Below, piece by piece: positions 1-64,000 of a stretch of 64,000 bases of DNA. The DNA is from Heterostelium album PN500 (lineage: Eukaryota; Evosea; Eumycetozoa; Acytosteliales; Acytosteliaceae), in the NCBI RefSeq assembly GCF_000004825.1, contig NW_008805072.1:1060435-1124434 (forward strand), read 5' to 3'. Made by a program: the position numbers and the translations under genes. The notes below the pieces were generated by a model that had not been told where the DNA came from, searched no databases, and worked only from the letters and a program-made list of their open reading frames with translations. The number at the start of each line of letters is the position of its first letter. Within the stretch, counting starts at the first letter, position 1.

Positions 1-627
1 CCTTACGGTGCAGTCGGACATGGTGGACATTATCACTCGCAATCGCCAGAGTCATACTTTGCTCATACACCAGGTTTGAAGGTAGTCATGCCAAACACAC
101 CGGTCGAAGCAAAGGGACTGCTGTTGGCATCGATTCGTGACAAGAATCCAGTTGTATTTTTCGAACCAAAATTATTGTACAGATCGGCAGTCGAAGAGGT
201 GCCAATCGGTGACTACGAGATTCCACTTGGAAAGGCACGTGTCGTCCAAGAGGGTTCCGACATCACCATCGTCGGTTGGGGTTCACAAATGAGAGTGTTG
301 AATCAAGCCGTACACATGGCAAAGGAGAAACTTGGTATTTCATGCGAACTGATCGATCTTCGTACCATTTTGCCATGGGATGTCGAAGCGGTCGAGGCAA
401 GCGTCAAGAAGACCGGAAGACTGATTATCAGTCACGAAGCACCAAAGACTGGTGGTTGGGCTGCTGAAATCTCATCGACCATTCAAGAGCGTTGTTTCCT
501 CCACTTGGAAGCACCAATTCAGAGAATCTGTGGTTACGACACTCCATTCCCATTGATCTTTGAGAGATTCTACGTACCAGATCATTTGAAGAATTTCGAA
601 GCAATCAAGAAATCTGTTAAATATTAA
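1..627 (+). CDS. bkdB: Branched-chain 2-oxoacid dehydrogenase E1 beta subunit, 3' part
   Basis: The reading frame is open from base 1 and ends at TAA 625-627, giving the last 208 residues. The first residues read [12 protein letters not shown] and then [10 protein letters not shown], the conserved centre of the E1-beta subunit of mitochondrial branched-chain 2-oxoacid dehydrogenase. This heterotetrameric E1 decarboxylates the keto acids of Leu, Ile and Val. The transketolase C-terminal domain follows, with [10 protein letters not shown], a CELIDLRTI strand and [14 protein letters not shown]. The end ([18 protein letters not shown]) is typical of the family, so the C-terminus is complete and the N-terminal half lies outside the window. 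The closest alternative, pyruvate dehydrogenase E1-beta, fits the [11 protein letters not shown] segment less well. No intron is seen in this part. Confidence 0.95.
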
Positions 628-754
628 ACATTAGAAAAACTAACAGAAACAACAAAAAAAAAAACAAAACATAATAATAACCAACTGGAAATAATTAATT
701 TAATTAAAACTTATTTTAAAAACTTTTTTGATAATTATTTTGTTATTTATTTTA

Positions 755-940
755 TTATTGTTGGATATTTGATGGTATTAAATGAGGTGGTGTTGGTAAT
801 TGTTGGTTCATCATATGGTTTTGATGTTGTAACATATATTGTTGATATTGTTGGTGATGATGTTGTTGTTGTAATAATAATTGTTGATTGTGTTGAAGAA
901 TTGATTGTTGAGTTGGGTATGTATGATATTGATATGTAGG

Positions 941-978
<38 letters not shown>

Positions 979-2487
979 GAAATTGATTGGACATTGATTG
1001 GATATATCTATTTGAAGATAGTTCAATGGTATTTGGTATGTCAATGGTACTGTTGTTATCTGGGGAGCCATAGTTTAAGTCTTTGGATGGATCTGATATA
1101 TTATTTATAGGTAGACCATATGACAGTTTTGGAAGTGGATTAAACTCTTTTGATTTATAGATAGGAAATTGAATATGAAAATTTGAGTTCATCTCCATTT
1201 CCGGTGTTTCGATGATGGATTCGGAGCTACTCATACTCAATTGTATGGTTGATTGTGAATTGTTTGTCATCTTTTCTAGAAAATTGGAAAATATTTGTCT
1301 CCTATCAGGGGTAATATTATTACTATTGATAATACTGTTTTTCTGATCTTTACTATTGGTATAAAGGTTTTTAATACTAAAATTATTTACAATTGTGTTT
1401 GTGTTTGTGTTTATATTTGTTGTTATTTTTGAAGATGGTGTTTGTGTTTGAGTTGGACTTGGTGGTAATGAATTAGGAGAAGACATTGGTGACTATTTTA
1501 TTTTTTATGTTAAATAAATATTTTAAAAGAATTAATAATTTAATTTAAAATGATTTAAATATATAAATAATTATTACCGAATAGTTATCTATTTCTTCAT
1601 CATCTTCATCATCTAGAGAGAATTTCTTCTTTTTCTTTAATAGTCCTCCTTTGTGCTTCTTATATAAACCATTCATGTTTGGAGAAACCCCATTTTCTCT
1701 TTTCACAGAATGATGTTTATATTCTATATTTGATAGATTTACCTTCTATTTTAAAATAGAAATAATTAAAATTAAGTAGTTTATATTTAAAATATATATA
1801 TTAATATATTTACTTTGTTTACTTGTATAAATGTTGTTGATTTAGAAGTGTTGTCATTGTTATTATTATGTTTGTTGGTATTGTTGGATTGAAAACTAGG
1901 AGGTGACTCATTATGAAATTTAAGAGGTTGTGGTTTAGAAACTGGATTTTGGGTAACGATATCCTTATGGTCATTGAATGTTTTAATAAATTCTTTTTGT
2001 TTTTTGTTTGTCTCATTGATTTGTTTAAGATAAGCTACTTCATTTCTAGTCTCTTTATTTGAATTGCAAACAAACTTTGGTGAAAACACTTCCCACCATT
2101 GAAGTAGGTTCATCGATGGATCTACACCTCCATAAAAGTTGGCTGATATTTTGAAAAATTGTCCTACCACTGGATAATATGTCATAAGATAATGAAGTAT
2201 ATATATATTTAATCTTAAACATTCAATTAAATCAATATATAAATAAAATAACTTAAAGGAAAAATGAAATCTTACGAATATTGAGATTTATCATTGTTGT
2301 TCAATGATATATAAGGATATACTATTGGATCGGCCAATTGATATTGATATAAATATGGAATGTTCCAGTTCTGAGGTGTTGGTGGTTTATCATAAGGATT
2401 TGACTGATTGTTGTTGTTTGGTGTATGATATTGGTTTGAGAACTGATCTTGATTGGATGTAATTTTTTGATTCTGAGTCATTGTCAT
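755..2487 (-). CDS. Asn/Gln-rich protein of unknown function (four exons)
   Basis: I place exons at 2487-2276, 2213-1814, 1745-1578 and 1492-755. All introns are GT...AG and all phases agree, giving about 505 residues. The first intron uses the acceptor TTTAAG at 2214; the alternative TCCAG at 2170 breaks the frame. Exon 2 carries the only well-structured segment, VGQFFKISANFYGG followed by NLLQWWEVFSPKFVCN, rich in aromatics. Exon 3 is basic then acidic (KKKKKF, DDEDDEEID), like a nuclear localisation region. Exon 4 is Ser/Thr/Asn-rich, with a 12-residue Gln run and a Gln/His tail. The composition suggests a nuclear regulator, but I recognise no family. It converges on the E1-beta gene, with about 130 bp between the stop codons. 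Confidence 0.6.
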
Positions 2488-4077
2488 ATCATACTAATAA
2501 AATGAAAAAAAAACCAACACAAAAGACATATATAAAAAAAGAAAATTTTATATGATATAAATCTAGAATAACTTATTATTATTATTAAATTATTCCGTAG
2601 TAATAAATATTGAATGGTTTTTAAAATCAAGAGTACATCACAACAGCGTATTTGATCAATATCTATTAGTTTTATTTATTTTTCAATGTGGTGGGTATCC
2701 AAGAGCCAATTTCAATATGAACAATATTGTTTTTTTTTTTTTTTCGAAATATATATTTTAGTGATTCTATTAATGATTAATAGAACTAAAAAGGGTTTTA
2801 CCATATAAAGTAAAAAAAAATAAAAATCCCAAACAACCTGCCAAAAAAAAAATGAGGTTTATCCAAACCACACATCAAAAATGATGTTAGAGTCCATTTT
2901 TTTTACTTTTTTTGGTAAAAAAATGTTTTATAGTAAAATCTCTCTTGATCAGAATTAACAAACTTCTTTTTTGATCAAACTATTTGGTGTTCTATTTTAG
3001 AGACCTAATAAGACGAAAAATAAAAATAAAAAAGATTTTTAATTTTGATTTGCGTAATAATATAGAATAAAATTATTTGTTTGTTTTTGGTGAACTGTTT
3101 TTTATTACAATATTAATTGGTACCTCAAAATAGTTCTCCTTTATCGTTTTCTTTGTTTTGTTAGAGGAATGATAAAGATTTTTTTTTTCTATCATTTGGT
3201 ATATTAATTACTTTTTGAAAAACTATCAAAATTTTTTATTAAATGGTATTTTGTTAAAAATTTAATATAAATCAAATAAGATAAGTGATGTTAATTTTAG
3301 AGAATTGTTTCTCACCTAAAATTCTCACTTGTAAAACTGGAATTTCAATGCTGCTTGAATTGAACAACAAATGTTTCAACTGAATAGCGCTCAAATTGAA
3401 ACCATTTTCTAAATTGTATTTTTAAGGTTTGATCCGTTTAAAACATTAGAAATCCCGTTAAAAAAAATTATAAATGAATCAAATACATCCACAAGAAACA
3501 GTTAATACCGCCAAAAACATGGTTATAAATGTAATGTATGAATGAGATAGGAGCTGAAACTAGACCGTTAGTGGAATAATAGTATGGATTGAATAAAACT
3601 AAAATTAATTTGATACAAAATAACCAATTTACATAGATGAAAAATGTCTTTTCGTAAAGAGGTAAAAACAATGATGTTTATGGGCGTTTTATGGGTATTT
3701 GATTATGAGAATTAAATTGTTTGTAAGCAACAAACACAATGGATGTTTAGTGGTGTTTGTAAATGAATTGTTTTATTGAGTTTAGCCCAAACTTTGTATT
3801 TGTTTAAGACAATCAAAGCAAAAACAAGATATTGGTTCATTGCAGCAAAAAAGAGAAAAAACACTCCTAATGGTCAGTGTCACATCGATCTAAAGTTTAA
3901 GATTCATAGGCGGCTGTGGTTTATGAATTGTAGGTTGTTGGGAGGGCACCTGAGGTGCTTTTCGAGAGCGAATTTTAAGTAGAATGCAAAGATTGAGTGC
4001 TATAGGGGATGGTAATGATATTTAATAGAACACTGGAGTGTGGGGATGTCAATCAAAATAAAATTACATTAGAGAGA

Positions 4078-4141
4078 GTGTGAGTGTGTTTTTGAATGTG
4101 TGTGGGTGTGGGGTTTGTTTCAAATGATTGTGTGTGAGTGA
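4078..4141 (+). promoter_or_regulatory. G/T-rich block, G-box-like
   Basis: The strand is almost pure G and T with TGTGTGGG and GTGTGGGGTTTG at 4106-4117, in an A/T-dominated spacer. Dictyostelium G-boxes, bound by the zinc-finger factor GBF in multicellular development, are G/T-rich elements of this kind. It lies about 640 bp upstream of the next gene's start. The link to GBF is inference from composition. Confidence 0.35.
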
Positions 4142-4730
4142 TCGACTGAACACCACAAAATCAGCTGATGAAACAAAATAAAAAAATTTGAAAAAGAATT
4201 TAAAATTTTTTTACCTCTTTTGATTAAAAAAAACTATGTTTACTGATCACCAAATGAATCCACCGATTTATAGAGAAAAATCATAATTCATTGATGATAA
4301 TCTCATGATATGAGATCACAAGTTGGGTGGGAGCAATCAATTTACAAATGATTTTGAGGACAACAGCCCAATATTTGGAATCTAACCAACAATTGATGGC
4401 AGTTTAACTCAAATTTAAATAACTATTTAACCGTTGTTTTTGTCGTGTTTCCTGAAAGTAGTATTTCGCTTGCTATTGTTTGTTTATTTATTTATTGACC
4501 AACATCATCAATCACATTATAATTCCTAACAAATTATTTCCAAACTTATTTCTATTAAAATACAACAAATAATAGTTAACTAACTATCATATACATCTGT
4601 TAAAATATAAATAAATTTTATATACAAAAAACTTTTAAAGTTTTCAAATTATTTAAACAAATAAAAAAAGTAATCAAATCTAAATAGATTTATTTCAAAA
4701 ATGTTTTAATATTAACATATCTCATTTCTT

Positions 4731-4755
4731 CTGCTTCTTCTTCTTCTTCTTCTTA
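4731..4755 (+). repeat. (TTC)n microsatellite
   Basis: An uninterrupted CTT/TTC run lies just before the start codon region of the next gene. It is probably leader sequence. It could also be the pyrimidine tract of an unseen upstream intron, because TTTAAAG precedes the ATG at 4778. Confidence 0.6.
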
Positions 4756-4777
4756 TTTCATGTTATTTTCTTTAAAG

Positions 4778-5389
4778 ATGAATAAATTAACCATTAGTTT
4801 TATGGTAAATGAAGATAACATATCACCCTCGCTTTCAAACTCAACATTTGTCTCCAAGAGCAAAAAGTCTGTTGATTCACATCAATCATCATATAAAAGA
4901 TCTCCCACTATGGTGAGTTCTTTATATACTGGTAATGCACCTCCACCAATCAAACTTACAACCAACGACAAACAAACAACTATACACTCCAACTCTTCTA
5001 CTTCTTCTTCCAGTGGAAGCAGTAGTTCATCAGCATCAGCATCATATAAAACAAACACCAACAAATATTATGAATACCAGAGATATAGCCAATACCAGAG
5101 AATGTACCAGCAACCTGCACAACAACAACAACCTTTATCACCTAAATCTCAATCACCACGTTCACCACGCTCACCACCATCACAAATTTCAACACAACAA
5201 CAACTTAATCATCACCCATCTTCCTATCATCCTTATTCCAAATTCAATAGTCAATACCCTGTATACAGTTCAATGGAACAACACTATCAACACCAACAAC
5301 AACTTTATAATCAATATTCTGGTATTGTGCCACCAACCTCACACCCATATCAACATCAATATGATAATTATTATGGTTACATTTATTAA
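4778..5389 (+). CDS. Ser/Gln/Pro/Tyr-rich protein of unknown function
   Basis: Single open frame of about 203 residues. I chose ATG 4778 (context TAAAGATG, A at -3) over the in-frame ATG 4760 (context TTTCATG), which lacks the A-rich leader typical of dictyostelid starts. The N-terminal third is Ser/Lys-rich with a poly-Ser stretch. The middle has SP repeats (LSPKSQSPRSPRSPP) that look like proline-directed phosphorylation sites. The last 60 residues alternate His, Gln and Tyr and end DNYYGYIY. No folded domain is visible and it looks wholly disordered. It may be a regulator or RNA-associated protein, but that is only a guess from composition. Confidence 0.55.
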   Translation: MNKLTISFMVNEDNISPSLSNSTFVSKSKKSVDSHQSSYKRSPTMVSSLYTGNAPPPIKLTTNDKQTTIHSNSSTSSSSGSSSSSASASYKTNTNKYYEYQRYSQYQRMYQQPAQQQQPLSPKSQSPRSPRSPPSQISTQQQLNHHPSSYHPYSKFNSQYPVYSSMEQHYQHQQQLYNQYSGIVPPTSHPYQHQYDNYYGYIY

Positions 5390-6613
5390 TTAAAAATCAA
5401 ATATTATAAAAAACTTTTAAACTTTGTTTAAAAGAATGTAAATAAAAAACCTTTATAAAATCAAATATAACAAAAAATAACTATTCTTTTTTTTTTTTAT
5501 TATTTACTTTTTTTTTTTTTATAAACTTTTCTTTTTTTTTTTTTTTTTTTTTGATCATTTTTTTTTCAATCCTGATTTGGTTTTTTTTTTTTTAATTTTG
5601 GTGAAGGTCACGACTTTTCATTCTTTGATCCACTGGTTTCACCAAATTTTGCAAACAACCCGATCAAAAAAAAAAATTACATTTTTGGAGGATGTTTTAT
5701 GGACAGTCCATCAAAATTTAGAATAAAAATAAACAAATAAATTAATTTTATATCAAATTAATGAATTGGAGCAAAATAAACCTCACCCACACACAAAAAA
5801 AAAAAAAACCACACAATCATTTTAAATCGTTGTTGAGCCACATTGGGTTTTTTTATGAAATGATATCATTGTGGTATTTTTTATCGGTAGAATGTGTGGG
5901 GTGGTGCCAAGGGGTGTGGGGTTAGAGTGTGATTGATCTATGAGTGGTGTGGTTGGTTTTTTGCTTTTTGTATATTATTGGTAATGTTTCAAATGCAGCT
6001 GTCTCTTAGCAACCCGTTAATTGTCTAGATTCTAAGTATGATTCAAAGAGTTATCGCACACCACACTCAAAAACCCAATCATTAGGTTGGTGTCAACCAA
6101 AAACCAAATAATCATTTTGAATTTACTTTCTGATCAAACAACAACAAAACAACAACACAACAAAGACAGATTTCACTCTCTCTAGCTATGTAGTAGATCT
6201 ATACAGCTACAGCTCCTCTCACTCACTACAATTTAACTATCTAGCCTCCACTATTCAACTTGAAAAGACTAAAACCTACACCACCAACCAAAACATCAAC
6301 AAAATAAATTCAGCCAAACAATATTCTCTATCTTTAATTGTTTTTCTTATATCATTTGTTAGCTAAAACACCTATTTAATTTAAATTCACTAAAATCAAT
6401 CAATCAATCAATAATCAAACTATCCACCAACCATTTTAAACCAAACTTTATAAAACTGTTTTAGATCAAAATATTCTAATCATAAATCAACTATCTATTA
6501 TTATATCTCTATTCCATTTATTTCTATCTTTTATTTATTTATTTATATACACTCTTGTTATAATCTTTAAATTTATTTTTTTAATTATATAATTAAAAAA
6601 ATAAAATGTTAAA
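5390..6613 (+). promoter_or_regulatory. Upstream region and leader of the Myb/SANT-like gene
   Basis: No coding exon is seen. It contains T-tracts (5480-5595) and a G/T-rich block at 5892-5958 (TGTGGGGTGG, GGGGTGTGGGGTTAG, GGTGTGGTTGG) that resembles developmental G-boxes. From about 6120 to 6600 follows a long C/A-rich then A/T-rich stretch that looks like an untranslated leader. The size and G/T block suggest a regulated, possibly developmental, promoter; this is inference. Confidence 0.4.
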
Positions 6614-8140
6614 ATGTTATCAATAGAATCTGACCGTATGAAGATTCGTGAATTGCTTTGCAGTCAAAGCAAAGATGATGATATAGAAGTTTCTAAATAT
6701 TCCAACAACAACAACAACAACAATGTTTCACATTTTAATACCATAAAAATACCACTTAACAAATCAACATCATCAATGAGTGATCTTATCGATGTATCTC
6801 TAAACCATTCCATTGCATATAAATCAAATTCTTCACCAATCCAACATACAAACTCTAGTTCACCACAACATTCACATCCAAATTCACCAACACAATCAAG
6901 AAAATTCTATCACCATGATGACTCTGATTTCACTATTTTGGCAAATAACTTTTTTAATAATCCAACATTAAATAAGAGTAGTAGCAGTCTGGAGCTATTA
7001 CCCATCCCGCCACCATCTTCAACAACATCTTCTTCTTTTTCTTCTTCTAACAATAAACCACATTCACCATTAATAGCTCAACAGCCAAACAACAATTCCA
7101 TATCTTTACCTTCTACTCCACTAAAACAACAACCAATATCCTTAACATCTTCTGGAAATAGTATCAATAACAATAACAACAACAACAACAATAATAATAA
7201 TAAATTAAATAAGCATCAAATGATAATGAGACTTACCTCTACATCATCTCCAATTGAAACCTTGGTACATAGCATCAGGGAATCCAGTTCCAGTGAATAC
7301 GATCAAGACTCTGATGACGAGCAAACCCTCCACTACAAATCCATTTCCAACCAAGCACTCTTGAAATACAATGAAATCCCAGTGACTTCTCGTAAGCTTT
7401 GGTCTCAGGAGGAATGTTGTCATCTTCTAGAGCTTGTACTTCAGCTGGATCCACAATCTTTTAAATCAAAAGAATCTGAAAATCGATGGCGAATCATTGC
7501 TAACGAGCTAGGACGTACTGTCACATCTACAAGAAAGAAATACATGAGACTCATGAATAAATGGACATCTAGTTCCTCCACTTCTTCTTCGTCTTCTTCG
7601 TCTTCGTCGTCCAGTTCCTCGTCAAACGCCAACGCCAACCATTCATCGCCAAACACTCACTCTATCAATCAGAGTCCAGAGAAAACAATTTTAACGTCTT
7701 CACCAACCATGGATGAAAAAAAAATGCGAAGAGACTACGATTCCTATTCTCATCAACTTCAACACCAACCATACCCATCTCATTCACCAATGAGGAGAGA
7801 ATCGAAAATCGAGATCATCAGAGGTAACCCATCGCCAGTTGTTTCGAACAACCAGTATGACCCTTCCTCGAGATCACCACTTGCAACATTTACTCCAATT
7901 TCACCTTCAACCACAGTAACATCACCTTCGTACCAATCATCCCTTTCCATGGTACCATCAACACCCATATCCAACAGAATTGATTCCACATTTTTAAACC
8001 ACTCATTTTCCAGACAACAACAAATACATTCACTAAATTCCAATGCTTACAATTTTGGATATAGATCTTCATCCAACGAAACAAACAATTCCGATGATTT
8101 CATATATAAACAACCAAAAAAAGAAATAATCCCTAGATAA
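6614..8140 (+). CDS. Myb/SANT-like DNA-binding regulator
   Basis: Single exon, 508 residues. Most of it is low complexity: Asn runs (residues 32-38 and 188-198), Ser-rich stretches and a 20-residue poly-Ser run right after the domain. The folded part is about residues 255-315. It has W (RKLWSQEECCHLLELV), W (NRWRIIANELGRT) and then TRKKYMRLMNKW, which is the spacing of a single Myb/SANT-like (trihelix-type) repeat with a third aromatic position. Such proteins bind DNA in the nucleus. The acidic patch before it (YDQDSDDEQ) and the Ser/Pro-rich tail could be activation or phosphorylation regions. One repeat only, so it is not a classical R2R3 Myb. Confidence 0.75.
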   Translation: MLSIESDRMKIRELLCSQSKDDDIEVSKYSNNNNNNNVSHFNTIKIPLNKSTSSMSDLIDVSLNHSIAYKSNSSPIQHTNSSSPQHSHPNSPTQSRKFYHHDDSDFTILANNFFNNPTLNKSSSSLELLPIPPPSSTTSSSFSSSNNKPHSPLIAQQPNNNSISLPSTPLKQQPISLTSSGNSINNNNNNNNNNNNKLNKHQMIMRLTSTSSPIETLVHSIRESSSSEYDQDSDDEQTLHYKSISNQALLKYNEIPVTSRKLWSQEECCHLLELVLQLDPQSFKSKESENRWRIIANELGRTVTSTRKKYMRLMNKWTSSSSTSSSSSSSSSSSSSSNANANHSSPNTHSINQSPEKTILTSSPTMDEKKMRRDYDSYSHQLQHQPYPSHSPMRRESKIEIIRGNPSPVVSNNQYDPSSRSPLATFTPISPSTTVTSPSYQSSLSMVPSTPISNRIDSTFLNHSFSRQQQIHSLNSNAYNFGYRSSSNETNNSDDFIYKQPKKEIIPR

Positions 8141-8399
8141 TCCATAGAATCAAACTCTCAAAACTCCAAATTGAGTCTAAACAATTAAAAACACCAAAAC
8201 AAAATAAATTGATTTATATAAAATCAAAAAATACTTTTAAATTATTATAACTTTATCTGAATGAATAAATTATTACTTTTTTTTGTTTTATTTATTATAA
8301 TTATCTAAATATAATGATAAAATAAGAATTTACATTAAAATAAAATATTAATAACAAAATTTCTTTATTTTTGGATTTCAAATTTCTAATAATCCCAAT

Positions 8400-10220
8400 T
8401 TATCTAACGGGATTATCGTAACCCATGGAATCCCAGAAATCACACTTTTGGCTGAGCAAACCACTTTCGACGTATGGAGTTGGAGCTTGGAAAATCAAAG
8501 TTTGGTCACCTGTTTCGTTGAATGTTGGCCATTGAGTTGGAACTGGTAAACCAATATTTGGATTTCCATTGACTACAAAGTTCATCCAATAGTTGTTCAT
8601 AGCATAGGCAAGTGTTTGTTCATCTGGAGTAAAAGTGTATCCACCGAGACTGGCGCTATTAAAGACAAATGGAAGTTCAGATCCATGACATACATGACCA
8701 ACACAGTTAGGATATAATGGACCCCATGCATCAAATGACAATACATGTTGGAATTGATAGGTGTAAATTGTTTCAGATCTACTCAAGTATCTTGTCATAT
8801 TTCTGTTTGGACAAACAAAGATATAATCAGTTCCAATAACTGATAAAACTGGACGATTATCTCCACTATTAATAAAAAATAATTAATATTTCATCGATAC
8901 TAATAATTTTATAGTATTATAATTACCTAATTGGTGGATATTGAGCAATTACTTGTTTGGCATCATCGAGATTCAAGAATAATCCATCCATACCTATTTC
9001 ATATTCAAACTTGGAGATACTCTTGTTGGCAGCTTGGTAAATGAAGAGAAGTGCTTCTTCCATACATGTTCCTACTATCATTGGGATTTCATAGAATTTA
9101 CCTTGTTTGATGAGATTGATTGGTTGGTCGAAAATCTCGGTACCATCAACGGTTGGTGTCCATGGCAAGAACAAGGCCAATGGGATCAATATATCGATTT
9201 CGTTTTGTGCTTTGATTTGACCTTGAATGATTTCCTCTGGTGTCAATTGGTAGAGACAACTGGCATCGGCAGTTGGACAACCTACTGCTTTGGCAAAGTT
9301 CATACTGTTCTTGGTCTCAATTTCTCTGGTCTTCAAATCAAGAAGGTATGGATTGGATTCAGAGATGGCTTGGTGGAACAATCCGAAAGACAATGGCGAA
9401 GTAATATGGGCAGCAATACTGGTGGCACCAGCAGATTGACCACAGAGAGTGACACGAGTACGGTCACCACCAAAGTAGGCAATGTTGTTTTGAATCCACA
9501 TGAGAGCTTGACGTTGGTCGAGGAATCCATAGTTTCCACTGAATTCATCGGTAATGAGGAAACCTAAAACACCGAGACGATAGTTGATTGTGACAACAAT
9601 AGCATCGGAGCTATTTACCATTGTTCTTGCATTGTACAAAACAGTGGCAGCAGCACCTTGTTCGAAACGACCACCTGGTAAGAAAGCCATAACTGGACGA
9701 GTGGCATCGTTTGGACCCAATGGCAAAGCACTAATTGGTACAAAGACATTTAAATATAAACAATTTTCACTGGTATTGGTTGGACAAGTACCTGGTGGTA
9801 ATTCACAGTTTTGTGGACATCCAAACTTTATATAAAAAAAAAATTAGAACATTTAATAAATAAAAAAGTGTTTTGTCAATTCTTACTTGTGGGTATCTAG
9901 CATCTAAAACTTTTGGTTGCCATGATTCGGGATCGGTTGGTGGTTGCCAACGGGCTGGACCTACTGGTGGAGCAGCAAATGGAATCTGAAAAAAAAAAAA
10001 AAACAAAGATTAGAAATATTTCTTAAAGATTTAATTTTTTTCGATTTAAACTTACACCATAGAATACAGCATAGTCATCATATCTAAGACCTTGAATTAA
10101 ACCTCCTGTAGTCTGTGCTTGTACAGTATCATCAAGATCTGAAACACTCATAAAATCGAATGCATTGGTGTATTGTAGCAAACCTACAATGATAAATAAT
10201 ATACAAATAGAATTATTCAT
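8400..10220 (-). CDS. Secreted cholinesterase-family carboxylesterase
   Basis: Exons 10220-10056, 9985-9887, 9825-8927 and 8865-8400; all phases agree, giving 542 residues. It opens with a signal peptide (LFIIVGLLQYTNA). Family landmarks follow in order: GIPFAAPPVGPARW, the Cys loop and ENCLYLNVFVP, the oxyanion segment FLPGGRFEQG, and the nucleophile elbow GQSAGATS with Ser near residue 219. Next come an acidic residue in GTCMEEALLF and the catalytic His in HVCHGSELPF. The triad therefore looks complete and the enzyme should hydrolyse esters in the secretory path or outside the cell. The FLPGGRFEQG form resembles Dictyostelium crystal protein and D2 esterases, rather than true acetylcholinesterase. 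It is divergent from the sphingosine-phosphate lyase gene. Confidence 0.93.
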
Positions 10221-10684
10221 TTTGTGGTTCTACTAAAAAAAATTCTAAAATGATGAAATTTTGGATCAATTAGCACAATTAATAAAGGATCACTCAAAAT
10301 GAACAAGATATTTTAGGATGAAAAAGTAAATCAAAAAAAACAAAAAAATTGCAATTGAGCCGAAATTTTGATTACTTTTTTTTTCTGTTCTTTGATGTAT
10401 CAAAATTTACAAAAATATCTAGATATTTGGAATAAAATTGAGCACTTTTATAAAATCAATCTTTAATTTAAAAAAAATAAAATATTTTTTATTAAATTTT
10501 CAAAGGAGAATCAATGTATCATGATATACATAAAAAAAATCCTTTCGGGAAGATTCTTCTTATGAAAAATATCAAACTACTTTTATTCGCAATAAAAAAA
10601 AAAAAACTTTGGACCAAAGTATCATAAGATTGCATCTTTCAATTTATTCTATTTAATTTGTGAATACAAAATACAATTAACAAG
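10221..10684. promoter_or_regulatory. Bidirectional promoter region
   Basis: 464 bp of A/T-rich DNA between the divergent starts of the esterase (minus) and the lyase (plus). It has A- and T-tracts but no open frame. I see no specific operator. Confidence 0.4.
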
Positions 10685-12432
10685 ATGAATAATCATAACG
10701 GTGAACATATTTTAGAGTTTATTAAATCAATTGATAAATATGTAGTAAATCATTCAAGAACAAGATTAGTTGAACATATAGTTGTGTTGATTGCACTGGG
10801 ATACTCTTTGAAACAGATCTCCAAGTATGAATTGAAAGATATAAAGTCATTGGTTTGGAAATGGTCAAAGTGGTTGGCACCTTCTTTCCACCAAAAGATT
10901 AAAGACGACATTGAAAATCAAGTGAACCAAGTAATTACAGAATCGTTTCCACCCATCGAAGGTCTACCACTCCAATTGGAACTTCCCAACGAAGGATTAT
11001 CAGATGATGAAATCCTTAGAAGACTTGGATTATTACAAAAATCAGATGTTGATACAAGTAAATATAATCTATTAGCGTACGCTAATTTGGAGAATTCAAA
11101 ATAGCTTGTTAACAACTATTTATTTTATTTTTTTTAGAACAAGGAAAACTATTTGCATATGTTTATCCAACATTGGAAAGACAAGAGAAAATCATTGTCG
11201 AAGCACAGAATATGTTTGTCCATTTGAATGCTTTGAATCCAACTGCTTTTCAAAGTTTGAGAAGAATGGAGGTTGAAGTGGTGCAGATGATTATCAATTT
11301 GTTGAATGGTGGTGAATCGGCAAGAGGAACTATGACCAGCGGTGGAACGGAGAGTTTGTTGATGGCTATTAAGACCTATCGTGATAGAGCGTTCGATCTC
11401 TACAATATAACGGAGCCAGAGGTTGTCTTGCCTATTACTGCACATCCTGCTCTGGAAAAAGCAGGTCGATACTTCCAAGTCAAGTTGAGATATGTTCCGT
11501 TGGTGGGCGACTGCCAAGTCGATATGCGTGCATTTGAAAAGACTATCAATAGAAATACTATTTTGTTGGTTGGATCGGCACCGCAATACCCACATGGTTT
11601 GATGGATCCCATTCAGGAAATGGGTCGACTCGCATTGAAATACAAACTTCCATTGCATGTCGACAGTTGTTTCGGTGGATTGTTCTTGCCTTTCATGGAG
11701 AAGCTAGGATTTGAAGTTCCGCCTTTCGACTTTAGAGTGCCAGGTGTCACTTCAATCTCTGCTGACATTCACAAATTTGGCTACTGCACCAAAGGATCGT
11801 CGGTATTGTCATTCATTAATGACAGCTATCGAATGTATCAATTCATGCCGTATGTTGGATGGCCAGGTGGATTGTTTGTATCGCCATCGATGCTCGGTAC
11901 CCGTGGTGGCGGTCCGATTGCCGCCGCTTGGACATCGCTGGTGGCACACGGTGAAAACAACTACAAAGAGATCACCGCTAGAATTATGGTGACAGCCAGA
12001 GCAATCAGGGAGGGAATCAACTCGATCGATGGATTACGCGTGATTGGTAATCCAGTGATGTGCGCACTCGCTTTCGTCAGTGAGAATCCAGAGGTGAACG
12101 TACATTGCATTGCCGATCTCATGCAATCCAATACCAAACTCGGTTGGAAGTTGGAGCGTACTCACAAGCCGAATGCCGTGCATCTCACTCTCATGCAGAG
12201 CCACGTCGGTAAGCAAGACGAGCTTATCGCAGATCTCCGTCAGTGCTATGAGACCGTCGCTAAAGATCCAAAACAATATATAAACAAAGGATCGGCTGCC
12301 ATGTACAGTGGAATTGCAAATATTCCACTCGATAACATTGCCGATGACTTTTTAAAGTGTTTCTTGGCTAAAACCTATTCAGCGCCATCAAGAACCGCAG
12401 AACAACAACCCAATTTTGCAAAACAAAATTAA
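10685..12432 (+). CDS. sglA: Sphingosine-1-phosphate lyase
   Basis: Exons 10685-11057 and 11138-12432 (donor GTAAATA, acceptor TTTTTTAG), 555 residues. This PLP enzyme of the endoplasmic reticulum cleaves sphingosine 1-phosphate to hexadecenal and phosphoethanolamine. It is the exit step of sphingolipid breakdown. The N-terminus has a hydrophobic segment (HIVVLIALGYSL) where the family has its single membrane anchor. Landmarks: TSGGTESLLMA, PQYPHGLMDP, LHVDSCFGG with the PLP-binding Asp, and SADIHKFGYCTKGSS with the Schiff-base Lys near residue 337. The length agrees with the family. G+C rises sharply through exon 2 compared with exon 1. I am confident of the family; the symbol follows Dictyostelium usage. 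Confidence 0.95.
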
Positions 12433-13049
12433 CAAGAATCCAATAAAACGCTAATCAAAAAACGAGATGCACTTTAAAGACAAAAAAAATTGTTGTTGTT
12501 GTTTAGATCTGATCGGATCTCCACTTCAAGTATAACATGGTTTTTTTGCAAAAAAAAAACCAAAAAAAAAAATTATTGTTCAAAAAAAATTTAAATTTGT
12601 TCAATTAATTTTATCATAATTATAAATAATAGAGAGTTTGATTTCTTTGTAGATAGTTTTTTTTGTTTATATAAGATATATAAGATATAAGATATAAGTT
12701 AGATATATTAAATTAGTAATAGTTTTTTTATTATTATTATTATTAAAAGTTTAGACAAGTTTAGTTTTTTTTTTTTTTTAATTCGATAAATTCACTATAG
12801 AAGTAACATAGTTAGACAGTAAATAGTTAAAATTAGAATAGATAGTATAGTATATTAGTTAGTTTAGTTAGTTTGTATATAAATAGTTTTTATTATTATT
12901 ATTTTTATTATTTTTGTTAGTTTGTTAAATAATAATAGATAGATTTAGAGAATTGTAAAGTTTAATACTAAGTTTAGTAGATATATAGATAGATAGTAGA
13001 TAGAAAGATAGAGAATAGTATTATTAGTAGAATAATTTGATAAAAAAAA
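12433..13049 (+). promoter_or_regulatory. Spacer and leader of the LG-repeat gene
   Basis: 617 bp with no gene. It contains stacked short tandem motifs: ATATAAGAT-type repeats near 12670-12700 and TAGATAGATAG-type repeats near 12975-13020, just before the next start codon. These are probably simple-sequence drift in promoter and leader DNA. Confidence 0.4.
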
Positions 13050-13696
13050 ATGGCACCTCGACCTGAGAGTATAAAGAAGGTTATGGATGTTTTGGGTGAC
13101 TTTAACCCATCGGAAGATAAAGTTAAAAAGACATTGGGTATCGGCGATGAAGAATTAAAACAAGTTCAAGAAGCAAACAGTCAACAGATAGTTAAAGATA
13201 GAATACCAATCAACAGAAGAGATACTAGAAAGGCACAGTCGACACTAGGTTTAAATTTATCTAAAGAAAAGGTAATGAAAGAGTTTATTGCAACTGTAAC
13301 AGATGATTATATAATAGCTTAATATACTAATTTATTATTATCTATTTAAATAAATAGTTAATGGATATATTGGGTGTAGACGAAGATACTATAACAGAGG
13401 CAGAACAGGAAGAATCGGAATTGAGAGAGAAAAAGATCAAGAGATTCAGAGAGAGTATCGTCATTTCAAACAAGAGAGCATTGAAGAAAGCGTTGACTAT
13501 GATGGGTTGCGATCCATCTTCGTCAAAGATCATGAGAACGCTCGGTGTCTCTGAGGACGAACTATCAAAAGATGTCTCCACCATTCAGAATCAACAAGTA
13601 CAACAACAACAACTCAACAATCTCATCATATCTGCTGAAATCACTTTGTTCTTTGTTGTCATTTATTGCATTTTATACTTTGCAAATCTTGTATAA
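13050..13696 (+). CDS. Small tail-anchored protein with three LG repeats
   Basis: Two exons, 13050-13271 and 13358-13696 (intron of 86 bp, GTAATG...ATAG), give 186 residues. Joining them completes an internal repeat, which supports the model. Three related units occur: about residues 9-36 (VMDVLG...VKKTLGIGDEEL), 58-84 (AQSTLG...LMDILGVDEDTI) and 111-138 (ALTMMG...IMRTLGVSEDEL). Each pairs a helix ending in LG or MG with a second helix ending LG(I/V), followed by an acidic turn. A Gln run follows, and the protein ends in a single hydrophobic stretch (LFFVVIYCILYFANLV), the layout of a tail-anchored membrane protein. I do not recognise the family; the repeats may be a small helical interaction module facing the cytosol. 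Confidence 0.7.
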
Positions 13697-14396
13697 TATA
13701 AAAAAAAAACAATCAACTCTAATTATTTGTTGCAACAAAAAAAAAAAAAAAAAAACCAACCATTTGTAAATCAACCAATCGTTTAAATTATCATTATATA
13801 GATTCAGTTTTATTATCTTTGTTCTATCTTTTTGTTCAAGAAAATCTTCATTTTATAAAAAATAACAATAACAAAGAATCATTTATTAAGTGTAATAAAA
13901 ACACAACATTTATTTTTTTTGCATTAAATTAATTTTAATATAGTACTGTGTATTTATTTGAGAGTTTATTTTCAATGTCCGGAAAATACAATTAAAAATA
14001 TATTTTAAGTTGGAATGATCGAGACAGTGGTATTTTAACATTAATGGTTAGGTAAAGAGGAAAAAATATTTACTGTTTACTAGACTAGTTATAACATGTA
14101 TTTTTATTGTAATTCTAAATAGGTTGGTAGTTTGTATTAAAGTATGATAAAAATAGCCATTTACAAGTATTTCAATTGAAATTGATTCTAACAATTAACT
14201 TACATATGTAATTTTTTTGTTTTTTTTTTATATAAAATAAATGATTTGTTGACCATGATCAGGCAACAAATTGAAGGTCTTGATATTAACATACAAGTCA
14301 TAAGGTTAGCTGAAGATATACTTTTGGAAATGAAGAAGGTCAGAGTTGTGGAATACCATGTTTGATCGATCTAAATTAGCTTTTTTTTTCCTACTA

Positions 14397-14410
14397 TACC
14401 GCAAGCGGTA
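14397..14410. repeat. Perfect GC-containing hairpin beside the tRNA
   Basis: TACCGC-AA-GCGGTA is a perfect 6-bp stem, followed by the palindrome TTTTCCGGAAAA at about 14414-14425. Both lie just 3' of the tRNA-Ala on its own strand. In DNA this A/T-rich such GC stems stand out. They could be a remnant of another structured RNA. Confidence 0.5.
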
Positions 14411-14437
14411 AAAAGTTTTCCGGAAAAAGATTTTTTG

Positions 14438-14509
14438 TGGAGAAGCCGGGTATCGATCCCGGTTTTCAAGCATGCAAAGCTAGCGTTCTACCATGTATAC
14501 CACTTCCCC
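14438..14509 (-). tRNA. tRNA-Ala (anticodon TGC)
   Basis: Read on the minus strand, the 7-bp acceptor stem GGGGAAG/CTTCTCC is paired apart from a G-T wobble. The anticodon loop is TTTGCAT, giving anticodon TGC (alanine). The T arm has a perfect CCGGG/CCCGG stem. Box A (TGGTATACATGG) and box B (GATCGATACC) are both recognisable. The D stem has one A-A mismatch and a wobble, and the anticodon stem has one T-T mismatch, so folding is weaker than usual. The discriminator base is A at 14438. There is no intron, and a T-run for Pol III termination follows within about 20 bp. Confidence 0.85.
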
Positions 14510-14760
14510 TTTCATGTTTTTTAAATAAAATTATAATATTTTGAGTCAAAATTCAATATGAAAATGTAAAACATTTAAAAATACAAGTGGTATAGATAGA
14601 ACGTTTGTTTTGAGAAGTTAGATTTGTCTATGTGTTTCACTTCTTCTCTATCACAATTTGTATTTTTCAACGACAATAATAAAATCAAAGAGTTGAATTT
14701 ATTTAACTCATAAACTGAATGCTTTTGTGTGCTTTTTCAAAAATAATGCCAGTCTACAAA

Positions 14761-14865
14761 AAAAACCCAACCTATAAATGAAATAACACGTATGCACACA
14801 GGTTATACCAATAATGGGCAATTCATTGATTTAAAAAAAATCCAACCGATAAAATGAAATAACAC
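14761..14865. repeat. Pair of imperfect 30-bp direct repeats
   Basis: Units at 14761-14789 and 14836-14865 share AAAAA-C/T-CCAACC-(T/G)ATAAA and ATGAAATAACAC with few differences, separated by about 46 bp. No function is evident. Upstream position to the next gene (170-270 bp) makes a promoter element possible. Confidence 0.4.
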
Positions 14866-15034
14866 AGATATTTTGTGGATGTGAGGTGACTAGTATTCTT
14901 TTGAATAATTATTCAAATGAGGGAAGTAACAAAATCTGATAATAAATTGAAGGCTATTTACAAAATGCATTTTATTTCATTCAATATCAGTGTAAAAAAA
15001 GTACCACAAATCAACTCATCACTATCATAACACA

Positions 15035-16191
15035 ATGATAAAATTATCTATTCTATTTGTAGTACTACTATTATTATCACTTTCATCATTATCATTAGCA
15101 ATCAGAATTACCGATTATAATGTTGTTGTTGAGATCTCTCAACCTGACCCAACAATCTATTTAATTGGAGGTTTTGGTTCAATGGGACTAAATGTTTCAA
15201 TTTATAACCCATTGACTCGTCATGCCAGTATTGTTGTTATTGATGAATCATACTCACAACTTTCTTTATTTAGTACTTTGTTATTCACACCACCAAAGAT
15301 TGTTTTCATTTCTGGATATTTTTGGCCAGATAATTCTCTTCATAATTGTACATTGAATCACTATGATTTAGAAACAAAATCGACCATATCAACATTCACT
15401 TTGCCAGTCGTATCATGGCCAGCATTCTATATATGGCAGACCGCTCAATTATCATCGAATCAGAGTCAATTCTTTGTTGTACTATCAAAAGGAAATGGTA
15501 TTACAGAATTACAGACATTTAATTTGGCAGACGGATCACCAACAGGTTTCAGCGTAACACTACCTCAATTTGGTATCCATGACCCAAGTTTGGTATTTTC
15601 TCAAATATTAATTGATCCCCACTTTACAAGTTGCCTATGTATGGGTTGGATCATATGGGGAAGTACCAGATTTATTATCAACTGCCGAAAGCAACAACAA
15701 CTACGAAAAAGATAAAAACAATCACAATTAAAGATGACGATTCAACAGTATTATATTGTGGTGAATGGTCTGGTTGTAATTACTTATTTACAGTGGATTT
15801 AAATAGTGAAACAATGACAAAGACACTCGATCTTTCATCAACATTCCCTGATGCAGCAGGATTTTCATTATCGGATGGTATCATACAGCCAGATGGTACG
15901 ATAGTTACATATGGTATACCAGCTGACAAGTCAGTTTACTGTTTACCTGCAGTTATGACGTTTGACCCAACAACAGGTTCAATAAGTATTGGTACCATAT
16001 TGGAAAAATATGAATCTGGTTTTTATACTGGAGCAACTCATGATAATGCAATCTATATGTTGGTTGTTGATCTCCAAGGTCATCTTCCAGCTGGTTTAAC
16101 ATTGATTGGGTATAATATAACTAGTAGTCAATTCGTTTTAAATGTGCCCGATTCAGCTATTCCATCATTTTATGATTTAATCATGGTTTAA
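15035..16191 (+). CDS. Secreted protein of unknown family, reading frame interrupted
   Basis: About 385 residues. It starts with a clear signal peptide (MIKLSILFVVLLLLSLSSLSLA). The mature part has short beta-strand-like repeats with glycines and aspartates (YLIGGFGS, FGIHDPSLV, YVWVGSYGEVPDLL, LYCGEWSGC, IIQPDGTIVTYGI). This suggests a beta-propeller-like extracellular fold, but no known family. The coding sense moves through three frames: frame 1 to about 15618, a second frame to about 15715, then a third to the stop at 16191. Both slips sit on homopolymers (CCCC and AAAAA), and protein-like sequence continues without a gap, so I favour two one-base sequence errors over a pseudogene. No splice sites explain the changes. 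Confidence 0.65.
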
Positions 16192-16602
16192 ACAACAATA
16201 AACTTTGTAGTTTGCTCGATCTTACTACTTTATTCATATTACCATGGTAATATCATTTCCATTAATTGTGTATAGTTTGTTGCTGTAATCACATTCTTGC
16301 TGCAACAATTATGAAAATAAAGATATATCCACAAGTCTAAATTATTCTTAGTCCGTACTTATTAATCTTATATACAAAAGATATGCTAAAATCAGTTAAT
16401 GATCAATTGATAAATTTTTTTACTGTTTCTCTGATAAATTTGCTAATCATAATTTTTGATTTTTTTTTTTTTTACACAGATGATTCGTTTTTTTCAATTC
16501 ATTTTCAAAACAATCAACTTTAGTTTTTTAAAAGATTTTATTTAACGATCAACCTATAATTAGATCAAAGTCAAGAATATATATATATATATATTTATTA
16601 TT
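16192..16602 (+). promoter_or_regulatory. Spacer before the J-domain gene
   Basis: 411 bp, A/T-rich, with an (AT)n run just before the start codon. No other feature is seen. Confidence 0.35.
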
Positions 16603-19113
16603 ATGAGTGATAAGTTTACACTAGAAAGACTGAGAAAGAATGTTTTCACACCAGACAATACATACTATCAGATGTTTGAATTGTTTGAACATTGTGAACA
16701 AAAAGACATCAGTAAACGTTTTCGCGAACTCTCAAAACTAGTACATCCAGACAAGAATCAAGATCAAGATGACAGTCATCTATTTCATATAATCAAAAAG
16801 ATCAGAGTAAGAAGAATATTAATAATAGATATCAATCGATCATTCATTTCATATCATTGATCAATCAATCAAACAATCAAGAGCATTCGACAATCAAACA
16901 AAACTCAATCTTATTTCGCATAATGCAATATTAATAGTTTGCAAATCTTTGTATATTTGTATAATTGTATTATTCCTAACGGTTCAATCCATAGCTTATT
17001 TGTTGGCGCTTAAATTTGAACAGGCGAAACTTTGTGTTTTTTTCAAAAGCTTTTTTTTATTTTTTATTTTTATTTTTCATTGCCTAGCAACTTGATGAAA
17101 AGAATGACAGTCTTCAATTGCTTCTTCTTAAAAATTTAAATATATGTTAACACACAGACAGACATATATTGATTATTTATTTATTTTATTTGTATATTAA
17201 TTTCTATAGGACGTTTTAATTGATCCTATTCAAAGACGAAGATACGACCAATCTCTATTTCAAGCCAAGATGTCAAAGAGTATTAAAAAGTCGGTTCCTC
17301 TATTTCCAACAACAACCACAACAACTACAACCACTACTACTTCAACATCGGCATCATCAGCATCTACAACACCATCAGCATTCAATAAGAAAACGACAAC
17401 AAGTAACAGTAGTAGCACAATGTCTTCATCTAGTCTAAAGACACCTGTCAGTGTAAATGGTAAAAATAGTGGTGGTAATAGTAGCAGTAGTAGTAGTGAT
17501 CATAGTGGTGGTGACGCTACCACTTCGACATCATCAGTTTTTGCCAGAAGAAAATCAGGTTTGTCAGCAACAACAATAAGCTCAATGGCAAAGAAAGTGG
17601 ATATTCCTCCAACTGCCAAGAAGCCTCCTGCCAGATTGTCAGTACCAAGCAAATTCGTTACACCAATGAAAAGCAAACCAATACCTGCCACTGCAGTAAA
17701 GATTGCCACCTCTAAACCAGCACCATCCCTCAAACCAACACCTAAAAAGACACCGATCAAAAAGACTAAATCTGATGATGATGACGATTTCAAAGCAGAA
17801 GAAAAATCAGAAGAATCAGAGGATGAGGAAGAGGAAGAGGATATGATGAACCATAAAAAGAACAACAATAAAGAGAAGGAAAAGAAAGAAGAAAAGAAAG
17901 AAGAGTCTGATGATGAGGAGGAAGAAGAAGAAGAAGAAGAGGAAGAGGAGCAAGAAAAAGAAAAGAACAAAGAAGAAGAATCAGACAAGTCAGATAAATC
18001 AAATAAAGAAAAGAAACAAGAGTCAGAGTCAGAGTCGGATGAAGAGGAAGAGGAAGAAGAAGAAGAAGAAGAGGAGGAAGAGGAAGAGGAAGAGGAAGAA
18101 GAGGAAATAGTTTCAAAGAAAGAGATACCAACTCCAAAGTCATCATCTCCAAAGATACCAATACCAAAATCACCAAAGCAGAATAAACAGAAAGAAAAAG
18201 AAGAGGAGAGTGAGGATTCAGATGACGACTTTAGGAAAGTACCGAGCAGTAGTAAGAAATCACCCAAGAAAATAGTAGTGGTTGAAGAATCAGAATCAGA
18301 GTCAGAAAAAGAAAAAGAAGAGGAAGAGGAAGATAAAGAAGAAGAGGAAGAGGACATATTTGAAGAAAAAAATAAACCGATAAAGAAAAGAGGTCCACCA
18401 AAGAAAGTGACAGAAACACCCAGCAAAAAAGAGAAAAAAGTTACAAAAACAAGCGCAAAGAATAAGAAGATTATAGAGGAAGATGAAGAGGAAGAGGAAG
18501 AGGAAGAGCAAGATAAAATGGAAGAAGAGGATAGTCCTCCACAGAACACCTATCAATCAAAACCAAAAAGAGCCGCTGCAGTAGAGTCACTGAAACGACC
18601 AATGTCGTTCGGTACTCCAAAGCGATTGACACCAGAGGAGAAGAAAGCAGAACGACAAAAGAGAAAGGCAGAGAAAGAACTAGAGAAACAACAAAAGAAA
18701 TCAAAATCAAAACAAACAACTGTAGATAAGAAAAGAAAAAGAAAAAAGAAGAAGATGATGATGATTTCCATAGTAATAATAATAATAATAATAATAATGA
18801 GAGTGAAAATGAAGATGAAGTAACAGAGGAGTTTTATGAGGTACAGGATGTATTGGCAGAGAGAACATTTAGAGGAAAGCAACAGTATCTGATACTATGG
18901 AAGGGTTACTCACAGGAGGAATCGACATGGGAATACGAAGATCACTGTGACTGCCCCAAGATCATACAGGAATTTATCGATCGTGCTCAAAAAGAGAAAC
19001 AAAACAATTCAAAACAACAACAATCGCCACCACCAAAATCAAAATCGACAACCTCAACAACAACAACAACGACTACGTCAAAGACCAAACGACAAAAAAC
19101 AACTAAGAAATAA
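16603..19113 (+). CDS. J-domain protein fused to an acidic region and a chromodomain
   Basis: Exon 1 is 16603-16806 and exon 2 starts at 17210 after a 403-bp intron (GTAAGA...CTATAG, phase 0). Exon 1 holds J-domain helices with the HPD motif (LSKLVHPDKNQDQDD). Exon 2 opens with the last J-domain helix, DVLIDPIQRRRYDQ, in frame, so the splice is well supported. There is then a Ser/Thr-rich stretch, long Glu/Asp and Lys runs (a charged nuclear region), and a C-terminal chromodomain at about 18829-18980 (FYEVQDVLAER, YLILWKGYSQEESTWEYEDH). The chromodomain is in a different frame: a base appears missing in the A-rich run near 18730-18750. Total about 810 residues. The J domain recruits Hsp70, and chromodomains bind methylated histone tails. 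A Hsp70 co-chaperone on chromatin is my inference. Confidence 0.7.
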
Positions 19114-19444
19114 TATAAAGATTTCAAATAAATATAACATATACACAAAAATTTGTTAATACATTCTTTACCTACTGTAATCCTTACTTATCTAAACTGT
19201 CTTATTATTATTATTATTTAATAATAGTAGTGTTTAACATTATGATATTTAAATTAGAAATACTACTCTGTCTGTGAATAAGGTTTTAGTTTTGTTTTTA
19301 GTTGCTTTTATTTATTGTTGTTTGGTTGTTGATAAATGTGAAATGATGAAAATTGTTATTACAAATACAATTGTGCAAGTGATAATGAATGATGATGATG
19401 ATGATGATGCAGTTCTATATTACTTTATGGGTGTTTTGTTTTGC
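19114..19444. other. Short spacer between convergent genes
   Basis: About 330 bp with a (GAT)n run near 19390-19410. No gene. Polyadenylation regions of two convergent genes presumably lie here. Confidence 0.35.
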
Positions 19445-20310
19445 TTATTTCTTTTGTTGTTGCTTCATGATGAAACCTAGAGTAGCAATAACGAGGAGAA
19501 TTGCCAAGAGTAAACCAAAACCAAGAATGCTACCTTTGACGACACCACCTGGATACTTATCGAAAGTAATGACTGGACCAACCCATTTCCATTCTTTGCC
19601 ATTATCAGTTGGTAGTGTAATTGCACCCTGAGCAAAGAGTGTACCATTTGAAGCGACCTCCGGTGAGCTCTCGCACTCTTTCAAAGTGAATGGGAATGGT
19701 TGGAACACAACGTCGTCTCCACCTGTATTCGATACGGTCAATGTCATATTCTGTGGACAGATATAGTTTTGTGTTTTTGAATCAATGGCATACAAAGATG
19801 AACATGATTGGTTATAAAATGGTTGTGCATTTGGGTAGTTATCTATATTTAGATAAGATAATTATATATTTAATCAATATGTTGTTATTACACTAGATAG
19901 AAATGAAAAGAAAGTAAAAAAAGATACTTACATCTAAACATGGATGAACATAAATAGGTACCAATTACAGATGGACATTTTTGTGGGACTTCCTCTGGAT
20001 AGTATTGCAAAGCAATGATCGCTTCAACGACAAAGTCGTCGAAACTAACGTTTCCAGCGACTTGATAACAGTTGTTTTCAAAGGGTGCATTCTTGATAGC
20101 TTCGACAGCTGCTCCTGAAAGTGGACCTATCTTTTGTAGTTTTACAAGATCCAATTGAATGTAGTTGTATGCTGCATTTTGATTACGACAGTATTTGAAA
20201 TTTGTAATGACACTAACGTTCGCACATAGATAATCGGGTGCTGCTGTCGATACACCTAAACAATTCACCAGTATTGTAACAAATACAATACAACTAAATA
20301 ATTTATACAT
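19445..20310 (-). CDS. Type I membrane protein, Cys-rich ectodomain (paralogue 1)
   Basis: Exons 20310-19932 and 19842-19445, 258 residues. The N-terminus is a signal peptide (MYKLFSCIVFVTILVNCLG). The ectodomain of about 200 residues has spaced cysteines (YLCANVS, FKYCRNQ, NNCYQV, KCPSVIGTYLCSSMFRYNYP, NQSCSS, YICPQNMT) and several N-glycosylation sequons. Near the membrane is KYPGGVVKGSILGFG, then one transmembrane helix and a short basic tail (MKQQQKK). It has the same design, intron position and juxtamembrane motif as the next gene upstream, so the two are tandem duplicates. The segment KCPSVIGTYLCSSMF vaguely recalls the middle of frizzled cysteine-rich domains, but the cysteine spacing is not canonical and I do not assign it. 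Confidence 0.8.
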
Positions 20311-20750
20311 GTTATTATTTATCTATATTTTATTTATTATTATATATTATATTATATTTTATGATTATTAGATCTTAACTAAACACAACAAATACAATTG
20401 AAAGGTAGCAAAAAAAAAAAATCTAAAAAAATTTGAATTTTTTTTCTTTATTTTTTTTATTTTTTTAAAAAAAATAAAACAAGCTTGAGGTCTAAAAAAA
20501 ATAAAATTTAACGACTAAATAGTAAAGATATTAATAAATAAATAAATATATATAAATAAATAAACATTTAGATAAATAATTAATATTTTAAAAAAAGAAA
20601 TGAAAAGTGGTAATAAAAAAGTTATTTATACTTTTTTTATTTTTGAATGATGGTTTGATTAAATATTTATATCTGTCCACAATCAAACAGGTTTTTTTTG
20701 ATTTTTTTTGACACATTTCATATTAATTTTAATTTAAATATAATTAATAA
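20311..20750. other. Spacer between tandem paralogues
   Basis: 440 bp, extremely A/T-rich, with A- and T-tracts and an ATAAATA repeat. It contains the 3' end of paralogue 2 and the promoter of paralogue 1. Nothing else is seen. Confidence 0.35.
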
Positions 20751-21661
20751 TCATTTATTTACAGATAGTTTATTGTTTTGGAATGTCATTGCAACTGATA
20801 ATGATAAAATAAAGAGTATCAAAATTATTAGAATTCCAAATCCAAGCGAATAACCTCTAACTACTCCGCCTGGATACTTGATTCGATATACCATTTGAGG
20901 AGCAATTCCATCTTGGAGATAAATGTTGCGACAATCAGTATTATTTAAACCTGCACTCTTTGAGTAACATTCATCCCTGGTTCTTGGTAGTATATGTAGT
21001 GAATCGTTAAAATTTAGATATCTGAATTTATCGAAATATTGCGCACATTCTCCAGTATAGAATATATCACATAAATCAGAACAATATTTTTTAGGATCTG
21101 GATAATTATCTATTATGATAATAATATATTTATATAAATTTAATTAGTCAAAATACTTTTCATCGTTTACAACACTACTAAACTTACATGAATAATAATA
21201 AGAACATAAATACTCGCCAATATGTATTAAACAACTTTTTGGTGGACCTTCTTCTTTGTTAAAATAAACATTATATAACCTTGATATAGTTGCGTCAAAT
21301 TTAAATTCCGAGCTTGGTCTACTGCAATTGTGTGGATCTGTAGGATCTGTGGTGTTTATTTCATTATATCCAAGAATTGATGACTCAGGTACATAAAATA
21401 CCAAATTGGTTTCTTTCATGTTTGATATGTTAAATGTTATATTCCGATCATTGATTTGGCATATATTAAAATTCTCTGGACTTGCATTAATACATTTTGG
21501 AATAAAATTAATTGGGAAATCTATAATTAGTTAATAATTTCAATCATTATATAATAATAATAATAATAATTTTTGATTGAATATCTACCATTTCCCAATC
21601 CAATTCGAAATAACAAACTTTTTATTAAAAATAAATAAATAAATAGTTTTGATTTATACAT
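20751..21661 (-). CDS. Type I membrane protein, Cys-rich ectodomain (paralogue 2)
   Basis: Exons 21661-21589, 21520-21188 and 21109-20751, 254 residues, all phases consistent. The first exon encodes a short hydrophobic leader (LFIYLFLIKSLLFRIGLG) that probably acts as a signal peptide. The ectodomain has cysteines in PKCINAS, NICQIND, HNCSRP, KSCLIHIGEYLCSYYYSYNYP and CSDLCDIF, and several NxS/T sequons. The juxtamembrane KYPGGVVRGYSLGFG, the single helix and the tail match paralogue 1. The second intron interrupts the YLCS...YNYP region at the same place and phase as in paralogue 1. Function is unknown; a cell-surface or endosomal receptor-like role is inference. Confidence 0.75.
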
Positions 21662-22522
21662 TATTATTATCTTTATTTATATTCGTAAAATATAATTGTT
21701 CAATAATAATAAGATTTGGTAATTATTATTTCTTTTTTTATAAAACAAAACTATAAGTTTTTGATATTAAAAATTTACTGATTGAAATCATCAAGCTTGA
21801 TGATCTTAAAGGTTATGTTTAATTTTACTTTAAATAGATGTAAAGTTTTTATTTGTAAATCTAAATTTATCATTGAAAACATCAAAGTTGATCTAACTTT
21901 CTTTTTTGTAGTTGACTGTTTTAAAATTAACATTCTTACCTCCTTCTTACCCGCTACTTTGATCTCTTTGCAAGTGTTTTTGTTCTGATCAATACATGGT
22001 TGACATTAAACCACCATTGATTATGTTTTTACAACATAGTGTGAGTGTTAGGGCGTGGGGTTTGTAGCTAACTGTAAGTAATTAAATTATTGATTTAAAT
22101 ACTAATATTGGTGGTTAAATCCAATCAAACAACAAATAAAGTAAATCTAAGAAATTTATTTTTTTTAGAGATACCGTTATTTAGTAATACAACTATTTTA
22201 GGAATCAATGAAAAAAAAAATAAAACAAAAAAATATTAATAAAATTTATATTACCCAATTGTATTATTAATCTAAATTACTTTTAAAAGATTGATTTATT
22301 AATAAAAATCTTCTTCATATTTACTTATAAACATTATTTTGATTAATTAAACAATTGCCTTAATTGGCTTAGGTGATGATCAAAGATGAACACACAAAAT
22401 TTTGCAAACAAATTTTTATTTTTAATAAATTCAACTTTATGTAGATTGATTAGATTGTTTGATTGTTATTAATTTAAAAAAAATAAAAAGAGTTAACAAA
22501 GTGATAGTAAAGACGATAGTAA
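21662..22522. promoter_or_regulatory. Bidirectional spacer, membrane-protein gene / INTS7
   Basis: 861 bp between divergent starts. It contains a G/T-rich block at 22039-22066 with GCGTGGGGTTTGT, similar to the block at 4106-4118, and otherwise A/T-rich DNA. An open frame at plus 21782-21988 has no ATG and an A/T-driven composition; I do not call it. Confidence 0.35.
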
Positions 22523-24624
22523 ATGATGGATAGAGTACCTTCGTTGTCATCGTCATCATTATTGTCTAGTACACTACCACCTAATTCGTTGTTTTCTCTG
22601 TTCAGTTCATTGTCTGCAAGTAAGGAACAACATGGAGCAGTTGGATCACTTACAGGTGGAAATGTAGCTAGTAGTAACACTGCTGCTGGTGGTGTTGCAT
22701 CCTCTGGTACAACAAGCAGCGGCAGCAGCAGCAGTGGAGGTGGTGCACCGGGAGTTACCGCTAGTTCACAATCATCGAGTACAACTACCACCACCATCAA
22801 TCTGAATGTGTCACTCGATAGCAAAGAGGAAGAGAAAGAGTGTTCCTATATCATCATGGAGATAGACAAAGGCATTAGATCGAGCAATCTCGGTGACCAA
22901 GTGGAATCGATCATGTTTTACAGTCAGTTGATTCGCTATCATCCAACGACGATGGTGGTGACATCGATTATCATCAAGCTTGCCGACATCTTTAGGAACT
23001 GTAGTAACATCGTTCGCTATCGTATCTTGAAGGTGTTTCAAGAGTGCTCTACAGAGGTACATCGTTTGTCAAACATCGATGAGGTGTTGAAGCGAATTCA
23101 CTCAGTGACACTGTCGAACGATCCTCTGGCAAGAGCACTCGCTCTCCGAGTTCTAGGTTCGGTTCCACATCTGATTGCCGACAAGCTGTATGTGCATCAT
23201 ACGATACGTACATCGATGCAGACACACGACGAAGTAGAGGCAGATGCCAACTATTTCGTGATGGATCGACTCTGTGAAGTGTCGCCAGTCTTCTCTGACA
23301 GTATCATCGAGAAGATCAACACGATAATTCAAACCATAGAGACACCACCAATTACCAAACTTAAATATACAAGATTATTTAGACATATGCATCATAATCA
23401 TTTAATATCAAATCAAGTAAAGTATAAAAATTATATATAAATTATTATTATTATAACTAGTTAGTGGTCAATTACTAATTTTATTGTTATTATTATGTTA
23501 ACATAGTCAAGATCAATGTTAATAGAGTTATTAGATTTATATCCATCTGTAGTACAAGTAACATTGATATTAGATACTTTGAATACATTGGCATTAAAAC
23601 ATAGATTATATGTTAATGAGCATGTATGTAATCTTTAAATTGACAAAATAAGATAGTTAACTAACTTTACTTTTTATACATCTTTTATGATAATTATTTA
23701 CAGATTACATTTTTAATTAATTATATTTCTAAAGATCCAAGAATCAAAGTTAAACTTACAGGATTGAAATGTTTACAACGATTAGCTAAATCATCACCTC
23801 ATTCCATATACCCATTCAAAGTAAGTAGTAGTTAACTATTATCTAATTTTAATCATTAGATTTTTAAATATATAGATTTATTAATAATTTGTTTATAACT
23901 CATAATAAATAGAATCTATTTGAAATGTTAAAAGAACCAAACCAAAACTATAATAATTTATTAAGATATCATTGTCTAAGTTTGATTTCATTATTATCAA
24001 CGGTTCAGTACGATTCAGTATTGGCAGATCAACAGTACATAGATCTACTCTTTGAGTATTGTATGCATTCCTCTCAGCGATTATCAGAACAATCCGTTGA
24101 AATCATAACAAATTTACTATTGGAGCAAAACAATGACCAAAATCAAACATTATGTATGTTTATATATAATTATTATTCTTTAATATGATATTTAACACTT
24201 TTTATTTAACTATTAATATAAATCATTTATCATTATTGTTATTAGTTAATAGATATATTGATACAATCTGTAATATTCTGTCAAATATAAATCAACTACA
24301 ACAACAACAATATAATAATCAATCATTTAAAGAATCAAAGTTATTGACATCGATAATCAACTTTTTAAAGAGATATCCACAGTATAGCCAAGAGATAACA
24401 GGTACAATGATATCACTATTTGGCAAGCTATCGAATGACTCTATGAGATGTCTGTTACACTGTATATCTATTTATATTCCATATTGTAAAGCATCGGTTC
24501 ATTCTCATCTCGATACACTTTTAACACAGCTTACAACTCTCATTCACCCAACAACATCTATAAATGATTCAAAATTGATAGTAAGTATAATCATAAATCA
24601 AATCAAATTAACTTGAATTCATAC

Positions 24625-24662
<38 letters not shown>

Positions 24663-25705
24663 TATTATATCTTTTTAGATGTCCATATTTATAACTATAT
24701 TTAGAGCATATGATGAATACTTTGATTTGATACCAAAGATTACAGATAGTTTGTTACCACCTATAGAACAACTCGTGTTGGTACCCGGTTATCAATGGTG
24801 TTGCTATCAACTTGCAAAGCAATCGCAACGGCATGGTTTCCACTTGATAGCAAAGTCAATCTACAGTGTACTCATCAACAGAGTTGATACTGAATCAAAC
24901 TATTTCTGGTTACAATCACTTCTCTCCATTGCAAATATTGAGTACTCAATCGCATCCGGTCAAAGTATTACTCCACTCTTGGCAGAATGCAACACAACTT
25001 TATTATCATTCAAAGTATGTTACTACTAAATCATTAACATGATATCATTTTAATGATTACTATTTCATTAACAGCTATAAATTAACTCTTATTATTCGTT
25101 TCTTATCATTATATTTTTAGGCAAGTTGTAGTCATAGTGAGAAATCAATTATATTTCAAGAACAATACATTCAACAAAGAGAACAGTATCTATATAACCT
25201 ATTGAATCTCAAATTGTTTTTGGTTCAAAATAGTGGAGAGCTTGGTTCTGCTGTATCGACTCGTGTTAGTGCAACACTCTCAAAGAAACTACTGCAATTC
25301 CAAACTCTGGCAAAGCAATTCTCCCAATTCATATCAAAGTTGTTCCCGTCATCTTTCCGTCACTTGGAATGCAAAGAGTTGCAAGAAGCCAAGTCCATTC
25401 TGGAGACCTATAGTATCTCTTGTAATTTGATTGTCTATTTTTTGAATAACGCCTACTTCAATGGACAAGATCTCTCTACCAACCATAATAGCAATCAGAG
25501 TGATAACAATAACATATTTGGGTCTGCAAGTATTGACAGTTTAGTCGAAAGATTCCCACTCTATAAAATTTGTAAATATCTATTCCAACAGTTCCAACAA
25601 CAACTTTCAGCAAACGGTGTAATACCATTCCTTTGTGATTCAATAGATATTCTATTATCAATTCCTGCCAACTATCCTTCACAATTCTTTACTCAAATAT
25701 ATTAA
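22523..25705 (+). CDS. ints7: Integrator complex subunit 7
   Basis: Seven exons: 22523-23416, 23507-23623, 23704-23820, 23913-24153, 24246-24580, 24679-25014 and 25121-25705, all GT...AG and in phase, giving 874 residues. After a Ser/Gly/Thr-rich N-terminus of about 110 residues, the sequence follows INTS7. MEIDKGIRSSNLGDQVESI matches the family start, and KLADIFRNCSN, SNDPLARALALRVLGS and LFRHMHHNHLI follow. Later come KLTGLKCLQRLAK and YQWCCYQLAKQSQRHGFHLI. The protein is an alpha-helical-repeat scaffold of the nuclear Integrator complex, which cleaves nascent snRNA and terminates promoter-proximal transcription. It is shorter than human INTS7 (962) and lacks an obvious counterpart of the human C-terminal beta-rich end. 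G+C is high in exon 1 and low in the small exons. Confidence 0.9.
24625..24661. repeat. (TAA)n microsatellite in an INTS7 intron
   Basis: About twelve TAA units lie in intron 5, just upstream of the acceptor at 24677-24678. Simple-sequence repeat with no sign of function. Confidence 0.8.
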
Positions 25706-25905
25706 ATAAATAATAAACAAAAATATATAAGTAATAATGTATTCCTCTTATGGTTGTCTTGTAAGTCGGTGGTTATGGTTTATGGAGATTAAAATCTAAT
25801 CAAAGCCAGTAATTTATCTTAAGGTTATTTACGAACAAAAATATAAAACAAAATTGTTTCTTTTCAATTGGAATAAACCATAAAATTAAATTATTCTTTA
25901 TTAAA

Positions 25906-26551
25906 TTATTCTTTTTTCAATTGGTTTTGGCTATTAATATAATTTGAAAGGAGAGAATTTACACTTAAATGAATTGGTAAACCTGGGTAGTTTAATTTAA
26001 ATACATATGAAAATCCATTATTTAGAAAAATTGTCCAAATTGTCCAATTCGGATCTAAATATAGATCTGTAATATCTTTAAAGGGAATTATAATATTTTT
26101 GTTTTTTTTTGATTTGTTTTTAAAATTCTTTTCAACAACTACTAAACTGTGAGCAAAGATTCTAATTTCCCTAGTAAAATTTTGGCTCTCACATTTTAAC
26201 TGTAGAAAAATAATAATTAATAAATGAATAATATTTTAATTTTTTTTGAACATACTTCAGCATTAAATCTAATGTAATCAATTACTATTTCTGGAGTCCA
26301 AATTAGAGCCATTAATGGTTGTAAAACTTGATTACTCTTTTTTTTCTTTCGATTTTTGCATCACTTAATCTTCTTGATAAACCCATTGGTAATTGTGAAC
26401 TATTATTTGGGAATTCAAAATTCTCTTCAAAACAATTTGGGACATCTTGATTATTGGTATATGTATATGATTGGATATCTTGCAAATCTATTACATAGTG
26501 TATAGATTTAATTTTTTTCATTTTCTTTATTAAAGAATTTTTAAAAGTCAT
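25906..26551 (-). CDS. Small protein of unknown function, possible frame slip
   Basis: Exons 26551-26256 and 26199-25906 (donor GTATG, acceptor CTACAG), about 196 residues. The first part is basic, then polar (DVPNCFEENFEFPNN). A run of eight A/T bases near 26338 separates it from a well-formed continuation in another frame (LQPLMALIWTPEIVIDYIRF). Exon 2 follows with alternating hydrophobic residues (REIRIFAHSLVVVEK, WTIWTIFLNNGFSYVFKL). The frame change at a homopolymer looks like a one-base sequence error. No signal peptide or known motif. It converges on INTS7, with 200 bp between stops. Confidence 0.5.
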
Positions 26552-27053
26552 ATTAGAATACTATATAAATATATAATTAATTTTATTTGAATGGTCTAAA
26601 TTAATTGCAGTGATTATTAGGTTGTTTTTATATCATTGGTTTGTTTTTAAGTTGATATATAAGTTTTTTTAAGTTGGAACTTTTAAACCAATCTTAACCT
26701 CAGATCTCTTCTTCTTCGATCATCATAATCTTCTGAACATGTTCAAAATATTCAACTTTGATCATTTTTAAAGAGTTTGTGAATAATGTGTTTAATAAAA
26801 GAAGTTAAAAATTACACTACACAACCAACTTGAATTATCAATGGGATAAAGTTACACCCACAGTGTTATATTGTTTTTTAATTAACACCATTTTTTGATT
26901 GGATCATATTGGTTTATTATTGGTGTTTGAAATTAAAATATATTAATTATATTAGGGGTTGATTTTTTAAATTAAAATGTCCATTATAATTTACTAATTA
27001 ATAAGAAATTGTTTATTTACGAGAATTATTAATTAGTTTTATTAATATATAGA
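26552..27053. promoter_or_regulatory. Bidirectional spacer
   Basis: 502 bp, A/T-rich, between a minus-strand unknown and the CoA ligase. A CT-rich patch occurs near 26705-26720. No gene is seen. Confidence 0.35.
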
Positions 27054-28817
27054 ATGCCAAACTTTTATATAAATAAAAAAAAAACAAAAAGCTTAAATTA
27101 TATCTTTTCTACTTATCAAGATATAAAAATTCCAAACAGTTCATTACCTGATCTTATTTTGGAAAGTTATCAAAATGATAAAGAGAGAATATTTCATGTT
27201 AATGGAGTTACTCATAAAGAGTATACCGGTGAAATGATGCACAATTTAATAATAAAAGTAAGTAAATTATATTTCTACCAAAACAAAAAAAAAAAAACTA
27301 ATTATTTTAAAATAGTTTGCAAAATGTTTAAATGATCTTGGTTTCAGAAAAGGAGATGTAATTGGAATCATTTTACCTTCTGTAATTGAGTATCATTACA
27401 TAATAAATGCAATTTTGTTAATAGGTTGTATTGCTTCACCTATTTCACCTGATTCAAAACCAGAAGATATTAAAAACACCATTGCAAATTTACATCCTAA
27501 ATGTTTGATCACTTACTCCAATGTTGCACAAGGTAAAATAAAACAACTCAAGAATTTATTACCAACTTTAAATGATATCATTGTCATTGACGAGGAAGAA
27601 GAAGGTGTTTCTCTAAATCTACAAAAATTAATACACCAATCCAACGGAAAGGTAAGGTTATAAAATTTAATTTTTATTTAGAAATATTATTTTAATTTTT
27701 TTTATAAAAGTATATCAAAGTAGAGTTTGACCAAAAGAAAGATATAGCAATAGTTCCTTTTTCTTCTGGAACCTCTGGACTACACAAAGGTGTTCTCCTC
27801 TCACATTTCAATTTGGTTGCGAATGTACTCCAAGGTATAGAATGTGAAAAAAGATTCTATGAAAAGGATTCAGTTTTTCTTGGATGTACTCCTTTTTTCC
27901 ATATTTATGGCTTGACAATGTTGGTTTTATTACCTGTCATTTCCAAAGTGAAAACCATTGTCATTCCAAGATTTAATCTTCAAATCTTTTTAGAGTTAAT
28001 ACAGAGATATAAGGCTACGATGGCATATGTCGTTCCTCCTGTAATTGTTATGCTTGGAAAGAGCAAGATTGTCAATGATTATGATCTCAGTAGTTTGAAA
28101 GTTTTATTCAGCGGTTCTGCTCCATTATCAAATCTCGTAGAACAAAGTATAAATGAACGGTTCCAAGGAAAGATTAAAATCAAACAAGCCTATGGATTGA
28201 CTGAAACAAGTCCTATCGCAATGGTCAATCCATCAGATAACATTAAAGTTGGTTCAGCTGGTAAATTGGTTTCAAACATGATTGCAAAGGTGATATCGAT
28301 TGAAGATAAATCGATTTTAGGAGTGAGAGAAGTTGGTGAAATATGCTTGGCTGGTCCAAATATAATGATTGGTTATCACAATAACCAAGAAGCAACAAAG
28401 AACACAATAGATTCAGAAGGATTCCTACATACTGGAGATATAGGATATGTTGATGAAGATGGTTACTTCTATATAACAGATAGAATCAAAGAGTTGATCA
28501 AGGTGAAAGGATATCAAGTTCCACCAGCAGAGTTGGAAGGTGTTCTAATGAAGAATTCAGAGATCTTGGATTGTTGTGTCATTGGAATCGATGATTTTGA
28601 ACATGGTGAACTACCAAGAGCCTATGTAGTCAAGAAAGAAAACTCAACCCTAACTGAAAAAGATATTCATTCCTATGTAGATAATCATGTTATCCACTAC
28701 AAGAGATTGAAAGGTGGAATTGAATTTGTAGAATCAATTCCAAGAAATGCAGCTGGTAAGCTACTTCGAAGAGAATTGAGAATTAGATACAAAGAATCAA
28801 AGAAATCAAAATTATAA
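27054..28817 (+). CDS. Peroxisomal 4-coumarate-CoA ligase-like acyl-CoA synthetase
   Basis: Exons 27054-27257, 27316-27651 and 27711-28817, 548 residues. It is an adenylate-forming (ANL) enzyme that joins a carboxylic acid to CoA through an acyl-AMP. Landmarks: the P-loop FSSGTSGLHKGV (about residues 197-208), QAYGLTETSP, GYHNNQEATKNTI, HTGDIGYVDEDGYFYITDR, ELIKVKGYQVPPAELE, and the C-terminal catalytic Lys in NAAGKLLRREL. The chain ends SKKSKL, so its last three residues SKL are a canonical PTS1 signal and I place it in peroxisomes. The substrate is not evident: 4CL-like enzymes act on cinnamates, fatty acids and related acids. It converges tail to tail with Nop2, only 35 bp apart. Confidence 0.93.
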
Positions 28818-28852
28818 AAAAAAATGCTATTGTTAAAATATTATTAAATTAT

Positions 28853-30900
28853 TTATTTCTTTGGATTTGGTTTCTTTGCAGCAAATTTAACATATCTATT
28901 CTTTCCTTTCGATTTCTTATTACTGTTGTTGTTGGCGTTTGCCTTATTATTATTATTGTTTTTGTTTTTCTTTGAATTTTGTTGATTCTTATTGTTGTTG
29001 TTGTTGTTGTTGTTGCTGTTGTTATTCTTTTTATTTTCTGATCCACTTGAACTAGATGATTCTTCTTCATCATCGGATTCAACTTTTTGTCTCTTATTTT
29101 TCTCATCTCCTGGAATTTCGTTGGAGAGTTTCTTGAATTTGGCAACATAGAAACCATCCATGTTGTGTGTATGTGGGTAGAAACGCTTGGTAAGGATAAG
29201 ATTTGGATTGAAACGTTGTTCTCTGTAGTTGGTGAAACCTTGTACACCAAATTCAATGGAGGTATCTACGAGTTGGACATGACGCTTCTTGAGAGCATAG
29301 TCGACGACGGCTTCGTTCTCTTCGACGGTGAGCGAACAAGTAGAATAGACAATGATACCACCGGTCTTGGAGTTGGCATCGACGGAATCGATGGCATGCA
29401 AGATCAGTTCCTTTTGGATATGTGTACACTTGGTGACGTCACGCTCACTCTTTGTCATCTTGATCTGTTGGTCTTTAGCAATGACACCGAGACCTACACA
29501 TGGAGCATCGACCAACACACGGTCGAATCCACCCATACGCGAAGGATATTCACGACCGTCCAAATTGGAAACAACGGTATTACGCACACCCAAACGATGG
29601 ATATTGGCAACTAGTGATCTCATACGCTCTTTGTTGATATCGTTGGCAACCAAGACACCGGTGTTCTTCATGAGCGATGCGATATAAGTGGTTTTACCAC
29701 CGGGAGATGCGCACATATCGAGAACACGTTCTCCAGGTTGTGGCTCCAAAGCCAACACTGGCAAGAATGAAGATGCCGACTGTTGGATGTAGTGACCGGC
29801 CAAGTACTCGGGGGTGGCACCAATAGCGACTTGAGAATCGTAGATTGTCAAACCGACTTGTGACCACTTGATTGGCTCGAGATGGACACCTCTGGTAGAG
29901 AGAACGTCAGCCAAATCCTTTCTCTTGGTCTTCAGGGTGTTGGTACGGATGGTGAGTGGACGTTGAGTTTCGTTGGCTTCGAGGAACTCCAAAGTCTCCG
30001 AGACATTGAAGATCTTCAAAAAGACATCGACCAACCACGAAGAATATCCAAAGTAGGTAGCCATATCCTCACGAAGTCTGTGCATATATTGCTCACGGGT
30101 GATACCTTCTTTACGCTCCGCCTTGAAGTTCTCCAAAATCTTGATATTGTCTTTGATTCTCTGGTAGACGGTTTGAAGATCTACACCCAACAGTTCCTTT
30201 CTAATCTCTTGACCCGATGGGAAGAATCAGTGGATCCTCTTCGTCCAAGTGCTCAGAGTGAATGGCACTCTCTTGAATTTCTCTAAGATTCTCTCTTTCC
30301 ATCTCTTCTTTTTTCTGTGTTGTTCTTCTGCTCTCCTCTTCGAATTCATTCAACTCATCTTCATCGGAATCTTCGTCATCGTCTTCACGAGTTCTCTTTG
30401 ATCCAGCTTGTACCAACCATGATTTATTTTGATCGGAAATTGTCTTTGCTTTTGAATTGAAATCTTCATCTTCTTCTTCTTCATCATCATCATCATCACT
30501 ATCGTCATCTTCTTCTTCTTCATCACTATCTATTAACCTAAAGTTAATGTTTAAAATTAATATAAACTAATTTGATTTTATATAATATAATAATAATTTA
30601 CTTTTTCTTTAAATTTGGATGATTTTCAATATCGTTATCTTCTTGATCGTCTTCAGAATCCAATTCCAACTCTTCGTCATCTTCGGACTCTTCTGATTCT
30701 TCGACTACTGGTTGTTTCTTCTTTGAGGCAACTGGTTTCTTTGATACTGGTGTAGTTGGTTTTTGTGGAACCTTCTTTGTAGTAGCAGCAGCAGTAGTCT
30801 TTGTAGCAGTTGGTTTAGCAACTGGTTTCTCTTCTGGTTTTCTACTTCCAACTACCTTTCTAGTTGGAGTTCTCTTTCCTGTTAATTTATTATCTACCAT
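28853..30900 (-). CDS. nop2: Nucleolar rRNA (cytosine-5) methyltransferase Nop2
   Basis: Exon 1 is 30900-30602 and exon 2 is 30537-28853. Exon 1 encodes a Lys/Pro/Thr-rich, then acidic, N-terminus; exon 2 continues the acidic tract (DSDEEEEDDD) into the family-specific DLQTVYQRIKDNI region. The catalytic domain shows PLTIRTNTLK, IGATPEYLAGHYIQQSAS, the SAM-binding CASPGGKTTYIASL, VDAPCVGLGVIAKD and STCSLTVEENEAVVDYAL. The two catalytic cysteines of the RsmB/Nop2 class are present. Nop2 makes m5C in 25S-type rRNA and is needed for large-subunit maturation. The frame slips by one base near 30207-30212 at a CCC run, between LILP and SGQEIRKELL. In an otherwise intact essential gene this looks like a sequence error. 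The Asn/Lys-rich tail is low complexity. Confidence 0.92.
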
Positions 30901-31520
30901 TTTTTTTTTGTAAATATGTATATTGATATAAATAGATAATAAATAAAAAAAGAAAATAAATATAAATATATAAGAAAATATAAAATAACAATCGACTTTT
31001 TTTTTGAGTATTTTGATTCGAATGATTTAAATAAAAATTGAAAAAAATTAAATAAAAATTTAAAAAAAAACGACGAACGACAAAATTTCAAATGCAATTA
31101 ATTTTTGGTAAAAAAATAAAAAGATTGTGTTGAGATCATCAAAATGGAATAAGATTCCTTTCCAATGATCATTCTATCATTTTATTTATTTATTAATGAC
31201 TAATAAAAGAGTCAAAAAAATATTTTATTTATACAAATACATTAAATTTATACAGTTTGGTTTGAAAGAATGGTGCAAAAAAACTATGTACATAAAAAGG
31301 AAAACTAAATTCCAACTAAAAGTGATGCCTTATCTTATTTGATTAACCAAAGTTAATTTTGGTTCAATTACAAAAAAATATATAGGAAAAAGAGCGCTGA
31401 GATGTATATAAATATATATAGTTGTATACGCTATTGTGAATATGCTGATATTGCGTTTTGTTTTGTGTGTTGTTGCTAAACATTAAATAAAAATGTAGGA
31501 GATGTTGTTTTCTGTTGTTT
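30901..31520. other. Spacer between Nop2 and the RING gene
   Basis: 620 bp, A/T-rich, with an A/T leader just upstream of the Nop2 start. Small open frames on the minus strand are hydrophobic and A/T-driven and are not called. Confidence 0.35.
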
Positions 31521-33131
31521 CTATTTGGAGGTATCGTTATAACATGGTAATCCATCAATTGGACAGTTGGTAGAGGACTTTGACAGCCAATTGGTAATAC
31601 ATGGTGTATGGAATAGATGTTTACATTTCGGTAGTATTGTAATGGGTTCGTTCTCTTCGAAATCCAGTAGACAGACCACGCACGATGGACACAGTTGTTT
31701 GTGAGTGTCGTTGAATTTGTCGGTGGGAAGTGAACGCACTATATGTTGTGGCACCGTTTTGGGTTTGACAGTGCTATCGAGGAGCAATAGAATATCATAG
31801 TCCTCCGAAGTTATCTCACGCGTCTGTATATCATTGATTTGCGACTGTGTCAGTGGCGAAAATGAGTTGGTGGCGGTGGTGGCCACTGTGGAGTGCGAAG
31901 ACGACACATTCCTATGAAATGTGGAGAATCTGCCGTAGTGCGATGAGTTCATGTGCAGCGGATGTCTCTCGAATCTAAGGGTGTCAATATCAGACAGTTC
32001 GTCCTCGTCAGAGTCTTCGTCTTCAAAGTTATCGTCGTCGTCGTCGTCCTCTTCTTCGTCTTCGTAGTCGTGGAGTTCGAGGTCGGTCTTTGTTTTTTCA
32101 GGTTCTTCTTCTAGTACTCCCTCGTCAGAGTCACTAAACGTTTCAATGTCGATTGCTTGATAGTCCTGTCCTTCTTCTTCTTCCTCCTCCTCCTGGTATT
32201 CCTCTTGATGTTGGAATTCTTCCTCTTCTATCTCTTGATTATGTGGAAGGGTATGATCTTCCTCCTCTTCCTCTTCAATATCGATGTTGTCAGTTGGGAT
32301 CACAATTCCTAGATCCTCTTCCTCCTCCAACTCTAAATGTGAATGTTGTTGATATCCAAATTGATACGATTCTTCTTCTTCTTCTTCTTCTTCTTGGTGT
32401 TGTTGATACTGTTGTTCTTCTTGATGATTCAATGATGTCTCTAGTTGATTATTATATCGTTGTTGTTGTTGATGATGATGCTTATTGTTTTCGAAAAGTG
32501 GACTTTTAAAGAATCTACTTCTCCTAAGTTTTCTTCGATTGTTATGAAATTTCTTAAAGCAATTATTACTATTATTATTGAATGAATTTACTGACAATGA
32601 TGAATTCCAATTTGATTTATAATAATGATTATTATTACCTGTGAAATTATTATTATTATATTGATTGTTATTATTATTATGTGTATTATTATGTACAAAA
32701 GAATATGAATTTGTAGTAGTTGTTGTAGTGGTGGTCGTAGTTGTATTACTGATTTCTGAATTGTTATTATTATTATTTTCACTATTGTAAAGAATATTAT
32801 TTATAATGTTACGTCTTCTTAATAATCTTCTAGCTCTAACTCTGGCTTTTTTATTATAAGTATGGCTATTGTAATTGTGGTTATTCAATTTGGTATTTTT
32901 ATTATTATTAAATTTATTATTTTTTTTAACCTGGTGTTGTTGTAGATAGAAATTATTATTATTATTGTTGTTGTTGTTGGTACCATTATTATTGTTATTA
33001 TTATTATTATTATAGTGGTGGCAACCATGGTGGTTATAACCATAAGTATTTACATTATTATTATTGCTATTGTATGGTTGGTATCGATGAATATTATTGA
33101 GGTGATTTGCACCTCTTGTAGCAGTGAACAT
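31521..33131 (-). CDS. RING-H2 finger protein, likely E3 ubiquitin ligase
   Basis: Single exon, about 536 residues. The start is taken at 33131 (context GGAAATG); an in-frame ATG at 33257 would add a hydrophobic A/T-driven stretch that I think is leader. The N-terminal half is Asn-rich with basic patches ([11 protein letters not shown]), then Gln/Glu and Asp/Glu runs. A C-terminal RING-H2 has all eight ligands: [27 protein letters not shown] and [10 protein letters not shown] fit C-x2-C, C-x1-H-x2-H-x2-C and C-x2-C with an extra upstream Cys. RING-H2 domains recruit E2 enzymes. The acidic centre and basic patch suggest a nuclear protein. No membrane segment is present in the chosen model. Confidence 0.85.
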
Positions 33132-34658
33132 TTCCAAAAACAAAAAAGTAATAAAATATAATTCCAACACAAAATTAACACAATAGATTTTTAAATATTG
33201 TGTTATAGATTGTTTATATTTGGTATGGATATTGGTTAGTTTTATCAATATGAACAAAATTAAAATAGAAATAAGAATATTAAATAGATAGTATTATATA
33301 CAAAGAAATTATATAAAATGTAAATCAATTGATTGATATTGTTGACAATGATTTTGTTAGTTCAAAAGAAAAAAAAAAAACGGTGATTGGTGAAAGTAAA
33401 ATAAGATATGCTATTATAATATATATACAAGTTTTGCTCACAATTATTAATAACCAAAGTGAAATAGTCTGACTTGTCTCTTCTGTCGGCAATTGCAAGA
33501 AATCAATTGGATTGATTGGGTGCCAAACAAGTGTCAAACAAAAAAGAACCAAGAAGTGACAGGAAAATAAAATATAAATTAAATAAATATAAAGAATCAA
33601 AATCAGTTAAGCTTAGAGGTGAATATGATAAGTGATAGAGATAATATTTTATAAAAAGTGGTATAGTGATAGATTGATATTTGTACAAAATATAATAAAA
33701 TTAAAATGATAATGATAATGCTAATAACATCCTATTTTTAAATTTTTAATAAAATTAATTAGTTTGTTGTTGTTCAAATTCAAGTAATTTCATCAATATC
33801 GATAACTTTAGAAGAACTAGTAGTAATGATTGATTGATTGATTGATTGATTGTAGTAATTTACTTACAAATTAACTACTAGGGATCAAAGTGTTTGAAGA
33901 GTTCAATCTATTTAATGATTACTACTACTTTTTAATAAAGTTATATATAAAGTGAGTATAGATATAAATAAATTCTTATTCTTTTATTTTAAATTAGTTA
34001 TATACAATTTTTATTTTATTTTTTATTTTAAACAAGTCTTGTCTTTAATTTAAAACTAAACTTATTATTATTATTATTATTTTATTTTGAAAAAAAACAA
34101 CAATTAAAAATAACAATAGTGAGAATATATATACAATTAAGATAAAAATCTTAAATAAATATTATTTTTATATGAGAAATCTATATTTATATACATTGGT
34201 GTTTACATAATCATTTTTTAAATTGTAAAAAATTGTATTATTACACTTTTGATAATTAAATTGTTTTTTTAATTTATTTTTTTTTTTTTTTGATCAAAGT
34301 GTGTTTGGGTGGGTTCAAGCAATTGCAAATTAAAATTTTTTATAATAAGTTAATTTAATATTCTCTTTTTAAAAAAATAAAAATAATTTTAAATCTTTAG
34401 TTGTTGTTATTATTATATATATTAGAAAAATCTATTGATATGTTTTTATTTTATTTTTTTAATTAATTTTTAATGGTAGATAGAGAGATTTTTTTTTTTT
34501 TTTTTTTTTTTTGAGTTTCAATGTGTTGTTTAATAACAAACGTCGTCTACGACAATCCATTTGAATAGTCACAACACGAATCAAACATATTTTTATACTT
34601 ATAATAGGTATAAAATAGCGACTTATTGACACTCACTCTATTATATTTATAATTTTAA
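33132..34658. promoter_or_regulatory. Bidirectional spacer, 1.5 kb
   Basis: Very A/T-rich DNA between the divergent RING and haspin-like genes. It contains a (TGAT)n repeat (33827-33852), several long T-tracts and a small GC hairpin (GTCGT-CT-ACGAC near 34542). The hydrophobic minus-strand frame at 33325-33600 lacks a convincing start and is not called. Confidence 0.4.
33827..33852. repeat. (TGAT)n microsatellite
   Basis: Six and a half perfect TGAT units lie in the promoter spacer. Confidence 0.9.
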
Positions 34659-36389
34659 ATGACTAGTATTAATATTAATAGTAGCTGTAACAATATCATT
34701 AATAACATTCACATTAACATTGACATTGATAACCAAACTATTTGTAAAAGAATCAAATTTAATGATATACACAGAGATACATCTTATTCCAAGAATATTA
34801 ATATTCAAACTAAACAATCTATAACTAATAATAATAATCATAATAATGTAGTTTTTAATAATGATGAAAATTTGAGTACTGCTGAAAGTAGTGATAATGA
34901 ATGTTGTAGTAGTAGTAGTAATAGTAGTGGAAGTAGTGAGAGTGAGAGTGAGAGAAGTTGTTATGAATATAGTGGTGCCAGTGATAGTGAAAATACAGAA
35001 GATGAAGAAGAGAATGACAAAGTAGAGGAAGAAGAAGAAGAAAAAGATAATATTGATAATCATATGCAATGGCTCATTGGATCATCAAGTGAAATATTGG
35101 TTTGGTCAAAAGAAAGAATCAGAGAGAGTTTCAGACATATTCATACTTTCGAGAGGATGAAACTGACTACTAATAAACGTACCAGTGTAATGCTTGTAGA
35201 AGATCTCAGAGAAAAGTTAAACAAACTATCGTCGTCGTCGTCATCATCACAGTCAGCGCAATCACCACCTTTATCACAACCATCATCACCTGTATCTATA
35301 CCTTTAGCTCTACCCATTCCAACATCGACAATCACTTCAACTTCTACATCTACAACAGTTGCCGTTATAACACCAACCACTACAACCACTACAACCACAT
35401 CGACAACATGCAGTAGTACTTCCACTACGAGCACTCCAACATCTTCACCAAGTAAACTGACGAATACCAGCGGGAATAGCAACTTTAAGAGTATTATGGA
35501 TAGTGGCAATCGCTATGTGGTGTTGAAGTCTCAGAAACTGAGGAAGAACTACTACAAGCCAAGCAAGATGTCGCCAACTCGAGCAAAGCCCCATTCAAAT
35601 CTGTTGGTTGACCTGGACAAGGCATTCCGAGAGTATATCATACTGATGCACCTGAATATTCTGAGTGAAACTCAACGATGTGGTAACTTTATAAAGCTCT
35701 ACGATTGCTATAAGAGTATATTGTCCACCAACGACTATGAGCAATACTCTATCAACCCACTACTAGGTTTGCAACGCCACAACTCTTCACTCTCTGAGAA
35801 GAACACAATCATCAACAACATCAATATCAACAACAGTCTAAATGATATCTGTAACAGTAACATCTACTGCAACACTGATCTAGCAATCATCAACGGTGTC
35901 GGTGAAGAGTTTGAAAGTACACAACCATTAGCAAATGAACAACAACAAGAAGAAGAAGAAGAGGAAGAGGAAGAAGATGAAACAGCAGCAGCAGAAGAAG
36001 AAGAACGAAACATTTTAGATGATGAAGATAAAGAAAAGCTGGAAGATATCACTGTGGAAATAGAATGTTTCGATGAATCAACGATTGTAAATAACTATCG
36101 ACAACTTACGAGTTCCACTGAGAGTGACAGTAGGCTGATCGATGACAACAACGAATATCACTTTCTCAACTTTATTTTGGAATATGCAGATTTGAATTCG
36201 CTGCCCAAAGAGCTAAAGATGGATCAACTAAAGTCGATACTCTTCCAGATTATCTATGCACTCTCTGTTGCACAAACAGAGTTTGAATTTGTACACAATG
36301 ACCTTCACGAGAAGAACATCCTGTTGGCATCACTCCCAGTAGACAAGCGATACGTAGTCTTTCACAAACCCGACGTGAATCGGGCAACC

Positions 36390-36439
<50 letters not shown>

Positions 36440-36968
36440 AAACAAAAACAAAAACACCACTTGGATTGTCAGTGACTTTATTGTGAAGCTGACAGACTTT
36501 GGACTGAGTAGACTGGTGTCGCTCTACGGAGACATCATCTACAACGAACGCAACAATAGCACTCGCGCCTTTAGTAACAACGACCTCAATGGACTGGCCC
36601 AAGTCATATTCTACATGAGAGTGACAGATAGGGCCGATCCCAAACACACCGAAGACAACAAGCACATCAAAGATTTTAAAAGACGAATTACCAGCTGGAG
36701 GACAGAGGATCTACTTTACCACCCACTGTTCAACTCACTCAAATCCACTCCATCCGACATCACCAAAGACAACTGTATACAATATTCATTCAACGGTGAA
36801 ATTCCACCAAAGTTTTTAAACCCTGATATTACCAAAGCGGATCCACCAAAGCTAAAGTATAAATCATCTTCACCTGAAATATCATCATCATCATCAACAA
36901 AGTCATCACATTCACCAAATGGCAAACATTTAGATGATGAAAATATATCACATAAAAGAAAGAAATAA
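34659..36968 (+). CDS. Haspin-like protein kinase
   Basis: Single exon, 769 residues. The N-terminal 180 residues are Asn/Ser/Glu-rich, followed by SSEILVWSKERIRESF and a Ser/Thr insertion. The kinase core starts near residue 320 (HLNILSETQRCGNFIKLYDCY). It is broken by an acidic insertion and resumes at LKSILFQIIYALSVAQ. The catalytic loop is FVHNDLHEKNILL (Asp near 548) and the metal site KLTDFGLSRL (Asp near 613). The ALSVAQ...NDLH...N spacing, LSRL after the metal site and the ending WRTEDLLYHPLF match haspin, which phosphorylates histone H3 Thr3 in mitosis. Haspins normally have DYT at the metal site, whereas this protein has the ordinary DFG. Asn/Thr runs interrupt the core. Confidence 0.8.
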
Positions 36969-37211
36969 ATATTTCTTTTTTTATTTTATTACATCAATTG
37001 ACAAACATCAACCACAAAAAATGGGCGTGTCATTTTTTTTTTTGCAAAAATGATCATCGGTTTTGAAATTTTGTTTTTTTTTTTTTTTTTTTTAATTTTA
37101 CCACTTATTGTTTTTTCACACACACACAAAAAAAAAGACGAAAGTTTTTTTTACTTTTGATTTGTAAACTTATATCTCTGATCAAAGATATAAATATATA
37201 GTTGTATATAT

Positions 37212-39562
37212 ATGGCATCTTTATTATTTAGTAGATCATTGGTTTCCAGATCATCTACATCAGCTTCAGCAAATGTTGGTAGTGTAACTAATTTCATGGC
37301 TGTTGGTGGTGGTAGCAAGTTGCCAACCAACTACCTGTTCTCAAATGGAATCAGATCGGGTATGGTCAATTCGATTCGTCCATATTCTACCAACGACATT
37401 CAAAAGATGAGAAACATCGGTATCTCTGCACACATCGATTCCGGAAAGACAACGCTGACAGAGCGTATTCTCTACTATACCGGTCGTATCAAGGAGATGC
37501 ACGACGTTCGTGGTAAGGACGGTGTCGGTGCAAAGATGGACTCTATGGATTTGGAGCGTGAGAAGGGTATTACCATTCAATCGGCCGCCACCTACGCCAA
37601 GTGGGGAGACCAACACATCAATATCATCGATACTCCGGGTCACGTCGATTTCACCATCGAAGTAGAGCGTGCCCTTCGTGTTTTGGACGGTGCTGTCTTG
37701 GTTATGTGTGGTGTCTCTGGTGTCCAATCTCAGACTATCACTGTCGATCGTCAGATGCGTCGTTACAACGTTCCACGTGTCACTTTTATCAACAAGTTGG
37801 ATCGTGTCGGTGCCGACCCATGGAAGGTTATCGACCAACTGCGTTCCAAGTTGAGTTTGAATGCCGCTGCCGTTCAGATCCCAATTGGTGGAGAGATTAA
37901 CTTGGAGGGTGTCTGCGATCTTTTGACCGAGAAAGCTTATATCTTTGGAGAGAAGGGTTCCAAGGTACAAGAGACTGAAGTTCCATCTTCGCTCGTAGAG
38001 TTGTTGCGTGAAAAGAAGATCGAGTTGATCGAACGTGTTGCCAACGTCGATGACAAACTTGGTGAATGGATCATTGAAAATGACTTCCCAGCCAACATGC
38101 CAGATGAACAAACTCTTGGTGATGCTATTCGTCGTTGCACTGTCAATCGTACATTCGTTCCAGTTTTCATGGGTTCTGCTTTCAAGAACATTGGTGTACA
38201 GAAATTGTTGGACGGTGTCGTTAGATTCCTTCCAAATCCATCCGAAAAGAAATCGATTGCACTAGATTTGACAAATAATGAAGCTGAAGTTGAATTATCT
38301 GCTGATCCAAAGAAACCATTCGTAGGGTAAGGTTAAATTTAAATTTAGTTATTAAGAACAAAAAATAATTTAAAAACATTTTTATTTATTTATTTAGTTT
38401 GGCATTTAAATTGGAAGAAGGTAGATTTGGTCAATTAACATATATGAGAGTATATCAAGGTACTTTGAAGAGAGGTGATATGATTAAGAATGTCAATTTA
38501 AATAAGGTTATCAAGGTACCAAGATTGGTTAGAATGCATGCCAATGAAATGGAGGAAGTTCAAGAGGTTGGTGCAGGAGAAATTTGTGCCATGTTTGGTG
38601 TCGATTGTTACTCTGGAAATACATTCACTCAACAACAACTCAACTATACAATGACATCGATGCACGTTCCAGAACCAGTCATGTCACTCTCCATCGCACC
38701 AAAGGGTAAGGATGGACAAACCAATTTCACAAAGGCACTCAACAAGTTCCAAAAGGAAGATCCAACCTTCCGTGTACAGACCGACCAGGAATCAGGACAA
38801 ATCGTCATCTCTGGTATGGGTGAGTTGCATTTGGACATCTATGTTGAGCGTATGCGTCGTGAGTACAATGTAGAGACAGTCGTCGGTAAGCCATTGGTAG
38901 CTTATCGTGAGACCATCCAAAGTCGTGGAGATTACAACTACACTCACAAGAAGCAATCTGGTGGTCAAGGTCAATACGCCAAGATGATCGGTTACATTGA
39001 ACCAACCGGTCCAGAAGGTCCCGATTTAGAGTTTGTCAACGACGTCATCGGTACTGCCATTACACCAAACTTTATTGAAGCAATTAAGAAAGGTTTCAAT
39101 GAGGCAGTTCACAACGGTCCATTGATTGGACATCCAATTAGTGGTGTTCGTTTCGTAGTGAACGACGGTGCCACTCACAGTGTAGATTCCAGTGAGTTGG
39201 CTTTCAGAATTTGTGCGGTCAATGCATTCAAGGAGGGATTCAAGGTTGCCGATCCAATGATTCTCGAACCAATTATGAAGGTTGAGATTTTGACACCAAT
39301 CGAATTCCAAGGTACTGTTATCGGTGGTATCAATCGTCGTAAGGGTGCCATCTTCAACACCGGAGCACAAGGTGAGAACATCACAATCGAGTGTGAAGTT
39401 CCATTGAACAATATGTTTGGTTATTCCACCGAGTTGAGATCCTCCACTCAAGGAAAGGGTGAATTCACAATGGAATACTCCAAGCACAGTCCAGTCACAA
39501 GAGAACAATTCGATCAATTAATTGAAGAATATCAAAAGAAGAGAGCTGAAGAAAAGAAATAA
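37212..39562 (+). CDS. gfm1: Mitochondrial translation elongation factor G
   Basis: Exons 37212-38326 and 38398-39562 (donor GTAAGG, acceptor ATTTAG), 759 residues. The first 60 residues are Ser/Arg-rich without acids ([15 protein letters not shown]), a mitochondrial targeting sequence. The GTPase domain has G1 [10 protein letters not shown]2 [11 protein letters not shown]3 DTPGHVDF and G4 NKLDRVGA. Later domains are recognisable by [30 protein letters not shown] and [10 protein letters not shown]. The factor translocates mitoribosomes along mRNA using GTP. The sequence fits EFG1 (elongation) better than EFG2 (recycling), from GVSGVQSQT and overall similarity. Codon use is strongly biased to C-ending codons in exon 1, consistent with high expression. 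Confidence 0.96.
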
Positions 39563-39772
39563 ATCAATTGTTTGTTTTTATTGTTATTTTTTATTGAAAA
39601 AAAAAAAAAGAATTTTATTAAATACATTTGAGTTAAAAAATAAATAGAAAGAAAGATAAATATGGAATATCCAGGATTTTTTGGATAATTTTACTATTAT
39701 TATTATTATAACTAATTCTCTTGAATTTAGTTTGCTGCTTATTGTTGTTGTTTTCATATTTAAATATTTTGA

Positions 39773-40021
39773 TTATTCATTATTCTCTTGAATTTCGTTA
39801 ACTGCATTTGTAATCTTTAAAGCTAGTTTAATTGTCTTTACAATGGCTTTACCAATGGTCTTTAAATCTTTTTTATTAATCTTCTTGTCCTTGTCCTTAT
39901 TCTTTTTACTTGAATCATGGCCGGAAGTATTATGGCTGGCGCAAAAAGAATGGTTGGGAAGGGCTTGTTGGTAGCATCCACTGACTGAACATTGTCCATT
40001 TGGTGTATGAGTATACGACAT
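39773..40021 (-). CDS. Small Cys/His-containing basic protein
   Basis: 82 residues with start context AAAGATG. The first 30 residues hold GQCSVSGCYQQALPNHSFCASH, four metal-ligand-like residues (C-x4-C...C-x2-H) that could form a small zinc site. The rest is Lys-rich (KKNKDKDKKINKKD) and then a predicted amphipathic helix (TIGKAIVKTIKLALKITNAV). No family is recognised. Composition and start context favour a real gene. Confidence 0.5.
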   Translation of the reverse strand: MSYTHTPNGQCSVSGCYQQALPNHSFCASHNTSGHDSSKKNKDKDKKINKKDLKTIGKAIVKTIKLALKITNAVNEIQENNE

Positions 40022-41265
40022 CTTTAAATTTTTATTTAATATTTATAATATAAAATGAATGTAGGGTTTAAATAGTATAAGTTATTTAGTTTATTTTTTT
40101 TTTTTGATATTAGTCAGTTAAAAAGTCCATTCTTATTTATAGTTTTCTAGGTGTCTATTGGATTTTAAATTTAAATTAATGGGCCACTTGTAACCAAGAA
40201 CAAAAATTGAGATATTGATTTAAATCGTTTCCAAAATTCGAAGTGTGATGTCAGCAGTATGTAATTGAGTTTGGATTTAAGGATATTGTTTGTGTTTTAC
40301 AAATTATCATTGTACATTTTTGTGTACACCAGGTGCCTTTACTTTTTTTTTGGATCTATTAATTAGATATTACCAATAGATTATAATTCTAAAAAAATTA
40401 ACAACTTGCCTTACTTTGAAATTTTTTAACAAAATTTTGGCACAATCATCATTATCGGGATATTTTTTGTAGAATCCCAAAAAATTAAAAAAAATTAAAA
40501 AAAAATTAAAAAATTGTTTCGAATTACAGCGAACCTTCCCATTAAAATGATCATTCCATTTGCTCATGTAGTTTTCTTTTTTGTGTGTTCATACAATCTG
40601 TTATTAAATTTCCACAACACGTTTTTTTTTCATTATATTTTTTGTTTGATTAATGAAAAGCTGTTGCAGAATATTCTGTCAAGTTGATCCAAGTATTTTT
40701 GTTGTAAATTGCCAATACAAAAAAATATTTTGTAGTTCTATCTTTGAGATTAAGATTTTGATCTACCTCATTAATTACTCTAAAGATATGATTTTTAGAA
40801 CACAATAAGCTATTGGCAAGTCAGATCTTGGAACAAATGGCATTGTTTTTACTCTGTTCCGAATATAGGAGGTTTATTATTATTAATAGAATCCAAATCC
40901 AATTTTTAATTAAAAATAGAGTGAATTTAAATTTTTAATACAAACAAATTCCTTTTCTGTTGGATCTAATTTTATTATAGATAATATTGATAATATTTTG
41001 GAACCTATATATTACTTTAAATTATCACCTACAGCAAGGTAAATGTCGTCTTTTTTTTATTTATCGAAATCTTATATACATAGTTGATTATTTCCTATAG
41101 TGCTAATTATTATTACATTAATCCAAATAAGATTGTGAAACAAAGAATCATAGCCATAATGAATATTGATGACTTTGTTGATGATGCTTCATTTGGATCT
41201 ATATTTTTGTTTTAATATTAGAATATTGTTGTCAATTAAAGATGTTATTTTAAAATAAATAAAGA
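40022..41265. other. Spacer with decayed coding remnants
   Basis: 1.2 kb between the small Cys/His gene and the next secreted-protein gene. It holds a possible gene remnant on the plus strand (40654-41215, separate entry). A minus-strand open frame at 40370-40567 starts MSKWNDHFNGKVRCN and later reads DDCAKILLKNFK, but is interrupted by T-tract sequence. I would not call the latter a gene on this evidence. Confidence 0.35.
40654..41215 (+). pseudogene. Possible decayed gene or gene fragment, unknown family
   Basis: Protein-like sequence continues along the plus strand but changes frame about two to three times; one junction near 41038-41100 looks like an ordinary intron (GTAAAT...CTATAG). 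The pieces have normal-looking composition (for example LLASQILEQMALFLLCSEYRR, and near the end KIVKQRIIAIMNIDDFVDDA). No piece resembles a family I know. The frame changes sit near T-tracts, so sequence error is possible. A decayed copy is equally likely because no piece is conserved enough to judge. Confidence 0.35.
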
Positions 41266-42173
41266 TTATTTACCATTTAATATACCATATGAATATGTAT
41301 TTTGATAACCTCCTGGTCTTGTTACGATGATGGAGATACCGGTTGGTACGCTTGGATCCAATCCAGTGATGGAAGCAATCAATTGATTGCTTCCAACCTC
41401 TTGGAGTGTTGCATCGATTGGACTGGCGTACTGTTGAACACCACAGGCACTGAATGGGAATGCACCATCTGGAAGTGATCCAACAAACTTATAGATTTGA
41501 TATGTATCATTTGAATTATCTGTCTTGGTGAATTTAACAGTTGCACCCTTTCCTTTGTCTGTCATTGCCAACTCTAATTTACCACCGTTTCCTGGCATTG
41601 GGAATTTTGGATTTACAACTTGAAACAATTAAAATATTAATATATTAATAAAACAACTATAAAGAGCTCTAAAACCATTAAGTTTACTTACTTGTATTGA
41701 AATCTGGTGTGACAATGAATTGGAATACAATTGGCTTTGACGAAGTTGCATTGGCAACAACAAGAGTAGAACTATATTATTATGAATATATGATTAATTA
41801 AACTAAATAAATAGATAGGATAATGATAATATTATTATTATTATTATATTGTAAATACATACACATTAGTTGGTTGACCAATGGTTGGCAAGTTGAATGA
41901 CAATGATTGTTGTTCTGGGTCCCAATATTGTTGATAAACGTTGTCTTGTGGCGAAGCTTTTCCATTGAAACCAACAAAAAAGTTAACTTTTCCGTAACAT
42001 GGGATTAACATTCCATCTAACTTTGCTGGTGAATCTTGTAGGTTCAACGTGATATTAGATCCCGATGTAAAGTTATAAGTTCCCAATATATTCAATTGAA
42101 TATCTGTCAATTGTTGTTGTGCATTTACTACTATACACACCAACAGTGTTAAAGCAATTATATTTCTAAACAT
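41266..42173 (-). CDS. Secreted protein of unknown family (three exons)
   Basis: Exons 42173-41863, 41771-41692 and 41618-41266, 247 residues, all in phase. A signal peptide (MFRNIIALTLLVCIVVNAQ) is followed by beta-rich sequence. The first part has ILGTYNFTSGSNITLNLQ and a Cys in LIPCYGKVNFFVGFNG. The middle is VANATSSKPIVFQFIV, and the last part has a Cys in FPFSACGVQQYAS and ends GISIIVTRPGGYQNTYSYGI. The layout suggests one or two extracellular beta-sandwich domains. N-glycosylation sequons are present. No transmembrane segment, so it should be secreted. Function unknown. Confidence 0.75.
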
Positions 42174-43009
42174 TCTTCTTATATTTTATTATTTATTTAT
42201 TATTTGTTTGTTTAAAAAAAATTATATAAATGGTTACTGCAAGGATAGAAAAAAAAAAATCACCTCTATCTAAAATTTCAAAATAATTATTATAATGGTG
42301 AACGTGAACCCACCACACCTTTTTTTTTGTTCAAAAAACCAATCATGTGAAACCCACCAGTTTTTTGATCGAGATTTCAAAATCCAAAAAAAGTCAATTC
42401 ATCATAATTTGTTTTTAATATATGGTTATGAATATCGATATAGATAATATATTTATGTGTTAGTTATTAACAGTCAATATTATCTGTTTCAATAAATTTT
42501 TAGATTTTTTTTATAAAAATATAGATTTTTTTTGAAATAATTAAATATAATAATTTATTGAAAATAACAATATTTATATTTAGAAATTATAAGAAATTGG
42601 AATCGTGGATTAGTTTATGACTTTTTGGTTTATATACTTTAGTTATTTTTATATCAATTTTGGAAGGATGTGTCGTTCATTTCCGATTTACTTGTTGAAT
42701 GTCAAAACCTCTTGAATCACCATTATAACCCCTAACCAACCAATCAACAAAACTATTCCAAAAAAAGATTGGATTTTAATAACTTACTAAAAAGTGATTG
42801 TTTTTTTAGTTTTCAATATCGATTACTTTAATATAGACTTGAGTACTTTTAGTAAACTTTTTTTAAAATAAACAATTTAATCAAAATGGAAAAAGATTTA
42901 CCCAACTTTAAAAAGTCAGATATTCGTTTTAGGACTATAAATTGAATCATTGTTTTGGACCATGTACTCTTTAAATCAATCATTTTATTTATTATAGTAG
43001 TTATAAAGA
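42174..43009. promoter_or_regulatory. Bidirectional spacer between two secreted-protein genes
   Basis: 836 bp, A/T-rich. The only departure is a less A/T-rich patch near 42290-42370 (CCCACCACACC, AACCCACCAG), a C/A-rich block that is G/T-rich on the minus strand and thus resembles the G/T-rich blocks upstream of other genes. Confidence 0.35.
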
Positions 43010-44859
43010 ATGGTAAATAATATCTTTAATGATAATAAAAAAAATAATAAAAAATATTTAAAATATTAACTAATATTATTTTTTTTTTGTAGCATAAATA
43101 TTTTATTTCAACAATTTTCTTAATTATTGGATTTTGTTTTAGTTTTGGAAATGGAGGTATGTTGGTACAGAGTTTTAATGGACCAATTACAAACGATGAA
43201 ATTCAATCGTTTTTAAACCATGTTGTATCATTGACACCTGCCTCTGATAATATCGGAAACAATTGGGCTCAATCCGGTGATAGAAGTGGAGAAGTAACCA
43301 AATCCATGGGTATCATGTATGAACTGACACAGAAAATTAACATACTCAATGAGATGTTGGTGTTCTGCGATGCTGTCTATATTCAGAGAAACGACTTGGC
43401 ACCTGCACCTGTCGGTCAGAATACCATTTGGACGGGTAGAATCGATCCATGTTGGCCGAATACCAATACTCCTCAGACCAGTGGAAGTGGAGGTGAACAA
43501 GGAGATCCTGCCGGTCATCTAGGATACTGTGCTCGTTTAATCCTTCAAACTCCAGCCATTTGGAACACCGTTATTCCATCACCGGGAGATCCAAACAACT
43601 TGGGTTCCACATATTTGCTTCGTGCAAAGAAATATATAAGTGGTGCCGACTACTCAATGTCCAACCACACCCTGAGATCAGCTCTCAACATCGCGAACGG
43701 AGGTAAACTATACTTTAGCCAAGCGAATCCTTACAAATCCGGACAAATCGTTCCTTGGAATCAAGTAATGATGTTCCTCTATGCATTCCAAAACTTGGCT
43801 GTTGCACACGATATTCTCCAAGACAATCCGGATCTCGCCAGCCAATATCACAATCTTGTACAAGTCAATCTGAACTGGATGTTCAACGAAGGAATGGTCA
43901 AGGTAAACAACGGTCCTAAAGGAAGACCTATCTACAGATGGGGATATGTTTTACCAAATACCAATGGTGAAGATACCAACCATGGAAACCTCGATGTTTC
44001 CGGACTCTACCGTGCATACCAGTCCGGATACTATGGAGTTACTTCGTCCATGTTGTTGCCAGTCGCCAACACCTATTGGGATATAGTCTATCGTGGACCG
44101 GCCGACTACTCTGGTATTCTCGACGGAACCGACGGAACTGGTAATGCATCTCCCACCAACTATGTCCGTGCAGGCTATTTCTCACTCACTGAATTCCGTC
44201 CCGATACGTTCAGCCAGCTAACAACCGATTGCACACTCCGAGTTGGAAGTAGTTCCAACACTGCAACAGACCGTGTCTCCCGAATGTTTTGGCTCAAGAA
44301 TCAACGCTACCAATCGTTCTCAATGAATGTAGTGCCGACTTTGGGTGCCGCCTATACCAGCAACTACATAGTAAGCATCCGTCCCAACGGTGCATGGAAT
44401 AGCGATGTCTCCTTGAATGTCCGCGGACTACCAGTCGGCGCTACAGTAACTTTCAACGGCAGCAGCAATGTCATAGCCAAAGGTAGTGGATCGCTTATTA
44501 TCACAGTATCGACAAGCTATCCAACACCACCAGGTAACTCAACGCTAAACATTGTCAGCAGTGGCTGGGGAGCAGTAAGTCAATCTAGTAGCGTAACAAT
44601 GACCGCACTTCAACAGATACCCAAACCAAAGTTTTCTCTCGATGGTGGTAACTATGTTGGAAAACAAACACTTACTATTACATCCCAACTTTCAAGTACC
44701 ATCAGATACACCACCGATTCAAGTACACCGGCATACAACAAGGGTATCATATACAGTCAACCAATTGCAATCACAAAGAATACAACCATAAAAGCTGTTG
44801 CTTATCGCACCAATTATAAAGATAGCTCTACAACCACTGAAATTTACTATATTAAATAA
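43010..44859 (+). CDS. Secreted carbohydrate-active-like protein with chitobiase-type C-terminal domain
   Basis: Proposed exons are 43010-43012 (the ATG alone) and 43093-44859, intron GTAAAT...TTGTAG, giving 589 residues. The splice supplies the start of a signal peptide (HKYFISTIFLIIGFCFSFG); without it the frame begins inside the protein at 43159. The body (about residues 30-360) has many Trp and Tyr, with LNEMLVFCDAVYIQRND, GRIDPCWPN, GHLGYCARLI and EDTNHGNLDVSGLYRAY. This resembles the alpha/alpha-toroid look of bacterial polysaccharide lyases and glycosidases. A beta domain follows, then a last 80-residue domain typical of chitobiase/beta-hexosaminidase C-termini (FSLDGGNYVGKQTLTI, IRYTTDSSTPAYNKG, TTIKAVAYRTNY). 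Substrate and catalytic residues are unassigned. Confidence 0.75.
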
Positions 44860-45089
44860 AATAAGTTTAGTAATATTTTCATACTGCGGTCTCCTTCTTC
44901 CACGGAAACTAAATTTTTTTTTTTGTTTTTGTAATTTTTTTTTTTTTTTAATTTTTCTTTTTTTTTCTCTCAAGCTTGAAACTCACTGTGTGCACACATT
45001 TTGTTCAAAGTAAAGATAGTTTTTATCGATAAAGACATCATCATTTTTCATTCATTTTATATTGTAATATCAATAATAATAATAAAACA

Positions 45090-47525
45090 ATGCCTACCGT
45101 TCAAGTATTAAGAGATCCATTGTTGAAAGCTTTGGGAAAACAATATAGTATGTTATTGACTGATATAAATAGATAGAGATTTTTTTTAGTCATAATATAT
45201 ATTTACTAACATTTTACTACTTTTTTTATTATTATTTTTAGCTGATGACGAGTTTGATGATCTCTGTTTCAGATATGGTATTGAATTGGATGAAGTTGTA
45301 AGTTGTTTTCTAGAAAATGATAAATTATAATTTGAATAAGAATTAGAATAAGAATACTTATGTTATGTACAATATAAAGACTTCAGAAAGAAAGATCATT
45401 GAAAAGGAAACAGGTGTAGTCGATAAGAATGCTTCGGATGAAGTACTTTATAAGATCGATGTTCCAGCTAACAGATACGATTTGTTGTGTATGGAGGGAT
45501 TGGCACGTGCACTCAAGGTCTACGGTCAACAAACACCGATTCCAAAGTATTCGATCACCGCCAAGCCAGCTGTCTACCAAAAGATGATCGTCACACCAGA
45601 GGTCAAGGCAATCAGACCAATCGTAGTCTGTGGTATCTTGAGAGACATCACCTTTGACCAACAAACCTACAAGAATTTCATTGATCTCCAAGAGAAACTT
45701 CATCAAAACATTTGCAAGTAAATATCAATCAAATAGTACTACTATCTATTTATATTTCAATCGACATGTTGGCCAACTAATAATAATTTAATATTAAAAC
45801 AGAAAGAGATCACTTGTTTCAATTGGTACACATGATTTGGATACTGTTAAAGGACCATTCTACTACAAGGCATTGAAGCCAGAGGACATCAAGTTTGTAC
45901 CATTGTCACAAACCAAAGAGTTCAACGCTGTTGAATTATTCAAATTCTATGATGTTTGTAATCAGTTATAGTTAATTAGTTAGAGAATATTAATATTGAA
46001 ACATAAAAAACAACAAACAAATACATACTACTACTATAAATATAGGAAACTAGCTCACATCTAAAGAAATACTTGCATATTATTAAAGATTCACCAGTAT
46101 ATCCAGTGATCTACGATTCAAACAACACTTTACTCTCACTTCCACCAATCATCAACGGTGATCACAGCAAGATCACTCTCAACACCAAGAATGTATTCAT
46201 TGAAGTCACCGCCACCGACTACACCAAAGCCAACATCGTATTGAACATCATGTTGACTATGTTCTCTGAATATTGCAAACTTCCATTCACGTAAGTAATA
46301 AGATGATAACTATGAGATTAATGGCAAATTACTCATTATTATTACCTATTAATACAATATAGTATGGAACAAGTAGAGGTTGTAGATGTAGATGGTACTA
46401 CTAAACTCTTCCCACAAATCGATGAAGTCGAAATCAAAGCATCTACCTCCTATATCAATAAATGTATTGGTGTACAATTGGAGCCAACCAACATGATTGA
46501 GATGTTGAAGCGTATGTCTCTCGATTCACAATTGAGTCAAGACAAACAAACCATCACTGTTTCCGTTCCATCCACAAGAAGTGGTATGCATCAAATATTA
46601 AATAACCAATAATAATCGATTGATCAAATATATTAATCTATTTTTTTTTTTTTTCTCTATAGATATTATTCACGAATGTGATATTATGGAAGATGTTGCT
46701 ATTGGTTATGGTTTCAATAATATTCCACGTGTTGTACCAAATACCCCAACCACCGGTAGAATCCAACCAATCAACAAACTCTCAGAGTTACTCGCTGCTG
46801 AAGTTGCTCAAGCCGGTTTCACTGAGATTATGACTTTTGTATTGTGCTCCAACAAGGACAATTACTCTTTGATCAACAGAGACGACGACAACAACAGTGT
46901 AAAGATTGCCAATTATCTTCACGAAGATTTCTCTGTATGTAATATTATAAAAGAAACAAACAAACCAACAAACAAATACGATAAACTAACTTTTTATATC
47001 AAAAATAATTAGGAAATTCGTACAAGTTTAACAAACACTTTGTTAAAGAGTGTTGTCTCAAACAAGGCATTGCCATTGCCATTAAAGTTATTCGAAGTTG
47101 GAGATATCTCTATCAAGGGATCTACCGGTAACAAGAACTTGGCCGATCCAAACAACAATAACAGTGACACTGGATCCTATAACAAGCGTATGTTGGGTGC
47201 CATCTACTGTAATCACTCTGCCAGAATCGAGGTTGTTCACGGTATCCTCGACAAGTTGATGTTGTCACTCAACATCAAGCACATCTCTGATAAGACTGCA
47301 TCTGCCTATGGAAAGAAATACCAACTCAAGCCAAACAACGACAAGCTCTTCATGACCGGTATGGGTGCCGATATTTTAGTTGACGACAAGAAGATTGGTG
47401 TTTTGGGTGTTGTTCATCCAACCGTATTGAAGAACTACGGTATCTCATACCCATGTTCATTACTAGAGTTTGAAGTCAACATGGAACTCGCTTCATGTAT
47501 TCAATACCCAATTCAAAAGAAATAA
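45090..47525 (+). CDS. phesB: Cytosolic phenylalanyl-tRNA synthetase beta subunit
   Basis: Eight exons: 45090-45147, 45242-45297, 45380-45717, 45803-45953, 46046-46290, 46363-46583, 46663-46934 and 47013-47525, all in phase, giving 617 residues. The exon 4 donor must be GTTTGT at 45954 to keep phase. Landmarks of the eukaryotic/archaeal-type beta subunit: [80 protein letters not shown] then [22 protein letters not shown], and LFEVGDIS. With the alpha subunit it forms the tetramer that charges tRNA-Phe. The beta subunit carries tRNA binding and editing. The length is normal and no damage is seen. Confidence 0.96.
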
Positions 47526-50500
47526 ATTAAAATAAAATGAAAAGTTAAAATAAAAATATCATTTTTAAAATAAAATCAAAGGCTTAATATAACAGATAAT
47601 AAGAATTCTATTCATATTCATTTATAAATTAATTTATAATTAAAGAAATTATTTAAATGTGGTCATCGGATATTGGGTTAATTTATTAACGTCGAAAAAT
47701 AAATATATAAGAATGACACGTTTCTGGTGGGATTCTCTACTTCAATTAATAATGGGAAGGAGATCGTTATTTACAAAAAAAAAAATCTGAAATCTAACAA
47801 AGAAAAAATGATCATCGTTTCATAGAACAAAAAATAAATAAAAATTAAAAATAAAAACCAATCAAATAGTTTGGTCCATGAAAAAAATCTTTAAACAGCA
47901 GTTTATTAATAGACAACACTATGTTGGGGGTGAATTTTTGTTTTGATTAATGTGTGTGGCAAAAAAAAAAATCTTGTAAATTTTTTGATTAACTTTTTTC
48001 TCAAGAAAAGTGATAGTTTAATTAAAAATAAATAAATAAAAATAAATTTTCGCTTTATTAATTTCAAATCTATTTTAATACACCAGCCCAACAAATGTCA
48101 TTAGCTCCCAGACACAAACATCAATCAAAATAAAACAAAACAAAAAGTTTACTTCATTCCCTCAACACTACTTAATCCATCAACCAAACAAACAAACAAA
48201 CAAACCAACAAAGATGTATCACAATTAAATATTTCAAATATAAAATTTATCTAATTAAAAAATTTCTAGAGAAAATCATTGTATATATAATATAATAACA
48301 ATCATAAATAGTTACTCTTTCTTAATCATACTCAAATAGTTTAAAATTAGAAAACTTACTTATTTTTAAACAATCAAAATTCTAAATAACCTACTGCTCA
48401 GAGTTGGTAAAAAAATAAAAAAGAGGTAATGTTCTAACAACAGAGTTATTTAAGTACTTTATATATGGTTACAAATTTTCTCACTTTTTCAGAAATAATT
48501 AAAAATAAAACAACTGAAAATATGAAATTCATTTTTTTTATTCCAAGTTTATAACCCCCAGTCACTGTTTTAGTGAAAAATATTCACCCCTTTTTTCACT
48601 TTTATACCTCACATTCATTGGATGTTACTTGAAATGAATAGAATTCATATCAGATTTCAAAGCACACTTCAATCATATCAATCGATCAATAGACAACGTA
48701 GTTGATCATGTTGTTTTGATTAAAAATAAAATCAAAAAATAAACAAAAACAATACCAAAATTTATATTTATAGAAAAACATAAAAACTTTCACATATACA
48801 AAGCATTGGTGTAGAATAGAACAGTAACATCAGATGTAAAAAAAAAGTGGTAATTTATATTATTTGCATAAACAGTGATTAATACCTATATTAAAAATTC
48901 ATGTACAGTCATTGTCATCCATCATTTATCAATCACATCCTGTTCCACCAGATGAAAATTTCCTTTTTTGTAATGAAATTTAATACATTCAGAAAAAAAA
49001 AAATGTATATTCTATAAAACTGGGATCATGACAATATTAATTTATAGATTAAGGTTAATATTAGCTTTCTTTAGTTTTTTGTTAACTTCATTAATGGATT
49101 TAAAATATCATGGCAACTCACAACTCTTTTATCCACATCAAACATCGCATACAAATATTTAAACTCTTAATTTTAAAAATGTTAACCACATTCAATTAAT
49201 TGAAAATTACACAATTTTCTATTAAATATATTTTCATTTTTCTTTATTTTGTCATAAAATTAATTGTTGTTTTAATATGATAAAATTAAAAAAAAAAAAA
49301 GTGTGGAGTATGTTTGATTTATATATGTAAATGTGGTGGTTGTGGTGTGGTGGAAATAGTGAATTAAAAAGTAGTGTGGTTGGTGTGTTAATGATAGTGG
49401 TTTCAATCAATCAATTCAACTCTCACTCACACACACACTTTCTCTCACTTGAAATATGCTTTTTCATGCTTATAAGGATATAATAAACAAATTATAATTA
49501 GTTTTGGATTTCACCTCTCTCTCTCTCTCACTACCTCGTAGTGTAGGAGATACTAAATGAGTGAGGATATAGGTATAGATTAATTCATTCAATCTAACCA
49601 ATCACTGTGTCAGTCATATGTGGTATTGGGATGATATTGTATAATAATAGTATTGTTTTGTTTCTGATTCAACAATTTATATATGATCATTCTCTCTATA
49701 CAATGCAACACCATACCACAAACAGCATCTATTCAACCTAGTTTTATTTATAAATAATTATTGTTTATATTAATTTTTATTTTTGTTTTTGTATTGGATT
49801 TAACCTTTTTTTGTTTTGTCTGGTTCTGTCTCCCAACAATCTGGAATATGATAATCATTTTCTTTAAAAACGATTCAGAATTGTATGTACATTTTATTAT
49901 TTGTTTGTTATTATTAATTTTATTTATTGTATAAGTTGTTTTTCAAAAAGGTAATCAATCTCAATCTTATTCAATAGGTAATTCCTATTTATTTATAAAT
50001 TGTTTGTGGTAGCACTGTGTCGTTTTGGTCTCACTTTGCCTGTCAGGTCAAACAAACAAATTTTATTTAAATCAAAGACAAATAGTAAACAGTAATCATT
50101 TTAAAAAAAAACAAACACATTGGAATAGTTTAGATCTAAAAGTTGAGTTGTTGTCAACAATATCGAAATCATATTGGCCAAATCACCATTGAAAGAAACC
50201 AAGTGATTCATCATATTATAGTTATACTTTATATTTCCAATATTATTTAAACTTTTTCAAGAAATTAATATACTTTTTTATATCATCATTGTTTCCACAT
50301 TGTTTTTTTTTAACTTTACATTACATTTAATCTTTATCTCTCACAATATTAATATTATCGACAACCTTATCCATAATAAACAGTTTCACTCTTGTTACAA
50401 ATCAAAATCAAATCTAAATTAAAGTAGGAAATTTCAATATTAATATTAACATTAATTATTTTAAATCAAAACTTTAGTATTTGTATATAATAATAATATA

Positions 50501-50598
50501 ATAATAGTAATTCGATAATTTAATTAAGTTTAATCATCGAAAATATAAATAAAATAATAAAATAATAGTAGCAGACATAAATAAATATAAATAAAACA
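47526..50598. other. 3 kb gene-free region upstream of the flippase gene
   Basis: No coding exon is visible on either strand. Contents: A/T-rich DNA throughout, a G/T-rich block at 49330-49352 (ATGTGGTGGTTGTGGTGTGGTGG) and CT-rich runs at 49416-49450 and 49510-49540. An A/T-rich leader runs into the ATG at 50599. The block density between 49300 and 49700 suggests the promoter lies there with a long leader. An open frame at minus 47906-48094 is hydrophobic and A/T-driven and is not called. Confidence 0.45.
49330..49352 (+). promoter_or_regulatory. G/T-rich block, G-box-like
   Basis: A 23-bp G/T tract with GTGGTGG and TGTGGTGTGG lies about 1.25 kb upstream of the flippase start. It is comparable to the blocks at 4078 and 5892. 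Relation to GBF-type sites is inference. Confidence 0.3.
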
Positions 50599-53500
50599 AT
50601 GACAATCATTAATAATAGTAATGATGGTACAATATCACAAATAACCAAGCGATTTAAAAGAAAAAAAGAATCATCACAAAGAAAGATTGAAATAGATTGT
50701 AATAAAAATAGTAGTATCGATTGTAATAATAATAATATAGAACATCAACAGCAACAACAACAACAACCAACAAAATATATATCAAACTGGATATCAACAA
50801 CCAAATATACAATTTTAACTTTTATTCCAAAGAATTTGTTCGAACAAGTAAATATTAGAATCAATCTTGAACTCCTCAAGAGGAACCTTTTTTTAACATG
50901 AACATTATTTTTTTTTCTATCATTTAGTTCAGAAGAGTAGCCAATTTATATTTTCTATTTATTTTAATAATTTCATATACACCGGTATCACCAGTTGCAC
51001 CTGGACCAAGTACGATCAATCTCGGTATTGTTTTGCTGATCAATGCAGTCAAAGAGGCTTATGAGGATTTCCGTAGATATCAATCGGATAAACGTATAAA
51101 TTATCAGAGTACGAAAGTGATAAGGAATTCAAAGTTGATCGATATCTTTTGGAAGGATCTAGAGGTTGGTGATGTAGTGCGAGTGGACAGCGATGAACAA
51201 TTCCCAGCGGATTTGGTTCTGCTGTCTTCCTCATCGGAATCACCAGGAATGTGTTATGTTGAAACATCGAATCTCGACGGAGAGTCAAATCTAAAGAGTA
51301 AACAGTCACTAGTGGAAACAAACAATTTGAAATCGGTAGAAGATTTCATTGGTGCGAAATTATTGATTGAATACGAAACACCATCGCATCTTTTAAACAA
51401 ATTCGATGGTAGAATTACCATTAACAATGAAGATACATTACCATTAAATGTTGAACAATTATTAGTAAGAGTAAGTTGTTATAAATACATATATTTTTAA
51501 TCATCAAAAGTTAATAACATTATTTTTATTTTTTTCAGGGTACACAATTAAAGAATACAAAATGGATATATGGTGTTGTTGTTTATACTGGACATGAAAC
51601 TAAGTATATGTTGAATACAATGGCAACACCTTCCAAGAAGAGTAAGCTTGAAAAAGAGATGAATAGAATCTTGTTGATGGTTTTGTTTGCAGAGGGATTG
51701 TTGTGTTTGGCAAGTGCGTTGGTTGGAATGGGCTATGAGAAGCGTATTGGACAACATTCATTCTATCTGCACATTGGTAAACACTTTCTTTTGCAAACCA
51801 TACAAAAGATCTTTACATTTGTTGTATTGTATTCCACGATCGTTCCAATATCACTGTATGTCACGATGGAGATTGTCAGAGTTTTCCAGGTGATTTCAAT
51901 CAATCGCGATAAAAAGATGTATCACCACGAAACAAATAACTTTGCCAAAGCAAGAACTTCCAATCTCAATGAGGAGTTGGGACAAGTCGAATATGTATTC
52001 AGTGATAAAACTGGTACTCTCACGAGAAACGAGATGGAATTTAGGGTGTGCAGCATCAATGGAAAAAACAATTGGAAATGAACTGATCGATTCAATTACA
52101 ACCGATCAAAACAACGAGAACGGCGAAGACAAACCACCACAGAATCTCAAGCATTCACCAAGCGAGGTGGAGCTCAAGGATTTTAATAGATCATTTGGCA
52201 ATCTTACTGAGAAACTTCAAATTGATTTTACAGTACCAGAGAATTTGGAATTCTTTATTGCCATGGCTTTATGTCATTCAGTTATTCCAGAAATAGATTC
52301 AAATGGTTCAAGTAAGTAAAATTTTAACAAACATAATTATATTATCTATTTATTAATTTTATTTATTTCTTTTATTAGTTTCATATTCTTCATCGTCACC
52401 AGATGAAATTGCTTTAGTTAATGCAGCTTCAATATATGGTATTAAATTCCATTCTAGAACACCACATTCAATGAGTATCATTGTGAATGGAGAAGAAAGG
52501 TCCTATCATTTATTGAATGTATTGGAGTTTTCGAGTGATCGTAAGAGAATGTCGGTGATTGTCAAGGAGTTTAACTCTCAGGATATCATTTTATATTGTA
52601 AGGGAGCTGATACTGCAATTCTACCATTATTGTCAGATACACACGATAAAGAGATTCTCAAATTGGATGAAGATGCTCTAAGAAGATTCTCATGTAGTGG
52701 TCTTCGAACTCTCTGTATTGCCAAAAAGATAATTCCCACTGTTGAATATGAACAATGGAATTTGCTATTCAAGAAAGCATCGATTGCAATCGAAGATCGT
52801 GTTGAAAAAGTTGGAGAAGTATCGACTTTGATTGAAAAGGATTGGACTTTGATGGGTGTCACTGGAATTGAAGATAAACTTCAATACAATGTGGCGTCAA
52901 CAATCACTACAATCTCGAGAGCTCATATCAAGATTTGGATGTTGACCGGTGACAAACAAGAGACAGCTATCAATATTGGAATTTCCTGTAAGTTGTTGGA
53001 AGGATTAGATATTCTTTTGCTGAATGAATCCAGCAGTAAGGATGCTCTGCAAGAGTTGATCAATACACACATCCAAAGAATTGAATACGAGCGAAGTTTG
53101 GAGTCGACTGGTGCCGGTGCAGGAAAGAGAGGTTACGCAATTGTTGTCGATGGAAGCACTCTTTCCATTGCTATTACCAAGGAGTTGGAAGACAGTTTCT
53201 ACAAGCTGACAAGTCTATGTACATCTGTGGTATGCTGTCGTGTTACACCGTTCCAAAAATCAGAGGTTGTTCGTATCGTAAAGGATCGTACCAAGTCTAT
53301 TACTCTGGCGATTGGTGATGGTGCCAACGATGTTAGCATGATTCAAAAAGCACACATTGGTGTCGGTATCTCTGGAAAGGAAGGTCGTCAAGCAGTTTTA
53401 GCAAGTGATTTTGCGATTTCACAATTCAGATTCTTGGAACGTCTTGTTCTCGTGCATGGAAGATACAATTATAAGAGATTGTGTCTCCTCATTTGTTACT

Positions 53501-54306
53501 TCTTCTTCAAGAATCTCGTTTGTTCATTACTTCAATTCTGGTTCTCGACAAACACCCAATTCTCAGGCCAAACATTCTATGATGCTGCCAACATCCTCGG
53601 TTACAATCTAATATTTACATCACTGCCAATCATTGTGATTGGTGTATTCGAGAAAGATATTGACTCTTCCTATCTGAGAAAATATCCAACATTATATAGA
53701 GAGTGTCAACTTGGTAAATCTGTAAGTAGTAAAAGTAGCAAAGATGTTTCTGAGTGGAAAACAAATATATTAATTTCAAATTACTTTTTAAATATATAGT
53801 TTAATCATAAAATATTTTGGGCTTGGATTGCATTGGGTATCTATTGTTCCTCTGTAATTTATTTCTTTTCTTCTAGAATCTTTGGAAATGCGCCAACTGA
53901 TACCAGTGGAAAGATAGGAGGACTCTACCAGACTAGCGCAGCTGGCTTCACCTATCTTGTGTTTGTTGTCAATCTTTTGTTGTGTCTGGTGATTAGCTCT
54001 TGGACTTGGCTACACCACTTGACCATCTGGGGAACACTGGCAGTCTATTGGATATTGGAGTGTCTCTACAGTTATATCTATGTCTCCTATACCAACTACT
54101 TCTACCTTGTATTCCTTCAGCTAGTGGAACAACCATTATTCTACTTTACATTCATCATCACCGTTGTCATTGCTTTATTACCAGCCTACGTAACATCTTT
54201 TGTATATAGAAACTTTTTCACTCAACCAATTCATGTTGCTCAAGAAATTCAAAGAGAAGATAAAAAAGCAATTAGTCAAAAGTTAAAGATGTTACACAAC
54301 ATTTAA
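50599..54306 (+). CDS. P4-type ATPase (phospholipid flippase)
   Basis: Exons 50599-50847, 50928-51470, 51539-52311, 52379-53721 and 53800-54306, about 1137 residues. Order of landmarks: FRRVANLYFLFILIISYTP (first membrane segment), YEDFRRYQSDKR, ETSNLDGESNLK (actuator), the P4 hallmark PISLYVTMEIV, and the phosphorylation site SDKTGTLTRNEMEF (Asp near 420). Next come SSSPDEIALVNAA and YCKGADTAILP (nucleotide domain), WMLTGDKQETAINIG, AIGDGANDVSMIQKAHIGVGISGKEG (read as separate motifs), and about six C-terminal membrane segments. P4-ATPases move phosphatidylserine or phosphatidylethanolamine to the cytosolic leaflet. The frame slips by one base at an A-run near 52064-52069; both sides are well conserved, so I read it as a sequence error. 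The N-terminus is Asn/Gln-rich. Confidence 0.93.
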
Positions 54307-54707
54307 AAAAAAAAAAGAAACAACAAACAACCCACTTATATAATAAAACGACTTTAATTATATATATAACAAATTTAAAATATGTTTTTGATTTCATAAT
54401 ATTAGAGGTTTAATATTTACTAACTACCCATTTATATTTATTGTCTGATTATTAAAAAAGGAGAATAAATATAAAATTTATTGATAATTTGTATCTTTTT
54501 TTTTTTAATTTAAAAGCGTGTTAAAATATTATTATCCTTAAAAGGATACTTTTAAAAGACAATTGTATTTATTTCTTATCTTTTTAATAAATTATCTGAT
54601 TTACATATATATATCTGAAGTATATTTACTATTTCAATTTTTTTTTTTTTCATCAAATAAAATAAGGCTTTTTTAAATTATTAATTAAATACATTATTTT
54701 TTATTTT
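54307..54707. other. Spacer between convergent genes
   Basis: 401 bp, A/T-rich, between the 3' ends of the flippase and BCS1-like genes. It should hold both polyadenylation sites. Nothing else is seen. Confidence 0.35.
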
Positions 54708-56321
54708 TTAATCTGAAATCATGGTAGGAACATAACTTCTGCGTCGTAAGTTTGTTTCTTGATCAGAGTCGTTGAGTGATGATGGACTTGATTGATCAGC
54801 TTCACTCAATAGATGTACCTCATCTGGACTACCATGAAGTGCGATAGACTTTAGCGCAGCTATACCATTGCCCATCGTACGAGGACTTAACACTTCAACG
54901 GTGTTTTCTGATTTCGCTGATGACGAAGAGCTATTGGTCTCTCGCTCGCATTGAACCAAGAAGTCGTCGATGGTCAAGAGAAGCTGTGATGGATCGTCAC
55001 GGTGAATGATGAACCATCCTTGGAGCTGTGCAGTCGATACTCTATGATTTCTCAGTCTCTCCAGTAGTTTCTCTACGACCGGCTTGGTCAGTGAGTTGTC
55101 TTTGGTAAAGAATCGCTTGAGCATCTGAGTGATCTGATACTCTGAGGCGTAGTCGAATTTCACTTTGATATCGATTCTACCCGGACGAATCAGAGATGGC
55201 GACAATCGCTCGATGTGATTAGTTGTCATGATGAGAATACGTCCGTCGGAGCTGGCCAGTCCATCGAGTGCATTGAGCAAGCCCGAGAACGTGAGAACGT
55301 CATTTTTGCCCTTTCGCTCGATAAACGCAGCATCGATATCCTCGAGCACCAAAATCGTTTCTTTCGGTGTTTTCTGAATGATCGAATGAATGTTTCCATC
55401 GTGGATGCCCTTGCTCATATTCATGATGCTAATGGACATACCGAATTTGCCTGCCACCGAGAGAATGTACGATGTCTTACCGGTACCCGGTGGACCAAAC
55501 AACAAATAACCACGTCTATAAGGTACACCAGTATTGATATACCATTGTTTTCCATTAATAAAGTTATCGACGTCTTCGATCACCTTTTGTCCGATGTTGG
55601 AATCCAAAATAACAGATTCTATTGATCTCTTTGGTTGAATAGAAATACATTCCCAGAATTGCGAATGAGGTTCCAATGAATATATTTTAGTCTAAAATTA
55701 TTAAAAAAAAAAGAAAAGGTTAGTGTTATTACAATACTATTCATTATTATTATTATTATTATTTTTACTTACTTTATCTTTATTTAAATTAATGGAATAT
55801 TCCATTGCTGTGTTTATAAGATCTTTGACGATTTCTAGATCACCACGTAAGATTGTTACATCAATGAAATCCTCTCGCATTCCATCGATGCTTCGCTTCT
55901 CGGATGACTCTCTAACGATGTATACTAGATAGCCTTTGTAACGAATCCAGACAGTGCCTGTTGGCAACAGTTTGAACTCTGGCTTACCACTCTTTACTTC
56001 GGCCTGCTCGTGATAACGCGTATACACAGTGACTGCTCTCGTTCCGAATATCTCCTGTACGGAGAGCCATTCCAACATCCAGATGAACGCTTGATCCGGA
56101 TATGATATACGAGCGGTATAGTAGAACCGACTCTTTATCCACTCGCCCGATGACATCAACATTCCACGCAAACTATTCAGTATCCATGTTATCACCAGCA
56201 GTGCTATACCTGCACCTACCATTGATCCACTTTGTGTCATACCAGCCATTCCCAACATACCACCCAACATACCAATGCCAGCAGTACCAGGATCACCTGT
56301 AGGATTTAATACATTATCCAT
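54708..56321 (-). CDS. BCS1-type AAA ATPase
   Basis: Exons 56321-55773 and 55691-54708, 510 residues. The N-terminus is Gly/Met-rich (GMLGGMLGMAGM), followed by one membrane helix (GAGIALLVITWILNSL). Next is the BCS1-specific region with LLPTGTVWIRYKGYLVYI. The AAA module has GYLLFGPPGTGKTSYIL (Walker A), ETILVLEDIDAAF (Walker B), ILIMTTNHIERLSPSLIRPGRID (sensor and arginine finger region), and WYINTGVPYRRG just before it. BCS1 in the mitochondrial inner membrane folds the Rieske protein into complex III. The family is clear; whether this is the true BCS1 orthologue or a paralogue is not, since the N-terminus lacks an obvious cleavable targeting signal, as in known BCS1. The C-terminal 70 residues are Ser-rich. 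Confidence 0.9.
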
Positions 56322-56488
56322 ACTTTATATATTATATATACAAATAAAATGTAATTTATATATATTACTAAACTTTAAAGTAATGTAAAAGTAAAGTAAA
56401 TGATAATAATAACAATAATATACAAATAATGATAAATAATATACAAATGTGGTAATATTATAAAAATAGAATGCAATATATATTTTAA

Positions 56489-56521
<33 letters not shown>

Positions 56522-57160
56522 AGAACCTTTGAAAGTCAACTCTACCAAATTGAGAGTGTCAAAAGATATAATAGTAAGGATAAACTAACCTTCACAGAAA
56601 TGAGTAGGTTATCTATCTTTTTATTATGTACTAATTATTAATAATCTATTCTATTGTAAGTGTAGAAAAGAAGAATTTAATAAATAGTAATATGGCTAGA
56701 AAAATTGTAAAAGTTTAATTAATATTTAAAAGAAAAAGAGATATAATGATTGTGAATTTAAATTATCATTTTTTTGTTTTGTAACAATAACAAATAATAA
56801 AAAAATGATATTTGTTATTTTATTTTTTTACTTGTATGTTTTTTTTTTGTTTTTATAGTGGTCAGATAATTAGAATCGTGTTTATTTTTATTCAAATACA
56901 GTCAGATTAAATAGATAAATGGTGAGTAGTAAATATTTTGTATATATTGATAAGATGGGTCTTTGTAAATAACAGATATTGACTTTTAAAATAACAATAT
57001 CTATAAATAATAATAATAATAATTTGATTTGTTATTATCACTCCTCAATTTACCTTGTATAATCATTGAAATAGATTATTTAAATTATTTAATTATTTTT
57101 TTTCCAAATTTAAAATTTTACATATATTTAGGCTTTACAAAAAAGTTTGTTGATATTATA
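56322..57160. other. Spacer with a long poly(A) run
   Basis: About 840 bp, A/T-rich. It includes 31 consecutive A residues (56490-56520). The open frame at plus 57029-57211 is hydrophobic, A/T-driven and not called. Confidence 0.4.
56490..56520. repeat. Poly(A) run, 31 bases
   Basis: Uninterrupted A homopolymer about 170 bp upstream of the BCS1-like start (as poly(T) on its coding strand). Its exact length is unreliable in most sequencing. Confidence 0.9.
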
Positions 57161-57316
57161 TTAAAATGTGGAGTTCCTTTTATCGAAAAATGGCAAAGGT
57201 TTCGAGAATGATTCCCGAATCATCATTTTCTTCAATAATTCTTCTGATATTTCCTGAAACTTCATTTTCTCCAATAATTCCTCTGCTGAATCTCTAAACT
57301 CGGAGGGATCAATCAT
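57161..57316 (-). CDS. Possible 51-residue protein or gene fragment
   Basis: An ATG-started frame of 51 residues reads MIDPSEFRDSAEELLEKM, then FQEISEELLKKMM, then ends with RESFSKPLPFFDKRN. Its composition is much less A/T-driven than its surroundings and codon use looks normal. It contains a duplicated helix unit (EELLEKM / EELLKKM) of about 15 residues. It lies just downstream of the 57421-59268 gene on the same strand. It could be a short gene, a terminal exon or a leftover. No family is recognised. Confidence 0.35.
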   Translation of the reverse strand: MIDPSEFRDSAEELLEKMKFQEISEELLKKMMIRESFSKPLPFFDKRNSTF

Positions 57317-57420
57317 GGACTCTATTATCTATTCATTAGATACTATTAAAAAAGTTTATTATATAAGGTGATAGTTTATATTATAATGTAAATGTTTATA
57401 AAACCAATTTTTATTTCTGA

Positions 57421-59268
57421 TTATTCAGGAAGCATACTAATAGCATTACCCTTATCTAGAGTTAGTCTGAGATTTCTTGTTACAATGGCATTTTCTGGAT
57501 GCTTTACATTATAAGCATCAAGTGCAGCATACATGTAATCTAGATATTCTCTGGATGTCATTATATATGTAGGATTATCTTTATAGTAGTTCTCTACTGG
57601 ATCTCCAGTAAAAAAATGTGTGATTGTGTCCCAGAAAATCTTGGCTACTGCAATTACGATGAGAACAAAAGTCAAGACCAAACATGCTGGACCAGACCAG
57701 GAAGTGCTGACAAAGAATGTTAAAACAAAAAGGGCAAACGTCAGAGAAAGCTCGGTTAGGGAAAGGGCAGCCTCTCCCCACTGTTTGTTTGCAATTGCTG
57801 TCACCAACTCGTATCCTGAGACCAACATACTAGCTACAAGTAATACACCAGTGACGATCTTCAAGTACTTGGTCATTTTAATAAGAGTAGCAAACTTGGC
57901 GACATTTTTAGTTGCTACGGCCTGCGCTATTGGTGAAACTACATTCGGCTTAATTAGGTCTGCAATTTTCGCGCCAATCCATTTGTATGCTTTATAACCA
58001 AATTGAATTGCATCCACAATCGAAGTAATGCCATCGACACCAGTTTGTGCAGAGGTTATCCAGAGTGAGACCTTTTCTGGATCGGTAAGCTTGTCATAGC
58101 TATAGAGTCCTTTATAGATGACACCAGCATTAACCAAAACAAACAATCCAGATACTAATTTAAACGTTGTCGATTCCTCCCATTTAGCCACAAGTTCAGG
58201 TTTTCCAACTGGGATTGCACCTTTAATCTTCTTGAGTTTCTCAATGAACTTATCCTTGTTGATAACATAAGCATCACTAGCACTTACTGCCTTTGTCTTT
58301 GCAGCGTTGACCATTAACTTGCTCATGTGGAAAAGAGCATCTCCTAAAATTTTACCAAATGTTCCTTTACTTGTGTAAATAGCCTCCCAATCGGTAACTA
58401 GATTTGTCCATGGATGACTTGTTGATTTAGCAATCGCCACAAGGACATCGGTTGTTATCTTTCTAAACATTCTTTTGATTTTTGGAGTGTTTTTCAAACT
58501 GAATGGTGCTGCTATCGCATAGAGGTGAGAGTAGTATTCACTGAGCACGGTACTTGAGAGTCCAAATGAAGGGTCCAAAATATCCAACTTTGCCTTGAGC
58601 TCTGAGAATGCATAAGAATGATCGGCGACATCGGCTTCATTTAGAAGCACCTTGTTGGAATTAAAAGCCTTTTCCACCCATGTTTCTTTGTAGACATCTT
58701 CCAAAAGGTACGACTTGACTTTATCCTTCAGAGTGTCTGCATTGTACATGTAAGGAATGAACGCAGGAACTTTCTTTACTGTGGCGAGATAGGAAAATTT
58801 CATGTTGACGTCGGTCATAATTTTACTACCTTGAGAAGCCTGGAAATCAGTGGTAGCCTTAGACTTGACTCTGGAATAGGATTTGGAATTTTCAGTACGC
58901 TCCTTCAAAAACTGGAGCAACCAGAGGTTAGAGTATTTGGTGATCTCCGCTGCATATCCCTCACCGACGATGGCACCGGTAATCTCGGTAGAGAGAGTTG
59001 GCTTGGAAACATTGAGTACTGATCTACCATTGTCAGTAAGATTAGCCTTAATAAGGTCGTACATATAGGAGTCTGCTTCTGTTTTTACAAAATCTGTTTC
59101 GGGCAATGTAGTGTCCGTTCCTTTTTGATAGGTTGTGAGTGCCATGAACTTTTCGGGGGTCAAAGTGGAGACATCCACAGTTGATTCGGTCTTATAGTTG
59201 GTTGTGAGATGATTTTTTCTCCATGTTAGAAAAGTCTCAATGAAAGTTTTTGTTTCAACTGTTGTCAT
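57421..59268 (-). CDS. Cluster protein A: helical module plus membrane segments
   Basis: Single exon, 615 residues, no signal peptide. Residues 1 to about 270 are homologous to the divergently transcribed neighbour: FIETFLTWR, VSTLTPEKFMALTTY, LNVSKPTLSTEI, YSNLWLLQFLKER, VPAFIPYMYNADTLKDKV, AFSELKAKLDILDPSFGLSS. The C-terminal half differs. It has a hydrophobic segment near 375 (FKLVSGLFVLVNAGVIYKG) and three strong ones between about 460 and 560 (IVTGVLLVASMLVSGYELV, LTELSLTFALFVLTFFV, CLVLTFVLIVIAVAKIF). It ends with a polar tail. This suggests a soluble helical head and a membrane-inserting region. I know no family for it. A pore- or membrane-active role is speculation from layout only. 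Confidence 0.75.
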   Translation of the reverse strand: MTTVETKTFIETFLTWRKNHLTTNYKTESTVDVSTLTPEKFMALTTYQKGTDTTLPETDFVKTEADSYMYDLIKANLTDNGRSVLNVSKPTLSTEITGAIVGEGYAAEITKYSNLWLLQFLKERTENSKSYSRVKSKATTDFQASQGSKIMTDVNMKFSYLATVKKVPAFIPYMYNADTLKDKVKSYLLEDVYKETWVEKAFNSNKVLLNEADVADHSYAFSELKAKLDILDPSFGLSSTVLSEYYSHLYAIAAPFSLKNTPKIKRMFRKITTDVLVAIAKSTSHPWTNLVTDWEAIYTSKGTFGKILGDALFHMSKLMVNAAKTKAVSASDAYVINKDKFIEKLKKIKGAIPVGKPELVAKWEESTTFKLVSGLFVLVNAGVIYKGLYSYDKLTDPEKVSLWITSAQTGVDGITSIVDAIQFGYKAYKWIGAKIADLIKPNVVSPIAQAVATKNVAKFATLIKMTKYLKIVTGVLLVASMLVSGYELVTAIANKQWGEAALSLTELSLTFALFVLTFFVSTSWSGPACLVLTFVLIVIAVAKIFWDTITHFFTGDPVENYYKDNPTYIMTSREYLDYMYAALDAYNVKHPENAIVTRNLRLTLDKGNAISMLPE

Positions 59269-59928
59269 GATAAATATTTAAATTTAATAAATAAAATAAA
59301 AATAAAATAGATAAACAATAATTAATATAGAAACTTAAAAACTAATATAAAAAAATAATAAAAAACTTTAGATTAAACTTTATAATAATCAATCGAAAGT
59401 TTTAAAACTAATTATTAATTTAAATAAATTTTGTTAGTAAATATTTTAAAAGAAAGAAGCCACATTTTGGGTTACCTTTTCCCACCAGAACGAATAAATA
59501 AACTGTTTCTTTTTAGCATCTCTGTTCTGGAGATATCGATATTTAGGTGATCACAAAATCTCATGTATCAAAATATCTGAACTGATGGTTAATAAACAAA
59601 TTTAAATATCGATATCTCCAGAACAGAGATGCTAAAATGGGATCTTTGGTTAGAGACTTTATGTTATAATCGAAAAATGAAACCCCAATTTGTTTGGGAG
59701 ATTTTTTTGTGATAAAAGTGTTTGTGATTTCAATGCAAAGATCACAAAAAAATTAAAGTGTTTTGGTCTACCAAAAAACTTTCAACGAAAAAATCTTTTT
59801 TGCACAAAAAATACAGAACTTTTTTTTTTTATTTTTTTTATTCAATAAACAAATTGGAACTTTAATAAATTAATAATAAGACGAGATTATATATTATATT
59901 TATTTATTTCATTTGAATATAAAAAAAA
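59269..59928. promoter_or_regulatory. Divergent promoter of cluster genes A and B
   Basis: 660 bp between starts of opposite direction. It contains a 35-bp perfect inverted repeat (59511-59545 and 59603-59637, separate entry) placed about 240 bp upstream of gene A and 290 bp upstream of gene B, so nearly central. The rest is A/T-rich. Confidence 0.5.
59511..59637. repeat. 35-bp perfect inverted repeat with 57-bp spacer
   Basis: Left arm 59511-59545 begins TTTTAGCATCTCTG and ends ATATCGATATTTA. The right arm 59603-59637 is its exact reverse complement, and identity stops abruptly at both ends. The arms include CTCTGTTCTGGAGATATC and a short internal palindrome (ATATCGATAT). No open frame is inside and no target-site duplication is obvious next to the arms. 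It could form a strong hairpin in RNA, be a palindromic regulatory site for two genes, or be a small non-autonomous element. Confidence 0.9.
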
Positions 59929-62313
59929 ATGACAGAATCATATTCAATTATATCTACTTTTCAAAGTTGGAGACTTGCAAAAACAAAACAAGAACACCCA
60001 GAGTTTGATAGTATTGATATCAATACTTTGACCGCTGAAAATTTTTTGGCATTGTCAACATTCGATCGAGATACACAAGTCGATATCGTTCAAGACAAAG
60101 CCGAGCAGTTCTTTATAGATCTTGTTCTTTACCATCTTTCCAGTGAAGGATTGAATGCCCTCGGATCAAGCAAACCTTCTCTTAATGCCGATCTATTAGA
60201 GTTGGTTCAAGACCCTGCAGTCGTCACTTATTTTCAAAACTATGCTCCACTCTGGCTTCTCCAAACGATCTATCATCACGACCAAGCTTCATACCAATCC
60301 GATATTAAAGGTGGAGTAGTCGAGAATAGCATGTTTAGTCTCAATAAAAGCAATATTTTCATTCTTATCACCATGAAGTTGTATTACTTTGCACTCAAGC
60401 AATTGGTTCCAGCATTCCTACCATTTATTTATTGGAGCGATTTGAATCAATTCCAAATCAAAGTTAGAGTATACTTTAAAGACACCAATGTTATCAAAAA
60501 CTGGATGACCACTGCCATTCAATGCCAGAATGCGGATATTGGTAACCGACTATCATTCGATGCCGTTCGTTTCAATGAATTAAAGACCAAACTAGATCTC
60601 CTTCAACCGAACAACAGACTTTCAAATGACATTGTTGGTTCTCTCTGGTATTCACTGCTTTCCTACTACTCCACCAAGAATCTCATCAACAATCCAGTTA
60701 ACAGAAATATAGTTATCGCAACCAACCAAAGTATTCTCAACAGAATCATTGCCAATCCAGATAACCAGTTCAATACCCAAATCAATGATGCAACCACTGC
60801 TCTTGCTTGTGATAAGCCAACTTTGATCAATCTACTATCAGATTTGATGATCAAAGCAGCTTTAGAGACTCCATTCGATAACGTTGTTCCAGGAGCTGAT
60901 TTCCAATCTACGGCCAAACCATATACCAAAGAATTCATTGCCAAAACCCCGTTTACACCGCTCCAGGATAATTCAGATTTTCTCAGATTCGCCAATGCTA
61001 TATACTGTGCTTGTCATGTCGGAGTTTTAGCCTATGGAATCCTCAATGGTCATGATTACACTCTATTGGTTTTCTTTAACCCAGGTCTAATGTATATTGG
61101 AGAAGGACTCTTTATTTATAAATATGCTGATGGTATTGATCAAGGAAATATCTTTAGTGTGATGGGTGATTTCCTCAGATCTCTCACAAACGATATGGCA
61201 AAGGATGCAACAAATATTTTCACGGCTTTCCAAACATTGGTTCCAAGACTAATTCATCCAAACACTAGTGAGCATATAACTCGGTTAATTCCATCATTTT
61301 ACATTCTCACGAAAGATCAACAAGCATTCCAACTGTTCAAGTCCCAGAGCTCAATGATATTGGACTGGGGAAAACTAGCGGTCAACTTGCACAAGATGGA
61401 TGAAAATGAAGTAGATAACTGCATTCCTGGTCTTTTCACTGTTTTTAAAAAGGCTGGATGTGCTGCAACCTCCACTGCTCTCTTGCTTGGAAACAACCTC
61501 TATGGTCTATCATTGTGTGCAAGAGTTTACCCACAACTCGAAATGACCTTGAAACGATATGAACTGACCATTAAAGGTCAGTTTGATATTTCAAACATTC
61601 CAGACCCCATAGAAGTCTTTATCAACTCTGTTGAAGAGAAGTTTCGAATTGACTATGATGGTGCACAGTTTGATGACGATGGATGGGAGAGCTATTACGA
61701 ATCATTGGATCCAAGAATCCAACGTGGTATTGACATTTTGAAGGAAGTTCATAAAGATAATCTCAATGATATGTTTGTACTTCTCGCCGAAATGGAACAA
61801 AGAGTCAGAGAGCAAGAGTATAATAGATTTACCACTCAAATTGTTAAACTTGAAAACAATATCAATACAGTGCAAGGAGGAGATTGGAAAGCCATTCCCG
61901 GATCCCAAGCAACAGTAACCATTACCCGTCCAAGTCGATTAATTGCCACTCTTCAATTCTATTCCAATGTTTTAAATAATGGATATGGTTCAGATTCAAT
62001 TGATGTGACCTCTGCAATCAATAACCAACTTATGACTTTAGGAGGATGTATGTATTAAACATTAAATAATCAGATAAAAATCGAGAATAAAATACTAATA
62101 TGAATCAACACAACAATTTTAGATAACCAATACCCCTGGCCTGTAGGTACATCAATCAGTCATAGTAGAGATTGGTCAACTGGTTTTTCAATCACAGAGC
62201 AAATTCTTCAAGTAGGTGTCTATCAATATGATATTAGAGCCAGAATTAGAGGTTCTCTTCCAAGTGCTCAAGTGGATGCTCCTGCTGCTGTCCTTTTCAT
62301 TGCTCCATTGTAA
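59929..62313 (+). CDS. Cluster protein B: helical module, coiled coil and beta-rich C-terminal module
   Basis: Exons 59929-62047 and 62123-62313 (GTATGT...TTTTAG), 769 residues, no signal peptide. Residues 1 to about 270 match cluster protein A: IISTFQSWR, INTLTAENFLALSTF, GSSKPSLNADL, YAPLWLLQTIY, VPAFLPFIYWSDLNQFQIKV, RFNELKTKLDLLQPNNRLS. The middle is mostly helical and soluble. Near 610-650 is a heptad-like stretch (LLAEMEQRVREQEYNRF). The C-terminal 120 residues match cluster protein C: TTQIVK, GSQATVTI, SIDVTSAINNQLMT, YPWPVGTSIS and AAVLFIAPL. The intron falls inside this module. It therefore bridges the two module families of the cluster. Function unknown. Confidence 0.8.
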
Positions 62314-62861
62314 AAATGAATTCAAACGACTATTTAAATAAAAAAAATCAAGTTATAAATTTATCAATTTCATTTATTTTATTTTGTTGGTTATTTACAA
62401 TGAAAAAGTTAAAAAGAATTAAAACTCCTTCATGAAATGTAACCCCTCAAGATATTAATTAATTTAGTCAAAATCAATATCCCAATTTTTTTCACAAACA
62501 CAAAACTGTGATTAAACTCGTGATTGAGGATGTAAATGCGAGCGTTCGAGGATTGTTTTTTTCATTTTTTTCACAACTCGTTTTTTGTGATCAAAACCAA
62601 GTTCGAAAGAGGTTTGAACTTTTGGACCAACACACGTTTGCAAAATACAAATTTTGCAAAGATAATCTATTAAAGGATCATGATCTCTGAAGTGTTGCAA
62701 CCCATTTTTTGGATATCTTTTCTTTTAATTTGGAATATGGTGACAACAAAATACAAACTATATTTTTTTCAAAATAAAATGTATATATTTATTAAAACAG
62801 ATCAATCTTTTTAAAAGTTAATATATTTCTAAAATAATAATAAATAAAATTGAATAAAATA
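62314..62861 (+). promoter_or_regulatory. Spacer between cluster genes B and C
   Basis: 548 bp, mostly A/T-rich. It contains a perfect 10-bp hairpin at 62637-62660 (TTTGCAAAAT-ACAA-ATTTTGCAAA) and a slightly less A/T-rich patch at 62520-62640. The plus frame 62508-62690 overlaps this hairpin and lacks supporting features; I do not call it. Confidence 0.4.
62637..62660. repeat. Perfect 10-bp inverted repeat
   Basis: TTTGCAAAAT, a 4-base loop ACAA, then ATTTTGCAAA. It lies about 200 bp upstream of the gene C start and could be a hairpin or a dimeric protein-binding site. Confidence 0.7.
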
Positions 62862-63813
62862 ATGGCTTCAACATTAATCTTTAATGGTAGAGTTGATGGA
62901 TATGAATTAAATTATAAAAGTGATGGTTCCGCCACTTATACTTTAAATGGTGCTCTATTATGGAAGGTAAATTTTTATTTATTAGTTAAAAAACCAAACT
63001 AATGAGTGACTAATGTGTACTATTTAAATCTACTAGCAACAATGGATGACAGCTTGGTCAGATTATATTATGTTTAAAACAAGTGATAATAGAATTTGTT
63101 TATTATCATATATGGATATAAATGGTTTTTTATCGGGCGATATCTTGACAAACACAGGCTTCACACCATTACTCCGAACAAGCATGGATCAAAATTTGGA
63201 TTTCAAATATTTATCAGAGTTTTCAGATAAAAAAGATGTTGTTATTGCTTTGAATAAAACTGGAGGTCGTAAATTCTATACTATCAATCTCACAGGCTCC
63301 ACAATCACCGAATTCACACCAAGTTTCAGTGTAACATCAGAACTTTTCAAGAAATCCATGGACCTAGAAAAAAGATTGTCCAGACTAGAGAATTCCAGGG
63401 TCACTACTCAAATTGTCAAAGTTGCTACTCATGGAAATGTGGTAAACTCTACGGATTGGGTAACAATCGCAGGTTCACAAGCTTCAGTTGTCATTAACGT
63501 ACCAAGTAAAGTTGTTGCCATTGTCCAATACCACTCATTGGTTACGGGTAATCTGAGTGGTACCTATAGTATTGATGTTACATCTGCTCTTAACGGTAAT
63601 CTAATGACTAATGGAGGTATGAACAATGCATGGCCTGTTGGTTCTTCAATAAGTCAATGTAGCGCCTGGAACAATGGAGTTTCAGTGACTTCAGATATTC
63701 TTCAACCAGGAATTTACAATTATGAGATGAAAGCAAAATTAAGATTCACTCCTCCCGGTGGAGTAGGATCAGTAAATGGACCAGGTGCTGTTATCTTTAT
63801 CATGCCTCTGTAA
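62862..63813 (+). CDS. Cluster protein C: beta-rich N-terminus, coiled coil, shared C-terminal module
   Basis: Exons 62862-62966 and 63037-63813 (GTAAAT...TACTAG), 293 residues, no signal peptide. The first 130 residues are beta-strand-like with repeated aromatic/Gly turns (GRVDGYELNYKSDGSATYTL, then YIMFKTSDNRICLLSYMDI and KTGGRKFYTINLTGS). A short heptad region (LEKRLSRLENSRV) leads into TTQIVKV. The last 130 residues are the module shared with protein B: GSQASVVINVPSKVVAIVQY, YSIDVTSALNGNLMTNGG, WPVGSSISQCSAW, GAVIFIMPL. A coil followed by a beta sandwich is the layout of trimeric C1q/TNF-like or fibre-tip proteins, so a trimer is plausible. That is inference from layout, not from identified homologues. 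Confidence 0.75.
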
Positions 63814-63868
63814 AAATCGATTAAATAAATAAGAACAAGTTGAATACACGTTGGTAATCGCGATTTCT

Positions 63869-64000
63869 TTATTGAATTGTAATTTCATTGTTGCTTTTGA
63901 GATAGTGATGAAAACTATGTTGACTTTGACAACTCAATTGAGAAGTGCCACTTCTTATACTGTAAGTATCTCCTCTTCCATAATTATACTGGTTAGTTAA
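63869..64000 (-). CDS. 3' end of a further gene entering from the right
   Basis: The minus strand is open from base 64000 to a TAA at 63871-63869, giving 43 residues with normal codon composition: QYNYGRGDTYSIRSG, then SCQSQHSFHHYLKSNN, ending EITIQ. It converges on cluster gene C with 55 bp between the stops, a spacing seen elsewhere in this window. Too short to assign a family. Confidence 0.45.
   Translation of the reverse strand, partial: LTNQYNYGRGDTYSIRSGTSQLSCQSQHSFHHYLKSNNEITIQ

What the first reader, a model, noticed from the sequence alone, without database searches (positions are those of the whole stretch)
57161..63813. Three-gene cluster built from two shared, unfamiliar modules
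Protein A (minus) and protein B (plus) share a helical N-terminal module of about 270 residues with clear motif-by-motif agreement (TWR/SWR, TLTPEKFMALTTY/TLTAENFLALSTF, VPAFIPYMY/VPAFLPFIY, FSELKAKLDILDP/FNELKTKLDLLQP). Protein B and the adjacent protein C share a different C-terminal module of about 120 residues, each behind a heptad-like coil. Protein A instead ends in several membrane segments. None has a signal peptide, and I recognise no family. A plausible inference is a set of partner proteins that assemble by the shared modules, one membrane-inserting and the others displaying a beta-rich tip. A lectin, defence or allorecognition role would fit, but there is no direct evidence.
Basis: partly seen in the sequence, partly recalled or inferred. 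Interest (0 to 1): 0.78.

Follow-up and report, generated by a model that had tools for sequence, protein, structure and literature searches.

The report
Amoeba paired pore-like protein family
In what looks like a social amoeba genome, an uncharacterised gene family often comes in pairs - one partner able to enter membranes, the other a related but water-soluble form, sometimes carrying a sugar-binding-like tip - which looks like a home-grown two-part membrane-puncturing system, though nothing has been tested in the laboratory.

Summary
A (57421-59268, minus) and B (59929-62313, plus, one intron) are paralogs over their whole length, not only over 270 residues; B keeps the region that forms A's membrane segments, but without the hydrophobicity. 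The genome holds at least 12 A-type and 6 B-type genes; 5 of 6 B genes lie beside an A gene, 4 of 6 head-to-head with a 575-663 bp spacer; 6 of 12 A genes have no B nearby. One pair appears to have been duplicated together (dS 0.61 for A, 0.57 for B). A-types share a hydrophobic helical hairpin with a W-x-G-P tip and a symmetric Glu/Lys pair; B-types lack it. B and C here, and in one sister cluster, end in a coil plus a beta module whose low-confidence model is closest, by TM-score, to TNF-like lectins. C had a missed first exon. No relative was found in Pfam, NCBIfam, PHROGs, PDB sequences or phage, plasmid, viral and prokaryote collections; no other eukaryote genome could be searched. Best reading: a two-component, partly lectin-tipped helical membrane-permeabilising system that works like, but is not shown to belong to, the ClyA/XaxAB toxins. 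Pore, target and localisation are inference.

The parts
57421..59268 (-). Gene A, 615 aa, single exon, 68.7 kDa, pI 8.9: predicted helical body plus C-terminal hydrophobic hairpin; no signal peptide seen
57625..57867 (-). A residues about 468-548: hydrophobic helix 468-486, helix 502-520, W524-S-G526-P527 tip, helix 528-546; E506 and K543 placed symmetrically about the tip
   Evidence: window coordinates converted from residue numbers by hand
58309..59268 (-). A residues 1-320: module shared with B (WR, LTxxxFxAL, VPAF-PYMY, F-ELK-KLD-LDP-LS motifs)
59269..59928 (.). 660-bp divergent A-B spacer, GC 0.21, presumed shared promoter
59511..59637 (.). Perfect 35-nt inverted repeat (59511-59545 / 59603-59637) in the A-B spacer; no second locus found in the genome
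59929..62047 (+). Gene B exon 1: full-length A paralog without the hydrophobic hairpin, then a heptad-like coil and the first part of the beta module
62048..62122 (+). Gene B intron (GT...AG), inferred from homology to C and to the intronless sister B30
62123..62313 (+). Gene B exon 2: rest of the beta module; B = 769 aa, 87.1 kDa, pI 5.0
62862..62966 (+).
62967..63036 (+). Gene C intron (inferred)
63037..63813 (+). Gene C exon 2: rest of the N-terminal domain, heptad-like coil, possibly TNF-like beta module; C = 293 aa, 32.0 kDa

Best explanation
A and B are the two subunits of an alpha-helical, two-component membrane-permeabilising (pore-forming) system native to the amoeba. Shown by sequence: A and B are full-length paralogs, often kept as neighbours; A-types carry a hydrophobic helical hairpin that B-types lack; two clusters add a coil plus beta module to B and carry a third gene, C, with the same module. 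Inferred: both subunits fold as soluble helical bundles; A's hairpin (E506 - helix - WxGP tip - helix - K543) is buried in the soluble form and inserts on contact with a membrane; B, which cannot insert, co-assembles with A through the common body (net charges opposite in 4 of 5 pairs) and, in this cluster, brings the assembly to target glycans with a trimeric TNF-like tip; C is an accessory that co-trimerises with or multiplies that tip. Targets could be prey or pathogen bacteria in phagosomes, or non-kin amoebae.
For: Homology of A and B across the hairpin region, E=4e-14, with 8 negative controls at 0.037 to 0.6: a hydrophilic paralog suggests that this region can fold without a membrane. 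Hairpin helices: mean hydropathy 1.34 to 2.72 in 11 A rows (one truncated row 1.54), -0.37 to 0.94 in 6 of 6 B rows. G526, P527 and K543 in 11 of 11 rows of alignment A2, E506 and W524 in 10 of 11; A7, not in A2, has WTGP and the Lys in its second exon. A-types and B-types fall on two sides of one branch, 100/100, among 18 proteins. 5 of 6 B genes have an A gene within 6 kb, midpoint to midpoint; 4 are divergent with spacers of 575-663 bp. A24a/A24b dS 0.61, B24a/B24b dS 0.57. dN/dS 0.11-0.38 in 11 of 12 pairs, the twelfth not computable. C's N-terminal domain only in the two clusters with a tipped B. Among the 50 rows shown, the C model's highest target TM-scores are to TNF-like lectins.
Against: No pore activity, localisation or expression datum. 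The AF2 model of A failed (mean pLDDT 33.5), so the fold is not known. No A or B locus matched the alpha-xenorhabdolysin A or HBL models and no PDB sequence matched credibly. 6 of 12 A-types have no B within 6 kb and B10 has no A (coordinates), so pairing is not obligatory; the C24a pair is tail-to-tail, 3 kb apart. Absence of a signal peptide needs unconventional release or a cytosolic role. An ordinary membrane protein with a derived soluble paralog is not excluded. Charges are not opposite in pair C24b (A +5, B +3). The tip model is weak (pLDDT 43-68 in the module) and none of its 8 Foldseek matches at E<=0.001 is a TNF-like lectin.
Confidence: 0.42

Rival explanations
1. A is a constitutive membrane protein (channel-like or membrane-shaping) of an internal compartment, and B is a soluble peripheral regulator that arose by losing the membrane segments; no killing or permeabilising function.
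For: No signal peptide seen; strongly hydrophobic helices; family under purifying selection.
Against: Retention of the hairpin region in hydrophilic form in B fits a soluble bundle better; duplicated and partly decayed copies (C11 at 818 kb and C3 at 1760 kb) and a possible lectin tip on B seem unusual for such proteins (judgement).
Confidence: 0.28
2. Poison-antidote pair: A is a membrane toxin and B its non-inserting paralog that caps it in producer cells, giving kin recognition or protection.
For: Divergent spacer keeps both genes together at 4 of 6 B loci; B is a paralog lacking the hairpin; one pair seems duplicated together; window A has a longer end branch than its sister (1.0 against 0.29) while B does not (0.25 against 0.28).
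Against: 6 of 12 A-types have no B within 6 kb (coordinates); B's fused beta tip suggests targeting rather than capping.
Confidence: 0.14
3. The TNF-like module is the functional core: an adhesion or lectin complex in which the helical bodies are only scaffolds.
For: 10 complete copies of the module plus a fragment in the genome, 2 of them behind signal-peptide-like N-termini, others behind Cys-rich N-termini.
Against: 4 of 6 B genes and all 12 A genes lack the module, so the helical pair is the commoner unit.
Confidence: 0.1

Closest known systems
Two-component ClyA-like alpha pore-forming toxins (XaxAB / YaxAB; HBL/Nhe three-component)
   Same: Two large helical subunits of which one engages the membrane first and recruits the other (YaxAB; PMC6162564, passages seen).
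   Different: No A or B locus matches NF033928 or PF05791, nor do 17 members in library scans; here the subunits are full-length paralogs with a hydrophobic hairpin near the C-terminus; native to a eukaryote.
T6SS pore-forming effectors of the BTH_I2691 family (Tke5)
   Same: Large helical region with several hydrophobic segments late in the protein, in Tke5 followed by a beta-rich membrane-binding domain (PMC12909789, passages seen); L017 residues 308-530 align to model positions 591-813 at E=0.007.
   Different: 14.9 bits against a cut-off of 150; 3 of 17 members at E<=1; nothing at E<=1 in the genome-wide search, which scored 2 candidates; no PDB profile match. Probably shared composition.
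TNF-like lectins BC2L-C N-domain and PLTL
   Same: Highest target TM-scores among the 50 rows shown for the C model: 0.54 (2wq4_A) and 0.53 (9ib9_B), rmsd 4.8 A, about 140 columns; BC2L-C N-domain is trimeric, PLTL a hexamer of TNF-like trimers (PMC12914763, passages seen).
   Different: They rank 29th, 30th and 40th by E-value (0.0025-0.0042), query TM-score 0.32-0.33; no sequence match; module pLDDT 43-68; sugar site not tested; the module sits behind a coil on otherwise unrelated proteins.
Dictyostelid discoidins and the P. pallidum lectin pallidin
   Same: Lectins of social amoebae; discoidin I also lacks a signal peptide (recalled).
   Different: No Pfam match of C or of 5 module proteins to a lectin family; identity with pallidin could not be tested (no sequence seen).

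Membership tests
ClyA-like / alpha-xenorhabdolysin toxins | Sequence model match (NF033928 alph_xenorhab_A; PF05791 Bacillus_HBL) | tested here: not met
   Genome-wide searches hit no A or B locus and no place over the cut-off; hmmscan of 17 members listed none
ClyA-like / alpha-xenorhabdolysin toxins | Elongated helical-bundle fold of the family | tested here: inconclusive
   AF2 model mean pLDDT 33.5, mostly helix but not interpretable
ClyA-like / alpha-xenorhabdolysin toxins | Pore formation by the A-B complex | not testable with these tools
   needs protein work
BTH_I2691 / Tke5 pore-forming effectors | Model score above cut-off (150 bits) | tested here: not met
   best 14.9 bits; genome-wide none at E<=1
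BTH_I2691 / Tke5 pore-forming effectors | N-terminal MIX domain | tested here: inconclusive
   no MIX-named model among the families listed for 17 members, but whether the libraries hold one was not checked
TNF-like lectins | TNF-type jelly-roll fold | tested here: inconclusive
   low-confidence model; the only 3 of 50 rows shown with target TM-score above 0.5 are TNF-like lectins, but 4 of the 8 matches at E<=0.001 are a birnavirus capsid protein and none is a TNF-like lectin
TNF-like lectins | Trimeric assembly and glycan binding | not testable with these tools
   a heptad-like stretch precedes the module in 4 proteins scored (5 of 6 a/d positions in two, 4 of 6 in two; no control run); binding needs an assay

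The most novel reading that the evidence does not exclude
[quoted passage not shown] it may be the molecular basis of killing of foreign cells, for example of the 'killer factor' reported for Polysphondylium pallidum.
Probability: 0.2. Interest if true: 0.85.

Novelty: new variant of a known kind. Interest (0 to 1): 0.58.

Why it matters
If the pair permeabilises membranes, a social amoeba carries a two-subunit helical pore system with its own paralogous non-inserting partner and a lectin-like aiming domain - an architecture whose nearest described kin are bacterial - and the killer factor reported for Polysphondylium pallidum, as well as amoebal killing of bacteria, would gain a concrete candidate gene set. 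Even without that, it is a family of at least 18 genes without a name in the libraries searched here.

Tried and rejected
Tmpp129, NUDE_C, EPS_sugtrans, STAT1, PSMbeta, DUF3965 and similar hits: under the curated cut-offs or weak, none shared by more than 3 of 17 members; set aside as composition. PDB hit of C exon 2 to a 3-dehydroquinate synthase, E=0.00044 over residues 33-158: not listed with profiles A4 and A7, but A7 holds only the module and A4 is thin over this part, so it is set aside, not disproved.

BTH_I2691/Tke5 homology: followed because L017 and L014 aligned to the membrane region; dropped.

Relatives outside this genome: 2 scans of prokaryote contigs, 4 scans of viral contigs, tblastn of A in plasmids and phages and of C in phages: none. 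B was not searched in plasmids or phages, nor C in plasmids. The scans use one or two short conserved peptides as seeds, so distant relatives could be missed. No collection of eukaryote genomes other than the window's own could be searched. PADLOC was not scanned.

No fold search was run on that model.

Shared promoter motif: no 8- to 12-mer with at least four G/C is shared by 3 of the 4 divergent spacers.

Literature: searches; no listing named this family, but a text search cannot find an unnamed sequence. Killer factor: the only print trace seen is one sentence in PMC3559258 (passage). Pallidin: listing 87 and a passage of PMC11900508, no sequence.
Full report
Setting. The window lies in a 32.9 Mb genome of 39 contigs. 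No tool named the organism, and Rfam found only a tRNA in the window.

Gene models. A is a single-exon minus-strand gene, 57421-59268, 615 aa. B runs 59929-62313 with one intron at 62048-62122 and makes 769 aa; the intron was placed by homology to C and to the intronless sister B30. That exon is conserved in the sister C gene on contig C30. The N-terminal domain of C was found only in these two genes (4 matches at E<=0.1, all at these two loci).

A and B are one family. BLASTP of A against B gives E=2e-28 over 327 columns. Profile-profile comparison of alignment A2 (11 A-types) with A3 (6 B-types) aligns 579 columns, E=4.1e-81. Cut into parts, the N-terminal parts give E=2.7e-70, the C-terminal halves 1.4e-22, and the hairpin plus tail alone 4e-14; two mismatched-domain controls gave 0.037 and 0.5 and six column-shuffled controls 0.19-0.6. 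So A's membrane region is not an extra ending: B has the same region in hydrophilic form.

Census. Searches of the genome with A, B, A30x and A3 (lower bounds by the tool's own statement) give 12 A-type genes (A7 in at least two exons; A30x on C30 at 483 kb very divergent) and 6 B-type genes, plus decayed A-like stretches with stops on C11 at 818 kb (90% identical to window A over one stretch) and on C3 at 1760 kb. On the tree of 18 proteins A and B fall on two sides of one branch, support 100/100. The tree was rooted on A30x, whose long branch makes its place unsure, so which form came first is open.

Pairing. 5 of 6 B genes have an A gene within 6 kb, midpoint to midpoint. Four are divergent, with spacers of 660, 663, 648 and 575 bp (C11, C30, C7, C24b). 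The fifth (C24a) is tail-to-tail, about 3 kb apart with an unrelated open frame between. B10 stands alone, and 6 of 12 A genes (A3, A9, A24c, A25a, A25b, A30x) have no B within 6 kb (coordinates). Independent placement would give 5 of 6 with a probability near 1e-11, but that is not a fair null, since members of one family spread by local and whole-pair duplication: A24a/A24b and B24a/B24b have dS 0.61 and 0.57, and the two pairs differ in orientation, so a rearrangement must have followed. What counts is that adjacency was kept in the C11, C30, C7 and C24 lineages. Of 12 gene pairs tried, 11 gave dN/dS between 0.11 and 0.38 and one could not be computed; several dS values are saturated.

The hairpin. 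A-types show hydrophobic segments near residues 468-486, 502-520 and 528-546 of A. At the threshold used, the script lists all three in 9 of 12 rows; A7 lacks the third because its second exon was not included, A9 misses the middle one, and A30x gives one segment that spans the tip. None of 6 B rows has a segment at these places; 3 of 6 have one elsewhere. In A2 (11 rows, A7 left out) G526, P527 and K543 are in 11 of 11, E506 in 10 of 11 (Gln in A30x) and W524 in 10 of 11 (Cys in A3). A7's second exon supplies WTGP and the Lys. E506 lies 18 residues before W524 and K543 lies 17 residues after G526, so in an antiparallel hairpin they would face one another at the base; this is inference. In the 6 B-types these columns are mixed: Glu at 506 in 1, Gly at 526 in 1, Pro at 527 in 1, Lys at 543 in 3; mean hydropathy of the two hairpin helices is -0.37 to 0.94, against 1.34 to 2.72 in the 11 A rows of A1 (1.54 for the truncated A7 helix).

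The tip. The B/C beta module occurs in 10 complete copies and a fragment: B and C of this cluster and of C30, and single proteins on C2 (three), C16, C25 and C33, with a fragment on C5. Two of them (C25, and C2 at 424 kb) have signal-peptide-like N-termini by hydropathy. A heptad-like stretch precedes it in the four examples scored, 5 of 6 a/d positions in two and 4 of 6 in two, without a control. AlphaFold2 with two rows gave pLDDT 43-68 along the module. Foldseek against the PDB gave 8 matches at E<=0.001: four chains of the infectious bursal disease virus capsid protein, a chlamydial secreted protein, a Bdellovibrio protein, a cyanophage tail fibre and a phage spike. Of the 50 rows shown (of 1273 matches at E<=10), the only ones with target TM-score above 0.5 are the TNF-like lectins PLTL (two rows) and BC2L-C (one), at ranks 29, 30 and 40. 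I read this as a probable jelly roll, perhaps TNF-like, not as proof. Sequence profiles found no credible match.

Linkage of C and tipped B. Module matches at B genes were found only at C11 and C30, and only these two clusters have a C gene. In C30 the C gene is inverted. This suggests that B and C meet through the module.

Charge. In the pairs, A net charge is +9 (C11), +8 and +10 (C30), +18 (C7, first exon only), +3 (C24a), +5 (C24b); B is -21 (exon 1), -24, -19, -4, +3. Opposite in 4 of 5 pairs; the pairs are not independent and no control was run.

What it is not, as far as tested. Pfam, NCBIfam and PHROGs scans give no accepted match for A, B or C; relatives were scanned in Pfam and NCBIfam (17 A/B members) and module proteins in Pfam and PHROGs. 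PDB sequences, phages, plasmids, GTDB and IMG/VR contigs give no credible relative (gaps named in Tried and rejected). NF033928 and PF05791 hit elsewhere in the genome below cut-off and at no A or B locus. The Tke5-like signal did not stand up.

Mechanism. Since B keeps the region without hydrophobicity, it can presumably fold in water; the simplest reading is that A's hairpin is packed inside a soluble helical bundle and comes out at a membrane, as in colicins, Bcl-2 proteins and ClyA-like toxins (established knowledge; for two-component toxins, PMC6162564 passages). B then acts as assembly partner or as cap. The lectin-like tip and C would aim it. Shown: paralogy, frequent pairing, hairpin conservation, module sharing. 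Inferred: soluble-to-membrane switch, A-B binding, pore, target.

Link to biology. A killer factor of P. pallidum is mentioned in PMC3559258 (one passage). If the species is right, A/B/C are testable candidates; nothing here shows that they are that factor.

Verdict. A real, uncharacterised family with a recurring paired architecture; mechanism plausible but unproven; interest 0.58.

Noticed in passing
window 59511-59545 / 59603-59637; L011 3459-3478 / 3534-3553: Inverted repeats sit in the middle of two of the four divergent A-B spacers (35 nt perfect in C11; at least 20 nt exact in C7, different sequence). In about 190 kb scanned (some overlap), the only other hits of this kind were two at one place in L023.
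   Followed up: partly
window 57161-57316, minus strand: A 51-codon frame resembling the C-terminus of the protein kinase gene that lies beyond C (L027 2872-4656): a possible duplicated kinase remnant downstream of A, inside the finder's coordinates but not part of A (compared by eye).
   Followed up: partly
window A gene 57421-59268: Window A has an end branch of 1.0 against 0.29 for its sister A30a (sister support 82/76), while the neighbouring B genes evolve evenly (0.25 and 0.28).
   Followed up: no
L023 (C2 about 1017-1019 kb), L021 (C16), L022 (C33): Small proteins with a Cys-rich N-terminus, a heptad-like stretch and the same beta module, two of them in tandem on C2, each apparently with an intron within the module.
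   Followed up: partly
L019 2011-2756; L017 about 4981-6708: Decayed A-like copies with stops inside, on C11 at 818 kb (90% identical to window A over one stretch) and on C3 at 1760 kb.
   Followed up: no
window 54708-56321, minus strand: Two frames that look like a BCS1-type AAA ATPase (resemblance recalled, frames), probably one gene with an intron.
   Followed up: no
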